64,000 nt of DNA from Sporolactobacillus sp. THM19-2 (GTDB lineage: Bacteria; Bacillota; Bacilli; Bacillales; Sporolactobacillaceae): assembly GCF_004153195.1 (NCBI RefSeq), contig NZ_SEMC01000003.1:124001-188000 (forward strand), in the 5' to 3' direction. Each line of letters begins with the position of its first letter. Positions within the stretch are counted from its first letter, which is position 1. Shown piece by piece: positions 1 to 64,000 of this stretch. The notes under the pieces were generated by a model. That model saw nothing but the letters and a program-made list of their open reading frames with translations, ran no database searches and was not told the DNA's origin. The position numbers were made by a program, and so were the translations under genes.

Positions 1-231
1 CAGGGTGTCCAGCGCTTCCTGTTCATCCGGCCCATCCGCCGCGAGGACGATCTCTTCACCGAAAGCCGGAGCGACGCTCATGACGCCCATAATGCTTTTT
101 ACATTGGCGACCTTCCCGTCTTTCTCAAGTGTCACGTGCGAATGAAAACGTCCGGCTTCCTGGACAAAAAGCGCTGCCGGGCGGGCCTGAAGACCTTCCC
201 GCAACTGAACGGTGACCCTTTTGTTCACCAT
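1..231 (-). CDS. crh: Crh, HPr-like catabolite repression protein (3' end outside window)
   Basis: Crh is a regulatory paralogue of the phosphotransferase protein HPr. It is phosphorylated on Ser46 by HPr kinase (encoded here at 7640) and acts as corepressor of CcpA. The visible 77 residues begin MVNKRVTVQLREG. Position 15, the catalytic histidine of HPr, is glutamine (LQARPAALF), which defines Crh and means it cannot take part in sugar transport. Ser46 is present in the KSIMG motif. The ATG at 231 is preceded by a strong GGGGGGA-type ribosome site. About eight C-terminal residues lie beyond the window. It is the last gene of the rapZ-yvcK-whiA-crh run, as in Bacillus subtilis. Confidence 0.93.
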   Translation of the reverse strand, partial: MVNKRVTVQLREGLQARPAALFVQEAGRFHSHVTLEKDGKVANVKSIMGVMSVAPAFGEEIVLAADGPDEQEALDTL

Positions 232-250
232 ATGCTTTCCCCCCTTTCAT

Positions 251-1183
251 TTATTTCTGCCCTTGTCTGATTCTGTTTGCAATGGTATCCAGTTTCCTGA
301 AACGGTGGTTGATTCCTGATTTGCTGATCGGTTCGCCGAGCAATTCACCCAGTTCTTTCAGTGTAATATCCGGATGCTTGAGACGGAGCTCAGCGATTTC
401 ACGCAGTTTATGCGGAAGCTCATCCAGACCGATGCTCTTTTCAATCAGACGGATATTCTCCGTCTGACGTATGGCTGCCCCAACCGTTTTATTCAGATTT
501 GCTGTTTCACAGTTAACCAGACGATTGACGGAGTTACGCATATCTTTCACGATCCGGATGTCTTCAAAGTAGAAGAGTGCCCGGTTCGCTCCGATGATGC
601 TCAGAAAATCGGTAATCTTCTCGCCTTCTTTCATATAAATAATATACCCGTTTTTTCTTGGGAGTACTTTGACATTCAGTTCGAATGTATTCATCAGTTT
701 AGCCAAAGAACGGATATGATCTTCATAATTTGAGAAAATTTCCAGATGATAGGAAGATTCCGGATGATTCAGCGAGCCTCCTGCCAGAAAAGCACCGCGC
801 AGATACGATCTGCGGCAGCATTTCTGCTTAACCAGATCCGGAGCAATTTCTCTGGTAAACTGTCCCTGGTCGTCGATAATCTCCAGATCCCGCAGAAACG
901 GACGGGCCGACTCTTTCAGTCTGACAATATAAACATTATTCTTTTTCAGTCGCATTTTTCTACGGACAAGGATCTCAATCTGGTAATGATAGACCTGCTT
1001 GATCAGACGGTAGATGCGTCGGGATATCGCTGCATTTTCCGTTGCAATGTCCAGTTCAACGCGTTTGCTGCGAATGGTGATAAATCCATTCATTCGCGTC
1101 AGAGCGGCAAGTTCTGCTCTGGCGCAGCAATCCTTAACTTCAAGCATGGTCAGCTCTTTTTTTGTATCTGCAGCGAATGACAT
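251..1183 (-). CDS. whiA: WhiA, DNA-binding division/sporulation regulator
   Basis: This 310-residue protein matches WhiA of Firmicutes in length and layout. An N-terminal LAGLIDADG-homing-endonuclease-like fold occupies roughly residues 20-200 ([18 protein letters not shown] is the typical core, without nuclease function). A C-terminal helix-turn-helix covers about 220-300 ([20 protein letters not shown]). In B. subtilis WhiA binds the nucleoid and affects Z-ring formation; in actinomycetes it activates sporulation division genes. The gene sits 24 bases after yvcK and 19 bases before crh, so the cluster is almost certainly cotranscribed. Nothing looks truncated. Confidence 0.95.
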
Positions 1184-1207
1184 CGGCAGTCCTCCCGCAA
1201 CTTTAAC

Positions 1208-2164
1208 TTATTCCCCGGAAAACAAAGTCATCAGAAGCTGCGCAATCGCCGCTTCGTTATGTCGTATGACCCCACCTGTCGTCCGGATCACAGGCGCACT
1301 GATCACTCTCAGGCCCTCTGCTTCCAGCTTATCACGGTCAACGGAAACCGGTTCTGCCTTTTCAGCAGCATAACGCTTCAGGATATCCGGCGCAATCGGT
1401 TGATTGTTTACGATAATCGTATCAAGAAAAGGGGCGCCCACATGCTGATTCATCACGGCCACATGATCCGATGCAGAAAATCCATCCGTCTCCCCCATCT
1501 GGGTCATCACATTACACACATATACTTTTTGCGCTTTTGACCGGGCAATCTCTCCGGCCAGTCCAGGTACGAGCAGGTTAGGTAACACACTTGTATAAAG
1601 ACTCCCTGGTCCGAGCGTAATCAGATCAGCTTCCCTGATCGCTTTGACGCTTTCCGGCAGCGGCCGTATATGATCCGGTTTTAAAAAGACCTTTTTGATC
1701 TTTTTTTTAACCTTTGGAATGCTGGACTCACCTTCAACGATCGTTCCGTCATGCATCACTGCTCCGAGAATGATGCTCTGATCGGCCGCCGGGAGGACTT
1801 CTCCATGTACATTCAGAATGTGGCTCATTTCCCTGACTCCCTTAACGAAGTCGCCGGTGATCGAAGTCAGTGCGGCGATCAGGAGATTCCCCAGAGAATG
1901 GCCGTTCAGCCCGCTCTCTGTCTTAAAGCGGTGCTGAAGCAGCTTTTCAAATATCGGTTCTACGTCAGACAACGAAACGAGCACATTGCGGATGTCGCCA
2001 GGAGGCGGAATGCGCAGTTCGTTCCGGAGCATACCACTGCTTCCGCCGTCATCTGCAACAGTTACAATCGCCGTAATATCTACGGGATAATGCTTCAGGC
2101 CACGGAGCACAGCAGGCAGTCCTGTACCCCCGCCGATCGCGACAACTTTTTTTCGTACCGTCAT
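1208..2164 (-). CDS. yvcK: YvcK/MgfK, gluconeogenesis factor (CofD-like UDP-sugar-binding protein)
   Basis: The 318-residue product has the YvcK signature near its N-terminus, GGGTGLPAVLRGLKHYP followed by TVADDGGSSGMLR, and the later LITLGPGSLYTSVLPNLLV segment of the CofD-like fold. YvcK binds UDP-sugars and is needed for growth on gluconeogenic carbon sources and for correct placement of the penicillin-binding protein PBP1 through a route overlapping that of MreB. It starts 8 bases after rapZ ends, so the two are translationally close. Length and all motifs are normal. Confidence 0.95.
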   Translation of the reverse strand: MTVRKKVVAIGGGTGLPAVLRGLKHYPVDITAIVTVADDGGSSGMLRNELRIPPPGDIRNVLVSLSDVEPIFEKLLQHRFKTESGLNGHSLGNLLIAALTSITGDFVKGVREMSHILNVHGEVLPAADQSIILGAVMHDGTIVEGESSIPKVKKKIKKVFLKPDHIRPLPESVKAIREADLITLGPGSLYTSVLPNLLVPGLAGEIARSKAQKVYVCNVMTQMGETDGFSASDHVAVMNQHVGAPFLDTIIVNNQPIAPDILKRYAAEKAEPVSVDRDKLEAEGLRVISAPVIRTTGGVIRHNEAAIAQLLMTLFSGE

Positions 2165-2172
2165 GGTCTCAA

Positions 2173-3036
2173 CTATCCTCTCTTAATGTCCCGGTGCGAC
2201 ACACTCGTCGGATAGTCAGCTGAAAGAGTCTTGCCAAGCCATTCCGTCAGAGCTACCGAGCGATGTTTCCCGCCCGTACAGCCTATGGCGATCACCAGCT
2301 GCCCCTTCCCTTCCCGTTTATACTGAGGCAGCATAAAGTGCAGCAAATCAGTTAATTTCTTTAGAAACTGCCGGGTCTCTGTCCACTTAAGCACATACTC
2401 CGAGATATCCGCATCCAGACCCGTCCGGTCACGCATATGTCTGACATAATACGGATTGGGCAGAAAGCGGACGTCAAACACAAGATCCGCATCGATCGGA
2501 AGACCATATTTAAATCCAAACGAAAGCAGGTTCACGCGAAAAGATGCACTTTCCGAACCAAATTCACTGATGATCCGGTCGCGAAGCTGCCGTGCAGACA
2601 AATCGGTTGTATCAATATAGTACTGTGCCAGCCCTTTAACCTCTTCAAGTTTCTCCCGTTCACGCCGGATACCGTCTATCGGCCGACTCTGCGGCGACAT
2701 CGGATGGGATCGGCGTGTCTCTTTATACCTTCTGACGAGTGTCTGATCTTTCGCATCCAGAAATAAAATTTTAGGTCTGATTTTATCTAACCTGCTTAAC
2801 GCGTCCAGTGATGAAAACAATGAATCGAAAAATTCCCGCCCGCGCAGATCCATAACCAGAGCCACTTTGTTTAATTTATCCGAGTCCGAATCCTGAATCA
2901 AATCAATAAATTTCGGCATCAGGGTTGGAGGCAGATTATCAATACAGAAATAACCCAGATCCTCGAAAATCCGTGTCGCAACAGTCTTTCCGGCACCGGA
3001 CATTCCTGTTATAATCACCACTTGAATGTCTTTCAT
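2173..3036 (-). CDS. rapZ: RapZ/YvcJ, nucleotide-binding P-loop protein
   Basis: RapZ (YvcJ) has an N-terminal P-loop GMSGAGKT at residues 11-18 that binds ATP or GTP, a Walker-B-like LRGREFF region, and the C-terminal domain with the conserved [10 protein letters not shown] stretch near residue 245. In enterobacteria RapZ controls GlmZ small-RNA decay and glucosamine-6-phosphate supply; in Bacillus YvcJ affects competence. At 287 residues the length is usual. It heads the rapZ-yvcK-whiA-crh group. The Nudix gene yvcI, found upstream in B. subtilis, is missing here. Confidence 0.94.
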
Positions 3037-3344
3037 CCATGATCCTTCCCATCGCCTCTGAATTTCGGAAATGCTGAGTCATCAGGACTCCTGTCACTTC
3101 TTCTTTCAGTATACTCGAAAACCCGTGAATCAGGAAGGCTTTGGAAAATGGCTGCAAAAAAAACAGCACGGAATGACTTTCGCGCCGTAAATGATTTATT
3201 AATAACAAGGGGGGTCAATTCAATTTTATGATACCCCATTTTCATTTCAGAACCGTTACATCAAGATTAAAGATGGATAATACTGGAGCTGAAAGGGCGC
3301 TTTACGACTGCGACCAAAGGCACATTGTCCAGGCGCACCTCACA
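3037..3344. other. Intergenic stretch between rapZ and trxB
   Basis: These 308 bases replace the position where B. subtilis carries yvcI. I see no convincing gene. A weak inverted repeat, GGGGT near 3210 and ACCCC near 3232, lacks a proper U-tract and is not called a terminator. The segment probably holds the rapZ promoter. Confidence 0.4.
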
Positions 3345-4328
<984 letters not shown>

Positions 4329-4362
4329 TCAAATTGTAATCATTATTATCTGCTCATCACTT

Positions 4363-4390
4363 ATTTTATGCTAATGAATCGAAAAACCAA
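4363..4390 (-). promoter_or_regulatory. Likely sigma-A promoter of trxB
   Basis: On the minus strand a TTGGTT hexamer (4385-4390) and a TAAAAT hexamer (4363-4368) are 16 bases apart, about 70 bases upstream of the TTG start of trxB. This agrees with a vegetative promoter; no operator is evident. Confidence 0.45.
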
Positions 4391-4417
4391 TGTCCAGAAA
4401 GTTGCTCAGACAGCCGC

Positions 4418-5929
4418 TTAATCATGCACCAGTTCCTCTTCCCATTTACGATTCAGCACCTGAGAAAGCACTCCAATATGTTTTCGAATCCTGTAAACCG
4501 TCGTCCCGGCCAGATCGGCAACCTTTTTCTGAGAAGTTTTGACACCGAATTCTTTCTCCCATAAGTAATACAGAGCTGCCGCCCAGCCCAGACTGTCTGC
4601 TTCTTTGTCCGGTCCGATCACAGAATCGACCACGGACCAGAAGCTGTAGATTTCCGGCTGCTTCATCGCTTCTTTCTCGCCGCCTGTCAGCTTTTCAACG
4701 ATCCGCATGATTTCAAGGCGGCTATTCTTCATCCCTGTCTGATTTTCTTCAAGTAAGCGACCGGCAATGTCCCTGATCTGGGGCGTCGGACCTTTTCGAG
4801 CTGTATCCGCGAGCAGCTGCGCATCTCCATGATGAGAAAGATAGAAAAGTGAAAACAGCTGATAGGACAGGTTGTTCTCCCAGATTTCCTTTCGCAGCAG
4901 ATCCTTCACCATAAAGTTATCTGCCGTTGATTCTTCAAACATCATATCCTGAATTTTATTGTATTTGAATGGATGGAAGGGTTTATTACTGAAATAGTCC
5001 ACACGCTTCCAGTTTTTCTCCGCCTGCTTCCTGTCGCCTGAGTGAAAGGCGGCCAGCGCCAGCCAGAAGCGAAAGACCTGATCACAGTGAACCCCTCTTT
5101 TTTCCGCTATCCTGAGCCACCTGTAGGCCTTACTGTATTCACCGAGATAAAGATAGGTCGATCCGAGTTTTCCGCAGTGCTCCGGTACCATCGGATACAG
5201 GCTGTCCAGCCGGTTCAAAATCTGTTTCAGATGCGGCGTGTCCCCCTCCTGATAAAAAAAGGTCGCCATATTGCAGAGGGCATGAACGTTGCCCGGATCC
5301 TTACTCAGAACCAGGTCTGTTTCGGCAAGGGCCTGATTGATGTTTCCTGTTGAAAAATAGGCAATGGACAGGTTGTTCTGAGCCGCAAGAAAATCCGGAT
5401 TCAATTTGAGAACCCGCTGAAACAGCGCTGCGGCTTCGGTAAAGCGGCCGTGCTCAAGCGCCATCCGGCCCTTTTCATGTTCTTCTACATAAGCCGGCTC
5501 ATCATCGGGCAGTTCATCATCGGAAGACAGCATGTCGCACAGCTGCCTTGCTTCATCTGAAAAAGCACCGTGGGGCTCCAGCGTCATATAAAGCTTTGCC
5601 GCATCCAGCGCTTCATCGAATGCCCCCATATAGGCATAGTTATTTGCCATAAAAAAGTAGCATTCGGTCATATGTGTATCCAGCTCGCAGACCACTTTTT
5701 TGAGCAGACCGATTGAAGAATCATACTGCTCCAGTTCGGACATGATGGCGGCCTGCTGACACAGATATTCGACGTCATTCGGCCTTATTTTCAATGCGCG
5801 TTCCATATATTTGCTTGCGCGATTAAGATCTCCTTTTTCAAAACAGGTCATACCCCTCTGGTAGAAAAATTCGCCATTGGGATAAAAAGAAATCACCTGG
5901 GCCTTTTTGGGCCGGTTTGCTTCTTTCAT
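4418..5929 (-). CDS. yvcD: Tetratricopeptide-repeat protein, YvcD-like
   Basis: About 503 residues with at least six TPR units. Clear ones start near residues 20, 50, 85, 145 and 180 (for example GRFTEAAALFQRVLKLNPDFLAAQNNLSIAY). The C-terminal part, roughly 280-500, is non-repetitive and ends in a helix-turn-helix-like segment (KKVADLAGTTVYRIRKHIG). TPR arrays are protein-binding scaffolds; the partner is unknown. Position beside trxB matches B. subtilis yvcD. I place the start at the ATG at 5929 because GGAGG lies 12 bases before it; the frame stays open to 6010 but without a ribosome site. Confidence 0.75.
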   Translation of the reverse strand: MKEANRPKKAQVISFYPNGEFFYQRGMTCFEKGDLNRASKYMERALKIRPNDVEYLCQQAAIMSELEQYDSSIGLLKKVVCELDTHMTECYFFMANNYAYMGAFDEALDAAKLYMTLEPHGAFSDEARQLCDMLSSDDELPDDEPAYVEEHEKGRMALEHGRFTEAAALFQRVLKLNPDFLAAQNNLSIAYFSTGNINQALAETDLVLSKDPGNVHALCNMATFFYQEGDTPHLKQILNRLDSLYPMVPEHCGKLGSTYLYLGEYSKAYRWLRIAEKRGVHCDQVFRFWLALAAFHSGDRKQAEKNWKRVDYFSNKPFHPFKYNKIQDMMFEESTADNFMVKDLLRKEIWENNLSYQLFSLFYLSHHGDAQLLADTARKGPTPQIRDIAGRLLEENQTGMKNSRLEIMRIVEKLTGGEKEAMKQPEIYSFWSVVDSVIGPDKEADSLGWAAALYYLWEKEFGVKTSQKKVADLAGTTVYRIRKHIGVLSQVLNRKWEEELVHD

Positions 5930-6047
5930 AACTTCTTTCTGCCTCCGTAAAGCATGATTCATCACGTTCATTTCAGTATAACATACGATTAGGAAACATA
6001 CCGGTGACACGTTTATTACGTTTCATTTCTGCAGCACGCTTCCCGCT

Positions 6048-6701
6048 TTACATGGCTGCTGAATCTTCCCGACGGACGATGTCCAGCAGGTCAATCATGG
6101 AATCAAGGAAATAATCCGGGTGAAGTCCTTCCAGAACGGAACGCTCTTTGAGTGACCAGCTGACAGCCGCTGTCCGAACATGCGCCGATGAGCCGGCAAG
6201 AATGTCCGCCGGGCTGTCACCCACCATCATCGTTTGTTCTGCTGTTGCATGAAGGCGGGCTATGGCCGTTTCAACCGGTTCAGGATCCGGCTTAAAATGT
6301 CCAACTTCATCTCCGGCAACAATCGTCGAAAAATAATCGTTCATATGGGTTAACGTTAATCCGCGTTCCACCATATCCCGCCTTTTCGTACTGACCACAC
6401 CCAGATGGCACCCGGCCTTCCGGAGATTCTGAAGCGTCTCATGTACGCCCGGGAATTCCGTTACCAGCTGGTCATGATGCCGACTGTTATATTCCCGGTA
6501 TACAGCAACCATCTCGCCGGCCAGGCGGGCATCCACCCGGCTGAAACTGGCATGCAGCGGCTCGCCGATAAACGGGATCAGATCCTCCTTGGTGTATTGA
6601 CCTGGAAAATAGCGATCCAGTGTATATTGAAAGGACGCAAGAATCAGCCGGTTTGTATTGATTAGTGTTCCATCAAGATCGAACAGCACAGTCTGAATCA
6701 C
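6048..6701 (-). CDS. ppaX: Pyrophosphatase PpaX (HAD family)
   Basis: PpaX hydrolyses the pyrophosphate made when HPr kinase/phosphorylase dephosphorylates P-Ser-HPr, pulling that reaction forward. HAD motif I is FDLDGTLINTN at the N-terminus, motif II is VVSTK near residue 105, and motifs III/IV are in KPDPEP...MMVGDSPADI. A GTG start at 6701 (VIQTVLFDLDG), preceded by AGGGAGG eight bases upstream, gives 217 residues, the normal PpaX length; the ATG farther upstream includes the ribosome site and is unlikely. The order hprK-lgt-ppaX is that of Bacillus. Confidence 0.93.
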   Translation of the reverse strand: MIQTVLFDLDGTLINTNRLILASFQYTLDRYFPGQYTKEDLIPFIGEPLHASFSRVDARLAGEMVAVYREYNSRHHDQLVTEFPGVHETLQNLRKAGCHLGVVSTKRRDMVERGLTLTHMNDYFSTIVAGDEVGHFKPDPEPVETAIARLHATAEQTMMVGDSPADILAGSSAHVRTAAVSWSLKERSVLEGLHPDYFLDSMIDLLDIVRREDSAAM

Positions 6702-6747
6702 ATTCAGACCCTCCCTCTGCATGTGTTGTGTTGCCCCCGGACATACT

Positions 6748-6780
6748 GAAGTGCCGCCTGTATTTTTCGAGCGGCACTTC
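6748..6780. other. Intergenic hairpin between lgt and ppaX
   Basis: A perfect ten-base inverted repeat, GAAGTGCCGC (6748-6757) with GCGGCACTTC (6771-6780), encloses a 13-base loop. Neither side has a U-tract, so it is not a simple terminator. It may modulate processing or translation within the hprK-lgt-ppaX transcript. Confidence 0.5.
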
Positions 6781-6794
6781 CTGAATCTATCCAG

Positions 6795-7601
6795 CTAGTC
6801 CAGATAACGCGGACGCTTTTTATCAAATATCCGCCAATACAGAATCAGTCCGATACCGATAATGATCAGCACGACCGAGAGCCACTGGGATACCCTGAGC
6901 GTGCCAAACATCAGACTGTCTGTACGCAGTCCTTCAATCCAGGCGCGGCCGGCTGCATACAGCATCATGTATGAAACAAACACTTCGCCGCGTTTCAAAT
7001 TCACACGTCTCAGGATAAGAAGCACAATAAAGACCAGAAAATCCCACACGGATTCATATAAAAAAGTCGGAACATAGTAAGAACCGTTAATCAGCATCTG
7101 ATTAATAATAAAGTCGGGGAGATGGAGATTTTCCAGTGCTTCACGTGTTGTTTCAGCCCCATGTGCCTCCTGATTGATGAAGTTTCCCCAGCGTCCGATG
7201 GCCTGACCTAGAATAACGCTTGGTGCTGCGATATCCGCGACCTTCCAGAACGGCAGCCGGCGGACGGCACAGAAAACAATAGCCGTTCCCACCGCACCGA
7301 TCAGGGAGCCATAAATCGCAATCCCGCCGTTCCAGATGGCGAAAATTTCCATCGGATGTTTTGAATAATAGGACCATTCAAAGATCACATAATAAAGTCG
7401 TGCAAAGATGATCGAAATCGGTGCAGCAAACAGGATCAGATCAACGTATGTATCCTGGGGCAGACCGCGTTTCCTGCCTTCCCGTATGGCGAGCAGCAGT
7501 CCGATCAATGCCGCAGCGGCAATAATGATCCCGTACCAGTATATGTGAATCGGCCCCAGCTGAATGGCGACACGATCCAAAGGCTCAATGTTCTGATCCA
7601 T
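6795..7601 (-). CDS. lgt: Prolipoprotein diacylglyceryl transferase
   Basis: Lgt transfers diacylglycerol from phosphatidylglycerol to the lipobox cysteine of prolipoproteins in the membrane. The 268-residue protein is strongly hydrophobic with about seven membrane segments. It contains the family signature [13 protein letters not shown] near residue 136-148 and the conserved YGIIIA helix near the start, and it ends in a short basic tail ([10 protein letters not shown]). It lies 38 bases after hprK and is likely cotranscribed with it. Confidence 0.96.
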
Positions 7602-7639
7602 CTTTAGTTGTTCACCTCAGTCTGTCAAGTATTCAACAG

Positions 7640-8560
7640 TTATCTTTCATGGAGTGTATCATTCAGGCGGTCGGAGAATTGCTGTGCCGCATGAAAGCCC
7701 ATATTTTTCAAACGATAGTTCATTGCAGCCACCTCAATAATGACGGCCAGATTTCGACCGGGGCGTACCGGAAGAACAAGACGGGGAACCTCTGTATCGA
7801 TCAGTTTCGTCTTTTCTTCATCCAGACCCAGTCTGTCATACACTTTGTTCTGATCCCAGAGTTCCAGATGGATCACAAGGGACACGCGTTTATAATTTCT
7901 CACTGCGCCGGCACCGAAGAGGGTCATGACATTAATGATCCCCAGCCCGCGTATTTCCAGTAAATGCTGGATCAGCTCAGGTGCATTGCCGATCAGTTCG
8001 GATTCACCCTCCTGGCGAATCTCCACTGAATCATCCGCGACCAGTCGGTGTCCGCGTTTCACCAGTTCCAGTGCCGTCTCACTCTTGCCGACCCCGCTCT
8101 CGCCGGTAATCAGTACACCGACTCCGTACACGTCCACGAGTACGCCATGTACAGCAGTCATCGGTGCAAGACGCGATTCCAGATAATTAGTAATCATGCT
8201 GCTCAGACGTGTTGTTTTCATTTTTGACTGAAGAATCGGTACATGGCGTTTGTTAGACGAAATAATGAATTCTTCCGGCACGTCAATGCCCCTGGAAATG
8301 ACGATACACGGCGTCTGAGCTGTACAGAGCTGAGAGGTACGCTTGTAGCGTTCATCCATGCTCAGTTCATTAAAAAAGGAAAGCTCGGTCCGTCCGAGAA
8401 GTTGCAGACGGCGTCTGGGATAATAGGTAAAATAACCGGCGATCTCCAGCCCCGGCCGTGAAATATCGCTGACGATGATTTCACGGTCAATTCCTTCTTT
8501 CCCGCTGACAAGTTTCAAATTGAAATGATTAATCAGTTCACTGACACGCACTTTGTTCAT
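7640..8560 (-). CDS. hprK: HPr kinase/phosphorylase
   Basis: HprK phosphorylates Ser46 of HPr and Crh using ATP or pyrophosphate, and reverses the reaction with inorganic phosphate. The 306-residue protein shows the Walker A motif GESGVGKSE near residue 154-162, the conserved DDSVEIR segment just after it, and the family signature [11 protein letters not shown] near 202-212, with an N-terminal domain of about 130 residues. Together with crh (1-231) and ppaX (6048) this window carries most of the PTS serine-phosphorylation switch. Confidence 0.96.
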
Positions 8561-8673
8561 GAGCCTGACCGCTCCTTATTGCTGTTGATATGAAACCGGC
8601 CGGCACTGCCCGCCCGGCTGCCATGATGAGGCACCTTTTGCCTTTATTTTACCATATATTTTCGCATTTCGGA

Positions 8674-9051
8674 TCAGCGCCGGCGAATGGGTTTAATGAT
8701 AAATGTCTGAATGATCAGCTGAAAGATTGCCATGATAATGGCAACAATCAGGGCACTGCCGAATCCGTCCAGCTGAAAGGCAGGACCCATAATCGCCGAG
8801 GTCAGAAGCAGCATCAGGGCATTAATCACAAAGATAAAGAATCCAAGGGTCAGTAAGGTCACCGGCAGGGAGAACAGAATCAGGATCGGCCGGATGAAAA
8901 AATTGAGCAGGGACAGAATTACGCTCGCGACGAATGCCGCCCCGACTCCGGACAGATAGACCATGGTGTGTAAGTATCCTGCCAGCGTCATTAAAATAAT
9001 CATATTGATGATGATATTTATCATAACGTTGGCAAACCATCTCTTCATCAA
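8674..9051 (-). CDS. yvlD: YvlD-like phage-holin-family membrane protein
   Basis: 125 residues with four predicted membrane helices (approximately 8-28, 32-52, 55-80 and 92-115). The motif SLLNFFIRPILILFSLPVT is typical of the YvlD/phage holin family 4. The yvlC-yvlD pair sits next to hprK as in B. subtilis, where the yvl operon belongs to the sigma-W envelope-stress regulon. I see no clear sigma-W promoter upstream here. Function beyond membrane localisation is unknown. Confidence 0.8.
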   Translation of the reverse strand: MMKRWFANVMINIIINMIILMTLAGYLHTMVYLSGVGAAFVASVILSLLNFFIRPILILFSLPVTLLTLGFFIFVINALMLLLTSAIMGPAFQLDGFGSALIVAIIMAIFQLIIQTFIIKPIRRR

Positions 9052-9055
9052 AAAA

Positions 9056-9250
9056 TCACTCTCTCTGTTCGGGGATCACAAGATATGCCAGAAAATAGCC
9101 GATCACACAGGGGAAAAAGGCCGTAACGATTAATAATACAATAAAAATCAGACGAATCAGCGTCGGATCTATATTAAGGTATTCACCAATGCCGCCCAAT
9201 ACGCCACCAAGAATTTTATTTTCTCTTGACCGATACAGCTTTTTCTGCAT
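9056..9250 (-). CDS. yvlC: PspC-domain protein, YvlC-like
   Basis: A 64-residue PspC-domain protein: KKLYRSRENKILGGVLGGIGEYLNIDPTLIR is the diagnostic N-terminal half, followed by one long hydrophobic helix. PspC proteins sense envelope stress or bind partner stress proteins. A GGGAGG site precedes the ATG. It ends four bases before yvlD begins. The yvlA and yvlB genes that precede it in B. subtilis are absent; a repeat element and uvrA follow instead. Confidence 0.88.
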   Translation of the reverse strand: MQKKLYRSRENKILGGVLGGIGEYLNIDPTLIRLIFIVLLIVTAFFPCVIGYFLAYLVIPEQRE

Positions 9251-9393
9251 CTTTAGTTTCCTCCCGGAAAATATTTTTTTCTCACTTATTCAACTATACC
9301 CTTATGCCCTGCAGATTAACAAGCAGAATGTAGTCAACTTTGCTCCGGCCGGTCTGTGCGAATGGCTCTTTTAAGCTCCTGACGATTTATCTA

Positions 9394-9695
9394 TTTATCC
9401 CGCATTAACGGGCAGTAAGAACCCCCACCTCAAAGTAATCAGGATAAACACACATGCCCGGGTGAGGGATCACTGCCCGTAAAAGCCCGATGGGTTCAAC
9501 TAACAATCAGTGGGGATAAAGCCCCCCACTGATTGAAGTTTCACTTTATCCCGCATGAACGGGCAGTAAGAACCCCCACCTCAAAGTAATGAGGATAAAC
9601 ACACATGCCCGGGTGAGGGATCACTGCCCGCAGCCGCCCGATGGGTTCAACGAACAATCAGTGGGAATGAAGCCCCCACTGATTGAGTTTCACTT
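9394..9695. repeat. Tandem 151-base structured repeat, two copies
   Basis: Two near-identical copies start at 9394 and 9545. Each has a 9-base perfect inverted repeat, ACGGGCAGT paired with ACTGCCCGT, enclosing about 55 bases with a nested CCCCCACC / GGGTGAGGG pair. This is followed by GATGGGTTCAAC and a second hairpin, AATCAGTGGG with CCCACTGATT. The second copy ends exactly on the uvrA stop codon. A diverged third copy lies inverted at 27308-27490, so this is a dispersed family. No coding potential is apparent. Confidence 0.85.
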
Positions 9696-12577
9696 TATCT
9701 TGCTTTTCCGGCCGCCATTTTCTGGTTCTTCATCCGGTCAGCCATCCGCTTTCGGTCCCGTTCAAGGATCGGTTTCAGATATATACCGGTATAAGATCCG
9801 GCTGTTTCCGCAATCTGTTCCGGTGTACCACTGGCCACAACTGTCCCTCCGCCTGCACCGCCTTCCGGTCCAAGGTCAATCAGGTAATCCGCGCATTTAA
9901 TGACGTCCAGATTGTGTTCGATAATCAGAACGCTGTCGCCACTGTCGACCAGGGCCTGGAGGACGCGCAGCAGTCTTGCGATGTCATCGGTATGCAGCCC
10001 GGTCGTCGGTTCGTCCAGAATATACAGGGCGCGCCCCTTTGTCCTTCTGTAGAGCTGTGAAGCGAGCTTGACACGCTGCGCCTCACCACCGGACAGTGTG
10101 GTTGCCGGCTGCCCGAGCCGGATGTAACCGAGCCCGACCTGATCCAGTGGTTCAAGGCGACGCTTGATCCGCGGTACATTTTTAAAGAACTCCAGTGCTT
10201 CCTCCACGGTCATATCCAGGACATCGGCAATGTTTTTCCCTTTATACGTGACGTCAAGCGTTTCCCGGTTATAACGTTTCCCGTGACACACTTCACAGGG
10301 CACATAAACGTCCGGAAGAAAGTGCATTTCAATTTTAATAATCCCGTCACCGCTGCATGCTTCACAGCGCCCGCCTTTGACGTTAAAACTGAAGCGGCCT
10401 TTTTTATACCCGCGGACCTTTGCCGCACTGGTTGCCGCAAAGACTTCACGGATCATATCAAAAACACCGGTATAGGTGGCCGGATTGGAACGGGGAGTCC
10501 GTCCGATCGGTGACTGGTCGATCTGAATCACCCGGTCGAGTTCTTTGATGCCCTTAATCTGTTTAAAGGCGCCCGGCAGCTCCCTGCGCCCGTGCAGTTT
10601 CTGGGCCAGCGCTTTGAACAGCACGTCATTGACGAGCGTACTCTTCCCGGATCCAGATACACCGGTGACGACCGTCATGACGCCAAGCGGGAAACTGACG
10701 CTGATGTCTTTCAGATTGTTGGCTTTTGCTCCGGTAATTTTAATCGCCCGTCTGGTAACCTTCCTGCGCTTTGCCGGAATGGGAATGAACTTTTTCCCCG
10801 ACAGGTACTGGCCGGTCAGCGAATGGGTATTCTTCATGATTTCCGCCGGGGTACCCTGGGCAGTAATCTGTCCGCCATGTTCACCTGCACCGGGACCGAC
10901 ATCAATGATGTAGTCCGCGGCGAGCATGGTATCCTCATCATGTTCCACGATAATCAGCGTGTTACCCAGATCACGCATGCCGAGCAGGGTATGAATCAGA
11001 CGGTCGTTGTCCCGCTGATGCAGGCCGATCGACGGCTCGTCAAGGATGTAGAGCACCCCCATCAGCTGCGAACCGATCTGAGTGGCCAGTCTGATCCGCT
11101 GTGCTTCGCCGCCGGAGAGCGTTCCCGCCGGACGGCTGAGTGTCAGATAATCAAGGCCGACATCGATCAGGAACTGAGTCCTCTGCCTGATTTCACGCAG
11201 AATCAGTCTGGCGATCGTCTTCTCCTTTGGTGTCAGTTCCAGAGAATTGAAGAACGTCTGCATGTCACGGATTGACAGCTCCGTCACTTCACTGATCTGT
11301 TTTCCGCCAATCTTCACAGCAAGCGCTTCAGTCCTGAGCCGGTATCCGTGACAGGTCGGGCAGATTTTCCGGGTCATATACGTCGACATCTGATCGCGGA
11401 CAAAATCGGAACTGGTTTCCCTGTAGCGGCGTCCAATATTCGGGATCACACCTTCAAAGTACATGTCTTTATCACGTACATCGCCAAATTCATTTTCATA
11501 ATGGAAATGGATCCGCTGCGTGCCTGACCCGTACAGAATAATTTTCATCTGTTCCGCCGGCAGTTTTTTAACCGGGATGTTCATATCAATGCCGAAATGC
11601 GCACAGACGGCTTTCAGAAGCTGCGGATAATACTGCGAGCTGGTCGGTTCCCAGGCAACAATCGCCCCGTCGGCAAGGGATTTGCTTTTATCAGGAATAA
11701 CCAGATCAGGATCAACTTCCATCCGTGCACCAAGCCCGTCACAGTCCGGGCAGGCACCAAACGGACTGTTGAAAGAAAACAGTCTCGGTTCCAGTTCACC
11801 AATTGAAAAACCGCAGTACGGGCAGGAATGCTGCTCGGAGAAAAGCAATTCTTTCCCGCCGATGATATCGACAATGACACGGCCGTCTGTCAGCTTGCAG
11901 GCTGACTCCAGTGAATCTGCAAGGCGCGCTTCAACACCGGGTTTCACAATGATCCGGTCGATGATGACATCAATCGTGTGCTTTTTATTTTTTTCAAGTT
12001 TAATGTCTTCGCTGACTTCATGGATCTCGCCATCCACCCGGACACGGACATAGCCTTTCTTTTTAATGTCTTCAAGGACCTTCGCCTGCGTCCCCTTCCT
12101 TCCTGAGATCAGCGGTGCGAGAATCTGCAGCCGGGTCCGCTCAGGGAAGACCATGATCCGGTCAACCATCTGTTCAACAGTCTGCGACGAAATCTCAATA
12201 TGGTGCTTCGGGCAGAAAGGATGGCCAATCCGGGCAAAAAGAAGGCGCAGATAATCATAGATTTCTGTCACCGTGCCGACGGTAGAACGCGGGTTATGAC
12301 TTGTCGTCTTCTGATCGATAGAGATCGCCGGAGAAAGCCCTTCAATAGCGTCCACATCAGGCTTTTTCGTCTGACCCAGAAACTGGCGGGCATAGGCGGA
12401 GAGCGATTCAACGTAGCGCCGCCGGCCTTCCGCATAGATGGTGTCGAAGGCCAGTGATGATTTCCCTGATCCGGACAGTCCGGTGACCACAACCATTTTG
12501 TCACGCGGAATGGTCACGTTGACATTTTTCAGATTATGTTCACGGGCACCTTTTACGACGATATTTTCAAGTACCAT
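9695..12577 (-). CDS. uvrA: Excinuclease ABC subunit A
   Basis: UvrA recognises bulky DNA lesions and loads UvrB. The 960-residue protein has the paired ABC ATPase modules: Walker [10 protein letters not shown] near residue 32, a second GVSGSGKST near 640, and two LSGGEAQR signature motifs (near 487 and 825). Zinc-binding cysteine clusters are visible ([10 protein letters not shown]...CPDCDG near 253-280 and CEACSGDG...CEVC near 735-760). The extreme C-terminus ([11 protein letters not shown]) abuts the repeat at 9394-9695. It starts 7 bases after uvrB stops. Confidence 0.97.
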
Positions 12578-12584
12578 GAGTCTG

Positions 12585-14555
12585 TTATCCCTCCGCCTTC
12601 AGTTCATGAATAATATCTCTGAGCTCAGCGGCCCGCTCAAAGTCGAGTGATTTGGCCGCCTTCTTCATTTCAGTTTCCATGCTGATAATAGTTTTCTTCC
12701 GTTCTGTCTTTGTCAATTTGCGTTTCTTCTTCTTGCCGGATTTCTTCTGATCCTTCGCTTCATACGTAGCCTGAATCAGTTCCGGAATAGCTTTGCTGAT
12801 CGTCTTCGGCGTGATATGATGTTTTTCATTAAAGGCGTTCTGGATCGTCCGCCGGCGATTCGTTTCATCAATCGCTGCGCGCATCGAATCCGTGATCCGG
12901 TCGGCGTACATAATGACCTGTCCTTCCGCATTACGCGCCGCCCGGCCAATCGTCTGGATCAGCGACCGTTCGGAACGCAGGAAGCCTTCCTTATCGGCAT
13001 CAAGGATCGCAACGAGCGAAACTTCCGGAATGTCCAGCCCTTCACGGAGCAGATTGATGCCGACCAGCACATCAAACTCACCGCGCCGCAGATCACGGAT
13101 AATCTCAATCCGCTCAAGTGTTTTAATTTCTGAATGCAGGTAGCGGACTTTAACCCCCATACCCTTCAGGTAATCCGTCAGGTTCTCCGCCATTTTTTTA
13201 GTCAGCGTCGTCACAAGGACACGCTCATTGCGTTTCGCCCGGATATTGATTTCATTATAAAGATCGTCAATCTGCCCCCTGATCGGACGGACAAGAATTT
13301 TCGGATCAAGCAGTCCGGTCGGGCGGATGATCTGCTGCACCGGCTGACCCGAGTGTTCCATTTCATAGTCACCGGGCGTTGCAGAGACATAGACAATCTG
13401 ATTGACTTTATTCTCGAACTCATCAAACGTCAGCGGACGGTTATCTTTCGCCGATGGCAGGCGAAACCCGTGATCGACAAGGACATTCTTCCTTGCCTGA
13501 TCCCCGTTATACATCGCCCGTACCTGGGGAAGCGTCACGTGCGATTCATCCACCATAATCAGAAAATCATCGGGGAAATAGTCCAGAAGCGTATACGGCG
13601 GATCTCCCGCCTTGCGAAAAGTAAGATGCCGGGAATAGTTCTCAATCCCTGAACAGAACCCTACTTCCTCCATCATTTCCAGATCATAACGGGTCCGCTG
13701 TTCCAGACGCTGCGCTTCCAGCAGTTTGCCGTTATCGCGCAGCACCTTCAGCCGTTCATCAAGCTCCGCCTGAATATTTTTAATGGCCCGTGTCATTTTC
13801 TCCTGGCCGGTAACGAAGTGCGAAGCCGGATAGATGGCCACATGATCCCGCTCACCAACAATTTCTCCGGTCATCGGATCCATTTCGGTCAGCCGGTCAA
13901 TTTCGTCACCGAAAAATTCAACACGGATGCAGTGATCGTCACGCGATGCCGGGAAGATTTCAACCACATCGCCGTGCACGCGAAACGTTCCGCGTGTAAA
14001 ATTCACATCATTACGTGTGTACTGGATATCTACCAGCCGGCGCAGCATCGCGTCTCTGTCTATTTCCATCCCCGGCCGGAGTGAGACAACAAGTGACTTG
14101 TACTCTTCCGGAGAACCGAGGCCATAGATGCAGGACACGCTGGCGACAATGATCACATCGCGGCGCTCAAAAAGTGCGCTTGTTGCCGAGTGCCGTAATT
14201 TATCAATCTCATCATTAATACTCGAATCTTTTTCAATATACGTATCGGTCTGGGGGATATAGGCCTCAGGCTGATAGTAATCATAATAACTGACAAAATA
14301 TTCAACAGCATTGTTCGGGAAGAATTCCTTAAATTCATTGTACAGCTGGCCGGCCAGTGTCTTATTGTGGGCGATGACCAGCGTCGGTTTCTTTACCTGC
14401 GCAATCACATTCGACATCGTGAATGTCTTTCCTGTTCCTGTTGCGCCCAAAAGTGTCTGGTGCTTCTTTCCACTTTCAATGCCCTGAACAAGTTCACGGA
14501 TGGCCTCAGGCTGGTCCCCCTGCGGCCTGTAACTGGATACAAGTTTGAAGTCCAT
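12585..14555 (-). CDS. uvrB: Excinuclease ABC subunit B
   Basis: UvrB is the damage-verifying helicase-like subunit of nucleotide excision repair. 656 residues with Walker [11 protein letters not shown] near residue 38-47, the beta-hairpin region [12 protein letters not shown] near 92, DEAD-like [10 protein letters not shown] near 338, helicase motif VI (QTIGRAARN near 540), and the C-terminal UVR coiled coil ([17 protein letters not shown]) that contacts UvrC. It contains a lysine-rich linker near 605-630. It forms an operon with uvrA. Confidence 0.97.
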
Positions 14556-14592
14556 GCATCCGACCTCCCGTTTCTCGAAATCGTTAGTTCAA

Positions 14593-14601
14593 ATTATATC
14601 A
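14593..14601 (-). promoter_or_regulatory. Extended -10 promoter of uvrBA
   Basis: On the minus strand TGATATAAT forms a perfect extended -10 element about 40 bases upstream of the uvrB ATG. No good -35 hexamer is seen at the usual distance, which is common for extended -10 promoters. A nearby GAAC half-site does not make a full LexA box. Confidence 0.5.
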
Positions 14602-14680
14602 TATCCAAAGGGTGAAAGGACGGAAAAAGCGAACAAATATTCCCGGAAGGAAGGTGCGCTTTTCACTATCTGAACACACA

Positions 14681-14721
14681 ACAAAAACGCTCCCTCACCC
14701 TGTGACGGCTGGAAGCGTTTG
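14681..14721 (-). terminator. Intrinsic terminator of abrB
   Basis: On the minus strand AAACGCT pairs with AGCGTTT around a GC-rich loop and is followed by a U-rich run, 13 bases past the abrB stop codon. Confidence 0.7.
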
Positions 14722-14733
14722 TATTGTAACGTA

Positions 14734-15033
14734 TCATATATTTTTTGAATGTGCATCTTCACCCATATACTTTTCTATTTCGCTGACTACTTCTTTCGCT
14801 GCTTTCCGGCTCAGAATCAGTTTTCCGTTTGCCAGAACCAGGTTGTCCGGCGAGACTTCATTCGTAATCTGGCAGGCCATGCTTGGAACATATTTCTGGA
14901 AAATAATTCGATCCTCTTCAGTAAAGATTTCCAGTGGATCGCCTTCTTTAATATTCAACGTTCTTCTCAGTTCTATGGGAATCACGACGCGGCCCAGCTC
15001 GTCTACTTTACGTACAATACCGGTGGATTTCAT
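14734..15033 (-). CDS. abrB: AbrB-family transition-state regulator
   Basis: A 99-residue DNA-binding protein nearly identical at its start to B. subtilis AbrB: MKSTGIVRKVDELGRVVIPI is the swapped-hairpin SpoVT/AbrB domain, with the DNA-contacting arginines retained. The cysteine needed for AbrB dimer stability is present in PSMACQITNEVS. AbrB represses sporulation, competence and secondary-metabolite genes during growth. Abh is the main alternative, since both share this domain; the C-terminus (KYMGEDAHSKNI) is longer than in B. subtilis AbrB. AAAGGAG lies 12 bases before the ATG. Confidence 0.85.
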   Translation of the reverse strand: MKSTGIVRKVDELGRVVIPIELRRTLNIKEGDPLEIFTEEDRIIFQKYVPSMACQITNEVSPDNLVLANGKLILSRKAAKEVVSEIEKYMGEDAHSKNI

Positions 15034-15331
15034 GCTTCATTTTTTCTCCTTTCCTGGATTTATACGATCCCTAAGTAAATCATAGCACAATACTGGATAA
15101 CATTAACATTTAACGCCCATGGAATTTCTTTGTCCGTCAGCGTTTTATTTCAGATTTATGGAACATCCGGGAAATGCTCCGATACGGCTCCCGCTTTCAG
15201 ACGTCACGGGCAGCGCACCTCTCAAAGCTCCATTTCCAAACTATGAAAATCTGGAAAAAGAGCCGCTCGGTTATTTTACCGGATTATGTTCCATACATAA
15301 CCTTCGCATGAGGCAGGTCCGCTTTGTCTTT

Positions 15332-16516
15332 TTAACCCATTTCCGGCTCAAGAAAAAGCAGTCCAATTCTGTGACTGTCACCCTCATGTATTGTGCCCTT
15401 AACAAAGCGTGGTTCCCCAAACCGGTCGAGTACTTCCAGTTTACAATAGGCCGGATTTTTCTGCAGAGCCTGATAAAAATCATATTCACTTGTCACCGTA
15501 ACATCATTCACCTGCAGAATCTGTTCACCGGAGAGAATTCCCATCCGTGCGCCAGGAGTATGCGGAATGACGCCGATGACGCGAATGCCCTGATTCGGCA
15601 TGGTGTAATAAAAGGGGCGCGACTCGCGCAGGTAATGATGATACCAGACCAGACCCAGGCGCCCGACCAGGGCCAGAAGACCACCGATCACCGCCATGAA
15701 GGGCAGGTGCAGATCCGGCCAGGCCAGCCCCACAAAAAGTGCCGTAAATCCTGTACAGATTAACAGCCAGTGACCCGTCTCACGTACAGCACGCCCGGGA
15801 AGTGTGTGCGTGATCAGCTGAGCAATACCGACGCCAAGTGGAAACATGATCAGACCGTACGAACTACCTGTATCGGGAATAAACGGCCAGGGGCCCGCCG
15901 ACCCTATGGGTCCCGAGGGAGAAGGAAGTAAGAGCAGGAGCGGGACAATCCATAACTCACTTGCTTCATGAGCCCCTGCGAGTCCGCCGCGACGACTGTT
16001 AATCAGCCGCGGAGAGGACTGAGACGCACCCCAGAGATAAACGAGCAGGCACTCCATCAGCATACAGACGACGACGAAGACGCCGAGAGAAAAGAAGTTC
16101 ACCTCGCGGATCTCACTGATCCAGCGGTTGATCAGCGAAAAAGGCGTCTGAAAATCAGGCATGAACCATGCAGCAGGCAGGGCCAGACCACCGGCAATCG
16201 CCGGTGAAAGAAAACGAAGCTGCGTCGTCAGCATGATGACCAGATAAGCACAGGAGAACAGCACGATTACCCCCTGCGTCAGCGCCGTACCGGAAACAAG
16301 CAGGAGTACTGATCCGCTGAGCCCCATGAGTAAAGAGGGCACAATACTCCTGAAAATCGTATTGAACATGCCATATGCCTTAACATGAAATGAGCGTCGC
16401 TCCCGCCGGACACGCTGCGCACTGAACAGAAACAGTCCGGCAACCAGCAGGTAAAAAACCGGATTTAAGAAAAAAGAGGCAAGGCCTGATAAGATCGATC
16501 GCACAATATCCGCCAT
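15332..16516 (-). CDS. minJ: MinJ-like PDZ membrane protein
   Basis: About 394 residues: six to eight membrane helices spread over residues 10-300, then a C-terminal PDZ domain (roughly 305-385, with RIGVIPHTPGARMGILSGEQILQVNDVTV in outline). MinJ links DivIVA to MinD at the division septum in B. subtilis and also affects motility. The gene is placed between abrB/uvrB and ctpB as expected. The start is the ATG at 16516, with GGAGG eight bases upstream; the longer open frame to 16543 lacks such a site. An unusual proline/glycine-rich linker (LLLPSPSGPIGSAGPWPF) occurs near residue 205. Confidence 0.8.
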   Translation of the reverse strand: MADIVRSILSGLASFFLNPVFYLLVAGLFLFSAQRVRRERRSFHVKAYGMFNTIFRSIVPSLLMGLSGSVLLLVSGTALTQGVIVLFSCAYLVIMLTTQLRFLSPAIAGGLALPAAWFMPDFQTPFSLINRWISEIREVNFFSLGVFVVVCMLMECLLVYLWGASQSSPRLINSRRGGLAGAHEASELWIVPLLLLLPSPSGPIGSAGPWPFIPDTGSSYGLIMFPLGVGIAQLITHTLPGRAVRETGHWLLICTGFTALFVGLAWPDLHLPFMAVIGGLLALVGRLGLVWYHHYLRESRPFYYTMPNQGIRVIGVIPHTPGARMGILSGEQILQVNDVTVTSEYDFYQALQKNPAYCKLEVLDRFGEPRFVKGTIHEGDSHRIGLLFLEPEMG

Positions 16517-16790
16517 TCGAATTTCCTCCACAATCATCAGCAAAATGAAGAATCTATTAGTTTAAGAATACAGCAAAAACACTCCCACTGTGAACAATTT
16601 GCTGAAAAAAACGATGAAACGGGGTAATCATTCCCAATAAAATAGATTCTATTTGTTATTTTGAACAGGGAAGGTCTCTGGTGGGAAACATCATATTCAG
16701 TTCGAAAAATCTCCGGGGCAGTAAAAAATTTAAGCGCTTTATTATTTTCTACGGTCAGGTACCGCGAAAAAACAACAAAGGAATGATAAC

Positions 16791-17306
16791 ATGGGAAAAA
16801 AAACTGACGCTACTTTACGTGAGGTCCAGGGGTTTTGGAATTCTCCTATTCTTTTTTGGCCGGTGATTTTAATTTCTGCCTCCGCATGGATAACATTTAT
16901 TTTAAAATATTTTTTTAATATCATCTTATTTAATAATATTGACACTCCACGTGATTTATTTGGCTATTTGTTATTACTTGGAATTTTGTTCCCGCTATTA
17001 TTCTTTCTTGTTACGTTTACTATTGAGGTCAGGACAGGCGGTGTATATTTTCGATTTTTTCCGTTTCACATTCGCTACAAAAAGATTCCTTTTAAAAGTA
17101 TCGCCTATTATTATCCGGTAAATTATAGTACGATCTCTCGATTTGGAGGAATAGGAATTCGATTTAACTCTCGTGGTGAAAAAATATATAATTTGGGAGG
17201 CAACAAGGGAGTTGAAATTGGATTAACAACAGGAGAAAAATTGGTTATAGGTACGAATCAAGATGAAAGACTTAAAAAGGCAATTGATCAAGCGAGATTC
17301 AAGTAA
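16791..17306 (+). CDS. Orphan two-helix membrane protein of unknown function
   Basis: 171 residues on the plus strand with two hydrophobic helices (about 22-45 and 57-80) followed by a soluble C-terminal domain rich in beta-strand patterns (VYFRFFPFHIRYKKIPFKSI, GIGIRFNSRGEKIYNLGG). It resembles the small DUF6141-type family, but I cannot assign it firmly. AAAGGA precedes the ATG. It interrupts an otherwise minus-strand block between minJ and ctpB, exactly where B. subtilis carries swrA, and is visibly AT-richer than its neighbours, which suggests acquisition. Confidence 0.7.
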   Translation: MGKKTDATLREVQGFWNSPILFWPVILISASAWITFILKYFFNIILFNNIDTPRDLFGYLLLLGILFPLLFFLVTFTIEVRTGGVYFRFFPFHIRYKKIPFKSIAYYYPVNYSTISRFGGIGIRFNSRGEKIYNLGGNKGVEIGLTTGEKLVIGTNQDERLKKAIDQARFK

Positions 17307-17452
17307 ATTTTGGCTTTTCGCCGATAAGACCTGAACTTTGGCCGATAAATTTCTGTCCTGAAAATAACTTGAGTCCTGAACTGAAAAAGCAATCGATTCA
17401 GCATTCATATATTCAGGCTGACCGCGCGTGGCGACAGGATTGCCAGAAAGAA

Positions 17453-17478
17453 GAAAAAACCGGGTTTCCCCGGTTTTC
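17453..17478 (-). terminator. Intrinsic terminator of ctpB
   Basis: GAAAACCGGGG and CCCGGTTTTTTC form a compact GC-rich hairpin with a U-tract, 12 bases after the ctpB stop on the minus strand. Confidence 0.85.
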
Positions 17479-17490
17479 ATGCTATGTCAT

Positions 17491-18951
17491 TTATTTGATT
17501 TCTTTCAGAACTTCCTGAACCGCTGCACTGAGCTGGCGGTCGTTCTTCGGACTGGCAATGGCTTTCAGCGTAGCTGCCTGAAGCGCTTCAGCTGTTTTCT
17601 GATCAATGTTTCCTGTCACAGGCAGACTGACGTCCTTCTGAAAAGCGCTGACCGCACGGGTTGTCTCTCTGCTGAAGTACCCGTCAGCACGCTTCGGATC
17701 AAATCCGGCCGCTTTCAGCATCTTCTGAGCGTCAGCAATATGCGAGCTCGTCTGATCCGGCTTCAGAACCTGGTCCTTCTTCAGAACCAGCGGTGCGGCA
17801 TAGAAATAATCCGGCTGCTTCACTTGAATTGTCGGCTGAACCCCTTTCTTGTGGATCCAGTCTCCGTCTGGCGTCAGCCACTTATTGGTGGTCAGTTTCA
17901 GTTCACTTTTATCAGAAAGCTGAATGCCCTGCTGAACCGTCCCTTTACCGAATGATTTTTCACCGACCAGGCGGTAACCTCCGGCCTGTTTCAGGGCGCC
18001 GGCCAGAATTTCCGACGCTGATGCACTGCCGCCATCGATCAGACCGACAATCGGATAGTTCTTCTTCTTATTCGATGTCGAGTAAAACGGCTGACGCTTA
18101 CCCTGCCGGTCTTCGATCTGAACAATCGGTTTCTGATTTGGCACAATCAGGTTGGCTATTTTTTCGACAGCCTGCAGATAGCCGCCCGGGTTCCCGCGCA
18201 CATCCACAATCAGGCCCTGCAGTTTCTGTTTTTCAAGAGATGTCAGGGCGTCTGCAAACTCCTGGTCGGTTTTTTCGTTAAACTGTGTAATGGCGATATA
18301 TCCGATCTGACTGCCTGACTGCCGGATCATCCGGCTGTCAACCGTGCGCAGCGGAATGTCATCACGCTTAATAGAAAAGCTAAGTTCATTATCCGTGCCC
18401 GGACGCCGGATACCCAGTTTGACGACCGTTCCTTTTTTCCCGCGGATCCGGCTGACGGCTTCGTTGATGTCGAGGCCCTCCGTCGTCTTCCCATCGATAG
18501 AAACGATCTGATCATTTGGCCTGATGCCGGCTTTCTCAGCCGGTGATCCCTTGATCGGTGAAACAACACTCACTCTGTTTCCGACCATCTGAACTTCGGC
18601 TCCGATCCCCTGGAAGGATGAAGAAAGGGATTCGGTGAATGCTGTGGCATTTTTGGCATTCATGTAGCTTGAGAAGGGATCACCCAGCGCGCTGATCATC
18701 CCTTTTATCGCGCCGTCATACAGCTTGCTGCTGTCGACTTTCTGAAAATAGTCTTTTTCAATTAAATCGTGAATGGCTTTTATTTTTGCGGTCTCCTGGT
18801 CTGCCGCGGCTGAACCGGTCTCCACGGCCGGCGCCGTCGTCTGTTCATTGCTCCTGGTCAGGCTGTATGCCACAAAAGAGCCCGCCGCTCCACCAATCAC
18901 GAGCGACAGCACCATCAGTAAAGCGACTATTTTGCCGCTGAATTTTTTCAT
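17491..18951 (-). CDS. ctpB: S41-family carboxy-terminal processing protease CtpB
   Basis: A 486-residue secreted or membrane-anchored serine protease. One N-terminal hydrophobic segment (residues 8-32) is followed by the CTP helical region, a PDZ domain (about 110-195), the S41 catalytic core with Ser in GGSASASEILAGA and Lys in GEKSFGKGTVQ, and a C-terminal peptidoglycan-binding domain (about 400-470, KAAGFDPKRADGYFSRETTRAV). CtpB cleaves SpoIVFA during sporulation in B. subtilis. It follows ftsX by 91 bases. Length and catalytic residues are intact. Confidence 0.92.
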   Translation of the reverse strand: MKKFSGKIVALLMVLSLVIGGAAGSFVAYSLTRSNEQTTAPAVETGSAAADQETAKIKAIHDLIEKDYFQKVDSSKLYDGAIKGMISALGDPFSSYMNAKNATAFTESLSSSFQGIGAEVQMVGNRVSVVSPIKGSPAEKAGIRPNDQIVSIDGKTTEGLDINEAVSRIRGKKGTVVKLGIRRPGTDNELSFSIKRDDIPLRTVDSRMIRQSGSQIGYIAITQFNEKTDQEFADALTSLEKQKLQGLIVDVRGNPGGYLQAVEKIANLIVPNQKPIVQIEDRQGKRQPFYSTSNKKKNYPIVGLIDGGSASASEILAGALKQAGGYRLVGEKSFGKGTVQQGIQLSDKSELKLTTNKWLTPDGDWIHKKGVQPTIQVKQPDYFYAAPLVLKKDQVLKPDQTSSHIADAQKMLKAAGFDPKRADGYFSRETTRAVSAFQKDVSLPVTGNIDQKTAEALQAATLKAIASPKNDRQLSAAVQEVLKEIK

Positions 18952-19042
18952 CCTGCTGCCTCCTTCAGTATCTGTAAAACACGCCCCGGGCAGCAGTCAA
19001 CAGCTCCAGAAATGATCATCGTCCGTGGCCGGTATTTGCCTT

Positions 19043-19936
19043 TTAGACCTTGAGAAATTTCCGTACTGAACTCAGACTGCCCCAGACGCCGATTGCTGCG
19101 CCAATGCCGACCAGAAGCAGGCTGAGATTAAGCGTCATCGTATGATAAGGAATCAACCTGATGAACATCTGGGATAAACTGCCCCCAAGATTATAATAGG
19201 CAAAATGATAAACAATAATAACCAGAACGATCGGAATCACTGCTCCCAGAACGCCCATCATCAGCCCTTCAAGGAAATAAGGCCAGCGGACAAAGGCATT
19301 TGTCGCACCAACATATTTCATAATTTCGATTTCCCGGCGCCGGGCAACAATCGTCAGTTTGATCGTGTTGGCGATCAGGAAGATCGATGTAAACAGCAGG
19401 CCGATAATCAGCACGATACCGACATTGCGCGCGATGTTGATGAACTTGAACAGTTTCTCAACAGTTCCTTTTCCGTAGCGGACGTCGGACACATGCGACA
19501 GACTTTTCACTTCAGAAGCCACACCGATCGTCTGTTCCGGCTGATCAGTTTTCAGGATGAAGGCATTCGGGAGCGGATTCTGTTTCGTCAGATCCTTAAA
19601 CGTCTTCTTGTCACTGCCAAGACTGTCCATCAGATTATTCAGCCCTTCTTCTTTAGGCTGATAGGCGACGGACTGTACATTATTGATGCCTTTCAGCACA
19701 TTCTCCAGTCGGTTTGTATCCGCCTGCGTCGCCGACTGATCGACATAGACGCGAACTTCCACATCATTCTCAATATCTCCGACAATTTTATTCAAATTGA
19801 AGAGTACCATCAGAAACAGCCCGACCAGGACGAGAGAGACGGTTACCGCACTTACGGAGGCAAAGGTCATCCATCCGTTTCGGCCCAGGCTTTTGAAGCT
19901 CTCATTAACGTGTCTGTGCAGTGTCCTAAGCTTCAT
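19043..19936 (-). CDS. ftsX: FtsX, cell-division ABC transporter-like membrane subunit
   Basis: 297 residues beginning [27 protein letters not shown], the hallmark FtsX N-terminus. It has one membrane helix (about 22-45), a large extracellular loop (about 50-165) that in B. subtilis activates the CwlO hydrolase, and three C-terminal helices. The start at 19936 is chosen because AAGGGGG stands nine bases before it. The coding region overlaps ftsE by 11 bases, indicating coupled translation. Confidence 0.95.
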   Translation of the reverse strand: MKLRTLHRHVNESFKSLGRNGWMTFASVSAVTVSLVLVGLFLMVLFNLNKIVGDIENDVEVRVYVDQSATQADTNRLENVLKGINNVQSVAYQPKEEGLNNLMDSLGSDKKTFKDLTKQNPLPNAFILKTDQPEQTIGVASEVKSLSHVSDVRYGKGTVEKLFKFINIARNVGIVLIIGLLFTSIFLIANTIKLTIVARRREIEIMKYVGATNAFVRWPYFLEGLMMGVLGAVIPIVLVIIVYHFAYYNLGGSLSQMFIRLIPYHTMTLNLSLLLVGIGAAIGVWGSLSSVRKFLKV

Positions 19937-20621
19937 AACCGTAACCCCCTTCTTCTTCATCGCGGACGATCATGCCGCCCTCAAGGGCAATGACTCTGTG
20001 CTTGATCCGGTCCACGATATCACGGTTGTGTGTCGCCATGACAATCGTTGTCCCCTGTTCGTTGATCCTCTTAAACACATCCATGATCTGCCAGGAAGTT
20101 TCCGGGTCGAGGTTCCCCGTTGGTTCATCGGCGATCAGGACTGGCGGCCGGTTACAGATAGAACGGGCAATCGATACGCGCTGCTGCTCGCCGCCGGAGA
20201 GCTGATTGGGGAAGGAACGTATTTTATGCTTCAGTCCGACAAGATCCAGGACCTCCATCACGCGGCGTTTGATCACGCGCGGCGGCTCCTCGATCACTTC
20301 AAGCGCGAAAGCGACATTTTCATAAACAGTCAGTTTCGGAAGCAGACGAAAATCTTGGAAAACAATGCCAATCCTCCGTCTCAGATAAGGAACCTGTCTT
20401 TCTTTTAGCTTAGCTATATCTTTATGAGCGACAAGAATTTTGCCTCTCGTTGGTTTCAGTTCTCTGAAAATCATCTTGATAAACGTTGACTTGCCGGCGC
20501 CACTGGGTCCGACGATATAGACAAATTCGCCCTTCTTAACCGAGAGATCAATACCATTTAGTGCCATGACACCATTAGGGTAAGCTTTCCAGACATTCTG
20601 CATCTGAATCATGTCTTCCAT
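19926..20621 (-). CDS. ftsE: FtsE, cell-division ABC ATPase
   Basis: 231-residue ABC ATPase with Walker [10 protein letters not shown] near residue 38, the Q-loop FQDFRLLP near 88, signature LSGGEQQRV near 141, and Walker [14 protein letters not shown] near 158. FtsE energises FtsX to control peptidoglycan hydrolysis at the division site and sidewall. Its first residues ([17 protein letters not shown]) match the family. Confidence 0.95.
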
Positions 20622-20843
20622 ATGTTGTGTTCCCCCATGCTCCCTTTGAAAAATTTGATCAAAGTCCTCTCTGTCTGCCTGGTAGAGCCTGTTTTTAAAA
20701 TTATTCGAACAGCCGGTAAAATAAGCGGGTATCCCGGCTGATGCAAAATGACACAGGTCGACAAATTTTACGGATTTCTCTGCCTGCCCTGCCGTCTTTC
20801 TTATGTATCAGAACTCACCAGGAGCGACCTTAATCAATTTTTA

Positions 20844-20852
20844 TTATACCAT
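20844..20852 (-). promoter_or_regulatory. Extended -10 promoter of ftsEX
   Basis: TGGTATAAT on the minus strand is a perfect extended -10 element about 220 bases upstream of ftsE. The 311-base gap 20622-20932 otherwise shows no gene, so ftsE probably has a long leader. Confidence 0.5.
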
Positions 20853-20932
20853 TCAAACCCGACCGACTACGTAAGAAAAATATTACATTTAAATTTCAAA
20901 ATCTGACAGGATGCGACAGAAATGAAAACAAA

Positions 20933-21829
20933 TCAGACTCCCCGGTAAAATCCGTTACCGAATACTTCCGTCGCATTCGTGACGATAAAAAAGGCTTCGG
21001 GATCAATGGAGCGGATCAACTGTTTGAGATGAGTCAGCTCGCTCTGCGAAACGACAGTCATCAGCATCGGCCGGTCATCCCCCGTATAGCCGCCGCGGCT
21101 GCTGATCCGCGTCACCCCCCGGTCGATCTCCTCGAGAATGGCGCGCCGCATCTTGTCTTCCCTGTTTGAAATCACGAGTGCCATTTTCTCTGTATTGAAC
21201 CCGAGCTGGACGACGTCGATCATTTTTGCCTGAAGATAAATGCTGATCAGCGCATAAAGTGCTGATTCCAGGGAGAGCGTAAAGGCAGAAGCAAGGACAA
21301 TCGCACCGTCAATGGCCGACACGCAGAAACCAAGTGAGAGCCCGGTAAACTTCTGGAAGACCTGACCGGCAAGCGCGGTGCCACCGGTCGAACCGCGTCC
21401 GCGAAAGACGATGCCCAGCCCCAGTCCGACCCCAATCCCGCCAAAAAGTGCGCCGAGCAGCGCATTGTGGGTCGCAGCCGGCCAGTCTGCCGTCAGAAAA
21501 ACGGAGAGCGGCAGCATCAGCGTACCAATCAGCGTCTTAAGCGCATAATCAAAATAACCGAAGCTCTTCCCGAGCATCAGAATGCCGATGATAAAAAGCG
21601 GGATATTCAGTCCCCAGAGGACATAGGCCGGCTCCCAGCCGAGTGTCCAGTGCAGAATAATGCCGATCCCGCTGACACCCCCCGCTGCAATTTGATTGGG
21701 CAGCTGAAAAAGATTAAAAGAAATACCGAGAATCGTCGAACCGGCAATCACATAAAAATAATCCAGTACCGCCGCTTTCCATCCGCGTGGTGCGGCAGCA
21801 TGCTTGTCCCTTTTCACCAGGAAAGACAT
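20933..21829 (-). CDS. yvjA: YitT-family membrane protein (YvjA-like)
   Basis: About 298 residues starting MSFLVKRDKHAAAPRGW at 21829, where AAAGGAG lies eight bases upstream; the open frame extends farther but is unsupported. Five to six membrane helices (about 25-200) of the YitT/DUF161 fold with GGVSGIGIILHWTLG and GRGSTGGTALAG motifs, then a C-terminal DUF2179 domain (about 215-290, KMALVISNREDKMRRAI). Location between ftsE and prfB is that of B. subtilis yvjA. Transport substrate is unknown for the family. Confidence 0.85.
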   Translation of the reverse strand: MSFLVKRDKHAAAPRGWKAAVLDYFYVIAGSTILGISFNLFQLPNQIAAGGVSGIGIILHWTLGWEPAYVLWGLNIPLFIIGILMLGKSFGYFDYALKTLIGTLMLPLSVFLTADWPAATHNALLGALFGGIGVGLGLGIVFRGRGSTGGTALAGQVFQKFTGLSLGFCVSAIDGAIVLASAFTLSLESALYALISIYLQAKMIDVVQLGFNTEKMALVISNREDKMRRAILEEIDRGVTRISSRGGYTGDDRPMLMTVVSQSELTHLKQLIRSIDPEAFFIVTNATEVFGNGFYRGV

Positions 21830-21935
21830 GACTCGTGCTCCTTTGTTCCTGTTTTTGATGAGGAGCCGGGACACATCCCGGCAACAAGATGAATAAAGTG
21901 AAAATTCAATCAGTGAGGTTTTTCTTCTCAAAGTA

Positions 21936-21963
21936 AAAAAAGGAGCCGTCGAGGCTCCTTTTT
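21936..21963 (-). terminator. Intrinsic terminator downstream of prfB
   Basis: AAAAAGGAGCC and GGCTCCTTTTT form a perfect 11-base stem around a five-base loop, immediately after prfB; the symmetrical A/T flanks allow bidirectional use. Confidence 0.9.
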
Positions 21964-21972
21964 CAGTCCTGA

Positions 21973-23074
21973 TCATGACAGATTCAGTCTGAGACAGGCA
22001 TCGATGAATGGATCGATGTCTCCGTCCATCACCCGGTTCACATCGCCGATTTCCACATTCGTCCGGTGATCTTTCACCATCGAATACGGATGGAAAACAT
22101 AGGAGCGGATCTGACTGCCCCAGCCGATTTCCTTCTGTTCGCCGTGCAGAGCGGCTTTTTCTGCTTCGCGTTTTTCTTCCTCCATCTGGTAGAGGCGCGA
22201 TTTCAGCATCTTCATCGCCTGGTCCCGGTTCTGAAACTGAGAACGTTCAGACTGGCAGCTGACTACAATCCCGGTCGGAATATGAATCAGCCGGACCGCC
22301 GACGATGTTTTATTGATATGCTGCCCGCCGGCGCCGCTGGAACGGAACACTTCCATTTTCACGTCTTCCGGACGGATATCAATGTCGATACTGTCATCGA
22401 GTTCCGGAGTTACCTCGCAGGAAACAAAGGACGTATGACGCCTTCCTGCTGCGTCAAACGGAGAAATACGGACCAGACGGTGAATGCCCTTTTCCGTTTT
22501 CAGATAGCCGTAGGCATCCAGGCCTTTGATCAGCAGGGTAACACTCTTCACACCGGCTTCATCCCCCGGCAGATAGTCGAGCGTCTCGACAGAGTAGCCG
22601 TGGCGTTCTGCCCAGCGTGTGTACATCCGCAGCAGCATGGACGCCCAGTCCTGGGCCTCTGTCCCACCGGCGCCGGGATGCAGTTCCAGAATCGCATTGT
22701 TCCGGTCATGTTTGCCGCTGAGCAGCAGCTGCGTTTCATAATGATCGAATGCCTTACCGGCTTCGGCAAGTGAGGTCTCCAGTTCGTTTTTCAGGTCAGC
22801 GTCATTTTCCTCTTTTACGAGTTCATAGGCCACCTGAAGATCTTCAAGCTTAGTGATCAGCTCGCTGAGGGAGTCGACCTTGCCCTTCAATTCATTGGAT
22901 TCATCGATCACTTTCTGGGCTTTTTCATTATCATCCCAGAAACCGGGCAGGGTCATCTGTTCCTCAAGCTCGGCGATACGCTCCTTTTTGCTGTCTAAGT
23001 CAAAGAGACCCCCTAAATTCTTTGAGACGGCCTGCCATCTCGTCGATTTCATGTTTCATTTCTGATAATTCCAT
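21973..23074 (-). CDS. prfB: Peptide chain release factor 2, with programmed +1 frameshift
   Basis: RF2 recognises UGA and UAA stops. Translation begins at the ATG at 23074 ([20 protein letters not shown]) and meets an in-frame TGA at codon 25 (23000-23002). The site reads AGGGGG, three bases, then CTTTGAC: the Shine-Dalgarno-like stimulator and slippery CTT-TGA used for autoregulation. A +1 shift continues as [15 protein letters not shown] to 21973, giving 366 residues, the standard length. The GGQ catalytic motif ([18 protein letters not shown]) and the SPF-type stop-recognition tripeptide (RISPFDA) are present. It lies downstream of secA. Confidence 0.95.
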
Positions 23075-23103
23075 TGTTCATCCTGCTTTCTTACTGCCTG
23101 GAC

Positions 23104-25626
23104 TTATTTACCGTGGCAGTTCTTATATTTTTTACCGCTGCCGCATGGGCATGGGTCGTTACGCCCGACATGCATCTTACGGACAAACGGTTTTTTCTTC
23201 TTCGGCTTATCATCCTGACCGCCTGAAATGACGTGCAGACCGTGAGTGACGCGCTCGCGTTTAATCGGCTCTTCCGGCTCACGAATTTCAGCACGCATCA
23301 GGAAGTTTACTACTTCCTCTTCGATGCTCGCAATCATTTCTTCGAACATCTTGTAGCCTTCGACCTGATAGGCGCGGTAAGGGTCAACCTGGCCGTAAGC
23401 CCGGAGGTAGATCCCTTCGCGGAGCTGTTCCATCGCATCGATGTGATCCATCCACTTCGTGTCGACCGTCCGCAGCATGATCACCCGCTCGAATTCGCGC
23501 ATCCGCTCCGGCGTGAACTGTTCTTCCTTCTTGTCGTATTTGGCAATTGCCCTGTCATACAGGTCGTCAATCATCTCTTCCGGATCCTTGCCCTCAAGAT
23601 CCTTAAGCGTCAGAACGCCGTCATCAAAAATACGTGCGTTCAGGAAATCGATGACCGACTGAAGATCCCACTCTTCCGGCACTTCATGCTCCGGCGTATG
23701 AGCCTTCACTTCATTTTCAATCACCGTTTTGATCATATCCTCGATATCCGGGCGAACGTTCTTCGATTCCATTACTTCCATGCGCTGCTTATAAATAATC
23801 TCCCGCTGCTGGCGCATGACATCATCGAATTTCAGCAGCTGCTTACGGGCATCGAAGTTGTTGCCCTCAACGCGCTTCTGGGCTGATTCAACAGACCGGC
23901 TGACCATTTTACTTTCGATCGGCGTCTCATCATCCATGCCAAGCCGTTCCATCATGCCCTTCATCTTGTCCGATCCGAAGCGGCGCATCAGATCGTCTTC
24001 AAGGGACAGATAGAACCGCGATTCACCGGGGTCCCCCTGCCGGCCGGAACGACCACGCAGCTGGTTATCAATACGCCGCGATTCGTGACGTTCTGTACCG
24101 AGGATGAACAGGCCGCCAAGATCAGCCACGCCCTCACCGAGCTTGATATCTGTCCCACGGCCAGCCATGTTGGTTGCGATTGTGACGGCTCCGACCTGGC
24201 CGGCATTTTCGATGATTTCCGCTTCACGTTCGTGGTTCTTTGCGTTCAGCACATTGTGCGGAATCCCGCGCCGTTTCAGCATTTTCGAAAGCATTTCCGA
24301 CGTTTCAACGGCAACCGTACCGACCAGCACCGGCTGACCGCGGTGATACAGTGTCGCAATCTCTTCCACGACGGCTTTGAATTTACCTTTTTTCGTTTTG
24401 TAAATCAGATCCGGATGGTCTTCACGGATCATCGGCCGGTTCGTCGGAATCACAATGACATCCATATTGTAGATGCTCTGGAATTCTTCCTCTTCGGTCT
24501 TCGCCGTACCGGTCATACCGGCCAGCTTGTTATACATCCGGAAGAAGTTCTGCAGCGTGATCGTGGCCAGCGTCTTGCTTTCACTCTGGATCTCCAGACC
24601 TTCCTTGGCCTCAATGGCCTGATGGAGGCCTTCGCTGTACCGTCTTCCCTGCATCAGCCGGCCGGTAAACGGATCAACGATGATGATCTGGCCGTTCTGA
24701 ACGACATAATCCGTATCGCGGTGCATGATCGCATGCGCCTTCAGGGCTTCGGTCACATGGTGGTTCAGAGCGACATTGGAATAATCATACAGATTTTTAA
24801 TATGAAAGAATTTTTCTGCCCGGGTCATGCCCTCTTCGGTCAACTGTACCGTCTTCGTCTTGAGATCCACTGTGTAATCCTGCTTTTCTGTCAGAAGCCG
24901 TGCAAACTGATTAGCGCGGATATAAAGATCCGTCGACTTTTCCGCATTTCCGGAAATGATCAGCGGCGTCCGCGCTTCATCGATCAGGATCGAGTCCACT
25001 TCATCGACAATCGCATAGTTCAGCGGGCGCTGAACCATTTCGTCCTTATAAAGCACCATGTTGTCACGCAGATAATCGAAACCGAACTCGCTGTTCGTCC
25101 CGTAGGTAATGTCTGCGTTATACGCCTCACGTTTCTCTGCAGGCGACATGCCGGCTACATTCAGGCCGACCGACAGGCCGAGAAAATTATACAGAAGACT
25201 CAGCTGAGTCGCATCGCGTTTCGCCAGATAATCGTTAACGGTGATCAGATGAGCGCCCTTGCCCTCGAGTGCGTTCAGATACAGCGGCATCGTCGCAACG
25301 AGTGTTTTCCCTTCACCGGTTTTCATCTCGGCGATATTCCCCTGGTGCAGCGCAATCGCGCCGACCAGCTGCACGTAAAAAGGCGTCAGTCCGAGGATAC
25401 GTGTCGATGCCTCACGGACAACGGCAAACGCTTCAGGCAGTATATCATCAAGTGTTTCACCATTTTCCAGGCGCTGCCTGAACTCCGGGGTTTTTGCCTG
25501 AAGTTCTTCATCGCTCAGCGCCTTCATTTCGTCGGCCATGCCGTCAACGACATGGGCCAGCTTTTGCATTTTGCCAAGCTTGCGGATGCTTGTATCGCCC
25601 AGAACTTTTTTAAGCATTCCTATCAT
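23104..25626 (-). CDS. secA: SecA, preprotein translocase ATPase
   Basis: SecA drives preproteins through SecYEG. 840 residues from the ATG at 25626 (GAGGTG nine bases upstream; the longer open frame has no ribosome site). Walker A MKTGEGKT near residue 100, [15 protein letters not shown] near 208, the preprotein-binding domain, helicase motifs (GTAVETS-like [23 protein letters not shown]), and the C-terminal zinc-binding [15 protein letters not shown] that contacts SecB-like partners. Normal length; essential gene. Confidence 0.97.
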
Positions 25627-25770
25627 GCCTGCATACACCTCAATTTTGACTTCCGCGTCATGCCGGGCCGGCACGCCGGGATGGTTTTGGTTTTTATCAG
25701 TCCTGTCCCTAATACTCACCTTCAATCACGTCCGGCAACTCTCCCGGCGTGATCTAATCATATGCCTTCT

Positions 25771-25799
25771 ATTGTAACAATCTTCCCGAACAGTGACAA
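25771..25799 (-). promoter_or_regulatory. Sigma-A promoter of secA
   Basis: On the minus strand TTGTCA (25794-25799) and TACAAT (25771-25776) are exactly 17 bases apart. The predicted start leaves a leader of about 135 bases before the SecA ATG, with short GC-rich inverted repeats but no recognised sensor motif. Confidence 0.7.
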
Positions 25800-26057
25800 T
25801 ATATGAAAGAATGGTGAAAATTCACTGTTCAGTATATCTTTTCGCAGGGCACTCCGCCGATCAGGGGGAAAGTCACCCTGATGTCGTAAACAGCCCTGAA
25901 ATACACACAACTTTCATTATACGCCAAGTTGAAATACTTGAAAACAACCGGGCAGCTCTCTTTCTGAAACCCGGGCATGAAGAAAACGACCGAGCGGCAC
26001 ATTGCAGGCTTAATTTATCTGATACGACAGCCTGAATTCAAACGCTCATTATCACGC
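25800..26057. other. Intergenic stretch between the hpf terminator and the secA promoter
   Basis: About 260 bases without a supported gene. A plus-strand open frame of 80 codons here has no ribosome site and no recognisable protein pattern. Confidence 0.4.
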
Positions 26058-26094
26058 TAAAAAGAACCGGAAAGGATGTCTCCTTTCCGATTCC
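26058..26094 (-). terminator. Intrinsic terminator of hpf
   Basis: A 13-base stem (GAATCGGAAAGGA with TCCTTTCCGGTTC, one G-U pair) around a four-base loop is followed by TTTTT on the minus strand, 28 bases past the hpf stop. Confidence 0.9.
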
Positions 26095-26121
26095 CCGTTC
26101 GACCTGCTTCTTCACCTGATG

Positions 26122-26673
26122 CTATTCCTGATCGATCAGCCCATACCGCCCGTCTTTCCGGCGATAGACGACATTAATAGTGTTACTTTCTGCATTTTTA
26201 AAAACAAAGAATGAGTGTCCCAGCATGTCCATTTGCAGGATCGCTTCTTCCACCGTCATCGGCTTCAGAACAAAACTCTTTCTGCGCACGATTTCAGGCG
26301 CGTCCTCCCCTGTTTCCGGTTCCGCCGTCCTGGTCAGGGTTGCACCGGCTGCTTCGCGTACCTGCCGGTCGTTCTGACGGCTCTTGCGGTACAGCTTCGT
26401 CTTATATTTCTTAATCTGACGCTCCAGTTTGGAAACCGCCTGATCAATCGATGTGTACATATCCTCTTCGCCCACTTCAGCTCTCAGGAGAAGCCCCTGT
26501 ATCGGGATGGTGACTTCAACCACCTGTTCTGTGTTGTGCACCCGCATGTTGATGCGGGCACTCGTTGCCAGAGGCTCACTGAAATATTTCTCCAGCTTGC
26601 CAATCCTTTTCTCCGCGTATTTCTGCAGAGACGGTGTAACAGCGATATTTTCTCCCCGAATATTGATATCCAT
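26122..26673 (-). CDS. hpf: Long-form ribosome hibernation promoting factor (YvyD)
   Basis: 183 residues. The N-terminal domain (1-100, MDINIRGENIAVTPSLQKYAEKR in outline) binds the 30S decoding region. The C-terminal domain (about 125-180, RRKSFVLKPMTVEEAILQMDML) mediates 100S ribosome dimer formation. This two-domain long form is typical of Firmicutes. It lies between the flagellar genes and secA as in B. subtilis, where transcription depends on sigma-B and sigma-H; a sigma-B-like promoter is visible upstream here. Confidence 0.95.
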   Translation of the reverse strand: MDINIRGENIAVTPSLQKYAEKRIGKLEKYFSEPLATSARINMRVHNTEQVVEVTIPIQGLLLRAEVGEEDMYTSIDQAVSKLERQIKKYKTKLYRKSRQNDRQVREAAGATLTRTAEPETGEDAPEIVRRKSFVLKPMTVEEAILQMDMLGHSFFVFKNAESNTINVVYRRKDGRYGLIDQE

Positions 26674-26708
26674 GAGAAAGCCTCCCTTCGATATTATATA
26701 CTTTCGAC

Positions 26709-26734
26709 ATTCCCATCCTGATTCCTTCTCAAAC
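26709..26734 (-). promoter_or_regulatory. Candidate sigma-B promoter of hpf
   Basis: On the minus strand GTTTGA (26729-26734) and GGGAAT (26709-26714) are 14 bases apart, each one base from the sigma-B consensus GTTTAA/GGGTAT. The start of transcription would be about 25-30 bases before the hpf ATG. General-stress control of hpf is established in B. subtilis; its use here is inferred. Confidence 0.55.
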
Positions 26735-26882
26735 TGTAAAATTAAATTACAACACCCGTTTTCACCGACAAGGATCTGACAAAGTTTTTCGTTTGTTCAC
26801 AAAATTGCCATCGATGCAAAACAAGTACTGATTTCATGCAATAAATCAATAGAATCTAAGCCAATGAAAGCGCTTTTTTCTA

Positions 26883-26911
26883 TTGACCTTCCCCTGATTA
26901 ACACATATAAT
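26883..26911 (+). promoter_or_regulatory. Strong sigma-A promoter of a small plus-strand unit
   Basis: TTGACC (26883-26888) and a perfect TATAAT (26906-26911) with 17-base spacing on the plus strand. It faces away from hpf and feeds the leader and small gene at 26918-27222. Confidence 0.85.
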
Positions 26912-26917
26912 AAAAAC

Positions 26918-27072
26918 GCAATGAGGGATAACCCCCTCAGAAAGTGACGGGTTTCACAGGATAACCTGTTGCTCAGTGGTAGAATAAAGGTTTTGTCTGA
27001 TGAACACTTTGTGATGATTTTCACGATGATGCTGTCGGCCGGTGAACCTATACCAAAAAGGGGAGACATGAC
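26918..27072 (+). ncRNA. Structured 155-base leader with two GGA hairpins
   Basis: The predicted transcript begins with two short hairpins: GAGGG/CCCTC (26923-26938) and ACAGG/CCTGT with an ATAA loop (26956-26969). Both present the sequence GGATAACC. Further pairing is possible between GGTT (26989) and GAACC (27044). GGA in or at a hairpin loop is the core of CsrA sites, so CsrA control or titration is possible; an unrecognised riboswitch-like leader is an alternative. The coordinates of the RNA are inferred from the promoter. Confidence 0.4.
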
Positions 27073-27222
27073 ATGTCTGTACAAAAAGAAGAAATCATTG
27101 AACTGTTCGAAAAGCTGAATGATGATGAAAAAGAATCGACCTACAACTATCTGCAGTTCCTGGCCAGCCTGAATGCGGATGAAACTGCAGACAATGAAGG
27201 CGAAGCCGTTGCTGCTGACTAA
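27073..27222 (+). CDS. Small acidic protein of 49 residues, function unknown
   Basis: The ATG at 27073 has GGGGAG seven bases upstream. The product starts MSVQKEEIIELFEKLNDDE and is strongly acidic, with a helical N-terminal half and a low-complexity tail (NADETADNEGEAVAAD). No cysteine or membrane segment is present. It has its own sigma-A promoter and a strong terminator 28 bases after the stop, so it is very likely expressed. I do not recognise a family; the helix resembles small regulatory or antitoxin-like proteins only superficially. Confidence 0.8.
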   Translation: MSVQKEEIIELFEKLNDDEKESTYNYLQFLASLNADETADNEGEAVAAD

Positions 27223-27249
27223 TAGACAAACCGACATGAACACGGAAAG

Positions 27250-27297
27250 GCCCATTCGATGACAACAGATGCCATCGAATGGGCTGTTTTATTTTTT
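27250..27297 (+). terminator. Strong terminator of the small-protein gene
   Basis: A perfect 12-base stem (GCCCATTCGATG with CATCGAATGGGC) is followed by TGTTTTATTTTTTT on the plus strand. Confidence 0.92.
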
Positions 27298-27307
27298 TAA
27301 AATGAAA

Positions 27308-27490
27308 CTTCAATCAGTGGGAGTTTCGGGCACACAGGACGTGCTTGTGCAGGCGTTGCGACAGGAGGCCCTCGTTTTTAGCCTGCATCATCTCCCACTG
27401 ATTGTTCGTTGAACCCATCAGATTGCTGCGTCCGCCATCTGGGCATGCTCTTTTACCCTGAGGTGGGGGGGCTTACTGCCTGTTCATACG
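27308..27490 (-). repeat. Third, diverged copy of the dispersed repeat (inverted)
   Basis: Read on the minus strand it repeats the order of the 9394-9695 units: a GAACaGGCAGTAAG segment, CCCCCACCTCA, a CATGCCC segment, GATGGGTTCAACGAACAATCAGTGGGA in outline, and a closing TCCCACTGATTG. The two arms of the last hairpin (27311-27322 and 27393-27404) are separated by about 70 extra bases. It lies between two converging transcription units, the small plus-strand gene and fliT. Confidence 0.75.
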
Positions 27491-27521
27491 GGGGAAAAAA
27501 CCACTGATCCACGGTCAGCGG

Positions 27522-27866
27522 TCACTCTCTTTTATCCAGATACATGCCATCTTTTGTCGGTCCGGTGTACGGATTGCGGTAGCGGCTGACGGTACGTTTC
27601 CGATGCTTAAACTGCTGCATCTCCTGAACGATGTCTTGGCGGATGGACCGCAGCTGCTGATTGATGTACTGATTGATCTCCATGATGTGCTGGCCGATCG
27701 CCCGCTCATCGGCACTGCACGTGCCGGAGAGCCGGCTGAGCAGCCGGCCGCGCTCATCAAGCAGATGCTGCAGCTGTTTGATGAACGTCTCACGCGGCAC
27801 CTGCTCCTGTTTTCCAAGCAAGTCCTCAATCTGCACTGTCTTATTGTAAATCTCCTGCATCATCAT
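27522..27866 (-). CDS. fliT: FliT-like flagellar protein
   Basis: About 114 residues, mostly helical and rich in Gln, Arg and Glu (MMMQEIYNKTVQIEDLLGK... IRQDIVQEMQQFKHRKRTV). It is the position and size of fliT, the export chaperone for the cap protein FliD; sequence conservation in this family is poor, so the assignment rests mainly on context. Its first ATG of three in a row is one base after the fliS stop, with no strong ribosome site, suggesting coupled translation. The longer open frame inside fliS is rejected. Confidence 0.7.
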   Translation of the reverse strand: MMMQEIYNKTVQIEDLLGKQEQVPRETFIKQLQHLLDERGRLLSRLSGTCSADERAIGQHIMEINQYINQQLRSIRQDIVQEMQQFKHRKRTVSRYRNPYTGPTKDGMYLDKRE

Positions 27867-27867
27867 C

Positions 27868-28263
27868 TTACGCGCGGTTCCGTTTCGGTTGATTTTTCTG
27901 CGTGATCGCAATGACCTGCTTCCAGGTATCGCGGAAATCGGTAACCAGTCCCTCGACCTCATCCAGAATCTCCAGATCATTTTTCAGGTTTGCTTCAATC
28001 ATCCGGCGGTAGATGTAGTCGTAGAGCTGCATCATACTTTTTGCGACCGGCTGCTTCTGGTCAAGGGTCACCATCAGCTCGTGGATGATTGCCTGCGCTT
28101 TCTGCAGATTGACATTCTTCTTTTCAATATCATTTTTATTCATTGCGAGTTTCGCCTGCCTGATGAATTTGATGCAGCCATCATAAAGCATCAGGGTCAG
28201 TTCACCCGGTGTCGCCGTCAGGACCGAATTCTGTTGATAGGCTTTATATGCACTTGCAGGCAT
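27868..28263 (-). CDS. fliS: FliS, flagellin export chaperone
   Basis: 131 residues beginning MPASAYKAYQQNSVLTATPGE, the FliS signature, followed by LTLMLYDGCIKFIRQAKLAM. FliS binds flagellin (encoded at 30410) in the cytoplasm and, with FliW and CsrA, forms the regulatory partner switch that matches flagellin synthesis to export. AGAGGGGG precedes the ATG. It follows fliD by 19 bases. Confidence 0.95.
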   Translation of the reverse strand: MPASAYKAYQQNSVLTATPGELTLMLYDGCIKFIRQAKLAMNKNDIEKKNVNLQKAQAIIHELMVTLDQKQPVAKSMMQLYDYIYRRMIEANLKNDLEILDEVEGLVTDFRDTWKQVIAITQKNQPKRNRA

Positions 28264-28282
28264 GGTTTTGTCCCCCTCTTGT

Positions 28283-29863
28283 TTATTGTCCCATGAACTG
28301 TTGCAGATAACCAGCCTGGCTGTTCGCCTGCTGGATGGCTGCTTCCATGGCGTCAAACTGGGCATAATAGCGATTTTCGACATCAATTAATCGTAGCTTA
28401 AAAGCTGCAATCCGTTCATTCATGTCATTAATGCTGCGCCCCATTGAATACTGATCTTCAACCCAGCTTGTCTTCCCGGCCTTCTCTTCAATCTGATCGA
28501 CCGTTTTCTTCAGCGTCCCGTCGAGGCGCTGCATGATCCCCTGATCTGCTTCCGTCGTCCCCTGTTTCGTAAACAGGTTCATCACCGCCTGCGGATCGGT
28601 ACTGATCGCCTCACGCAGCTTTGCCTCATCGACAACAAGCTTGCCGTGTTCCAGATAATCGGTACTCGTCGTGATCCCGATCTCAGCGAGCTGATCCATC
28701 TCATCATTACCCGTTCCACTGACTGATGAATAGATATCCTGACGCATCTGCGCCAGCGCGCCGGTCAGGATACTGTCGCTCGCCAGCATGCCGGATTTCG
28801 CCCGGTTCGTCCAGTTCTCGATGTCCGAATCTTTCATCTCCGATTTCTGAAGATCGGTCAGAGGCGGATAGTCGCGATAGCGTTTCTCTGAAATCTTGTC
28901 ATTGATCTTTGCGATCGTGTCATTATACTGATCGACAAAATCCGTGATCTTTTTAAATACGGCTTCCGTGTCGTTGTCAACACGAACCGTTGCCGTTTCA
29001 CCCGGTGCGGTATTTCCCTGAAGGGTGTAGGTGACGCCGCCGACAGTGAACGTGTTTGAGTGGCGGTGCGTGTCCAGTCCATTTATAGTGAATTTCGCGT
29101 CCGATCCATCAGTAAATTTAGCATCAGTACTAGTCATTTTGAGGGTATTGGTAATAAAATCACCACTGAATTCAATATCCGATCCATTTGGATTTAATTT
29201 TCCAGTTTCCTTTCGTGTCATAGCTATTTTATGAGTAAAAGGATCATAAAACGCATTGACACCTAAGTTGGAATCAGAAATAGTTTTCAGCATGTCATTT
29301 AACGACGTTGTACCGGGATCAAAGGAAAATGGTGGATCCGGGGTAATCGGTTTTCCATTCTCATCATAAGTCGTAATTGAAAAAGTGATGCTCTCTGGTA
29401 AACTACCTAAAAATTCACTCTGACTTGCCAGACTTTTATCCGGATCAAAATCAGGATTAGTAGTAATCTCTCCACCTACAGCACTTGCTGAAGCTGCCAT
29501 TTCAACGTTTGATAATTTATACGTTGTATTCCCGGCATTTGGAGTGGCTGTCGCTGAGACAATCGAATCATTACTCGATGTTGCTGATTTCGTCAGATAG
29601 CTACTCTGCAGCTTCATCGGAAAAATCGTATCCTCAAGGTTACTGAGCAGTGTATTTATCGAGCGATAATCATCGCGCTGCCACTCCGTCTGCTGCAGTT
29701 GCTGCTGCATCTGAATCATCGGCTGGCTCTCTGCCGTCATGATCTGCGTCATGATACTGTCCACGTCGATCCCGCTGGCAAGCCCGCTGACCCGGTTGCT
29801 GTTTGTCGAACCGATCATACTGTTAATCGAATTAATGGATACACCGCTCGTTGAATCAGCCAT
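28283..29863 (-). CDS. fliD: FliD, flagellar filament cap (hook-associated protein 2)
   Basis: 526 residues from the ATG at 29863 (GAGGTGG five bases upstream). The N-terminal part (VSGLASGIDVDSIMTQIM near 25-45) and the C-terminal helical part (QYSMGRSINDMNERIAAFKLRL near 470-500) are the conserved coiled D0/D1 regions. The central part, about 100-300, is variable and visibly AT-richer, as expected of surface-exposed, fast-evolving cap domains. FliD promotes flagellin polymerisation at the filament tip. Confidence 0.93.
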   Translation of the reverse strand: MADSTSGVSINSINSMIGSTNSNRVSGLASGIDVDSIMTQIMTAESQPMIQMQQQLQQTEWQRDDYRSINTLLSNLEDTIFPMKLQSSYLTKSATSSNDSIVSATATPNAGNTTYKLSNVEMAASASAVGGEITTNPDFDPDKSLASQSEFLGSLPESITFSITTYDENGKPITPDPPFSFDPGTTSLNDMLKTISDSNLGVNAFYDPFTHKIAMTRKETGKLNPNGSDIEFSGDFITNTLKMTSTDAKFTDGSDAKFTINGLDTHRHSNTFTVGGVTYTLQGNTAPGETATVRVDNDTEAVFKKITDFVDQYNDTIAKINDKISEKRYRDYPPLTDLQKSEMKDSDIENWTNRAKSGMLASDSILTGALAQMRQDIYSSVSGTGNDEMDQLAEIGITTSTDYLEHGKLVVDEAKLREAISTDPQAVMNLFTKQGTTEADQGIMQRLDGTLKKTVDQIEEKAGKTSWVEDQYSMGRSINDMNERIAAFKLRLIDVENRYYAQFDAMEAAIQQANSQAGYLQQFMGQ

Positions 29864-29887
29864 TCTGACCACCTCTCAATAAAAAAC

Positions 29888-30259
29888 TTACACCCGTTTA
29901 TTTACAATTAACCCAAGTTTCTCCGCAATTGCCGCATACATATCCATGAACTTTTTTGGAGGAATTTCCCGGATCACTTCATGCGTCACCGCGTCCTCAA
30001 GACGGATATAGTATGTATTCAGTTTATCATGAAGTACATATCGCATTTCTGTTATATTTGAACTGAGTAATTTATTTGCATCCTTAACCAGATCGTCCAG
30101 TTGTTTTTTTGTGAAAGATGTGTAAATTCTTTCCTCATCAGGTTTACTGACTGAATTTTTATCTTCCGCAATGGCCCGTGAGTCCACCATGTCCGGCATT
30201 GCAATCTGCACCTTCTGATGATGAGTCACCGATGCACTCCCCGCCACATCAATACCCAT
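29888..30259 (-). CDS. flaG: FlaG-family flagellar protein
   Basis: 123 residues: a poorly conserved N-terminal half and a typical FlaG C-terminal domain (MRYVLHDKLNTYYIRLED...VIREIPPKKFMDMYAAIAEKLGLIVNKRV). FlaG affects filament length in several bacteria. GAGGAGGG precedes the ATG. It is first in flaG-fliD-fliS-fliT, behind a near-perfect sigma-D promoter. Confidence 0.92.
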   Translation of the reverse strand: MGIDVAGSASVTHHQKVQIAMPDMVDSRAIAEDKNSVSKPDEERIYTSFTKKQLDDLVKDANKLLSSNITEMRYVLHDKLNTYYIRLEDAVTHEVIREIPPKKFMDMYAAIAEKLGLIVNKRV

Positions 30260-30301
30260 GACCAGCCCTCCTCAACCTGTCCACTTGTTTTCCTATTGAT
30301 A

Positions 30302-30328
30302 ATATCGGCGTCTATCAAAAAAAGTTAA
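30302..30328 (-). promoter_or_regulatory. Sigma-D promoter of the flaG-fliDST operon
   Basis: On the minus strand GCCGATAT (30302-30309) is a perfect sigma-D -10 element and TTAA (30325-30328) sits 15 bases upstream in place of TAAA. About 45 bases separate it from the flaG ATG. Confidence 0.85.
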
Positions 30329-30350
30329 GACGTGAGCCGCTTCGTTCAAG

Positions 30351-30384
30351 GAAAAACGGACCTCCATTGATGGAGATCCGTTTC
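30351..30384 (-). terminator. Intrinsic terminator of hag
   Basis: AAACGGATCTCCA and TGGAGGTCCGTTT pair into a 13-base stem with a four-base loop, ending in a U-tract on the minus strand, 26 bases after the hag stop. Confidence 0.9.
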
Positions 30385-30409
30385 TGATAAAATGTAATTT
30401 CTAAATGAA

Positions 30410-31660
30410 TTACCGCAGTAACTGCAGAACGCCCTGCGGAAGCTGGTTCGCCTGTGCGAGCATTGCCTGAGCAGCCTGGTTCAAGATGTTGTTCTTCGTG
30501 AAATTGGACATTTCTTTCGCCATGTCCACGTCACGGATACGTGATTCAGCAGCGCTCAGGTTTTCCGAAGAAGTGCTCAGGTTATTGATTGTGTGTTCCA
30601 GACGATTCTGATAAGCACCGAGTTTAGAGCGCTCACTGGATACTGATTCAATTGCAGACTCAAAAGTAGTAATAGCTGCATTCGCCGCTGACTGATTGGA
30701 AATGTCAACACCACCAACAGAAATTTTCGTATCACCCGTTAATGCGGCATCAAGGGTTAGAACATTGGTCGTTCCATCGGTCGTGCTTGTAAAGGTTATA
30801 CCATCGGATGATGTGGCAATAACTTTACCATTAGCGTCTGTCAATTGGGTACCATTGGCCGTATATTCCCCAGCTTCCAGTTTAGAACCAAATTTTGCAA
30901 CACCTGTAGCTTCTCCATTAGCAATTGTTATAGATCCGGAATCCACTTCCTGAGTGAAAGTAATTTTATCATCACCAGTTGATGCTGTATATGCTTTACC
31001 GTCAGTTGAAGTAGCGACAGTGATACCATTGGCATCCTTCAGATCAAATCCATCAGTAATATTACGGGAAATAGAATATGTTCCGTCTGCAATATCCTGT
31101 GTAGTGTTGGTGCCTTCATCGTAATCTACAGTTTGCGAAATCGTAGCATTTCCAGTGATCCCAAGAGCAGATGACCGAAGATCGTTAATTGAAAGACTCA
31201 GATTCTGATCCTGGTTTGCACCTATCTGGAATGTACCTGCAAAACTGCCGTTAAGCAATTTTTGTGTATTGAACTCTGTATCTCTGCCAATGCGGGAAAC
31301 TTCCTGGGCCAGCTGGTCAACTTCCTTCTGAAGTTCAGTACGATCGGCATCTGTGTTTGTGTCATTTGCCGACTGAACAGCCAATTCACGCATACGTTGC
31401 AAGATATCATGAGTTTCATTTAATGAACCTTCAGCGGTTTGAATCAAAGAAATTCCATCTTGAGAATTCTTTGTTGCCATATCCAAGCCACGAATCTGAC
31501 CACGCATTTTTTCGGAAATGGCAAGACCAGCAGCGTCATCACCTGCACGATTAATGCGAAGGCCTGAAGACAGTTTTTCGAGAGATTTCTGTGTTGCATT
31601 GGTGTTCTTGCTCAGGTTGTTCAGTGTGTTCAACGCAGCAATGTTGTGATTGATAATCAT
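30410..31660 (-). CDS. hag: Flagellin
   Basis: 416 residues starting MIINHNIAALNTLNNLSKN; the ATG at 31660 follows GGGAGG. Conserved D0/D1 ends occupy about 1-165 and 320-416 (ending AQAMLAQANQLPQGVLQLLR). The middle, about 170-320, is a longer variable domain than in B. subtilis and contains a degenerate internal repeat: NGITVATSTDGKAYTASTGD near 215 and NGKVIATSSDGITFTSTTDG near 285. This middle is AT-richer than the ends. It is secreted by the flagellar apparatus with FliS as chaperone and forms the filament. Confidence 0.96.
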   Translation of the reverse strand: MIINHNIAALNTLNNLSKNTNATQKSLEKLSSGLRINRAGDDAAGLAISEKMRGQIRGLDMATKNSQDGISLIQTAEGSLNETHDILQRMRELAVQSANDTNTDADRTELQKEVDQLAQEVSRIGRDTEFNTQKLLNGSFAGTFQIGANQDQNLSLSINDLRSSALGITGNATISQTVDYDEGTNTTQDIADGTYSISRNITDGFDLKDANGITVATSTDGKAYTASTGDDKITFTQEVDSGSITIANGEATGVAKFGSKLEAGEYTANGTQLTDANGKVIATSSDGITFTSTTDGTTNVLTLDAALTGDTKISVGGVDISNQSAANAAITTFESAIESVSSERSKLGAYQNRLEHTINNLSTSSENLSAAESRIRDVDMAKEMSNFTKNNILNQAAQAMLAQANQLPQGVLQLLR

Positions 31661-31754
31661 AACTTTTTTCCTCCCTGAATTGTAAATTCCCACGTCCATG
31701 TGGATTAGTAGTTTGGCAATTGGGAAGGCGCCTTCCCAACTGCTTACACTTTAT
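31661..31754 (-). promoter_or_regulatory. hag leader with CsrA-type binding sites
   Basis: The leader transcript contains a perfect hairpin TTGGGAAGG/CCTTCCCAA, then CCAC-ATGGAC-GTGG, a short hairpin with GGA in its loop, and last the ribosome site CAGGGAGG. In B. subtilis CsrA represses hag by binding one GGA hairpin and the ribosome site of the leader; the same layout is visible here, and csrA and fliW lie in this window. Confidence 0.65.
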
Positions 31755-31781
31755 ATATCGTCAGAGGAGGAAGGATGTTTA
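31755..31781 (-). promoter_or_regulatory. Sigma-D promoter of hag
   Basis: TAAA (31778-31781) and GACGATAT (31755-31762) on the minus strand, spaced 15 bases, match the sigma-D consensus TAAA-N15-GCCGATAT with one difference. Confidence 0.9.
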
Positions 31782-31923
31782 ATAATTATTGCTCAATCAT
31801 AATTGGGTTATCAGAAAAATATTTGTTTATAACGACCAAAAAAGGTTGAAGCTGTAGAAAATCAATCACTGGGGTGATATTATGAATAGTGGTAAGAAAA
31901 AACAACTGGAGGTGAAAGACGAC

Positions 31924-32118
31924 ATGGCTACAGAAACCATCAAAAACAATGAATACAGCAGAACGTTTTTTGTAAATCAAAAAGACTTTAACCATTTGAT
32001 GAACAGTAGACCTGTAGAAGTCAAGCCCTCACAGTTAATGGTTCATTTTCTTTCAATATCAAAAAAAGAACAGCTATCAAATGCAGAAAAATTTATGGAG
32101 TCAAAAAAAAGTGACTGA
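31924..32118 (+). CDS. Small protein coupled to the GNAT gene; possible antitoxin
   Basis: 64 residues from the ATG at 31924 (MATETIKNNEYSRTFFVNQ), with GGAGGTG nine bases upstream. An alternative start at 31882 has GGGGTG five bases upstream and adds 14 residues. I do not recognise a DNA-binding fold. It overlaps the next gene by 8 bases (or 38 if the upstream start of that gene is used), the usual arrangement of an antitoxin followed by its toxin. AT-rich and on the opposite strand to the flagellar genes, it opens the accessory block. Confidence 0.6.
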   Translation: MATETIKNNEYSRTFFVNQKDFNHLMNSRPVEVKPSQLMVHFLSISKKEQLSNAEKFMESKKSD

Positions 32119-32722
32119 CAAGATCAAAATGGGTATCTTTGAACTATCCGACTTAATCCAAACAAGTACAAAAGAGGAGGTAAATCAATTACTCTCCTCT
32201 TTTTCTTGCGTGAAAAACCCTGATGTGCAAAACTTTCTGAACCAGCGAGCAATATCGAATGATGTCCGACAATTTGCAAAAACATATTTAGTCGTTAATC
32301 AGTATGAACCTCGTGATATCATCGGCTTTTTTTCGTTTAACATTAGCAGTTTCAGCATAATAAATGATGTTTCAAACTCATCGCACAAGTATGTTACCGG
32401 ATTCAAAGACGGTCATGAAACTTTTCCAACTCTGTTACTCTGCCAGTTTGGACGAGCAGACCGTTATAAAGGCATCGTTCCTGGGGACGAGCTTTTAACC
32501 ATTTTTCTCTCACTTGCAAAGGATATCAACTCCAGAACGTATATACGTACCGTCTCTGTGGAATATGACGCTGATAATACTTTTCTCGATGATTTTTATT
32601 CCATGGATGCCTCTTCCTACGAGAAAAAATACGGGAGGGCTAAATTGTATCATTTTCGAAAAATACAGCTGAACAAAAAGCCTAAAGGAGACCAGTTTCT
32701 TGCTGCACTAAGGCTTTCTTAA
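32111..32722 (+). CDS. GNAT-fold protein, candidate acetyltransferase toxin
   Basis: About 203 residues from a GTG at 32111 (GGAG ten bases upstream; an ATG at 32081 in frame is possible). The pattern FLNQRAISNDVRQFAKTYLVV, IIGFFSFNISSFSI, FPTLLLCQFGRAD, GDELLTIFLSLAKDI and a final DNTFLDDFYSMDASSYEKKYG follows the beta-strand and acetyl-CoA-loop order of GNAT toxins of the TacT/AtaT type, which acetylate aminoacyl-tRNA. The acetyl-CoA pocket motif is not canonical (FGRADRYKGIVPG). Function is inferred from fold pattern and the upstream partner only. Confidence 0.55.
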   Translation: MTDKIKMGIFELSDLIQTSTKEEVNQLLSSFSCVKNPDVQNFLNQRAISNDVRQFAKTYLVVNQYEPRDIIGFFSFNISSFSIINDVSNSSHKYVTGFKDGHETFPTLLLCQFGRADRYKGIVPGDELLTIFLSLAKDINSRTYIRTVSVEYDADNTFLDDFYSMDASSYEKKYGRAKLYHFRKIQLNKKPKGDQFLAALRLS

Positions 32723-32752
32723 GCTTAATCCGACCTTTAACAATCCTTGCCC

Positions 32753-32902
32753 TCACCCGTACTTCTTCAAAAGTTCCTTCGCAGCTTCCTCACTTTTGTC
32801 GAAAAATATATGGATTTTGAATACCTGCTGCTGTCCAGTCTTTTCTATTTTGATATCCCTTGTCTCACATCCCCAATGGATGCGTTTCCTTAAATATATC
32901 AT
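32753..32902 (-). CDS. Hypothetical 49-residue protein
   Basis: An uninterrupted minus-strand frame starting MIYLRKRIHWGCETRDIKIE and ending FFDKSEEAAKELLKKYG. The basic start and amphipathic end are protein-like and the composition is not that of a shadow frame, but there is no good ribosome site. It could be the tail of a lost recombinase or other mobile gene beside the IS30 remnant. Confidence 0.3.
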   Translation of the reverse strand: MIYLRKRIHWGCETRDIKIEKTGQQQVFKIHIFFDKSEEAAKELLKKYG

Positions 32903-32921
32903 GATTTTCCCACGGAATATT

Positions 32922-33840
32922 TTATATCAATATTTGGGCTTCTTCGCTGATTAAAATGAATGAACCTGGAAATACTGGAAACCATCTAATTAAAAACGAC
33001 AGGTGGTTTTCAAATGTTAGTAGAGTTTGGCGGATGAACGTCCGGGAGTTATTTTCAATCGGCCGGCCTTTTGGAATGAACCGACGGATCATCTCATTGT
33101 GACGCTCATTCGTTGGCCGTTCCCAGGCGGCGTATGGATGCGTGTAGTAGACGTGTGTCGCTTGATCCTTCAAGCTGTTCGTCAAGCCTGCAAATTCGCT
33201 GCCATTGTCGGCTGTAATCGTCCGGAAGACGTGGCCGAACAGTGGGCCAAATTGACGAATCAACTGTTTAATGGCATAGTCTACTGAATCCGGATCTTTG
33301 CCGTCAATCTTTTGGGAGATCGTGTCACGGGTCTTGCTTCCACCAGGGTCAGGAGCACATCGTCCTCACCGGATTTTGTACCGAGCACGGTATCGATCTC
33401 CCAGTGCCCGAACTGCTTGCGCTTCTGGACCCTCGCAGGCCGGCTGTCGATACTGTCCCCAAGGTGCTTGATATTGGGCCGATGTCCAGATTTTTTGGAA
33501 CGATAACGGAGCTTGTTGGGTAGATCCAGGTTCCTGACTTTCAGGGATCCGCGATCAATATAATCGTATAACGTTCGCGTGCAGACCCTGACCTTGTTTT
33601 TCCACTTCGGATCCCTTCCGGCTGCGCCACAAACCGCGTCCGGAGACCCTTTTTCTGAGGACAGGATCTTTTTCTCGGCATGGGCGATGAAATCCGAAGC
33701 AGCCGCCAGTTTGAATCGGCGTCCACAATGACGGCGATTGCGTTCATAGATGGCCTGCCCGGTCTCCGGAAAGTAAGCCTGAAAGCATCGATGATTGGCG
33801 CCGATCTGAGTGGTTATCCCCCAGGATTTTATGATGGTGT
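32922..33840 (-). pseudogene. IS30-family transposase remnant, frameshifted and truncated
   Basis: The minus strand encodes recognisable IS30 DDE transposase pieces: ETGQAIYERNRRHCGRRFK (about 33765), GHWEIDTVLGTKSGEDDVLL (about 33390), TITADNGSEFAGL and HPYAAWERPTNERHNEMIRRF (33060-33215). The catalytic D, D and E are still visible. A one-base deletion near 33344 splits the frame at VEAR/KTRDTISQ, the N-terminal helix-turn-helix is missing beyond 33840, and the C-terminus diverges after IRQ. I found no clear terminal repeats. It flanks the GTPase operon on its downstream side. Confidence 0.85.
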
Positions 33841-33944
33841 TTTACTGTTCCAACCTAACTGGCTAATTTGATTTTAAACTGGCCTTCATAAATTTGGCTT
33901 TAATACTTTACTACAAATTTAGATCGTGTCACGACAGCTAATTA

Positions 33945-34030
33945 AAATCACTCCACACAAGTTCCTTACCAAAAATCGCATTCATAAAAAGGATTTTCCA
34001 GCTTTCTCATCCACAATCTTGATGTTAGGA
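33945..34030 (-). pseudogene. Broken P-loop fragment of a fourth dynamin-like GTPase
   Basis: On the minus strand KIVDEKAGKSF followed after a one-base frameshift near 33985 by MNAIFGKELVWSDF reproduces the Walker A and following helix of dynamin-like GTPases (compare SGKSTFVNSIFGEQVVASD in the gene at 38130). A stop then ends the frame. The fragment is only about 28 codons, so chance similarity cannot be excluded, but the spacing of GKS to NAIFGKEL is exactly as in the intact genes upstream. Confidence 0.45.
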
Positions 34031-34041
34031 CATTTATAGAT

Positions 34042-34428
34042 TCATTCCGGTAAATCCCTCAAATACCCGCCGCCTTGTGATACGTTTCTGTCAAATGATG
34101 TATCTCCATCTCCATCGCGCCAGTATCCATGAACTGGTGTTCCGTCCTGGCGTGTATAATGATTGACATCATGTGGATGGACAAATGTTTTTCCTAACTC
34201 TAATGGTTCCATATGCATCGTATGTACCAGTTTTAGTGGGTCATTTTGCTGCATGATATCTTGGTAGCTATGCGTGTGTTCGTTTCCTGCTGTAAAATCA
34301 GGGGTTGGATCAAAGCCATGGTTTACAAAATCGTTTCCAAAAGAATGTACTGGGGAATGGATTGCTTCACTCCCGTTTGGTTGCTGTGTTTCATTTGAAT
34401 CTGACATATTTCCATCAAATAAACTCAT
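34042..34428 (-). CDS. Small unrecognised protein coupled to the GTPase operon
   Basis: 128 residues, hydrophilic, with no membrane segment. It is rich in His, Asp, Asn and Gly, and the C-terminal part carries a distinctive HPHDVNHYTRQDGTPVHGYW then RDGDGDTSFDRN and SQGGGYLRDLPE. The YTRxDGTxVxGYWR pattern recalls short tails found on secreted or DNA-associated proteins, but I cannot name a family. Its ATG overlaps the stop of the third GTPase (ATGA), so it is translated with it and is likely a partner or effector. Confidence 0.75.
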   Translation of the reverse strand: MSLFDGNMSDSNETQQPNGSEAIHSPVHSFGNDFVNHGFDPTPDFTAGNEHTHSYQDIMQQNDPLKLVHTMHMEPLELGKTFVHPHDVNHYTRQDGTPVHGYWRDGDGDTSFDRNVSQGGGYLRDLPE

Positions 34429-36242
34429 TCATTTTTCTCTCCTTTTGGTTCACTTTTAAAAATCAGCATTTGCAGTTGGGCATCAAGTTGCTCCAGATCT
34501 CTTTGTGCTGCCAGCAAAACCTGTTCCTGTGTTGCCAATTCCTCTGCTTCTCGTGCATTCTCCTGCTGCGTGTTTTCAATAATTTGCCGACGAATCGCCG
34601 CTTTCTGATCAAAGATTTCTTGTGTATTGGTAACGGTATTTTGGATGAGTTGGTCCACTTGGTCACAAATAGATTCATAGAATCTATCAATGGACTCGGG
34701 GACAATACGCGCCCACTCTTTCTTGATCTCCGGCTTTAATTTCCCGAGTTTGTTCTTTTTCATAATATCTCTTAAAATCGGAAAACCGCCCATTGCGAGT
34801 AATGGAATAAACAGTGGCAATGAAATGGCAGCTAGTCCGGTGGCAATACCGCCTGCAATCAATCCAGATGTGATCGTTGTATCCATTCCTGAATCAACAT
34901 TCACGTTCACTTTTTCATTGGATGATAGTTTTCGTCCACCGGCTGGTCCAAGTTCAATGGTGCTGTTAAAATAGTCATTTAATCCTTTTTCGATGGAAAG
35001 GTTGAGTTTGTTCAATAGTTCAAGAATGTATGGGGAGTATTCTTCAAGCCAGCCTTTAATAAAGCGTTCTGAGAGCTGTGGTAGAATTTTTTCCGTTAGC
35101 TGCTTAACATCTGGGCTGTCAAAATTATTGATTGTCTGAAAACCTTCATCTGAAAGGCGTTCTTTCAAGTTGTTAATTGATTTTTCAATTAGGTGATGTA
35201 TTTCCATTTCTCTTAACTGAACGTAGTCATGAACCGACTGAAGAGTTTCATTCTTCTTTTGTTCCCATGAATTTAAGTTTTCCAGTACAGCAGTTAATTC
35301 CTTCGTTGACTGTCTTCCTGTCACAAGTCGTGTACTTATTTCATGATTCATTTGTCTTAGAATATGAATCGTTCGATAGACATAAGCAGACTGTTTCTCC
35401 TGCGCACGTGTTCCGCTCTCAGTCAATTCTGTGATTTTTTTCTCAATCGGGAGAATTCCGGAAAAAGAGACGAGTTCATCATTTTGTTCCATTCGTCCCT
35501 GCAAGGCACTTAGCGATGATAATAGATACAGTGATGGCTGAGGTAAACCAAGAGAATGTGTAATTCGCCGTTTGAATTCTTCAGCCAGCTCATCAAGGTC
35601 TGTTTCCTCCTCATCCAAACGATCGATAAAATTAGCGATAAAAACAATCTTATTTAAATCCTGGTTCAAAAGCTTTTCCCTGATAAACTCCTCTTCCGTC
35701 CTTTTTAGAAAAGCACCGGAATCAAGAACAAATAAAACAACGTCTGAGCGAGGAATAAAATCATAGGCAACTTCTGCTCTTTGCTGATTGAGATCGTTCA
35801 CTCCGGGTGTATCGACAATGACAATATTCTGATCAAACGGGACTTTAGATAGCGACAGGTCAATATACTTCACTTGATCGGGTGACTGAGCATGTTCTGC
35901 TGTAAAACGCTGTATCACATCTTTATCAAGGCCAAAATTCTCTATCTCACCCTTTTGGTTATGGACAATGAGTTCATCCTTGTCCCCTTTAAAAATTCGA
36001 TGAATGACTGCTGTTGTTGGTAAAATATCTGTTGGGAGTAAATCTTGACCGAGCAGACTGTTAATAAATGTTGATTTACCATGTTTAAATTCCCCAACCA
36101 CGACGATATTGTATTGGCTCGTCTTCATATCCGAACTGAGTGTCGCCAGCTTTTCACGAATCGTTCCACTCAATTTGCATGTTATTGTTTGTTGTTTTAA
36201 TTCATTAATGATAGTTGTCAGAGACTGTTCCTGCGTAATCAT
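34425..36242 (-). CDS. Dynamin-like GTPase C (third gene of operon)
   Basis: 605 residues. GTPase motifs: G1 GEFKHGKS at 50-57, G2 threonine in LPTTAV near 76, G3 DTPG at 144-147, G4-like NFID at 204-207. Helical middle and stalk regions follow to about 430. A long glycine-rich hydrophobic hairpin (about 448-485, TSGLIAGGIATGLAAISLP and following) resembles the membrane-inserting paddle of bacterial dynamins, and a coiled coil (about 510-595) closes the protein. The ATG at 36242 has GGAGGG eight bases upstream and overlaps gene B by 38 bases. Membrane remodelling or tethering is inferred. Confidence 0.88.
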   Translation of the reverse strand: MITQEQSLTTIINELKQQTITCKLSGTIREKLATLSSDMKTSQYNIVVVGEFKHGKSTFINSLLGQDLLPTDILPTTAVIHRIFKGDKDELIVHNQKGEIENFGLDKDVIQRFTAEHAQSPDQVKYIDLSLSKVPFDQNIVIVDTPGVNDLNQQRAEVAYDFIPRSDVVLFVLDSGAFLKRTEEEFIREKLLNQDLNKIVFIANFIDRLDEEETDLDELAEEFKRRITHSLGLPQPSLYLLSSLSALQGRMEQNDELVSFSGILPIEKKITELTESGTRAQEKQSAYVYRTIHILRQMNHEISTRLVTGRQSTKELTAVLENLNSWEQKKNETLQSVHDYVQLREMEIHHLIEKSINNLKERLSDEGFQTINNFDSPDVKQLTEKILPQLSERFIKGWLEEYSPYILELLNKLNLSIEKGLNDYFNSTIELGPAGGRKLSSNEKVNVNVDSGMDTTITSGLIAGGIATGLAAISLPLFIPLLAMGGFPILRDIMKKNKLGKLKPEIKKEWARIVPESIDRFYESICDQVDQLIQNTVTNTQEIFDQKAAIRRQIIENTQQENAREAEELATQEQVLLAAQRDLEQLDAQLQMLIFKSEPKGEKNE

Positions 36243-38112
36243 TTTGTGCTCCCTCCAGCTGTTCCGATAATGGGTTTATTTCCATACATGCTCTTAATTC
36301 TTCCTGTTGCTCTTTCAATTGGTTTATTTCTCGAATTGCCCGGTCATGGCTTATTTCAGCATTCCTAAGCATTTTCAAAAATAGCTCTTGCATTTTTTTG
36401 AGCTCTTTTTCCATATTCAGCGTAATCTTATCTAATAATTGTTTTTGCATGTTCTTAAAACTTTTCTCTAAGTACTCCACTTTTTTTGGAATTGATTTTT
36501 CAAATTGATCATTTATACGTTCTCTCAACCGTTCCCGATCATCAGCGCCTTTTATCTTTCTTACAATAAATCCAATAAATTTAACAACTGCTTTTCCAGC
36601 GTTTGCCAGCGCAGAATAGGGTGCAAGATCCATAATGTTTTTATAGACCGTATCCGCCAATGAATCAAACGTATCTGTTAGTTTAAGATCATGATTTGAA
36701 TCGACCTGAACATTGAATGAACTTGCTAGTGAGCGATAGTTTTGCGAAAGCTCGTTACTCATATGTGCGGCACATTTCTGAATCACATCGTTCGCCCACG
36801 ATCCTTTCCATTTCAATAGATCCTCAGAAAGTATCCCTTCTAATGGAGACACCTTATCTTCGATTGCTTGGGCCATCTCTTTGTAGCTGCCTGCTTGTTT
36901 CTCTAATTCCTTTAAAGCAGTGTGTGATATTCCTTCAAGCCGTTGTTGATAGGCTTTTTTTATTTCCACCAATTCCTTCTTGCTATTGGATTTTATCGAT
37001 TTCATCAATCGTTCTCTTTCGGCACGAGCATGATCCAATTTAAGCTTAAGCTCTTTCTGCTTTTGATCTGCATCAGCTACACGTTGGTGAAAACTTAGCA
37101 TTTCTAATGGAATATCTTGATTAATCATGCGGTCAATCCAATGATTCAATTGAAGATCTGCTCGAAATATTTTGACGTATCCTCTTTCCTCCTCCAAAAA
37201 TTGGCCAAGTGCTCGTTCAAGTGCCGGTATTCCCGTTTCCTCGAGGTTTCTTACAATAGTGGAGTTTCTCATTTTCCATTGAGCACTTTTTATGACTTCT
37301 CCATTTTGCTCCCTGCGGAAATTCAACGCATATTTGGCAGAGATAAAAAACAGTTTAGGTTGTTCAATTTTAGATGGCAGATGACTTAATACTTCCTGGC
37401 GAACTCTTTCCACATCAGCTGCTGAGTCCAACTGGTCTTTAAAGTTAATCACGAAAAATAGTTTACCAAGATCTTGAGTGAGTACTCGATTTTCGAGAAA
37501 ACTGCGTTCTGACTGTGAAAGCTGCCTGCGTGCATTCAGCATAAAGATTACTGCGTCTGATTGAGGAATGATTGTATTAGTCAATTGGCTCCTATTTTCA
37601 TCAAGATCATTAAAGCCGGGCGTATCATAAATACAGATACCGTTACTTAAAAAAGGAAGTGGATAACCAATTGTGACTTGATCGATTTGATTGAGTGAGT
37701 CAATTTGTTTTTGATAGGCATCAAACGCCTCACGATCATCACTATTCGGTTCTTTTGGCGCAATCAGCTTTTTGAACGTCTCTTCTGAAATGCTATGGTC
37801 TTGACCATTGACCGAAACAATAATACTTTGTTGTTCTTTATAGATGATTTTATTTAACAATGCTGTTGTCGGGGTCACTTTTGATGGCAGCAGGCGTTTG
37901 CCAAACAAACTGTTTAAAAAGGTAGACTTCCCCTTTGAAAACTCCCCAATAACTGTAAGAACGAACTTTCCATTCTCAATGTCGCCTAACAAGTCATTGA
38001 TCTGTTGAATGGTTTCTTCATCCTTTTTTGTAATAAGGATTTTAATCACTTTTTCCGCTTTAGCAAAGAATTGTCTCTTCCTTTCAGCATAGTGTTCTAA
38101 TGAAAAGGCCAT
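36205..38112 (-). CDS. Dynamin-like GTPase B (second gene of operon)
   Basis: 635 residues. G1 GEFSKGKS at 56-63, G2 in TPTTALLN near 82, G3 DTPG at 163-166, G4 NFKD at 223-226. Long helical, charged regions (about 320-480 and 540-635) fit a dynamin stalk. Only a short amphipathic hydrophobic stretch (about 505-530, ALANAGKAVVKFIGFIVRKIK) is present, so membrane contact would be peripheral. The ATG at 38112 follows GGGGAG by nine bases, 17 bases after gene A. It shares the family fold but not close identity with A and C, so this is not a recent triplication. Confidence 0.88.
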   Translation of the reverse strand: MAFSLEHYAERKRQFFAKAEKVIKILITKKDEETIQQINDLLGDIENGKFVLTVIGEFSKGKSTFLNSLFGKRLLPSKVTPTTALLNKIIYKEQQSIIVSVNGQDHSISEETFKKLIAPKEPNSDDREAFDAYQKQIDSLNQIDQVTIGYPLPFLSNGICIYDTPGFNDLDENRSQLTNTIIPQSDAVIFMLNARRQLSQSERSFLENRVLTQDLGKLFFVINFKDQLDSAADVERVRQEVLSHLPSKIEQPKLFFISAKYALNFRREQNGEVIKSAQWKMRNSTIVRNLEETGIPALERALGQFLEEERGYVKIFRADLQLNHWIDRMINQDIPLEMLSFHQRVADADQKQKELKLKLDHARAERERLMKSIKSNSKKELVEIKKAYQQRLEGISHTALKELEKQAGSYKEMAQAIEDKVSPLEGILSEDLLKWKGSWANDVIQKCAAHMSNELSQNYRSLASSFNVQVDSNHDLKLTDTFDSLADTVYKNIMDLAPYSALANAGKAVVKFIGFIVRKIKGADDRERLRERINDQFEKSIPKKVEYLEKSFKNMQKQLLDKITLNMEKELKKMQELFLKMLRNAEISHDRAIREINQLKEQQEELRACMEINPLSEQLEGAQNDYAGTVSDNYH

Positions 38113-38129
38113 AGATCACATCTCCCCTG

Positions 38130-40049
38130 TCATTTAAATAGATAAAAAAAGATGATGATTCCAATACAACAAAGAAGCAAAATACGCATTTTTATTACAT
38201 TGACTCTTATTTGATTCAATGACGACAAAGGTAATGTCTGAATGGTGTTAAGGGGAGAATGCTCCCAAGTATCAATCATAGAAAATTCTGAAATTGAATA
38301 GTCAATTGAAATATAACGATCTGACAGTAACGGTTCATCTATCAGTGCTTCAAATATTTTCTGCTGCGTCGCCAATTTCAAATCCATCTGAAAAGGTTCA
38401 AAGCTATGTATCAGCTCTTCCAGGTTCTTTCTTTCGATCTCTCCCATCCCTTCTTTAGTCAATACACTATTATTTATAGATATAATCGTGCTGCTGATTT
38501 TAGAAAGAAGGTTGATGGTTTGAAAAAATGAAAGACCGATTTTTTGAAGATAATACTGTTTGTTCACTTTTACCAATTGGTTCAAGTCCTCTATTTTATT
38601 GTGAAGTACTTGTCTGTTGTTGAAATTAATGAACTGGATTGTGGTTGAAAGCTGTTCAATAAAATCGTCCTGCTTGACGTTTTCTTTTTCAAGGCATTTT
38701 CGATACTCTTCTACCTGTACGTTAAACATTCTTATTTCATATTCAAATTGATCAAGCTGGGCATGGTTAAAAAGAGGGTATGTTCGATAGGCTCCAGACT
38801 CTGTAAAGATATTTATATCGGTTTGAAGTTGTTTATACCTCTGAACTAGCTTCTCTTTTTCAGTATTTATGTGTTGTATCTTATTTGAAAGCTGTCTTTT
38901 TAATTCTTTTATTTTTATTGATACCATTGGAGACTGTCCAGTACCCATGGTATCCAGCCAAAGCTGTGCATGCTTTTCATCCGATACAAGTGATAAAAAA
39001 GATTTATTTGTTGCAATATACGATGCTAATTCTTGAATTTTCACCTGATGATACTCAATAAAATGATTTATTTCATCTTTTTTATCAAGAATCGTATTCC
39101 ATGACTGCGACAATGCATCAAAAGATAAATACATTTCTTCAATATGTAGATCCTTTGTCAACATCTTTACTCGTGCCAAAATACAGCATTGTAAATAGAT
39201 TAAAAAGCGCCATGCGTTTTTCTTCTTAAGATCCATAGCCCCATTCTTTAACTTATTGAATACATCGGACACACTTTGTGATCGTCCAATCTCCAGCCAC
39301 GTCGGATCCCTTTCAATCTTTCCTTTGAGTATGTACACCGCAGAAATACCAATCACATCAATTAAATGATATTGATCGATAAACGAATCACGCTCTTCAG
39401 TAAGCCACTCTTCTAATTCTTGTTCTTCTTCTTCATCATCGTAATTATCAATTTGATTGATGACCATAATTGTTGGAAGATGATTATGCATCAATTTTTC
39501 TAAGTATTGATGCGTCACTTGCGTCTGTATCGTACGACAATCAGTAACCCATAAGACTACATCCACACGATTGAAGAAGCGTTCCGTATTCCTGGTATGG
39601 TAAGCGTACTGAGAATTTAAGCCAGGAGAGTCAATAATCGTCACCTCTTTAAGAAAATCCAATGGCCAATACATTTCCACCCAGTCGATTTCTTTATCAA
39701 TTGACTCGTTACTTAAATCAGCGAATTGATTATTTTCATACGTTATGATGCGTCCATCCAACAAATAAATAACCATCTTCTTTTGAACGCCATACTTAAA
39801 CATTGTAACAATGGACGTTTTCGGCAATATATCACTTGCGACGACCTGTTCCCCAAAAATCGAATTCACAAATGTGGATTTTCCTGACTTCGCCTCACCC
39901 ATAATCATCACATTAAGCGGCCGTTCTGTTTGCCCATTTTGCCAATCCGCCAATTCCTGTCCCATTTCTTGCATTTCAGGAACAGTATTTAAATCATCCT
40001 TCAGCTTCTGAATATATTTTGTCCAATCTTTTAAACCTGAAGTCTGCAT
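38130..40049 (-). CDS. Dynamin-like GTPase A (first gene of operon), C-terminally anchored
   Basis: 639 residues. G1 GEAKSGKS at 51-58, G2 threonine 78, G3 DSPG at 140-143, G4 NQID at 198-201. An acidic insertion DDEEEEQELEEW follows G4. The rest is helical with several heptad-like stretches. It ends in a single hydrophobic helix, KMRILLLCCIGIIIFFYLFK, at the extreme C-terminus, a tail anchor not present in the other two proteins. The start follows AGGTGA closely (4 bases). It leads the operon and is the one most likely to fix the complex to the membrane. Confidence 0.87.
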   Translation of the reverse strand: MQTSGLKDWTKYIQKLKDDLNTVPEMQEMGQELADWQNGQTERPLNVMIMGEAKSGKSTFVNSIFGEQVVASDILPKTSIVTMFKYGVQKKMVIYLLDGRIITYENNQFADLSNESIDKEIDWVEMYWPLDFLKEVTIIDSPGLNSQYAYHTRNTERFFNRVDVVLWVTDCRTIQTQVTHQYLEKLMHNHLPTIMVINQIDNYDDEEEEQELEEWLTEERDSFIDQYHLIDVIGISAVYILKGKIERDPTWLEIGRSQSVSDVFNKLKNGAMDLKKKNAWRFLIYLQCCILARVKMLTKDLHIEEMYLSFDALSQSWNTILDKKDEINHFIEYHQVKIQELASYIATNKSFLSLVSDEKHAQLWLDTMGTGQSPMVSIKIKELKRQLSNKIQHINTEKEKLVQRYKQLQTDINIFTESGAYRTYPLFNHAQLDQFEYEIRMFNVQVEEYRKCLEKENVKQDDFIEQLSTTIQFINFNNRQVLHNKIEDLNQLVKVNKQYYLQKIGLSFFQTINLLSKISSTIISINNSVLTKEGMGEIERKNLEELIHSFEPFQMDLKLATQQKIFEALIDEPLLSDRYISIDYSISEFSMIDTWEHSPLNTIQTLPLSSLNQIRVNVIKMRILLLCCIGIIIFFYLFK

Positions 40050-40117
40050 CCCGTCACCTGTCTTTCAGAACAAAACCTGAATGCAATTCAATAGGTAATG
40101 CGACCCATTACATTTTA

Positions 40118-40145
40118 ATTATCGGTCGCCATTTAGAAATGTTAA
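40118..40145 (-). promoter_or_regulatory. Candidate promoter of the dynamin-like operon
   Basis: TTAACA (40140-40145) and GATAAT (40118-40123) on the minus strand are 16 bases apart, about 70 bases upstream of gene A. No operator is obvious. Confidence 0.42.
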
Positions 40146-40196
40146 ACATTTATTCTAACCCTGGGATTCATGTTTTCCAGAGATATGACCATTCAA

Positions 40197-40540
40197 TGAG
40201 AAAAGATGATTGTGTAGCCATTTTCCCGGATGAAACTGCAGACCTACTGAAGGCGGTTTACCACAATCGCTCGGGACAGTTACAAATGGACACGGCTGTA
40301 TAACAATCGGAGCGCCATTGAACGGGTCAACAGTCGGATTGATAACCAATTGGGTTGTGAGTAGCATTCGATCCGAGGGGAAAAGAAGATGGGGATCTGA
40401 TGCAACTTGGCACGCTGCGTACGGTTGGAAATGGCCGTCGGTCACGTCAGGGAGAATCAACTGGGAAAAGTATGCTGCCTCGTTTCCCAAGAAGCAGCGA
40501 CCTATCCTTCAATTAAGAAGAGGAAACAATCTGAGAGGGG
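40197..40540 (+). pseudogene. DDE transposase C-terminal remnant (IS1182/IS4-like)
   Basis: On the plus strand YNNRSAIERVNSRIDNQLG (about 40297-40355) is the conserved C-terminal motif of DDE transposases, including its glutamate. HSIRGEKKM and MAVGHVRENQLGK follow, broken by stop codons and frameshifts. No complete frame or terminal repeat remains. It lies directly upstream of the GTPase operon promoter. Confidence 0.65.
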
Positions 40541-41270
40541 GAAGTCTGCACTTTTTTAATCAGGAAAAACCGATTACTGGAAAGCAGATCAGAATCAATA
40601 CCCAATCGCTCTTTTTGATGTCGGTTACATCGCTTTTTTTAACGATTGATGTCTCAAATAGCTACATCGAAAAAAGCTCCAAAAAAACGTGCCTTGACAA
40701 CGGGCTACACATTTGGCCGTCCTTGTTTTTATTTTCCCTAATATAAAAGTTACAGGCACATTTACAACGAGGCTGCAGGACAATTGTTCCCACTTCCTTT
40801 CCTGCTTCTTCTCGCGATCTTGTAAAATTTTCTTACCCCATCAGAACTCACTGAAAGCCCCCCCACTCAGATATAATAAATCCACAGGTGATCAGATGGT
40901 CAGCTGAGGGGAAATGGGGATGAAGATTATTTTGAAGCAGAAATTAAGATACTACTTCAGAGAGCCTGAACTTCACTGAAATTTATCCGCAAATAATTGG
41001 ATGACGTCCGCCTGAAAATGATTGCACGTACCCCAACTCTTATCCGGCTGCAATCTTTATTATGAATCCCTTCTGACCGACTGGGACCGTGCAGTGGTCA
41101 AAAAGCGATCCAGGGAAATCATCACAGACAATTTTGCCAAAAAATATGGATTTGATCATTATTATTTAACAATATCATTTGCAAGTATTTTCCCGGAATA
41201 TAGGCTAATTAAATATCTTCCACAGTAAAAATCTGAAACAAAAGCATCATTTCCCCGAATTGTCAAGTTT
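40541..41270. other. Gene-poor decayed stretch
   Basis: About 730 bases with no well-supported gene. A 68-codon plus-strand frame (41022-41228; ending ASIFPEYRLIKYLPQ) looks protein-like in its second half but has no ribosome site; it may be the tail of a lost gene. The base composition shifts repeatedly, in keeping with an accumulation of fragments. Confidence 0.35.
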
Positions 41271-41545
41271 TCAAACAAAGATTTGTGTATCCGAATACCC
41301 TCCGCCGCCTCCGGTTGATTCGAGTTTAATCCTCATTTAATCACCTCGTCCTGGCGTTTGAGCATATCCATGTTGGCCTGTGTGTCTGCAAGGTTCTTAT
41401 GCATGCCTTCTATGTAGAGCGAAATCAGCTGATGAACCACTTTTCCCGCCCCTGGGTCATTCGTAATCGCCAGATGGCTGACGCTTTGTCTGGATGGCGC
41501 ACGGAGTGACAGCTGATTCAGGACTATCCCGGCAGCTTCAACTCA
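41271..41545 (-). pseudogene. Stub of a duplicated LXG locus (DUF5344 tail plus first LXG codons)
   Basis: The minus strand encodes an uninterrupted tail of a YwqI/DUF5344-type protein (VLNQLSLRAPSRQSVSHLAI ... NMDMLKRQDEVIK, stop at 41333-41335). It is coupled by ATGA to an LXG start, MRIKLESTGGGGGYSDTQ, that ends three codons later at 41271. The segment is a clear duplicate of 44046-44330. The DUF5344 part lacks its N-terminus (stop at the left border) and the toxin is cut after 21 codons. It marks an old toxin cassette. Confidence 0.8.
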
Positions 41546-41573
41546 TCCGCTTTCTGCTAACAAATAAACGAAT

Positions 41574-41867
41574 TTAATTTTCTACCGAGAACCTAATAAA
41601 GGGCGTATCTTTCATTTTTAAGCGATACTGTTTCTGAAACAATTCCTCCTGCTCATCTTGATAACCTTCGAAATAAATCTCGGCTATATTTTCATCATTG
41701 AAAAAGTATACCTGGTCTTCAACTTTGCCTGTTGGGTATATACATGCAGAATAGTCAAAATAACCAATTACACCATTATTGTTATAAAGGGGTGCCCGGT
41801 TTAAAACCATCAATTTCACATCTCCACTTTTTAACCGAACAACGCTTCCGATGGGCAATAGTTTCAT
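41574..41867 (-). CDS. DUF4176-family protein of the LXG locus
   Basis: 97 residues: LPIGSVVRLKSGDVKLMVLNR, IGYFDYSACIYPTGKVEDQVYFFN and EIYFEGYQDEQEELFQKQ are the conserved blocks of DUF4176, a family repeatedly found in LXG/type VII secretion loci and thought to assist toxin or immunity function. Its ATG overlaps the stop of the membrane gene before it (ATGA). Its role here, whether an accessory or part of immunity, is not certain. Confidence 0.75.
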   Translation of the reverse strand: MKLLPIGSVVRLKSGDVKLMVLNRAPLYNNNGVIGYFDYSACIYPTGKVEDQVYFFNDENIAEIYFEGYQDEQEELFQKQYRLKMKDTPFIRFSVEN

Positions 41868-42406
41868 AACTTTATTTCTCCCCTTTGTACCTTTTTATAT
41901 AGTCTTATTCGGGAATACGGCTTCATAAACACAAACACCCAAACGGCAACAAATCCCATCACTCCGATAACTAATGACTGGAGAAGACCCATCACAAAAA
42001 ATATAATAAAGCAGATGATAGTAATGACAAGCGCAAATAGAATTCCGAATACCTCTCGGTGTAATTGCTCATTTCCTTGTACAGCATAGTTCAATAGATT
42101 TGCTTGATCGATATATATATTGCTCATTTGATCCTGTATGTAATAACCTTTATAAAATATTTTCGCGATAACAAAGCTTAAAGGCAATGTGATTAGAGAT
42201 AGAGCGAGATTGATCATAAATCCTTGATAATTTTGATAAATATCATTCAACGTATACGAACCATACAGAACCAATAAAAAAGCAATAATGTATAGACCGC
42301 TGCTTCTCTTTGTATGAGGTAATCGATATAATTGATTTTTATCAACATCATAAAATAATGTATAATTTTCTTTTTCTCTATAAAAAGGAACTCGTGTATT
42401 AAACAC
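41864..42406 (-). CDS. Four-helix membrane protein, candidate immunity protein
   Basis: 180 residues with hydrophobic helices at about 37-56, 63-84 and 118-162 (two closely spaced). A soluble N-terminus (FYREKENYTLFYDVDKNQLYRLP) resembles the start of DUF443-type immunity proteins that protect against membrane-depolarising toxins. It follows the LXG toxin gene by 140 bases and is coupled to the DUF4176 gene. Since the toxin's C-terminal domain is itself membrane-directed, a membrane immunity protein is the expected partner. Assignment is by context. Confidence 0.6.
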   Translation of the reverse strand: MFNTRVPFYREKENYTLFYDVDKNQLYRLPHTKRSSGLYIIAFLLVLYGSYTLNDIYQNYQGFMINLALSLITLPLSFVIAKIFYKGYYIQDQMSNIYIDQANLLNYAVQGNEQLHREVFGILFALVITIICFIIFFVMGLLQSLVIGVMGFVAVWVFVFMKPYSRIRLYKKVQRGEIKL

Positions 42407-42546
42407 TGTCTCACTCCTATTTATACAATGATTAGTTTTATATAGCTTACCGGATTTTATTTAAAAAAATCATTGATCCTTATTGGTCCTTACTACTTTT
42501 TCTATAAAAGGGATTAATTGTTTATACACTTTTTCAGTTCCTGCTT

Positions 42547-44112
42547 TTAACAGAAAGCAGTGCTTAAATTTCCAAAGAAACCAGACACAGCATCGCCAAC
42601 CTCTTTCCCTTTATCGGTGACCAACTTAATCGCACTCTTACCTGTATCCTCTGCACTATCAACGATGTTGCTAATCTGGCTGGCTATTTTTTCTTTATTA
42701 TCATAAACTGCGTCAAACAACATGGATCCGGCAACACCGACGATAAACCCAACCACAGTACCAATAGGCCCGCCAATAGCAGTTCCTATAGTTGCACCTG
42801 CTGCACCAGCCCCAATATGTCCAACGGTCTTGACCGCAGCATCGGTCACAACTTCTCCACGGGACACTTGAACACTAAAGTCCAGGACAGCACCTATTAT
42901 CGGAACAGCATTTACTGCTCCAGACCGGATAACTTTACTTAATAGGGATGGGGGCTCAGGAATGATCGCAACACCACCACCTACCGTAGCTCCTAATAAT
43001 CCTCTATCCATAAAGTGAGCAGTATTTTCCCGTATCCATATATTAATTTCGTTTGCTATTCTTTCTGATGTTTCTTGTGTCACTTTGTTTTCTATAGCAT
43101 TCTTTATAAAAGCGGCTCCTGTGTTAAGGATCCCAGATTTTATCGAGTCATAAGTTGCTTTATCAATCTTTCCATTTTTATAATCTGTTTCAGCTTTATT
43201 TAAAAACAATCTAGATTCAGGATCTAATTCATCTATTTTATCTGGCTGACTCTTTCCCAAATCTCGATTGATGCCCTTGCTATTTATTAAGTCCATTTTT
43301 TTGTCAAAAGACAGGTTTTCTCTTGCCTCTTCCGCCAAACGCATCTGCCGGGCTTCTTCCTGCTTCGCTTTTGTCTCTAGATAATTCTGAGAGAGGAGTA
43401 CCATCTCATCCTGCAGCTGATAGATCTCACTTTGGCGATAGTCATCAGCGTTAAAATGCATCGGCTGGACATCGGCACCTTGTGTGGTGGCGTTGATCAG
43501 TTCGTTGTACAGGCTTGCGATGTACTGAATGTCACCGTCCATTTGCCTGTATTCATTGACGAGTTCCTGATCCAATGAACGGACGTCGCTGATCATCTTT
43601 CGGCGCTTGCTTTCCGCTTCATCCAAGGTATGTTCGATGGTACGTGTTGAAAAGACGTTCAGCTGGACCAGGTCGGAGATGCTGTCGAGAATCGCCTTGA
43701 TGTCCGCACGTTCGCGATCCACAATTTGGCTCGAACGCATGTTAGAATAGGAAAGATCTTGTTCGAGAAACGGAATCCGGACAAGGGTATCCCCGCCAAG
43801 ATTCTTGTCGTCAATCCGGCCGGGGATGCCGCCGAAAAAAGCGATCTGCTTGTCGATCAGGCGCAGCCAGGCGTTTACAACATCAATCTGAGCTGCGTAA
43901 AAACGCTTGATTGCTTCTGCGCCTTGGCCTTGAAAGTCGCTGCCAAGAGATGTGATCTGTTGGAACGCTGTTTTCAGATTTTCAAACTGATCTCTCAGGA
44001 TTTCGTACGCTTTTGCACGCGCTTTGGCGGCATCGATCAGCGACTGAGCCTCAAAGGTTTGTGTATCCGAAAACCCTCCGCCGCCTCCGGTTGATTCGAG
44101 TTTAATCCTCAT
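42547..44112 (-). CDS. LXG-domain polymorphic toxin with glycine-zipper C-terminus
   Basis: 521 residues. The N-terminal LXG domain (about 1-235, helical, starting MRIKLESTGGGGGFSDTQ) targets the protein to type VII secretion. A charged linker (about 240-330) follows. The C-terminal region holds hydrophobic segments at about 375-415 and a glycine zipper at 431-465 (GHIGAGAAGATIGTAIGGPI), then an amphipathic tail. Glycine-zipper LXG toxins such as TelE permeabilise membranes, so a pore-forming role is inferred. The gene overlaps the preceding small gene (ATGA). No type VII secretion machinery is in this window. Confidence 0.8.
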   Translation of the reverse strand: MRIKLESTGGGGGFSDTQTFEAQSLIDAAKARAKAYEILRDQFENLKTAFQQITSLGSDFQGQGAEAIKRFYAAQIDVVNAWLRLIDKQIAFFGGIPGRIDDKNLGGDTLVRIPFLEQDLSYSNMRSSQIVDRERADIKAILDSISDLVQLNVFSTRTIEHTLDEAESKRRKMISDVRSLDQELVNEYRQMDGDIQYIASLYNELINATTQGADVQPMHFNADDYRQSEIYQLQDEMVLLSQNYLETKAKQEEARQMRLAEEARENLSFDKKMDLINSKGINRDLGKSQPDKIDELDPESRLFLNKAETDYKNGKIDKATYDSIKSGILNTGAAFIKNAIENKVTQETSERIANEINIWIRENTAHFMDRGLLGATVGGGVAIIPEPPSLLSKVIRSGAVNAVPIIGAVLDFSVQVSRGEVVTDAAVKTVGHIGAGAAGATIGTAIGGPIGTVVGFIVGVAGSMLFDAVYDNKEKIASQISNIVDSAEDTGKSAIKLVTDKGKEVGDAVSGFFGNLSTAFC

Positions 44113-44360
44113 TTAATCACCTCGTCCTGACGTTTGAGTAGATCCACGTTGTCCTTATGTCTGCGAGGTTCTTGCGCACATCTTCTATGTATGGCGATAT
44201 AAGCTGATGAACCATCTTTTCCCGCTCCTGGGTCATTCGTAATCGCCAGATGACCGACGCCCTGTCCGGATGGTGCATGGAGTGACAACTGATTCAGAGC
44301 TATCCCGGCAGTTTCAACTCGTCCGCTTACGTGATCATGGTTCAGTTCGATCCTGTCCAT
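44109..44360 (-). CDS. DUF5344/YwqI-like LXG partner with two compensating frameshifts
   Basis: 83 residues. Compared with the duplicate at 41333-41545 this copy carries a one-base insertion near 44214 and a one-base deletion near 44155. The frame is lost after NDPGAGK and regained at DNVDLLKRQDEVIK. The intervening segment (DGSSAYIAIHRRCAQEPRRH) is therefore out of frame; the ancestral reading, VHQLISPYIEDVRKNLADI, can still be read in frame +1. Small helical partners of this type bind LXG domains and are needed for export. Whether this product still works is doubtful. Confidence 0.65.
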   Translation of the reverse strand: MDRIELNHDHVSGRVETAGIALNQLSLHAPSGQGVGHLAITNDPGAGKDGSSAYIAIHRRCAQEPRRHKDNVDLLKRQDEVIK

Positions 44361-44475
44361 ACAAACGCCCGTCCTTTCATTGATGGATTTTCCTCAGAAA
44401 TCCGTTGCCGCGTGTGACCTCATCCAGTAGTCAGGGTGCGTAAATCACCCAGACCTGTTGACTGTCCTGAAACTT

Positions 44476-44556
44476 CTATTTTGCCTGCTTGAGTCGCACA
44501 ATTTTATCGTTGACTTCAGTTAACTGATTGGACAGGTTTTGAAAAACCCAATTCAT
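44476..44556 (-). pseudogene. YwqH/DUF5082-like remnant
   Basis: From an ATG at 44556 the minus strand reads MNWVFQNLSNQLTEVNDKIV and RLKQAK, then a TAG at codon 27. The pattern of SNQLTEVNDKIVRLKQAK matches the start of DUF5082 proteins, the first gene of ywqH-ywqI-ywqJ toxin loci. Following sequence to about 44370 keeps a few plausible residues in frame (KFQDSQQVW) but with further stops. It completes the degraded three-gene LXG arrangement. Confidence 0.55.
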
Positions 44557-45286
44557 CGTTCCCGAAGTACTCACCGTCCCGGCACCTCTTTTACGATCAA
44601 GGTTCTAATTAACATTAATGCTTTTACATTTAACACCCTGCAATTGGAAAAACCGAAGCCCACAAATGAGTTCCGGCTGATCAGCCCGTCCAGCCCGCTG
44701 AATCATTCACCGGTGACCCCGGAATCCTGTCTATATTTTATGCGAAGATATGCTGTCGGTTCGATTCGGGCTGCCATTTAAAGATCTAGAGATCTAGAGT
44801 CCACAGAAAAGGAGCAATACTAATTTTCAGAAAGATGACTGCGCTTTCATTTTCAACAATTAATTTTATTTTAAAGATATATGTCTGATTTGTGAATGCG
44901 GTAAAATACCTAAATACAAAACTCTCATGTTGCTCATTCGATTGAATGCGACAGAATCAGCTAAAAAAATCAGGACTATTTTACCAGATAGATTTGGCAT
45001 GAAGAACCGGTATATATCGATCCACTTTCCGGGGAATCAGTACAGCAAGACGATGATGTCCCCACAAAAGCTGAATCAACAGGATCTGGAGGCCGGAGGA
45101 GAAGCCCTTTTGACAGCTATCATCACTGAATGGACTGAAATCTGTCATCTAAGCAGTCCTGGTCCTGAGGAGTCAGAAGGTATGGCCGGATAGCAGCCGA
45201 CTGCACGTTGGATGAGTTGTCCGATCCGGCGTCTCGTTGTAAAATAGCCGTTAAATACTCAAACTTATACAGAGGTGGTCTTGAAT
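44557..45286. other. Intergenic stretch upstream of the pRiA4b-ORF3 gene
   Basis: About 730 bases. An 88-codon plus-strand frame at 44927 (ESAKKIRTILPDRFGMKNRY in its first half) lacks a ribosome site and is not called. AGATCTAGAGATCTAGAG at 44783-44800 is a 9-base tandem repeat. Bases 44881-44899 resemble 48813-48832 (a TGTCTgATTTGTGAAT word), a hint of shared flanks. Confidence 0.35.
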
Positions 45287-45883
45287 ATGATCGATCAGTT
45301 TAAACTGACTTTTCGTGGAACACATCATCCTCCGGTCTGGATTCGAATCGAAGTGGATCAGAATATGACCTTTAGAGGACTTCATGAACTGATTCAGGCC
45401 GCATTTGACTGGGGAGATATCATGCTGCATGATTTTGAAGTTCCGAACCCTCAGAATACGGATAAGCAAGTCGGCGGTCTGGATTTGAATCATCTGGTTG
45501 AGTTCGCTGTAAAGTATATGTTACCGACCAAACATATTGGACCAGCGGACGATTTTGATGATGCTTTTGATGAAATTCTGGATGAAGAGAAATGCAAGCT
45601 GAAAAATTTTCTGAAAAATCCGGGCGACAAGGCAGTCTATACCTATGACTTTGAAGAGGACTGGGAAGTAAATGTGCGACTTGAGGAAAAGCACCGTGCG
45701 GAGAAAAATATTTCCTATCCACGCTGCATCAAGGTAAGTCGCGGCTATGTTGATTTCATGACGGAACAGGGCGAATGGACCCGTGACCATCCCGACGTTC
45801 AGTCTGCAGACGTCATTGAGACGAATCCGAAAGCATGGGTTAAAACGGTGAATCAGTCTTTCAGGAAAATTTCTTTAAAGTAA
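45287..45883 (+). CDS. pRiA4b ORF-3 family protein
   Basis: 198 residues starting MIDQFKLTFRGTHHPPVWIR; the ATG at 45287 has GAGGTGG eight bases upstream. The blocks FRGLHELIQAAFDWGDIMLHDFEV, KNPGDKAVYTYDFEEDWEVNVRLE and YPRCIKVSRGY are typical of the pRiA4b ORF-3 (PF07929) family, common on plasmids, phages and genomic islands. Biochemical function is not established. This is the complete single-domain member of a local cluster that also contains a truncated copy (46852) and a fused long form (47000). Confidence 0.88.
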   Translation: MIDQFKLTFRGTHHPPVWIRIEVDQNMTFRGLHELIQAAFDWGDIMLHDFEVPNPQNTDKQVGGLDLNHLVEFAVKYMLPTKHIGPADDFDDAFDEILDEEKCKLKNFLKNPGDKAVYTYDFEEDWEVNVRLEEKHRAEKNISYPRCIKVSRGYVDFMTEQGEWTRDHPDVQSADVIETNPKAWVKTVNQSFRKISLK

Positions 45884-46343
45884 CTCCCAGGATGATCAAC
45901 TAGATTTCCTGTCGATTTTCTAATGAGCGTATCAGGAATGTTTGAATTTCTGCTCATTCGGGGTCAGAGGAAATATTCTGAGATCTGAATTCTGAGTTGA
46001 TCAGCATTTTATAGACCTGATCTGGGGAATATCTCCAGAATCCTGATGAAAAACTTAAATGCTTTCTTCCCCATCGTTCACCCATAGCACCTTAACCAGA
46101 ATATAATGGCAAATCCTTTCCTTGCAATAGTGATCTGTGATATCTCCTATCCCATTTCAGCCGGAAAAAGTTAAAAAATGTATCCTGGCCTGCAAGATAT
46201 ACTGAATAGAGCGCGATTGCGACAAATTAAACGCTTTAACCCGAAAATCATGCATTAGCTTTTTAATTTATCATCCTTTTATAATAAAAACAGATTAATG
46301 ATCCCTCAGGCAAAGTAATCATCCGTAAAATAGAAGAAACGGA
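45884..46343. other. Intergenic stretch, no gene seen
   Basis: 460 bases, AT-rich, between converging genes. I see no frame with a ribosome site, no strong hairpin with U-tract, and no recognised repeat. Confidence 0.4.
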
Positions 46344-46589
46344 TTACCTGCTCAACCCGTAATCCTTCAGCAACTTTTTAGCAACAGCAATCCCTTTTTC
46401 TGAAAGATAAACAGATTTTGCCTTGTGGCTGCCGCTGATCAGGCCTTTATCTTCCAGCTCATTGAGAACGTCAAAGTCGTAGCCTTTCCAGGCGCGCAGA
46501 TCACGTCGCTCGAAATCGTTTTCTTCCCAGGAAGTCAGATACAGCAGTATCATCGTCAGACTCCTGATCAGTTGTTCGCTATGATTCAT
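46344..46589 (-). CDS. DUF6429-like small helix-turn-helix protein
   Basis: 81 residues from the ATG at 46589 (GGGAGG nine bases upstream). MILLYLTSWEENDFERRDLRAWKGYDFDVLNELEDKGLI in outline, then SGSHKAKSVYLSEKGIAVAKKLL, has the arrangement of a winged-helix-like domain and matches the DUF6429 pattern. Members often sit beside pRiA4b-ORF3 genes in mobile regions. It may be a regulator; no target is known. Confidence 0.7.
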   Translation of the reverse strand: MNHSEQLIRSLTMILLYLTSWEENDFERRDLRAWKGYDFDVLNELEDKGLISGSHKAKSVYLSEKGIAVAKKLLKDYGLSR

Positions 46590-46851
46590 CAAATGAATCC
46601 TCCCTTCATCATGCACATCAGCAATAATTGCCAGTTTATGAGCCATTACTTCCATTTTAAGTGTAAAATATGGTTTATGCGATAGTCAGTCTGAATTTCA
46701 TCGCCACATGACTTCCCTGAATCTGCCCCCGGTCAAACTGAATTAATGTGGGTCCACATCCTCTGCCTGTTGGATGAGCTGATCACCCGGCCAACTTTGA
46801 CCTCACGTCGTAAAATAGCAGTTGAATAGCTGGTCTTATTACACAGGTTAA

Positions 46852-46936
46852 TCGAGCAGCTTAAACTGATTTTTCGCGGAACATATCATCCTCCGGTCTG
46901 GATTCGGATCAAAGCGGGCAAAATAACCAGATGAAG
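46852..46936 (+). pseudogene. Truncated 5' fragment of a pRiA4b ORF-3 gene
   Basis: The plus strand encodes IEQLKLIFRGTYHPPVWIRI and then loses similarity at a stop. It parallels the first 25 codons of the gene at 45287, and the similarity continues upstream into non-coding DNA (GTTGGATGAG... CGTCGTAAAATAGC), showing that the whole 5' region was duplicated and then cut. Confidence 0.8.
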
Positions 46937-46999
46937 TGGCGAACCCCGCAGGCCTCTGAACAGCCTTTCCTTAGTCCATGAGAAAGAAGGGATCCATCC

Positions 47000-48601
47000 A
47001 TGATTTACCAGTTAAAAATAACGATGAAGCAGGTGCATCCTCCAATCTGGGCGCGTCTGCAAGTAACAAGCGACAGCACTTTTGAAGATCTCAATGATTA
47101 TTTACAGGATGTATTCGATTACGAAGAGGATCAACCGCATATTTTTGAGATGCCTGAAAACCCGGATAATCGGAGAGGTCTCGCTGGTGAGATCCAACGA
47201 TTTCTCCCGATCACCGTACAGATTGTTTCTTCTATTGATTCATGGGATACTGCGACCGATAAAGAGCTATTAGAAGAAGAAGATTTTATACTTGAAAATT
47301 TTCTGTGCAACTCTGGTGATAAGGGAACCTATCAATTCGGCAGTGATGTCTATGAGATTCTTCTTGAAAAGCGTATCCATTCAGACCAGGGCAATTTCCC
47401 GAAATGTGTAAAAATCAGTCAGGGATTTTTCAACTATCTGAACGAAAAAATCAGGAAGGATGACCGGGAAGCAGTGTTATTTGCAGACCCTTCCGAAGTT
47501 GTTGATGAAATGAATGATCTTTTTGAACTATATAACGAAGAATTATTTGATCTGACAGAGAATGCCGATGACTGGCGGATATTGATCGACTTCGCCAGCC
47601 GTTACAGGGAACTGGCGCCCTGGAAGTGGCTGGATTCCGATCAGGTAATTGCTCTGGATCTGCCAGGTTATACAGACCGGGCCTATTGCTTCATCCTCGG
47701 CGCCGACAATATGTTATTTGGCCTGGCCGTTTATCTGGGGAAAACAGGACTGGCACGTGTGAATGAGACGTATGAAACGATCAATGAAGAAGAAATGCCG
47801 GAGATTTACCGTCGTAATCGTGGACTGAATCTTTCATTTACCGGCCAGGAAGACATGTCACCGGAAGAATGGTTATTGTTTGAAGAGCTGGGCCTTTACC
47901 CGGACGAGGGAGAATGGCCGATGTTTCGCAGCTTTACGCCTGGGATGGCGCCATGTTTCCTGAAACAAAATGAGATTCGGCAAATGTCGGCCATTCTTGA
48001 GCAGATTACAGATGTAGCTATTCAAGCAAAAAAGTCGCCCCGATCTATTCCACACTATCAGGATGAACAGTGGTTTCTACGGTCGTTCCACGATACATCT
48101 GAGACGAAGCTGGACACCCTGTTCACGCCGGACCGTGAAACGGAAATACGGAAATATTCCACCGATGTCCCACTGGGTGACCTGGGATTCAGCCTGAAAC
48201 AATTGAAAAAGAGCAGCCCTGTGTTGAACGTCTGGGCGGAGGTTGGCGTCCGCTATGCCCCTGTCCCGGTTAAGTCTGAAAACGATCCATGTCCCTACTA
48301 TCCAAAAATCTATTTAATGGTGGATCATCAAAACGGACAGATAATGAAATTCGCATTAGTCCCTCCTGAGAAAGAAATCGATAAAGAGGCTTACGCTCGC
48401 TTCATCCGTCTATCGTTCCTTGAACTGATTCAGGAACTTGGACGTCGTCCGAGCGGAATCTTGATTGATAGCAGCGACATGCGGCATATCCTCCAACCCG
48501 TCTGTAAAATACTGGGTATCTTCTGCAACGAGTCGACAAATCTCCGGGGGTTATCAGCTATGCTGCTTGCCATGGAGGATGAGATGGGAAATTTACCATG
48601 A
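47000..48601 (+). CDS. Long pRiA4b ORF-3 fusion protein with C-terminal DUF6930-like region
   Basis: 533 residues. The first 165 are a pRiA4b ORF-3 domain (MIYQLKITMKQVHPPIWARL, NFLCNSGDKGTYQFGSDVYEIL, FPKCVKISQGFFNYL). A second domain, about 195-360, contains WKWLDSDQVIALDLPGYTD and CFILGADNMLFGLAVYLG. The C-terminal third (395-520, WAEVGVRYAPVPVKSEND ... RRPSGILIDSSDMRHILQP) resembles DUF6930-type domains often joined to it. It is acidic, soluble and intact. No enzymatic motif is evident to me. Confidence 0.8.
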   Translation: MIYQLKITMKQVHPPIWARLQVTSDSTFEDLNDYLQDVFDYEEDQPHIFEMPENPDNRRGLAGEIQRFLPITVQIVSSIDSWDTATDKELLEEEDFILENFLCNSGDKGTYQFGSDVYEILLEKRIHSDQGNFPKCVKISQGFFNYLNEKIRKDDREAVLFADPSEVVDEMNDLFELYNEELFDLTENADDWRILIDFASRYRELAPWKWLDSDQVIALDLPGYTDRAYCFILGADNMLFGLAVYLGKTGLARVNETYETINEEEMPEIYRRNRGLNLSFTGQEDMSPEEWLLFEELGLYPDEGEWPMFRSFTPGMAPCFLKQNEIRQMSAILEQITDVAIQAKKSPRSIPHYQDEQWFLRSFHDTSETKLDTLFTPDRETEIRKYSTDVPLGDLGFSLKQLKKSSPVLNVWAEVGVRYAPVPVKSENDPCPYYPKIYLMVDHQNGQIMKFALVPPEKEIDKEAYARFIRLSFLELIQELGRRPSGILIDSSDMRHILQPVCKILGIFCNESTNLRGLSAMLLAMEDEMGNLP

Positions 48602-49013
48602 TATGCCATCAGAAGTTGGTCTGGAAGATTGCTTTCAATTCGGTGATTTATGTCTGAATGTGGATGGCCACACTTTACCGTACAAATTACGTCATCTTTT
48701 TTTACCCATTTTTCGTCGCCTTTATTTATCTGTCACAGGAAAATCCTATGCTCTTGCCTGCCGTCCGATCAGAAGTATGGCTGCGTTCCCATTACATTTA
48801 AGTGTACATTTATTTGTCTAATTTGTGAATATGAAAAAAAGCCTGTGTCACGCGCAAATGTGACCCGATCGACAGATTCCGGCCGCATCCGTCAGGAAAA
48901 ATCAGGACGACATTCTCAAAAATTATCCGGTTTACTAAAAAGACTATTAACCACACTGTTAACTGCTCAAACCCGTCATGCAAGTCCCCGACCGATCAAA
49001 TGTACTGTGCAAT
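48602..49013. other. Intergenic stretch upstream of gltT
   Basis: About 410 bases without a supported gene. Plus-strand frames crossing it have no ribosome site. Confidence 0.4.
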
Positions 49014-49041
49014 TTGTGCATTGGCGATCCTGTTGTATAAT
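49014..49041 (+). promoter_or_regulatory. Sigma-A promoter of gltT
   Basis: TTGTGC (49014-49019) and a perfect TATAAT (49036-49041) with 16-base spacing. The transcript has a leader of about 145 bases before the TTG start of gltT. Confidence 0.65.
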
Positions 49042-49192
49042 AAAATTTCCGGGGTTATGCTTCTGCATGATGTTTGCCTGATTATATTGTGACTGCTCTC
49101 ACAATCATAAGGGCCGCACGCCCGGTTACCTGGATCGTTCATCGTTAAGGACAGAGACAGAGAACAGCAGACGGTAAAGGTGGTTAAATAAA

Positions 49193-50458
49193 TTGAAGAA
49201 ATTTGGTTTGGCAACGCAGATTTTCGCCGGACTGATCCTGGGGATTGTGGTTGGCGCTGTTTTTTATGGTAATGAAACAGCGATAGCTATCCTCCAGCCA
49301 TTCGGTGACATTTTTATTCATTTGATCAAGATGATCGTTATTCCGATTATTGTGTCGGCACTGATTGTCTCTATCGCCAGTGTCGGTGATGTGAAAAAAC
49401 TTGGGAAACTCGGCGGGAAGACGATCATCTATTTTGAAATCATCACAACGCTGGCACTCGGGATCGGTCTGATTTCCGCCAACGTATTCCATCCGGGGTC
49501 GGGCATTAATCTATCAAGTCTTTCGAAGGGGGACATTTCCACTTATGAACAGACAGCCAGATCGAGTGAGCAGACAGGGGTGGTCAGCCATTTTGTCGAC
49601 ATCATCCCGAGTAATGTGTTTCAGTCACTGGCGCAGGGCGATCTGCTGCCGGTTATCTTTTTCTCAGTGATTTTCGGAATCGGCGTGGCATCGATCGGCA
49701 GACGCGGACAACCAGTACTGAACTTTTTTGAAGGCACGCTGGAAGCGATGTACTGGGTCACTAATCTGGTCATGAAGTTTGCGGCATTCGGTGTGTTCGG
49801 GCTGATTGGCGTCAATGTGGCCCGGTTCGGTCTTTCTTCACTGATCCCGCTCGGCAAACTGGTGCTTGTCATTTACGGGACGATGATCTTGTTTGTTCTC
49901 CTCGTTCTCGGGCTGATCGCACGAGCTGCCGGAACACGTATTTTCACATTGTTCCGCATTCTAAAAGACGAACTGCTTCTTGCCTTCACAACTGCCAGTT
50001 CGGAAGCGGTCCTGCCCAGGCTGATGGATAAAATGGTCCGGTTTGGCTGTCCGAAATCCATCACGTCATTTGTGGTCCCGACCGGATATACGTTCAATCT
50101 GGATGGATCGGCAATCTATCAGTCGATTGCCGCCCTGTTCATTGCACAGATTTACGGTATTCACCTTTCCCTCGGCCATCAGCTGACTCTTCTTGTTATC
50201 CTGATGCTGACATCGAAAGGAATGGCCGGCGTGACCGGAGCATCGTTCGTTGTCCTTTTGACGACACTGGGGTCGATGGGACTGCCGCTGGAAGGCGTCG
50301 CATTCATTGCCGGCATTGACCGTATTCTGGATATGCTGCGGACTGTAGTCAATGTCGTCGGCAATGCACTCGCCTCAGTAGTCATGTCCAAATCAGAAGG
50401 TGTGTTTGATCAGAAAAAGTCAGAGGCCTATCTTCTCTCTCAGCATAAATTAGCGTGA
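49193..50458 (+). CDS. gltT: GltT-type glutamate/aspartate symporter
   Basis: 421 residues of the DAACS (dicarboxylate/amino acid:cation symporter) family, taking up glutamate and aspartate with protons or sodium. The start MKKFGLATQIFAGLILGIVVG and later blocks (IKMIVIPIIVSALIV, the serine-rich TTASSEAVLPRL loop, GYTFNLDGSAIYQSIAALFIAQ, DRILDMLRTVVNVVGN) follow B. subtilis GltT more closely than GltP. The start codon is TTG with AAAGGTGG nine bases upstream. It has its own promoter and terminator. Confidence 0.92.
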   Translation: MKKFGLATQIFAGLILGIVVGAVFYGNETAIAILQPFGDIFIHLIKMIVIPIIVSALIVSIASVGDVKKLGKLGGKTIIYFEIITTLALGIGLISANVFHPGSGINLSSLSKGDISTYEQTARSSEQTGVVSHFVDIIPSNVFQSLAQGDLLPVIFFSVIFGIGVASIGRRGQPVLNFFEGTLEAMYWVTNLVMKFAAFGVFGLIGVNVARFGLSSLIPLGKLVLVIYGTMILFVLLVLGLIARAAGTRIFTLFRILKDELLLAFTTASSEAVLPRLMDKMVRFGCPKSITSFVVPTGYTFNLDGSAIYQSIAALFIAQIYGIHLSLGHQLTLLVILMLTSKGMAGVTGASFVVLLTTLGSMGLPLEGVAFIAGIDRILDMLRTVVNVVGNALASVVMSKSEGVFDQKKSEAYLLSQHKLA

Positions 50459-50554
50459 AACAGGCCACGCTGCGGGGAACCCGGAGGATGATGTGAATCC
50501 CAAAAGTTGAACGCATCGGGCTGCTCCACCCGGGGGCTGCCCGTTAGTGCGCAC

Positions 50555-50589
50555 TAAAAAAGTCCGGATCAGGTGATCCGGACTTTTTT
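50555..50589. terminator. Bidirectional terminator between gltT and the aldo/keto reductase
   Basis: AAAAAAGTCCGGATC and GATCCGGACTTTTTT form a perfect 15-base stem around a four-base loop. It can end both converging genes. Confidence 0.95.
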
Positions 50590-50602
50590 CTATATATCAC
50601 GT

Positions 50603-51547
50603 TCAGGCAAATTGTTTATCAATGGCCTGATAATCTGCATCACTGAGCGAGACGTCGTACGCTCCGAGATTACTCAGCAGCTGTTCCGGCGTTCTGGCTC
50701 CGGGAATGACGGGCCCGATCAGCGGATTTTTCAGATACCACGCCAGTACGAGCTGAGCAACAGTCGCATGGCTTGCCTCGGCGATCGGTCTGAGCCGGTC
50801 CACTTTTCGAATATTCGCCTCCAGCTGATCCGCAGCGTACAGATCAATCTCGTGACGGTGGTCCTCTTTCGTAAAGGTCGGCATATGATCTGCAGAATAA
50901 CGGCCGGTGAGGAGCGCCGCCGCAAAGGGCTCATATGGAACGAAAGAGATCCGGTTTTCTTTCAGATAGGGCAGCAGCTGCTTTTCTGCTCCTCTCTGAA
51001 ACAGATTGTACTGATTTTCAACCAGGTCGACATATCCGTCACGGTTTGCTTCCTTCACCTGTTCCAGTGAGAAATTGGAAACCCCGATGGCGCGGATCTT
51101 CCCTTCTTCCCGCAGTTTCTGCAGGGCACCGACGGCTTCAGCTTTCGGCGTATCTTCGTCCGGGAAGTGGATATAGAAAATATCCAGATAATCCGTCTGC
51201 AGACGTTTCAGGCTGTCCTCCACCGCCTGCCTCAGAAACTCCGGCGAATTGTTCAGTGTCACTGACCCGTCAGACGCCACCTGATGCGCCGCTTTAGAGG
51301 CCAGAATCACCTTGTGGCGGTCATTGTGCTGCAGAACCTCACCAATCAGTTCCTCCGAATGGCCGAGCCCGTACATGAAGGCCGTATCAATCATTTCCAC
51401 CTTATGATCGATGGCTGTCTGAACGACTTTCCTGCCTGTTTCATCATCCAGATTTGGAAACAGATTATAGCCTCCGACTTTATTTGTGCCAAGTCCGAGC
51501 GGATTCACGTGGATTCCGCTTTTTCCAATCACTGCTTTTTCCACCAA
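50603..51547 (-). CDS. Aldo/keto reductase (IolS/YccK-like)
   Basis: About 314 residues with the AKR barrel. LGLGTNKVGGYN near the N-terminus, the catalytic tyrosine in MIDTAFMYGLGHSEELIGE with its aspartate, a lysine in VILASKAAHQ, and IGVSNFSLEQVKEA and PVIPGARTPEQLLSNL for NADPH binding. It reduces carbonyl substrates with NADPH; the substrate cannot be told. The start is TTG at 51547 or the GTG directly after it, following AAAGGCTGG. Single gene, ending at the shared terminator. Confidence 0.9.
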   Translation of the reverse strand: MVEKAVIGKSGIHVNPLGLGTNKVGGYNLFPNLDDETGRKVVQTAIDHKVEMIDTAFMYGLGHSEELIGEVLQHNDRHKVILASKAAHQVASDGSVTLNNSPEFLRQAVEDSLKRLQTDYLDIFYIHFPDEDTPKAEAVGALQKLREEGKIRAIGVSNFSLEQVKEANRDGYVDLVENQYNLFQRGAEKQLLPYLKENRISFVPYEPFAAALLTGRYSADHMPTFTKEDHRHEIDLYAADQLEANIRKVDRLRPIAEASHATVAQLVLAWYLKNPLIGPVIPGARTPEQLLSNLGAYDVSLSDADYQAIDKQFA

Positions 51548-51714
51548 TATGCACCAGCCTTTCTCTTTCTTTATTCATCGTAACCGGACAGGTCCATCAT
51601 GGTCAAAAGATTTGATTGAGAAACATGTCACCGTTCATTTGCCCTCCAGCCTGCATTGGGGGGCCGGGCGAACGGGACGCGGTTTTCACCCTGAAAAGCA
51701 AGGGAGAACAGAAT

Positions 51715-51746
51715 AGACCGCCTGTTCGAAAAGTGAAAGGCGGTCT
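51715..51746. terminator. Hairpin at the end of the ABC transporter operon
   Basis: AGACCGCCT (51715-51723) and AGGCGGTCT (51738-51746) form a perfect 9-base stem. The U-run is better on the plus strand (TCTTTTCCC) than on the minus strand, so its direction is uncertain. Confidence 0.6.
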
Positions 51747-51757
51747 TTTCCCTGCCG

Positions 51758-52921
51758 TCAGCTCATCAGCTGTTTTCTTTTTCCAATTACAAGTGCCAGT
51801 GCAATAAAGGCTGCTGTGAATATCAGAACAATGACCATGGCTGAAAGCGCAGGCTGAAGACTTTCCCAGCTGAAATCAGTCAGCCTGGCGATGTTTGCGT
51901 TCGCCTGGACATACCAGTAGGTCGGTGTAAAGCTGGCTATTTTCAGTACCGTGTCATTCAAAAACTCCTGCGGGACAAAGACGCCGCTGATAAAACTGGG
52001 GCCCAGTGTCAGGACATTAGCTACAGCCGATATGGCACTGAAATTTTTAATCAGGCTGCCGATCAGAAAACTGAGGCCGGAGATGCATGCCGTAAAGACC
52101 GTCGCATTCAGAATAAAATAGACCATGTTTGGTGTGCCGATGCTTTTGCCATCAAGCAGAAAACAGAAACCGACCAGCACCACCAGAGACACCACGGCGA
52201 ACAGCAGAATGGCAGAGAACATTTGCAGGTTAAACTGCAGATGACGGATCGGTGAGCAAAAGATGCGCCGGCGGACATCAAGCTTATTGAACACCATCAG
52301 AACGGCGGAAATGCCCAGAATCAGAACGGCTGAAAGCGTATAGGAGAGGAAGTTGAAATAGTACATGGAAAAGCTCTCCGAGGTTTTCGCCTGTTTCTGT
52401 TTCTGTACCGTAACGCGCGTGTCACCGGCCAGGTTCTGTTTCAGTCGTTCGGCCAGCTGCTGCTGCGTCAGATCAGGGTCATGTTTCGCATACAGACGCA
52501 CGAGATTCCAGTACTGCCGGACATGGAGGTCGATATAGGCGTTTTCTGCCGAGTTGGGGACAACCGTTTTTTCAATCTGCATCGAGCCGCCATCCAGCAT
52601 ATTTTCACTGTATCCCCGGGGGATGCGCATAATATATGTCACATTGCGAAAAAACAGGGCATCCTGCAGCTTTTCCGTCTGATCCGGGATGGAGATAAAC
52701 TCGGCACTCTTTCCCAGCTCCTGGCGAAAGCCTTCAGTCAGCGGCGTTTTTTCTTCATCAATGAACGCGATTTTTGCCTTTTCCTGCCTGAAACCGGTCC
52801 GCCCTTCATATGTGCTGGTCGCTGAGATGGCGATGGAAATAGCCAGAAAGATCACGATATAAAGAGAAACAGAAAGCCAGTTTCTCAGGAATAGTTTCAT
52901 ACACAGCTTAAAGACTGGCAT
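51758..52921 (-). CDS. ABC-2 permease, LnrN-like
   Basis: 387 residues: one N-terminal helix (about 12-35), an extracellular domain of about 150 residues (RTGFRQEKAKIAFIDEEK...), then five helices (about 195-385). This is the typical ABC-2 exporter permease with the ALSAMVIVLIFTAAFIALAL end. It overlaps the preceding permease by 14 bases. The ATPase-permease-permease set with an adjacent NarL-type two-component system parallels B. subtilis LnrLMN (YfiLMN), which exports linearmycin-type polyenes; substrate here is inferred. Confidence 0.78.
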   Translation of the reverse strand: MPVFKLCMKLFLRNWLSVSLYIVIFLAISIAISATSTYEGRTGFRQEKAKIAFIDEEKTPLTEGFRQELGKSAEFISIPDQTEKLQDALFFRNVTYIMRIPRGYSENMLDGGSMQIEKTVVPNSAENAYIDLHVRQYWNLVRLYAKHDPDLTQQQLAERLKQNLAGDTRVTVQKQKQAKTSESFSMYYFNFLSYTLSAVLILGISAVLMVFNKLDVRRRIFCSPIRHLQFNLQMFSAILLFAVVSLVVLVGFCFLLDGKSIGTPNMVYFILNATVFTACISGLSFLIGSLIKNFSAISAVANVLTLGPSFISGVFVPQEFLNDTVLKIASFTPTYWYVQANANIARLTDFSWESLQPALSAMVIVLIFTAAFIALALVIGKRKQLMS

Positions 52922-54050
52922 ATTTTCGCCTCCTGACCATCAGATAGGTGCCCGCGCAGAACAGGATGATAAATCCGCACATCACGAGCAGGTTGAGCGT
53001 AAACCGGTGAAGCGAATCATAATAGTAAAGGGCATAGAATGCGTCGGTTAATAGATTGACCGGATTGATCCAGGCCAGCAGCGGGACGTGTTCGGCAATC
53101 AGGTATTTCATATTCAAATACATCATCCCGGCCAGGAAGGATCCGACCATCGTCACAACGATGAGGAGAGCGATTTTCAGCCCTTCTCCGGTTTTCACGA
53201 TCGCACCGATAAAGGCACCGAATGACTGACCGAGAATACTGCCGACAAACGCAGTCAGAAGAACGTAACCGGTCCGGTGCCCGAAATCAATCCCCAGTCC
53301 ATAATGGAGATAGGCCAGCAGTAGCAGGATTTCCGCATAGAGGATCAGTAACCCGGCGAAACTGCCGGCCAGAAACGCCTTCAGTTTATGAACGGGCGCC
53401 ATATTGACTCTTGCCGCCCGGTCGGAAATGTCCGCCTGAATATCAGTCACTTCTTTCATGCCCCAGAAACTGCCGTACAGACAGGCCATGGCAATCAGCG
53501 AATAAAAGTAATTGAGCAGGTTATCCGGTTCCGCGCTGCCTCCTGCCGTTTCCTTGACAAAGTGATGCTGATCGCCAATATCGCTCAGCAGGCCGTCCTT
53601 CATGGCAACCGGATTTTCTGAAGCAATGCGCGTCACCGCCGCACTGGCGGATCGGTACTGATCGGCGAAGCTTTTCATGATGCTCTGATTCATGCCTGTC
53701 TCTTTGACCGTCAGTTCGATCGTCCGGCCACTTGTGTAATAACCGGCAATCTTTCCCTGCCTCAGCCACTGATCAGCTTCAGCACGGCCGGTTGCCTGCT
53801 TCAGGTTAAAAAGCCGGTCCTTACCTGTCGACACCTCTTTCATCACGGCCTGAAACGGGGCGTCGAACGACTCTTCTCCGCCTGGGACGAGCGCCGCGTC
53901 AATCGGATGAAAAGCTTCATTATTGCCGATGTTCATAAACGCCATATAGAAAAAGGTGCCAAGGATAATCGGGAACAGAAAGGTCCAGAAGACCAGCTCC
54001 CGGTCGCGGATCAGACATTTCAATCGGTAAATAAATACATGCCGGAACAT
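52908..54050 (-). CDS. ABC-2 permease, LnrM-like
   Basis: 380 residues with the same design as its partner: helix at about 18-40, a large extracellular segment (about 45-180), then five helices ending GFIILFCAGTYLMVRRRKYASL. It begins 15 bases after the ATPase gene. The two permeases are not close copies, consistent with a heterodimeric channel. Charged tail and length are normal. Confidence 0.78.
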   Translation of the reverse strand: MFRHVFIYRLKCLIRDRELVFWTFLFPIILGTFFYMAFMNIGNNEAFHPIDAALVPGGEESFDAPFQAVMKEVSTGKDRLFNLKQATGRAEADQWLRQGKIAGYYTSGRTIELTVKETGMNQSIMKSFADQYRSASAAVTRIASENPVAMKDGLLSDIGDQHHFVKETAGGSAEPDNLLNYFYSLIAMACLYGSFWGMKEVTDIQADISDRAARVNMAPVHKLKAFLAGSFAGLLILYAEILLLLAYLHYGLGIDFGHRTGYVLLTAFVGSILGQSFGAFIGAIVKTGEGLKIALLIVVTMVGSFLAGMMYLNMKYLIAEHVPLLAWINPVNLLTDAFYALYYYDSLHRFTLNLLVMCGFIILFCAGTYLMVRRRKYASL

Positions 54051-54065
54051 GACCCCACCTCCTTT

Positions 54066-54995
54066 TCAGTCCCGCAACTGTTTCCCGGTGATTTCCAGGA
54101 ACACGTCGTTGAGGCTCGGCAATTCAGAGTAAATTCTTCCAAAACCGATCTGATTTTTCTTTAAAAATCCAAGCACAGCCTCGAGGTTATTCGTTCCCTT
54201 GCCGGACTTGATAATCAGTCGCTTATCCGGATGTTCAACGGAAACGATGCCGGGCATATGGCGCAGTTCCTGCAGCTGCCCTTCATCAATGGAAAAAGCC
54301 TCGATTGTGATTTTTTCACCAAGGGTGATCATCGCCTTCAGTTCCTCTTTCGTGCCTGATGCAATCACCCGTCCTTTATCAAGGATGACGATCCGTGTAC
54401 AGATCTGTTCCACTTCCTCCATATAATGAGAGGTATAAACGATGGTCGCCCCCTCTGCCTGAAGGCGTTCGATCCCTTCAAGAATCTTGTTCCGGCTCTG
54501 CGGATCCACCGCGACGGTCGGTTCATCAAGAAATATCAGTTTCGGTTTATGAGCAATGCCGCAGGCGATATTAAGTCGGCGCAGCAGGCCGCCGCTTAAT
54601 TTCTTCGGTCGAAACTTGCGCCAGGCATCGAGTTCAACGAAGTGAATCGCCTCTTCGACAAGACGCTTCCGTTCCTCTCTGTCACTGATATACAGCCCGC
54701 AGAAATAGTCAATATTCTCATAAACGGTCAGTTCATCAAAGACGGCAACGTTCTGCATTACAATCCCGATATGTCTTTTAATCTCATAAGCGTCCGGAGA
54801 CATCTTTTTCCCGAAGATCGTCACTTCCCCTTTATCAAACGTGAGCAGCGATAACATACAGTTTATCGCTGTGCTTTTGCCTGATCCATTAGGTCCGAGC
54901 AGGCCAAAGATCTCCCCTTCATGAACGTCAAGGGACAGGTGATCCAGGGCAACCAGATCACCATACCTTTTAACCAGATTGTGAACATGAATCAT
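54066..54995 (-). CDS. ABC transporter ATPase, LnrL-like
   Basis: 309 residues. Walker A GPNGSGKST near residue 34, Q-loop VMQNVAVFDELT near 80, signature LSGGLLRRLNIACG near 134 (LSGG followed by leucine rather than Q), Walker B LIFLDEPTVAVDP near 156, H-loop in TIVYTSHYMEE. A C-terminal extension of about 90 residues is common to drug-exporting ABC-2 ATPases. It is the first gene of the operon, divergent from the histidine kinase gene. Confidence 0.85.
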   Translation of the reverse strand: MIHVHNLVKRYGDLVALDHLSLDVHEGEIFGLLGPNGSGKSTAINCMLSLLTFDKGEVTIFGKKMSPDAYEIKRHIGIVMQNVAVFDELTVYENIDYFCGLYISDREERKRLVEEAIHFVELDAWRKFRPKKLSGGLLRRLNIACGIAHKPKLIFLDEPTVAVDPQSRNKILEGIERLQAEGATIVYTSHYMEEVEQICTRIVILDKGRVIASGTKEELKAMITLGEKITIEAFSIDEGQLQELRHMPGIVSVEHPDKRLIIKSGKGTNNLEAVLGFLKKNQIGFGRIYSELPSLNDVFLEITGKQLRD

Positions 54996-55077
54996 GGCTC
55001 GATCAGCTCCCTTCCCTTATATCTCCAGTGTATCCGGCGCCGCGCTTCTCTGGTAGTGCCGGCAATCATCAATTGAA

Positions 55078-55091
55078 ATGACAATTGTCAT
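55078..55091. promoter_or_regulatory. Palindromic operator between the ABC and two-component operons
   Basis: ATGACAATTGTCAT is a perfect 14-base palindrome lying midway between the divergent ATPase gene and kinase gene. NarL/LuxR-type response regulators bind such dyads (compare the DesR and LnrK classes), so the regulator encoded at 56254 is the obvious candidate. Confidence 0.6.
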
Positions 55092-55144
55092 GAATCACCG
55101 GCATTGTACCTGCACCGGAAAAATGCTTAAATAAATGTAACAGA

Positions 55145-56257
55145 ATGAATCAGGGATGGAAGATCGCTATGGATGCACTCATCGATAAACTCATTTTAAT
55201 GACCGGCTGTCTGGCCGTATACCTGACCGGGGCCACATTCACCGACAATGTAGCCCCCGTCCTTCTTTCCTTTACGTGTGCCTGTCTGCTCAGCTACTAT
55301 GACCAGTCGCGCATCCGGATCTTCCTGACGGCCGTGTACCTCTTACTTTCCTTTTTCCTGCCCTGGTTTTATGTTTTTCTGCCGCTGATCTGTTATGATT
55401 CCTTTTTTTCAAAAGGGCAGTGGATCCTGCTCCCGGGCGTGCTGTCACTTGCCGTCTCCCGGCCATCTGATATTAGGATTCAGATGCTCGTCCTGGCGCT
55501 CTTGCTGCTCTCCGCCTGTCTGAGATACCGGACGGCGTCCCTTTTCAAATTAAAAAATCAATTCTACGATCTGCGTGATACGACGAAGGAGATGGCTTTT
55601 CGACTGAAAAAACAGAATCAGGATCTGTTGATAAACCAGGACACGGAAGTCCGCATGGCAACGCTTGGCGAACGCAACCGAATCGCAAGGGAGATTCACG
55701 ATAATGTCGGTCATCTGCTCTCCCGTGCCCTGCTGCAGACCGGTGCCCTGCTGATCATCAACCGTGATAAAAAAACGAAAGAGGAGCTTTCGCGCCTAAA
55801 AGAGACGCTGTCCGAGGCGATGACCAGCATCCGCTCCAGTGTACATGATCTGTATGACGAGTCGATCGATCTTGAAAAGCAGCTGAACGATCTGAAGGAT
55901 AAGTTCACCTTTTGCCCGGTCACGCTTGATTATTCGGTTCATAAGCTGCCGGGAAGCAAAGTCAATGTCGCACTGATTTCGATTGTCCGGGAGGCTTTGT
56001 CCAACATGGCCCGTCATTCCAATGCGACAGCTGCCCGGATCATCCTTCGGGAACATCCGGCTTTCTACCAGTTAATGATTTCCGATAACGGGCAGGCGCG
56101 TCCGGTCGATACCGGTGAAGGCATCGGCCTGAAGAACATGCAGGACCGGGTTGAAGCGTTACGGGGTGTGATCAATTTCGAGACGGGGCAGGGATTTAAA
56201 ATCTTTATTTCCGTACCTAAAAAGGCAGAGCAATTAAAGGAGGCAGAGCCATCATGA
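55145..56257 (+). CDS. Sensor histidine kinase, LnrJ/DesK-like
   Basis: 370 residues (or 362 from the ATG at 55169, which has a slightly better ribosome site). Five or so membrane helices cover residues 15-130. The HisKA_3 dimerisation helix carries the phosphorylated His in IAREIHDNVGHLLSRAL near 186, and the HATPase region has the N box ALSNMARHSNATAARI and G box GEGIGLKNMQDRVEAL. The sensor is membrane-embedded without an extracellular domain, as in intramembrane-sensing kinases that detect cell-envelope drugs. It overlaps the regulator gene by four bases. Confidence 0.88.
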   Translation: MNQGWKIAMDALIDKLILMTGCLAVYLTGATFTDNVAPVLLSFTCACLLSYYDQSRIRIFLTAVYLLLSFFLPWFYVFLPLICYDSFFSKGQWILLPGVLSLAVSRPSDIRIQMLVLALLLLSACLRYRTASLFKLKNQFYDLRDTTKEMAFRLKKQNQDLLINQDTEVRMATLGERNRIAREIHDNVGHLLSRALLQTGALLIINRDKKTKEELSRLKETLSEAMTSIRSSVHDLYDESIDLEKQLNDLKDKFTFCPVTLDYSVHKLPGSKVNVALISIVREALSNMARHSNATAARIILREHPAFYQLMISDNGQARPVDTGEGIGLKNMQDRVEALRGVINFETGQGFKIFISVPKKAEQLKEAEPS

Positions 56258-56880
56258 AGGTCCTTATTGTGGATGACGACCAGCTGGTGTCCGCATCGCT
56301 TCAGACGATACTTGAATCGGATCCGGTGATTCAGGTACTTGCATGCGGCGCGTCCGGAAGTCAGGCCATCTCCCTCTATCGCCGGCTGAAACCGGATATT
56401 CTGTTGATGGATATCCGGATGGACGCCATGACCGGGATAGACGCCGCAGCGGTGATCCTCAAAGAGGACCCGCAGGCAAATGTGCTCTTCCTGACCACGT
56501 TCTCAGATGACGAGTATATTATCGAAGCGTTAAAAATCGGAGCTAAGGGCTATATTCTGAAGCAGAACTTTGAAAGCATTATTCCGGCATTAAAAGCGGT
56601 GGCAAGCGGCCAGCGGGTCTTCGGCGATACGGTTGTCAGAAAAATCCCCGGACTGATCAGACAGAAGAGCCGGCCGGATTTCGAATCGTTTCATCTGAAT
56701 AAACGTGAAATTGCGATGATCGAGCAGGTCGCAAGCGGGAAATCTAACCGTGAAATTGCCCAGGCCCTCTATCTCAGCGAAGGCACCGTCCGCAATTATA
56801 TCAGTTCAATACTCGTTAAACTGGGGCTGCGTGATCGCACCCAGCTGGCCGTGTTCTACTATAAACAGCAGGGCTCATGA
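56254..56880 (+). CDS. NarL/LuxR-type response regulator, LnrK-like
   Basis: 208 residues. Receiver domain 1-120 with acidic pocket VDDDQ, phosphoacceptor aspartate in DILLMDIRMDAMTG near 53, conserved T in FLTTFSD and K in LKIGAKGYILKQ. LuxR helix-turn-helix at about 148-205 (REIAMIEQVASGKSNREIAQ, GTVRNYISSILVKLGLRDRT). Ribosome site AAAGGAGG precedes the ATG. It most likely activates the divergent ABC operon. Confidence 0.92.
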   Translation: MKVLIVDDDQLVSASLQTILESDPVIQVLACGASGSQAISLYRRLKPDILLMDIRMDAMTGIDAAAVILKEDPQANVLFLTTFSDDEYIIEALKIGAKGYILKQNFESIIPALKAVASGQRVFGDTVVRKIPGLIRQKSRPDFESFHLNKREIAMIEQVASGKSNREIAQALYLSEGTVRNYISSILVKLGLRDRTQLAVFYYKQQGS

Positions 56881-56942
56881 TCCGCCCGCATGGAAAAAGG
56901 ACGCAGGCTGTATACCCACGTCCTTGTTATCTTTACGCAGCC

Positions 56943-57281
56943 TTAGCCTATCCGCTGACCGCCACTGCTGATGGCATCAATTTCTTTTCCCAGTTCCAGG
57001 CGCTTCTGTTTCAGGGCAAAAAGCTGCGCGGCGATCGCATCTGTTGGTTTAATCATATGGGTACGGATTTTCTGACAGAGCGTGAGCAGCGCGCGGCTGA
57101 CTTCCACATACTGGCGGCGAAGGGCGTGTTCATACCTCTCTGTCGAACTCTTGAAAGCCTTCAGTAACTCAGTCAGCTTGACCCGAATCTGTGCCTGCCA
57201 TTCTTTATCCTGTAATTCACCGGCGTAAAGGTATAAATCAAGATAGTTGTCAATCTGCGCGTATTCTGCGTCCCTGATCAT
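56943..57281 (-). CDS. Hypothetical helical protein of 112 residues
   Basis: Strongly helical, soluble, without cysteine-rich or membrane features: starts MIRDAEYAQIDNYLDLYLYAG and continues ELLKAFKSSTERYEHALRRQYVEV and LFALKQKRLELGKEIDAISSGG. Good ribosome site (AAGGGGG). The pattern of long amphipathic helices resembles export chaperones, but I cannot name a family. It is transcribed away from the palindrome array at 57325, which may control it. Confidence 0.7.
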   Translation of the reverse strand: MIRDAEYAQIDNYLDLYLYAGELQDKEWQAQIRVKLTELLKAFKSSTERYEHALRRQYVEVSRALLTLCQKIRTHMIKPTDAIAAQLFALKQKRLELGKEIDAISSGGQRIG

Positions 57282-57324
57282 GCGGATTTCCCCCTTTAAT
57301 AAAAATCTTGTTCATTTGCTTAAT

Positions 57325-57507
57325 AAGCGGAGATTTTCCGCTTAAATGCAGAATAGAACGGGCTTCAGCGTATCATAAGCGGAATTTTTCCGATTAGGCA
57401 ATGAAAGATCCCCCCCTTTCATTTTTTTGAACCAATAGGCGGAATACCTCCGTCTGTTGAACCTGCTTTATATTCTTTTTACTAAGTTAAGCAGATTTTT
57501 TCGTCTA
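57325..57507. repeat. Array of four spaced palindromes upstream of the hypothetical gene
   Basis: AAGCGGAgattTTCCGCTT (57325-57343), AAGCGGAatttTTCCGATT (57377-57395), AGGCGGAATACCTCCGTCT (57437-57455) and a degenerate AAGCAGATTTTTTCGTCTA (57489-57507) are spaced about 52, 60 and 52 bases. Each is a 19-base dyad with GCGGA and TCCGC arms. Regular spacing near five DNA turns suggests repressor operators or a repeat cluster rather than terminators. Confidence 0.6.
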
Positions 57508-57523
57508 CTCGTTTACAAAGCCT

Positions 57524-57653
57524 CCTGGCAAGCGATGCCGGGCCTGTTTTCTGCGCAACGCCCATGAACCGGCTGTTGGTCAGGCAAGTTGTCTCTATCT
57601 GCACAAAATTTCACGGCTCACAAGCCGCGTCCTTCAGGGCGTGGTGGTTGAAC
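57524..57653 (+). mobile_element. Candidate IS200/IS605-type non-autonomous element (hairpin ends only)
   Basis: A left hairpin CCTGGC/GCCGGG (57524-57542) and a right hairpin CCGCGTCC-TTCA-GGGCGTGG (57625-57644) followed by TGGTTGAAC have the form of IS200/IS605 ends; the right end resembles the 3' hairpin of TnpB guide RNAs such as that of ISDra2 (hairpin then GGTTCAA). No transposase or TnpB gene is present in the window, so it would be a solo end pair or MITE. The gap 57654-57690 holds nothing else. Confidence 0.4.
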
Positions 57654-57690
57654 ATCCCTGACGGAGTAGCGTTACCCAGGCTACCTGCTG

Positions 57691-57733
57691 AAAAAAAACG
57701 ATTATCTTTCTTTTATCCAAGAAAAATAATCGT
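57691..57733 (-). terminator. Terminator of the EAL-PilZ operon
   Basis: On the minus strand ACGATTATTTTTCTT and AAGAAAGATAATCGT form a long stem followed by eight T residues. It lies about 155 bases after the PilZ gene. Confidence 0.85.
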
Positions 57734-57888
57734 CGGGTTTTTACGTTTATTTTCCTTATCTCTCAGATTAGACATCTGCTGGAATTGACACCATACACCT
57801 TTTTCGATGCTGGTTGTCGGGTTTCATCGGGCCAGTCCCTCCGCCACTCTTGATAAGAATTATTAAATTTATATTACCTTACTATGAA

Positions 57889-58479
57889 TCAGGCCATTCT
57901 GTCAATGGAAAGAGCTTTCGGTTCATCACCTGAATGTCGGCGGACTGATATTTTCTCCAGTTCCTTGTGGTTCATATAATTCTGAATTCTAGTTTCTTCC
58001 GCTGCAGAAAGTCGCTGAAAAGCAACACCATATTCGACCGCTGTCCTCCCATGTTTCACCTTTTTCCAGGCAACTGTTCCCTGCATATGTATCCGTGTCC
58101 CCTCATCCATCGGGAATGAGACATAGATAAGCACTTCCTCCTTTATCGGAAAATTAAGCGGACAGGAGAGCCTGATGCCGCCAAGGCTGATGTCTTTTAT
58201 CTTTGCATCTACATTTTTATTATTGAGTTTACGGAGACTGCGATCTCCGAAATCAAGGATCCGCACCTGGCACGGTTCATCCACTGCCAGCCGGTAGTCC
58301 CTTCGCCTGTCCGGGACCTTTTTTGATTTGGCTTCAAAAATCTGTTGTTCCAGTGTTCTGCCGGAAAATTCCTTTTTCCTGACTGCACGTCTGATGTGGA
58401 TGTAGCACAGGGTGACCATACAGAACAGGACGAGATCCAGACCTGATAAAAGCCAGATCCATGCCTGCAGACTAAGCAT
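57889..58479 (-). CDS. PilZ-domain c-di-GMP receptor with N-terminal membrane anchor
   Basis: 196 residues. One membrane helix at 8-30 (LLSGLDLVLFCMVTLCYIHI), a basic linker, then a PilZ domain from about 62: the c-di-GMP-binding arginines are in DRRRDYRLAVDE and the second motif in KDISLGGIRLSC. Its start overlaps the EAL gene by eight bases. PilZ proteins of this type act as brakes or switches of flagellar motors or polysaccharide synthases. The domain pair with a phosphodiesterase shows a c-di-GMP control unit next to the flagellar genes. Confidence 0.85.
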   Translation of the reverse strand: MLSLQAWIWLLSGLDLVLFCMVTLCYIHIRRAVRKKEFSGRTLEQQIFEAKSKKVPDRRRDYRLAVDEPCQVRILDFGDRSLRKLNNKNVDAKIKDISLGGIRLSCPLNFPIKEEVLIYVSFPMDEGTRIHMQGTVAWKKVKHGRTAVEYGVAFQRLSAAEETRIQNYMNHKELEKISVRRHSGDEPKALSIDRMA

Positions 58480-59200
58480 GCCCACGCACCGCCTTACCCA
58501 GCAGATGCGGACGACCGAGCGCATAGCCCTGCGCATAATGAATGCCCATTTCTCTGATGTAGTGAATATCCTTTGCGGTTTCAAGGCCCTCAAAAATCAG
58601 TTTTGTATGAAATTTTTCACAAAATCGGATAAGAAAAGCGACATACGCCTGTTTCTTCTCCGACGTTCTCAGGTTAATCGAAAAATAACGGTCCAGTTTA
58701 ATATAATCGGCATCAATATCGATCGTCCGATTCATGTTATCTGACCCTTTACCAAAATCATCCACGGCGATCCGTATGCCGGCCTGCCTGATCAGCTTCA
58801 GAACGTCCTGCAACCCGGACAGGTCATCAATACGCTCGTTCTCAACCATCTCGAAAACCAGCTGTCCGGCAAGAAACGGATAAGTCCCGATCAGATCCTT
58901 GATCACGGAAACCAGACCGGCGTGCAGCAAGGTCGAAGGATAAATATTCAGGAATAACTTTTTCCCCTTATCCTTCTGCCCGGACTCGGCGAATGTACGG
59001 ACGGCTTTTTGTACGGAATGAACATCCAGTTCATAAAGTCTTCGTTTCTTTTTGGCCAATTGATAAGCCTCCTCAACAGTCGAAAAAAGAGGCGACCTGA
59101 ACAAGGCTTCAAAACCTTCAATCGTCCGGTTCTCCAGATTAAAAATGGGTTGAAAATGGTGAAAAAATTTCCCTTTTGTAATGAAATTAACCCACAACAC
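58472..59200 (-). CDS. EAL-domain c-di-GMP phosphodiesterase
   Basis: 242 residues from a GTG at 59200 with GGGAGG nine bases upstream; the longer open frame begins inside the leader. The stand-alone EAL domain retains the metal and catalytic residues: EAL in GFEALFRS, N in LFLNIYPS, E in FEMVENERI, DD in AVDDFGKGSDN, K in YIKLDRYF, E in FEGLET and Q in AQGYALGRP. It should therefore hydrolyse c-di-GMP to pGpG. There is no GGDEF or membrane sensor domain. It lies behind a c-di-GMP riboswitch, a likely feedback loop. Confidence 0.9.
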   Translation of the reverse strand: MLWVNFITKGKFFHHFQPIFNLENRTIEGFEALFRSPLFSTVEEAYQLAKKKRRLYELDVHSVQKAVRTFAESGQKDKGKKLFLNIYPSTLLHAGLVSVIKDLIGTYPFLAGQLVFEMVENERIDDLSGLQDVLKLIRQAGIRIAVDDFGKGSDNMNRTIDIDADYIKLDRYFSINLRTSEKKQAYVAFLIRFCEKFHTKLIFEGLETAKDIHYIREMGIHYAQGYALGRPHLLGKAVRGHA

Positions 59201-59292
59201 AAAAACGCTCCTCCCTGAATATGAAGAAAAACTTGCCAGTCTGACTCCTGACTGCAAAAGTGATCCGGTCTTTCATTTCCTCCCAAAAGACC

Positions 59293-59327
59293 AAAAAAAC
59301 GGCGCACCGAAAAACTCGGCGGCCGCT
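59293..59327 (-). terminator. Riboswitch-associated terminator
   Basis: On the minus strand CGGCCGCCGA pairs with TCGGTGCGCCG and is followed by TTTTTTT, between the c-di-GMP aptamer and the EAL gene. It can be the expression platform. Confidence 0.8.
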
Positions 59328-59337
59328 GCGGCTCTTC

Positions 59338-59425
59338 CTGGATTTCGGTAGCCCGGCGATCCTGGCTTTCGCTTTAGACCCGCGGCTTTGCGACCCTGCC
59401 TTTCAGCAGGTGTGCTCTTTTCGTC
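59338..59425 (-). ncRNA. c-di-GMP-I (GEMM) riboswitch
   Basis: On the minus strand the aptamer shows a first hairpin CCTGC-TGAAA-GGCAGG with its GAAA tetraloop, the invariant GGTCGCAAAGCC junction, GTCTAAAG as tetraloop receptor, and the closing GGGCTACCGAA. These are the conserved elements of GEMM-I aptamers. It precedes an intrinsic terminator and the EAL-PilZ operon, so c-di-GMP controls transcription of its own phosphodiesterase and receptor. Confidence 0.87.
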
Positions 59426-59510
59426 GGAAAATTATTTAATTTAGCATTCACATGCTGACACATACAGGTCTTTATGTCAATGACTTTTGACCTGTTTTTC
59501 TTCATAAAAA

Positions 59511-59543
59511 GAAAAAAAATCAGAACCTGTTACTTCTTTCTGA
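59511..59543 (-). terminator. Terminator of the flgM-csrA operon
   Basis: TCAGAA and TTCTGA, overlapping the csrA stop codon, form a short stem followed by eight T residues on the minus strand. It separates csrA from the accessory block. Confidence 0.65.
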
Positions 59544-59763
59544 TTTTCTTCAAAGCGTTCAGAATATCTTCAGATGGCCGGTTCACGGCCGCCTGACTGT
59601 TCAGTTTCTGTATGGCCTCATAGACTTCGCTGCGATTGATATCCACTTCACGCGGGGCTTCGATTCCGATCTTTACCTGATCGCCGTCAACAGCAACAAC
59701 CTTCACTTTTATCTGTTCACCGATCCGGATTGATTCTCCCGGTTTACGTGTCAGAATCAGCAT
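59530..59763 (-). CDS. csrA: CsrA, RNA-binding carbon storage/flagellin regulator
   Basis: 77 residues from the ATG at 59763 (GAGGT just upstream): MLILTRKPGESIRIGEQIKV and VKIGIEAPREVDINRSEVYEA are diagnostic, including the RNA-binding L4/R6 strand and R44 region. CsrA dimers block translation of hag by binding GGA sites; FliW antagonises it. The gene follows fliW by 4 bases. Confidence 0.96.
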   Translation of the reverse strand: MLILTRKPGESIRIGEQIKVKVVAVDGDQVKIGIEAPREVDINRSEVYEAIQKLNSQAAVNRPSEDILNALKKIRKK

Positions 59764-59767
59764 GACC

Positions 59768-60205
59768 TCACACCCTTTTCGCGGCCACGTCATCCGTCAG
59801 ACGCTGACGCAGGGAATAAGGGGAATGATCCGGGATGTACTGTTTGCCTGTTTTCTTTCGTGTGTTAATGATCACCGGTGCCTTCAGGTTCACCGTTGAT
59901 TCGGTAAACGGATCCTGAACACTGACAATCACCCAGACACTGACTTCCTGCCGGGAACGCACATCCAGCTGCCTGACGAACGCATCCGGAAGATGGATAC
60001 TGTAAGCGTTGAAAAAAAGGAAGGGTGACGTGATAATAAATGCGACATCCGGATGATCGACGGACTGCAGGATGGAGAACGCTTCCCCGAATGGCTGGAT
60101 AATGAACCGCTTATCATCAGCAAACCCGGGCAGCCCCGAAGAAAAGAATATGATCTGCTGTTCATCGATCTGCTGCATGCCATAGTATTTGGTTTGAATG
60201 TTCAT
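59768..60205 (-). CDS. fliW: FliW, flagellar assembly factor and CsrA antagonist
   Basis: 145 residues: MNIQTKYYGMQQIDEQQIIFFSSGLPGF with the FliW block, LDVRSRQEVSVWVIVSVQDPF and VNLKAPVIINTRKKTGKQYI. FliW binds either flagellin or CsrA, so that free flagellin releases CsrA to repress hag. Normal length and start; adjacent to csrA as in Bacillus. Confidence 0.95.
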   Translation of the reverse strand: MNIQTKYYGMQQIDEQQIIFFSSGLPGFADDKRFIIQPFGEAFSILQSVDHPDVAFIITSPFLFFNAYSIHLPDAFVRQLDVRSRQEVSVWVIVSVQDPFTESTVNLKAPVIINTRKKTGKQYIPDHSPYSLRQRLTDDVAAKRV

Positions 60206-60214
60206 AAGCGGCTG

Positions 60215-60811
60215 TTATCCTTTCTGATCTATGTATAAGCCGACGGCCCGGATGTCAAGCGACGGGTCCTGCTGCATCGCCAGGCGAACCTCGCCGGGAT
60301 GATAGGTGACTTCCGGCGCGCGGATCCGGGCGCTGATCTCCGGCGGACGGGTCTGCCAGCTGATCCGAAGCTGGTCCGGGACCGCCTGAATGTGAACCGC
60401 TTCTGACGCCGGCGTGTTCCCTGTGTTATAGTGCGTGCCGATGACTGCCATCTTTGCATGTGCCGCTGCCTGATCCGCAATGATGTTTCGGCCCTTATTT
60501 TTTTCAATATGCAGGAGTTCTTCCGCCTCATGTGCGTGACGGGAAATGCCGTCCAGCACGGCCTGCGTGCCGGCTTCAGCCGCCTCCTGTATCCGGACAG
60601 CAGCCGACTTCAGATCAAGATTGTGCCAGGCGGTCGACTGATCCATCCGCAGTTTGGCGGACCTGCGATCCACATGCATTTCTGCAGGGGACTGCCGGAT
60701 CAGGACATCGGCCTGCGGCTGCCGGATCTCCTGCCGGGCGTTCTGCGTCCGGATGGAAATTTTTCCGAAAGTCTGATGCATCTCCAGATGAGGTAAAATA
60801 CCCATCATCAT
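60215..60811 (-). CDS. yviE: YviE-like DUF6470 protein
   Basis: 198 residues, hydrophilic, rich in Arg, Gln and Ala (ISIRTQNARQEIRQPQADVLIRQ in its start region, PEISARIRAPEVTYHPGEVRLA near the end). Position between flgL and fliW and the repeated beta-type IRQP/RAPEV pattern match the YviE/DUF6470 family. Function is unknown beyond association with flagellar operons. Confidence 0.85.
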   Translation of the reverse strand: MMMGILPHLEMHQTFGKISIRTQNARQEIRQPQADVLIRQSPAEMHVDRRSAKLRMDQSTAWHNLDLKSAAVRIQEAAEAGTQAVLDGISRHAHEAEELLHIEKNKGRNIIADQAAAHAKMAVIGTHYNTGNTPASEAVHIQAVPDQLRISWQTRPPEISARIRAPEVTYHPGEVRLAMQQDPSLDIRAVGLYIDQKG

Positions 60812-60827
60812 GATTTCCCTCCTGCCC

Positions 60828-61724
60828 TTATTTCAGAAAGTCGAGGAGTGAGGTCTGGATAATCCGCGCACCAACAGCAAGAGAGGCGTTATAGATATTC
60901 TGCTGCTGATTCAGCTGGATGATCGTCTCCGCATAATCCACATCCTCATTATTGGACATAATTTTTGTCGCAATCGTCTTCTGCTGGTTCAACCGGTTAC
61001 TGATCATATCGACCCGGTTCGTTTTTGCGCCAAGTTCAGCCTGCGCACGGGCGACTTCATCCAGATGGGTATCCAGTTCACCAAGATGCGCTCCGATTGC
61101 TGCTTCATCGGCGGTTCCATTGTTCAGGTCACCGATCAGGCGATCCAGGTCACTGAAAAGGTTCTCAGAAAAAACACTGTCCGGGGCGATGTTCACCGAC
61201 ACACTGATCCCGTCATTGACATCGACAGCCAGATCCGGATGACTGAGCGCATCCGGGCGAAGGGTGACGGTCCCGTCACTGCCTGTTATAAGGGGCGGAT
61301 TGGCGGTGTCACTGCCACTGAATATGTATTGACCTCCGACCTGTGTATTTCCGATGGTCACGAGCTGCTGCTTCAGCTCGGCAACTTCTGTCCCAATCGC
61401 CTGACGCTGTTCAGCGGTATGGGTTCCGTTACTCGCTTCTACGGTCAGCTCACGAATCCGGTTCAGTACGTCATCGGTCTGCTGCAGGGCGTCGTCTGAA
61501 CTGTCGAGCCACTTATAGGCTGTGGTTACATTTTTTCGGTACTGTTCTACGTGACCGACATCCGTCCGATAGGAAATCCCCATGGTCGCCACAATCGGAT
61601 CCTGCGAGGGCCGCGTGATTTTTTTACCCGACGCCAGCTGATTCTGTGAGTCGGCCACTTTACCGTAGCCCTGTGTTATATTCTGAAGGATTTGATTCGT
61701 CATCATCCCCTGCGTCACACGCAT
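60828..61724 (-). CDS. flgL: FlgL, hook-filament junction protein (HAP3)
   Basis: 298 residues, starting MRVTQGMMTNQILQNITQGYG with the flagellin-like N-terminal coiled coil (to about 140) and ending IIQLNQQQNIYNASLAVGARIIQTSLLDFLK. It joins FlgK to the flagellin filament. It begins three bases after flgK stops. Length is standard. Confidence 0.95.
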   Translation of the reverse strand: MRVTQGMMTNQILQNITQGYGKVADSQNQLASGKKITRPSQDPIVATMGISYRTDVGHVEQYRKNVTTAYKWLDSSDDALQQTDDVLNRIRELTVEASNGTHTAEQRQAIGTEVAELKQQLVTIGNTQVGGQYIFSGSDTANPPLITGSDGTVTLRPDALSHPDLAVDVNDGISVSVNIAPDSVFSENLFSDLDRLIGDLNNGTADEAAIGAHLGELDTHLDEVARAQAELGAKTNRVDMISNRLNQQKTIATKIMSNNEDVDYAETIIQLNQQQNIYNASLAVGARIIQTSLLDFLK

Positions 61725-61727
61725 TGA

Positions 61728-63197
61728 TTATCCCCCCATTCTGTTGATCAGTGTATCGAGCAGGGTGTCAATCGTGGTGACCACCCGGGCTGCCGCACCA
61801 TAAGTGTGCTGAAACTGAATCAGATTCGTCATTTCTTCATCCATGTTCACCCCGCTGATCGATGACCGGCGGTTCTCCGCCGCCTGACGCATCGTCGCTG
61901 AGTTACCGTTAAACTGCTGAGCGGACTGGGCGTTGACACCAATCTGCCCGATCAGGCCCTGGAGGTAATTTTTTAACGTAGTCTCTGACCCGTTGCCGTC
62001 AAAATCAAACCGGTCAGCCGCAATCACATCGGCCAGGGCCAGTGCTCCGGCATGATCACCGGAAGGGGCGCCTGCCAGATTGGATGTGATATCTGATCCC
62101 TTAAGGGCTTCGTTCACATGGAGATTTTCAGCAGTCACCGTCCCGTCCTGCCCCTGAAAAAACCAGTCTATACCGGATTCCTGTGATCCACCGGTCTGCT
62201 GAAAAGCATCGTTAAAGGAGGTGGCCAGCTGCGCTGCCATACGATCCAGACTCTGCAGCACAGCCGGATAATCATTCGTATAGGCCTCAATCAGTCCCTG
62301 AAGTTTGCCGGAAAAGCCCGACAGTTCCTGACCGTCCATGGCCACGGTCACCGATGGCTCGGCAGAGTCGATCGCTGAAGCAAGATTTGCGGCAGTCAGC
62401 TGCTCCCCGTCGACGAGCCGTGCGGGCGGGTCAAATGAACCCCCGTTCTGATCAACCATTTCAATCGTGTATTTGCCCTCGGCAGTTGCCGAAGCATGAC
62501 CTCCGCTCGGAACCGGGGTCACTTTAATATGAACCAGTCCGGCAAGCTTATCCGTCAGTAGATCACGTTCATCATAAAGGTCATTAGCCAGAAAACCGTT
62601 TGCTTCCTGCAGACCGATTTCTTTATTCAGTGCATTGATCTGATCTGCATAATTGTTAATCAGATGCGTATTTTCCGTGATCTGCTGCTGCAGGTTGTTT
62701 TGCACCTTCCCAAGCGACTGAGCGATATAATTAAAGGTATCCGCCACTTCTTTGCCTCTTTGCAGAACGACTGTGCCCGTTCCTCCTGTACCCGAGTGAC
62801 TGGCCAGGTCCTGAATCGACTGCCAGAAACCATCCAGGACAGAAGAAATTCCGGTTTCTGAGGGTTCATTGACAATGTCTTCCATCTGGCTATACGCATC
62901 ACTCAGGGCGGACCAGTACCCGTTCTGGTTTGCATTTTCCCGAACCTGCAGATCCACAAACTGATCCCGGATCCTGACAATGGAATCATCAATGACCCCG
63001 GTGCCGGCCTGACCTGCTCCATGTGGTGCATTGATCCCTGCTGCGGGATACGGCAGCCAGCTTTTCAGATTGACGCGCTGACGCGAGTAGCCATCCGTTC
63101 CGGCATTGGACACATTATGTCCCGTTGTCTGGATCGCTTCCTGCGTCACCTGCAGCGCGCGCTGCATCATATTCAGACTTGAAAAAATAGGAATCAT
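61728..63197 (-). CDS. flgK: FlgK, hook-associated protein 1
   Basis: 489 residues. MIPIFSSLNMMQRALQVTQE ... TTGHNVSNAGTDGYSRQRVNL is the rod/hook signature shared by axial proteins; the C-terminus GVNMDEEMTNLIQFQHTYGAAARVVTTIDTLLDTLI is the matching coiled coil. The middle is variable, as usual. It sits at the hook-filament junction beneath FlgL. Confidence 0.95.
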   Translation of the reverse strand: MIPIFSSLNMMQRALQVTQEAIQTTGHNVSNAGTDGYSRQRVNLKSWLPYPAAGINAPHGAGQAGTGVIDDSIVRIRDQFVDLQVRENANQNGYWSALSDAYSQMEDIVNEPSETGISSVLDGFWQSIQDLASHSGTGGTGTVVLQRGKEVADTFNYIAQSLGKVQNNLQQQITENTHLINNYADQINALNKEIGLQEANGFLANDLYDERDLLTDKLAGLVHIKVTPVPSGGHASATAEGKYTIEMVDQNGGSFDPPARLVDGEQLTAANLASAIDSAEPSVTVAMDGQELSGFSGKLQGLIEAYTNDYPAVLQSLDRMAAQLATSFNDAFQQTGGSQESGIDWFFQGQDGTVTAENLHVNEALKGSDITSNLAGAPSGDHAGALALADVIAADRFDFDGNGSETTLKNYLQGLIGQIGVNAQSAQQFNGNSATMRQAAENRRSSISGVNMDEEMTNLIQFQHTYGAAARVVTTIDTLLDTLINRMGG

Positions 63198-63218
63198 CTG
63201 CTTAAACCTCCGTCTCTG

Positions 63219-63704
63219 TCAGGCACGTGAATCAATCCGTCCGCTGAACCTGCCGGCTGATCCGCTCTGAGCATTCCCCGGATGGCCGTAACCTGAAGGC
63301 CCGGTACCCGGCATCAGCAGATTCAGATTCAGTCTGACCCACTGCAGCGACTGGCGCAAAAGATCCTGATTCAGCTGATTGAGCTGTTTCAGCGTCAGAA
63401 CCGAACGGCTAAGCTTCAGATACAGGGCATGCCACTCCGGCTGTTCTTTTTCTGAAAGCGCGACCTTCTCCCATTCACTGAATGCCGCATTCGCTTTTCC
63501 TGTATCTTTCCGGACAAGCTGCGTCCTTTTCTGTTCCAGAGCGCGCAGTTTTTCGGCAAGAGGCTCTTCCTGCCTGGTCAGACGGTCGACTGCATCGGCG
63601 TCGCCCTTTTTTATCGCTTCTAGCTTGGCAAGACCGGTTTCACGCAGGTGCTCCTGTACACTTATGATCTGCAGAATCGTTTGCTTCATCATTTCAGCCG
63701 GCAT
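63219..63704 (-). CDS. flgN: FlgN-like export chaperone
   Basis: About 161 residues from the ATG at 63704 (a GTG directly before it is possible; AAAGAAGG lies upstream). The long helical pattern MKQTILQIISVQEHLRETGL, RLTRQEEPLAEKLRALEQKR and LKQLNQLNQDLLRQSLQWVRLNLNLL matches FlgN, which chaperones FlgK and FlgL. It lies between flgM and flgK as expected. The C-terminus is Gly/Ser-rich. Confidence 0.9.
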   Translation of the reverse strand: MPAEMMKQTILQIISVQEHLRETGLAKLEAIKKGDADAVDRLTRQEEPLAEKLRALEQKRTQLVRKDTGKANAAFSEWEKVALSEKEQPEWHALYLKLSRSVLTLKQLNQLNQDLLRQSLQWVRLNLNLLMPGTGPSGYGHPGNAQSGSAGRFSGRIDSRA

Positions 63705-63743
63705 CACTTCAGCCTTCTTTCTTAACCGCGTCCGGACCCGGTC

Positions 63744-64000
63744 TTATTTCCGGTTCCACCACGCGTACATTTTTCGTGCAATATCTTCCGAAGAGACATG
63801 ATAGGTACCGGCGTCAATCTGAGCCTTAATGTTCTGTACCTTATCCAGGCGCTCCTGTTCCAGTCGATGAGCGCCCTGCATCCGCTTCGCTTCTGAAGAA
63901 ATTTCAACTTTATCGGACTGAGCCGGAGCGGTGCCCGGCTGTTTTCCCTGATGGGGCAGCGGGTATTTCCCATAAGGCTGGACCGGCTGGTAACCATCAA
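63744..64000 (-). CDS. flgM: FlgM, anti-sigma-D factor (5' end outside window)
   Basis: The visible 84 residues read GYQPVQPYGKYPLPHQGKQP ... SDKVEISSEAKRMQG ... LDKVQNIKAQIDAGTYHVSSEDIARKMYAWWNRK, with the FlgM helices that hold sigma-D. Only the first residues are missing. FlgM releases sigma-D when it is exported through the completed hook, turning on the sigma-D promoters seen at 30302 and 31755. It is easily missed, as no start codon lies in the window; another open frame overlapping it (63722-64000) is a shadow. Confidence 0.9.
   Translation of the reverse strand, partial: DGYQPVQPYGKYPLPHQGKQPGTAPAQSDKVEISSEAKRMQGAHRLEQERLDKVQNIKAQIDAGTYHVSSEDIARKMYAWWNRK

Follow-up and report, generated by a model that had tools for sequence, protein, structure and literature searches.

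A c-di-GMP-I riboswitch, a stand-alone EAL protein and a PilZ protein form a conserved cassette in Sporolactobacillus and other Bacilli: a probable OFF switch

The Locus and Its Genes

The window analyzed here, a 64,000-nucleotide stretch of the genome of Sporolactobacillus sp. THM19-2, a lactic-acid bacterium that forms spores, carries on its minus strand the series flgN-flgK-flgL-DUF6470-fliW-csrA, followed by a c-di-GMP-I aptamer, an intrinsic terminator, a gene for an EAL protein, a gene for a PilZ protein, a SAM riboswitch, and an open reading frame of 112 codons. The initial annotation placed a riboswitch cassette at 57889-59425; such a cassette is present, although position 57889 is the end of the PilZ gene rather than a start. 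All features described below lie on the minus strand unless stated otherwise.

The aptamer (59344-59426) is matched by the covariance model RF01051 over its full length (1-87 of 87) at 73.6 bits (E = 1.5e-12 in a cmscan of the whole window), against a gathering score of 35 bits, so that the c-di-GMP riboswitch proposed earlier passes the scan suggested as its check. In a numbering that we take from Vc2, both the G at position 20 that indicates c-di-GMP rather than c-AMP-GMP and the C at position 92 are present as ligand contacts, and the motifs GCA and ACCGAA are found at the aligned ligand-contact places. The base 5' of G20 is A in place of G, a substitution seen in the window species alone among 26 aptamers compared. 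By every sequence criterion, the element is a c-di-GMP-I riboswitch. Downstream lies an intrinsic terminator (59293-59327), likewise anticipated in the initial annotation, which consists of a 12-pair stem-loop at 59300-59327 followed by seven U residues at 59293-59299. Between this terminator and the EAL gene, an open reading frame of 29 codons (59187-59276) overlaps the EAL start; it is open in both strains of the window species and was seen only there. Its reading as a leader peptide was dropped because the Shine-Dalgarno spacing is poor and the frame occurs in one species only.

The EAL gene (58472-59200, with a start at GTG 59200 or TTG 59197) encodes a predicted stand-alone phosphodiesterase of 241-242 residues that matches PF00563 at 153.6 bits (E = 7.6e-45); no curated NCBIfam equivalog was reached for it. 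Its best solved relative is BlrP1, to which it aligns one to one at the active site, and residues Glu-30, Asn-84, Glu-116, Glu-119, Asp-146, Asp-147, Lys-167, Glu-203, and Gln-223 match conserved active-site positions of that enzyme, the catalytic residues being those known from EAL enzymes in general. The catalytic residues claimed for this protein, and the metal-binding ones, are all in place, and it presumably hydrolyzes c-di-GMP. Compared by sequence with other EAL proteins of this kind (the EAL domain of BlrP1, Lmo0131, and YkuI), it shares the fold family and the metal and catalytic residues but is only about 240 residues long and has no sensor domain.

The PilZ gene (57889-58479) begins with an ATG that overlaps the EAL stop codon (CATGCTTAG) and encodes a protein of 196 residues matching PF07238 at 59.9 bits (E = 3.3e-16). 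The two motifs typical of PilZ receptors for c-di-GMP, RxxxR (Arg-59, Arg-63) and DxSxxG (Asp-96, Ser-98, Gly-101), are both present, so that the protein is predicted to bind c-di-GMP. A single hydrophobic segment at the N terminus, with hydropathy of up to 2.0 over 19 residues, agrees with the membrane anchor that had been proposed; this segment and the EAL partner gene distinguish the protein from known receptors.

In the 3.0-Mb genome as a whole, the GGDEF domain occurs five times, EAL three times, and PilZ twice; there are also two c-di-GMP-I riboswitches, the second of which precedes the gene of a secreted SH3-like repeat protein. From this set of domains and riboswitches it follows that the organism has c-di-GMP signaling and c-di-GMP to sense.

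Neighboring Elements

Thirty nucleotides after the PilZ stop codon lies a SAM (S-box) riboswitch (57753-57859; RF00162, 84 bits), absent from the initial annotation, whose own terminator (57697-57734) is the first terminator candidate after the PilZ gene on that strand. A role for this riboswitch in the circuit was considered and dropped; in relatives it precedes either a small LysR-type gene or the family of the 112-residue protein, and we take it as a neighbor rather than as part of the c-di-GMP loop. The equivalent SAM riboswitch stands directly before a small LysR-type gene in genome G020 and shortly upstream of one in G022, G016, and G014. In the window, no gene follows its terminator for about 415 nucleotides, and the window species seems from these comparisons to have lost the LysR-type gene. 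Proteins of this type, about 85-100 residues in length and composed of a helix-turn-helix without an effector domain, adjoin the cassette in many Sporolactobacillus (as at loci L083, 1452-1706 and 2683-2931; L084, 8450-8704; and L098, 8021-8269).

The 112-residue frame (56943-57281) has no Pfam or NCBIfam match and is kept at the same place in most Sporolactobacillus. Genes of the family often follow a tandem pair of SAM riboswitches, with a third further upstream in L098, L099, and L100, and they probably form a SAM-controlled gene family. On the plus strand, the first 94 bases of a non-coding repeat (57470-57695) have several copies of 75-83% identity elsewhere in the genome; the remainder presumably looks like the end of an IS200/IS605-type element, including a stretch similar to omega-RNA. 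A Bacillaceae-1 RNA (27331-27396, 42.8 bits) is also found in the window.

Conservation of the Cassette

Most Sporolactobacillus species have the cassette, situated between csrA and either hag or a gene with a SAM riboswitch. The order csrA, riboswitch, EAL, PilZ recurs in G018 (the same species as the window genome, G000), G012, G013, G015, G019, G021, and THM7-7, and partial copies occur in G009 and G010. Outside the genus but within the family, the cassette of two genera (G002, G004, G005) is located away from csrA. Genome G002 retains the order riboswitch, EAL, PilZ; in G004 and G005, the EAL and PilZ proteins are joined in one open frame of about 380-396 residues that has no membrane segment.

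Across 397 genomes of the order, a profile search returned many stand-alone EAL proteins. Twenty loci outside the family were checked, these being the top-scoring EAL matches and not a random sample; a c-di-GMP-I aptamer lies upstream of the EAL gene in 12 of them (one aptamer being a GGC variant), and in eight of these 12, from seven families, a PilZ gene directly follows. Together with the family of the window, the cassette therefore occurs in at least eight families, its own and at least seven others of the order. This breadth of conservation supports the view that riboswitch, EAL, and PilZ constitute a functional unit, and the fusion of the two proteins, along with their repeated pairing, argues that enzyme and receptor work together. 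The architecture described for the locus at the outset, in which the signal controls both the enzyme that degrades it and the receptor that reads it, is thus upheld by comparison as far as the arrangement of its parts is concerned.

An Alternative Helix and the Sign of the Switch

In the extracted leaders, the aptamer ends in CCGAA (59344-59348 in the window), and UUCGG or a close variant follows roughly 30 to 50 nucleotides downstream, which would allow an alternative helix, here termed T1. In Vc2, c-di-GMP pairs with the base that corresponds to the first C of CCGAA, so that T1 should be excluded while the ligand is bound. The partner strand in the window, UUCGGUG (59305-59311), comprises the 5' half of the 3' strand of the terminator and two bases of its loop, so that T1 (-8.8 kcal/mol; p = 0.007 against shuffled platforms) and the terminator compete.

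Complementarity between the two strands is exact in 18 of 20 leaders, the variants being UUUGG in G010 and CUUUGG in L120a; exact UUCGG itself is absent in several of the 13 aptamer leaders from other families (L120a again illustrates this). Duplex energies in the family set range from -6.1 to -10.6 kcal/mol, and comparison with dinucleotide shuffles of the platform gave p values from 0.007 to 0.45, below 0.05 in 6 of 13 leaders. The pair next to C92 is A-U in seven of the 20 leaders, G-C in six, G-U in three, and a non-pair in four, a pattern of covariation with a permutation p of 0.005 when the relatedness of the leaders is ignored. The same pair differs between the two strains of the window species, being A-U in G000 and G-C in G018.

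Two kinds of expression platform follow these aptamers. In the seven leaders of one group (the window, G018, G015, THM7-7, G002, G004, and G005), the terminator forms in every case with the aptamer closed, a state approximated by folding the expression platform alone, and a terminator can be discerned downstream of each of the 13 other-family aptamers (that of L124 having been assigned by eye). In six Sporolactobacillus leaders (G012, G013, G019, G010, G021, and G009), no terminator separate from the aptamer is apparent. Here, CGCC pairs with the Shine-Dalgarno sequence GGCG, which has a probability of 0.21-0.33 of being unpaired when the aptamer is closed. Under either platform, termination or masking, the ligand should lower expression.

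These observations suggest how the switch may operate. Without ligand, the free 3' strand of the aptamer, CCGAA, would pair with UUCGG of the platform to form T1. This helix would, both in the window and in leaders of other families, take up part of the terminator hairpin and allow RNA polymerase to read through; in the Sporolactobacillus subgroup, the strand that T1 would sequester is the one that otherwise would hide the ribosome-binding site. Ligand binding would lock the 3' strand within the aptamer, and the terminator or the masking helix would form. At low c-di-GMP, the phosphodiesterase would be made and would keep c-di-GMP low, while high c-di-GMP would remove both the phosphodiesterase and the PilZ receptor, so that the circuit would behave as a self-reinforcing latch. 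The comparative evidence favors OFF as the sign of the switch, and we consider an OFF switch on the EAL and PilZ operon, with positive feedback on c-di-GMP, to be the probable reading.

Some features of the leaders complicate this picture. Equilibrium folding of the window leader gives T1 a probability of about 0 because the helix is greatly outweighed by the terminator (platform ΔG of -18.9 kcal/mol); antitermination must therefore be kinetic, or else the window copy is locked. Moreover, in some leaders UUCGG falls mostly within the terminator loop, so that T1 and the stem might coexist there.

Alternative Explanations

Whether the window copy is in fact locked bears on a broader possibility, namely that the cassette was inherited but that in this species it is locked or decaying, through a constitutive terminator or a poorly binding aptamer, and that the genus is in the course of losing the cassette genes. 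The very strong terminator and the A beside the ligand-contacting G20, confined to the window species, are in line with such decay, as are the lesions found among relatives. In G018, which belongs to the window species, one base is deleted from the PilZ gene; frameshifts affect both genes of G015 and the EAL gene of G019; G010 has lost most of EAL; the PilZ gene of G009 is truncated; G020 lacks both riboswitch and PilZ; and the EAL proteins of G021 and G009 lack the active-site residues Asn-84, Glu-119, and Glu-203. Bc1 of Bacillus thuringiensis, which belongs to the c-di-GMP-I class, offers a published precedent, as it appears to be locked in the OFF state in vivo (PMC11218506). Yet both frames of the window are open with all active-site residues kept, T1 stays paired across the two strains through a coordinated change from A-U to G-C, and some of the frameshifts fall within homopolymers, where they could reflect errors of assembly, so that we regard a locked or decaying copy as unlikely. 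The EAL proteins of G021 and G009 (L091, L092) are a separate matter: their frames are open and still stand behind a riboswitch, and they may serve as receptors rather than enzymes.

An ON switch, by which c-di-GMP would raise its own phosphodiesterase and so maintain homeostasis, has the appeal of negative feedback, the usual logic of metabolite switches, and Bc2 of B. thuringiensis is an ON switch of the same class (PMC4933901). In such a scheme, T1 and the U run after it would themselves be the terminator in the six leaders that have no independent hairpin, where T1 is close to a short run of four or five U residues, and the ligand would prevent its formation. These U runs are short, however, and the CGCC/GGCG pairing in the same leaders fits masking of the Shine-Dalgarno sequence, while the leaders of the window and of other families have a complete downstream terminator that can form with ligand bound. 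T1 as a terminator in all leaders was rejected for the window, which has a separate one; it stays a rival reading for the six-leader subgroup, and an ON switch appears improbable to us. A further possibility is that the riboswitch belongs to the csrA and flagellar transcription unit and has flagellar control as its purpose; csrA and flagellar genes do adjoin it, as the initial annotation had pointed out in proposing motility control, and in THM7-7 (L003) the cassette is flanked by csrA and hag, as it is in G015, there with a gap. The window has no hag gene next to the cassette on its downstream side, and linkage to csrA is confined to the genus Sporolactobacillus, the cassette being elsewhere, far from csrA, in genera g3 and g5. 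In addition, a -35-like hexamer, TTGACA (59475-59480), between csrA and the window aptamer was read directly and is probably the cassette's own promoter, although it is weak, with no good -10 after it in the window, and was missed by a consensus promoter scan. A fuller pair, TTGAA(T/A)-N17-(x)AAAAT, can be read between csrA and the aptamer in several relatives. Such pairs suggest a separate transcription unit, and most leaders seem to have a promoter of their own at this place. The argument for motility from gene neighborhood is weakened accordingly, and membership in a flagellar unit is very unlikely. PilZ proteins and c-di-GMP have a role in motility elsewhere, and it is only on this background, rather than from the neighborhood, that a motility role for the cassette is plausible; its output may lie in motility or at the cell surface.

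Relation to Known Systems

The aptamer is like others of the c-di-GMP-I (GEMM-I, RF01051) class in its sequence and structure, ligand-contact bases, and terminator-type platform, and differs in the unusual A beside G20 and in controlling a phosphodiesterase together with a PilZ receptor. The OFF logic predicted here is that of the class I switches of Clostridioides difficile (PMC6366702, PMC6200980), where all functional members have been described as OFF by termination (PMC6366702), with Cdi-1-1 discussed as an apparent exception (PMC6200980). One of these, Cd1 (Cdi-1-3) of the flgB operon, likewise terminates transcription on binding c-di-GMP and is linked to the motile state, but it controls flagellar genes instead of an enzyme and a receptor for its signal. 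A gene for a GGDEF-EAL phosphodiesterase in C. difficile is down 5.1-fold as c-di-GMP rises, by a mechanism that was not stated (PMC6200980). In B. thuringiensis, which belongs to the same order as Sporolactobacillus, the class I switches Bc2 and Bc1 have platforms of the terminator/anti-terminator type (PMC4933901, PMC11218506); Bc2 controls an adhesin (PMC4933901) and Bc1 precedes a chemotaxis receptor (PMC11218506), so that neither stands before an EAL or PilZ gene. The PilZ proteins of the two relatives in which EAL and PilZ are fused depart from that of the window in this fusion and in having no membrane segment.

No description of a riboswitch-EAL-PilZ module was found in open papers, which were the scope of the search, and open papers on Sporolactobacillus riboswitches or on c-di-GMP switches before phosphodiesterase genes gave no match to it. 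It is a possibility, which we put forward tentatively, that a c-di-GMP-I OFF switch, a stand-alone EAL protein, and a PilZ protein, the latter two sometimes fused, make up an apparently undescribed and widespread module of the Bacilli that acts as a bistable latch at the RNA level, and that in Sporolactobacillus the platform has moved from terminating transcription to blocking access to the ribosome-binding site, with the anti-helix retained.

What the cassette offers is an enzyme, a receptor, and a switch in one transcription unit, retained in at least eight families, for which the predicted sign amounts to a self-reinforcing latch. If the OFF sign is true, it would provide a concrete and readily testable example in which an RNA makes a second messenger bistable, in species with few c-di-GMP enzymes.
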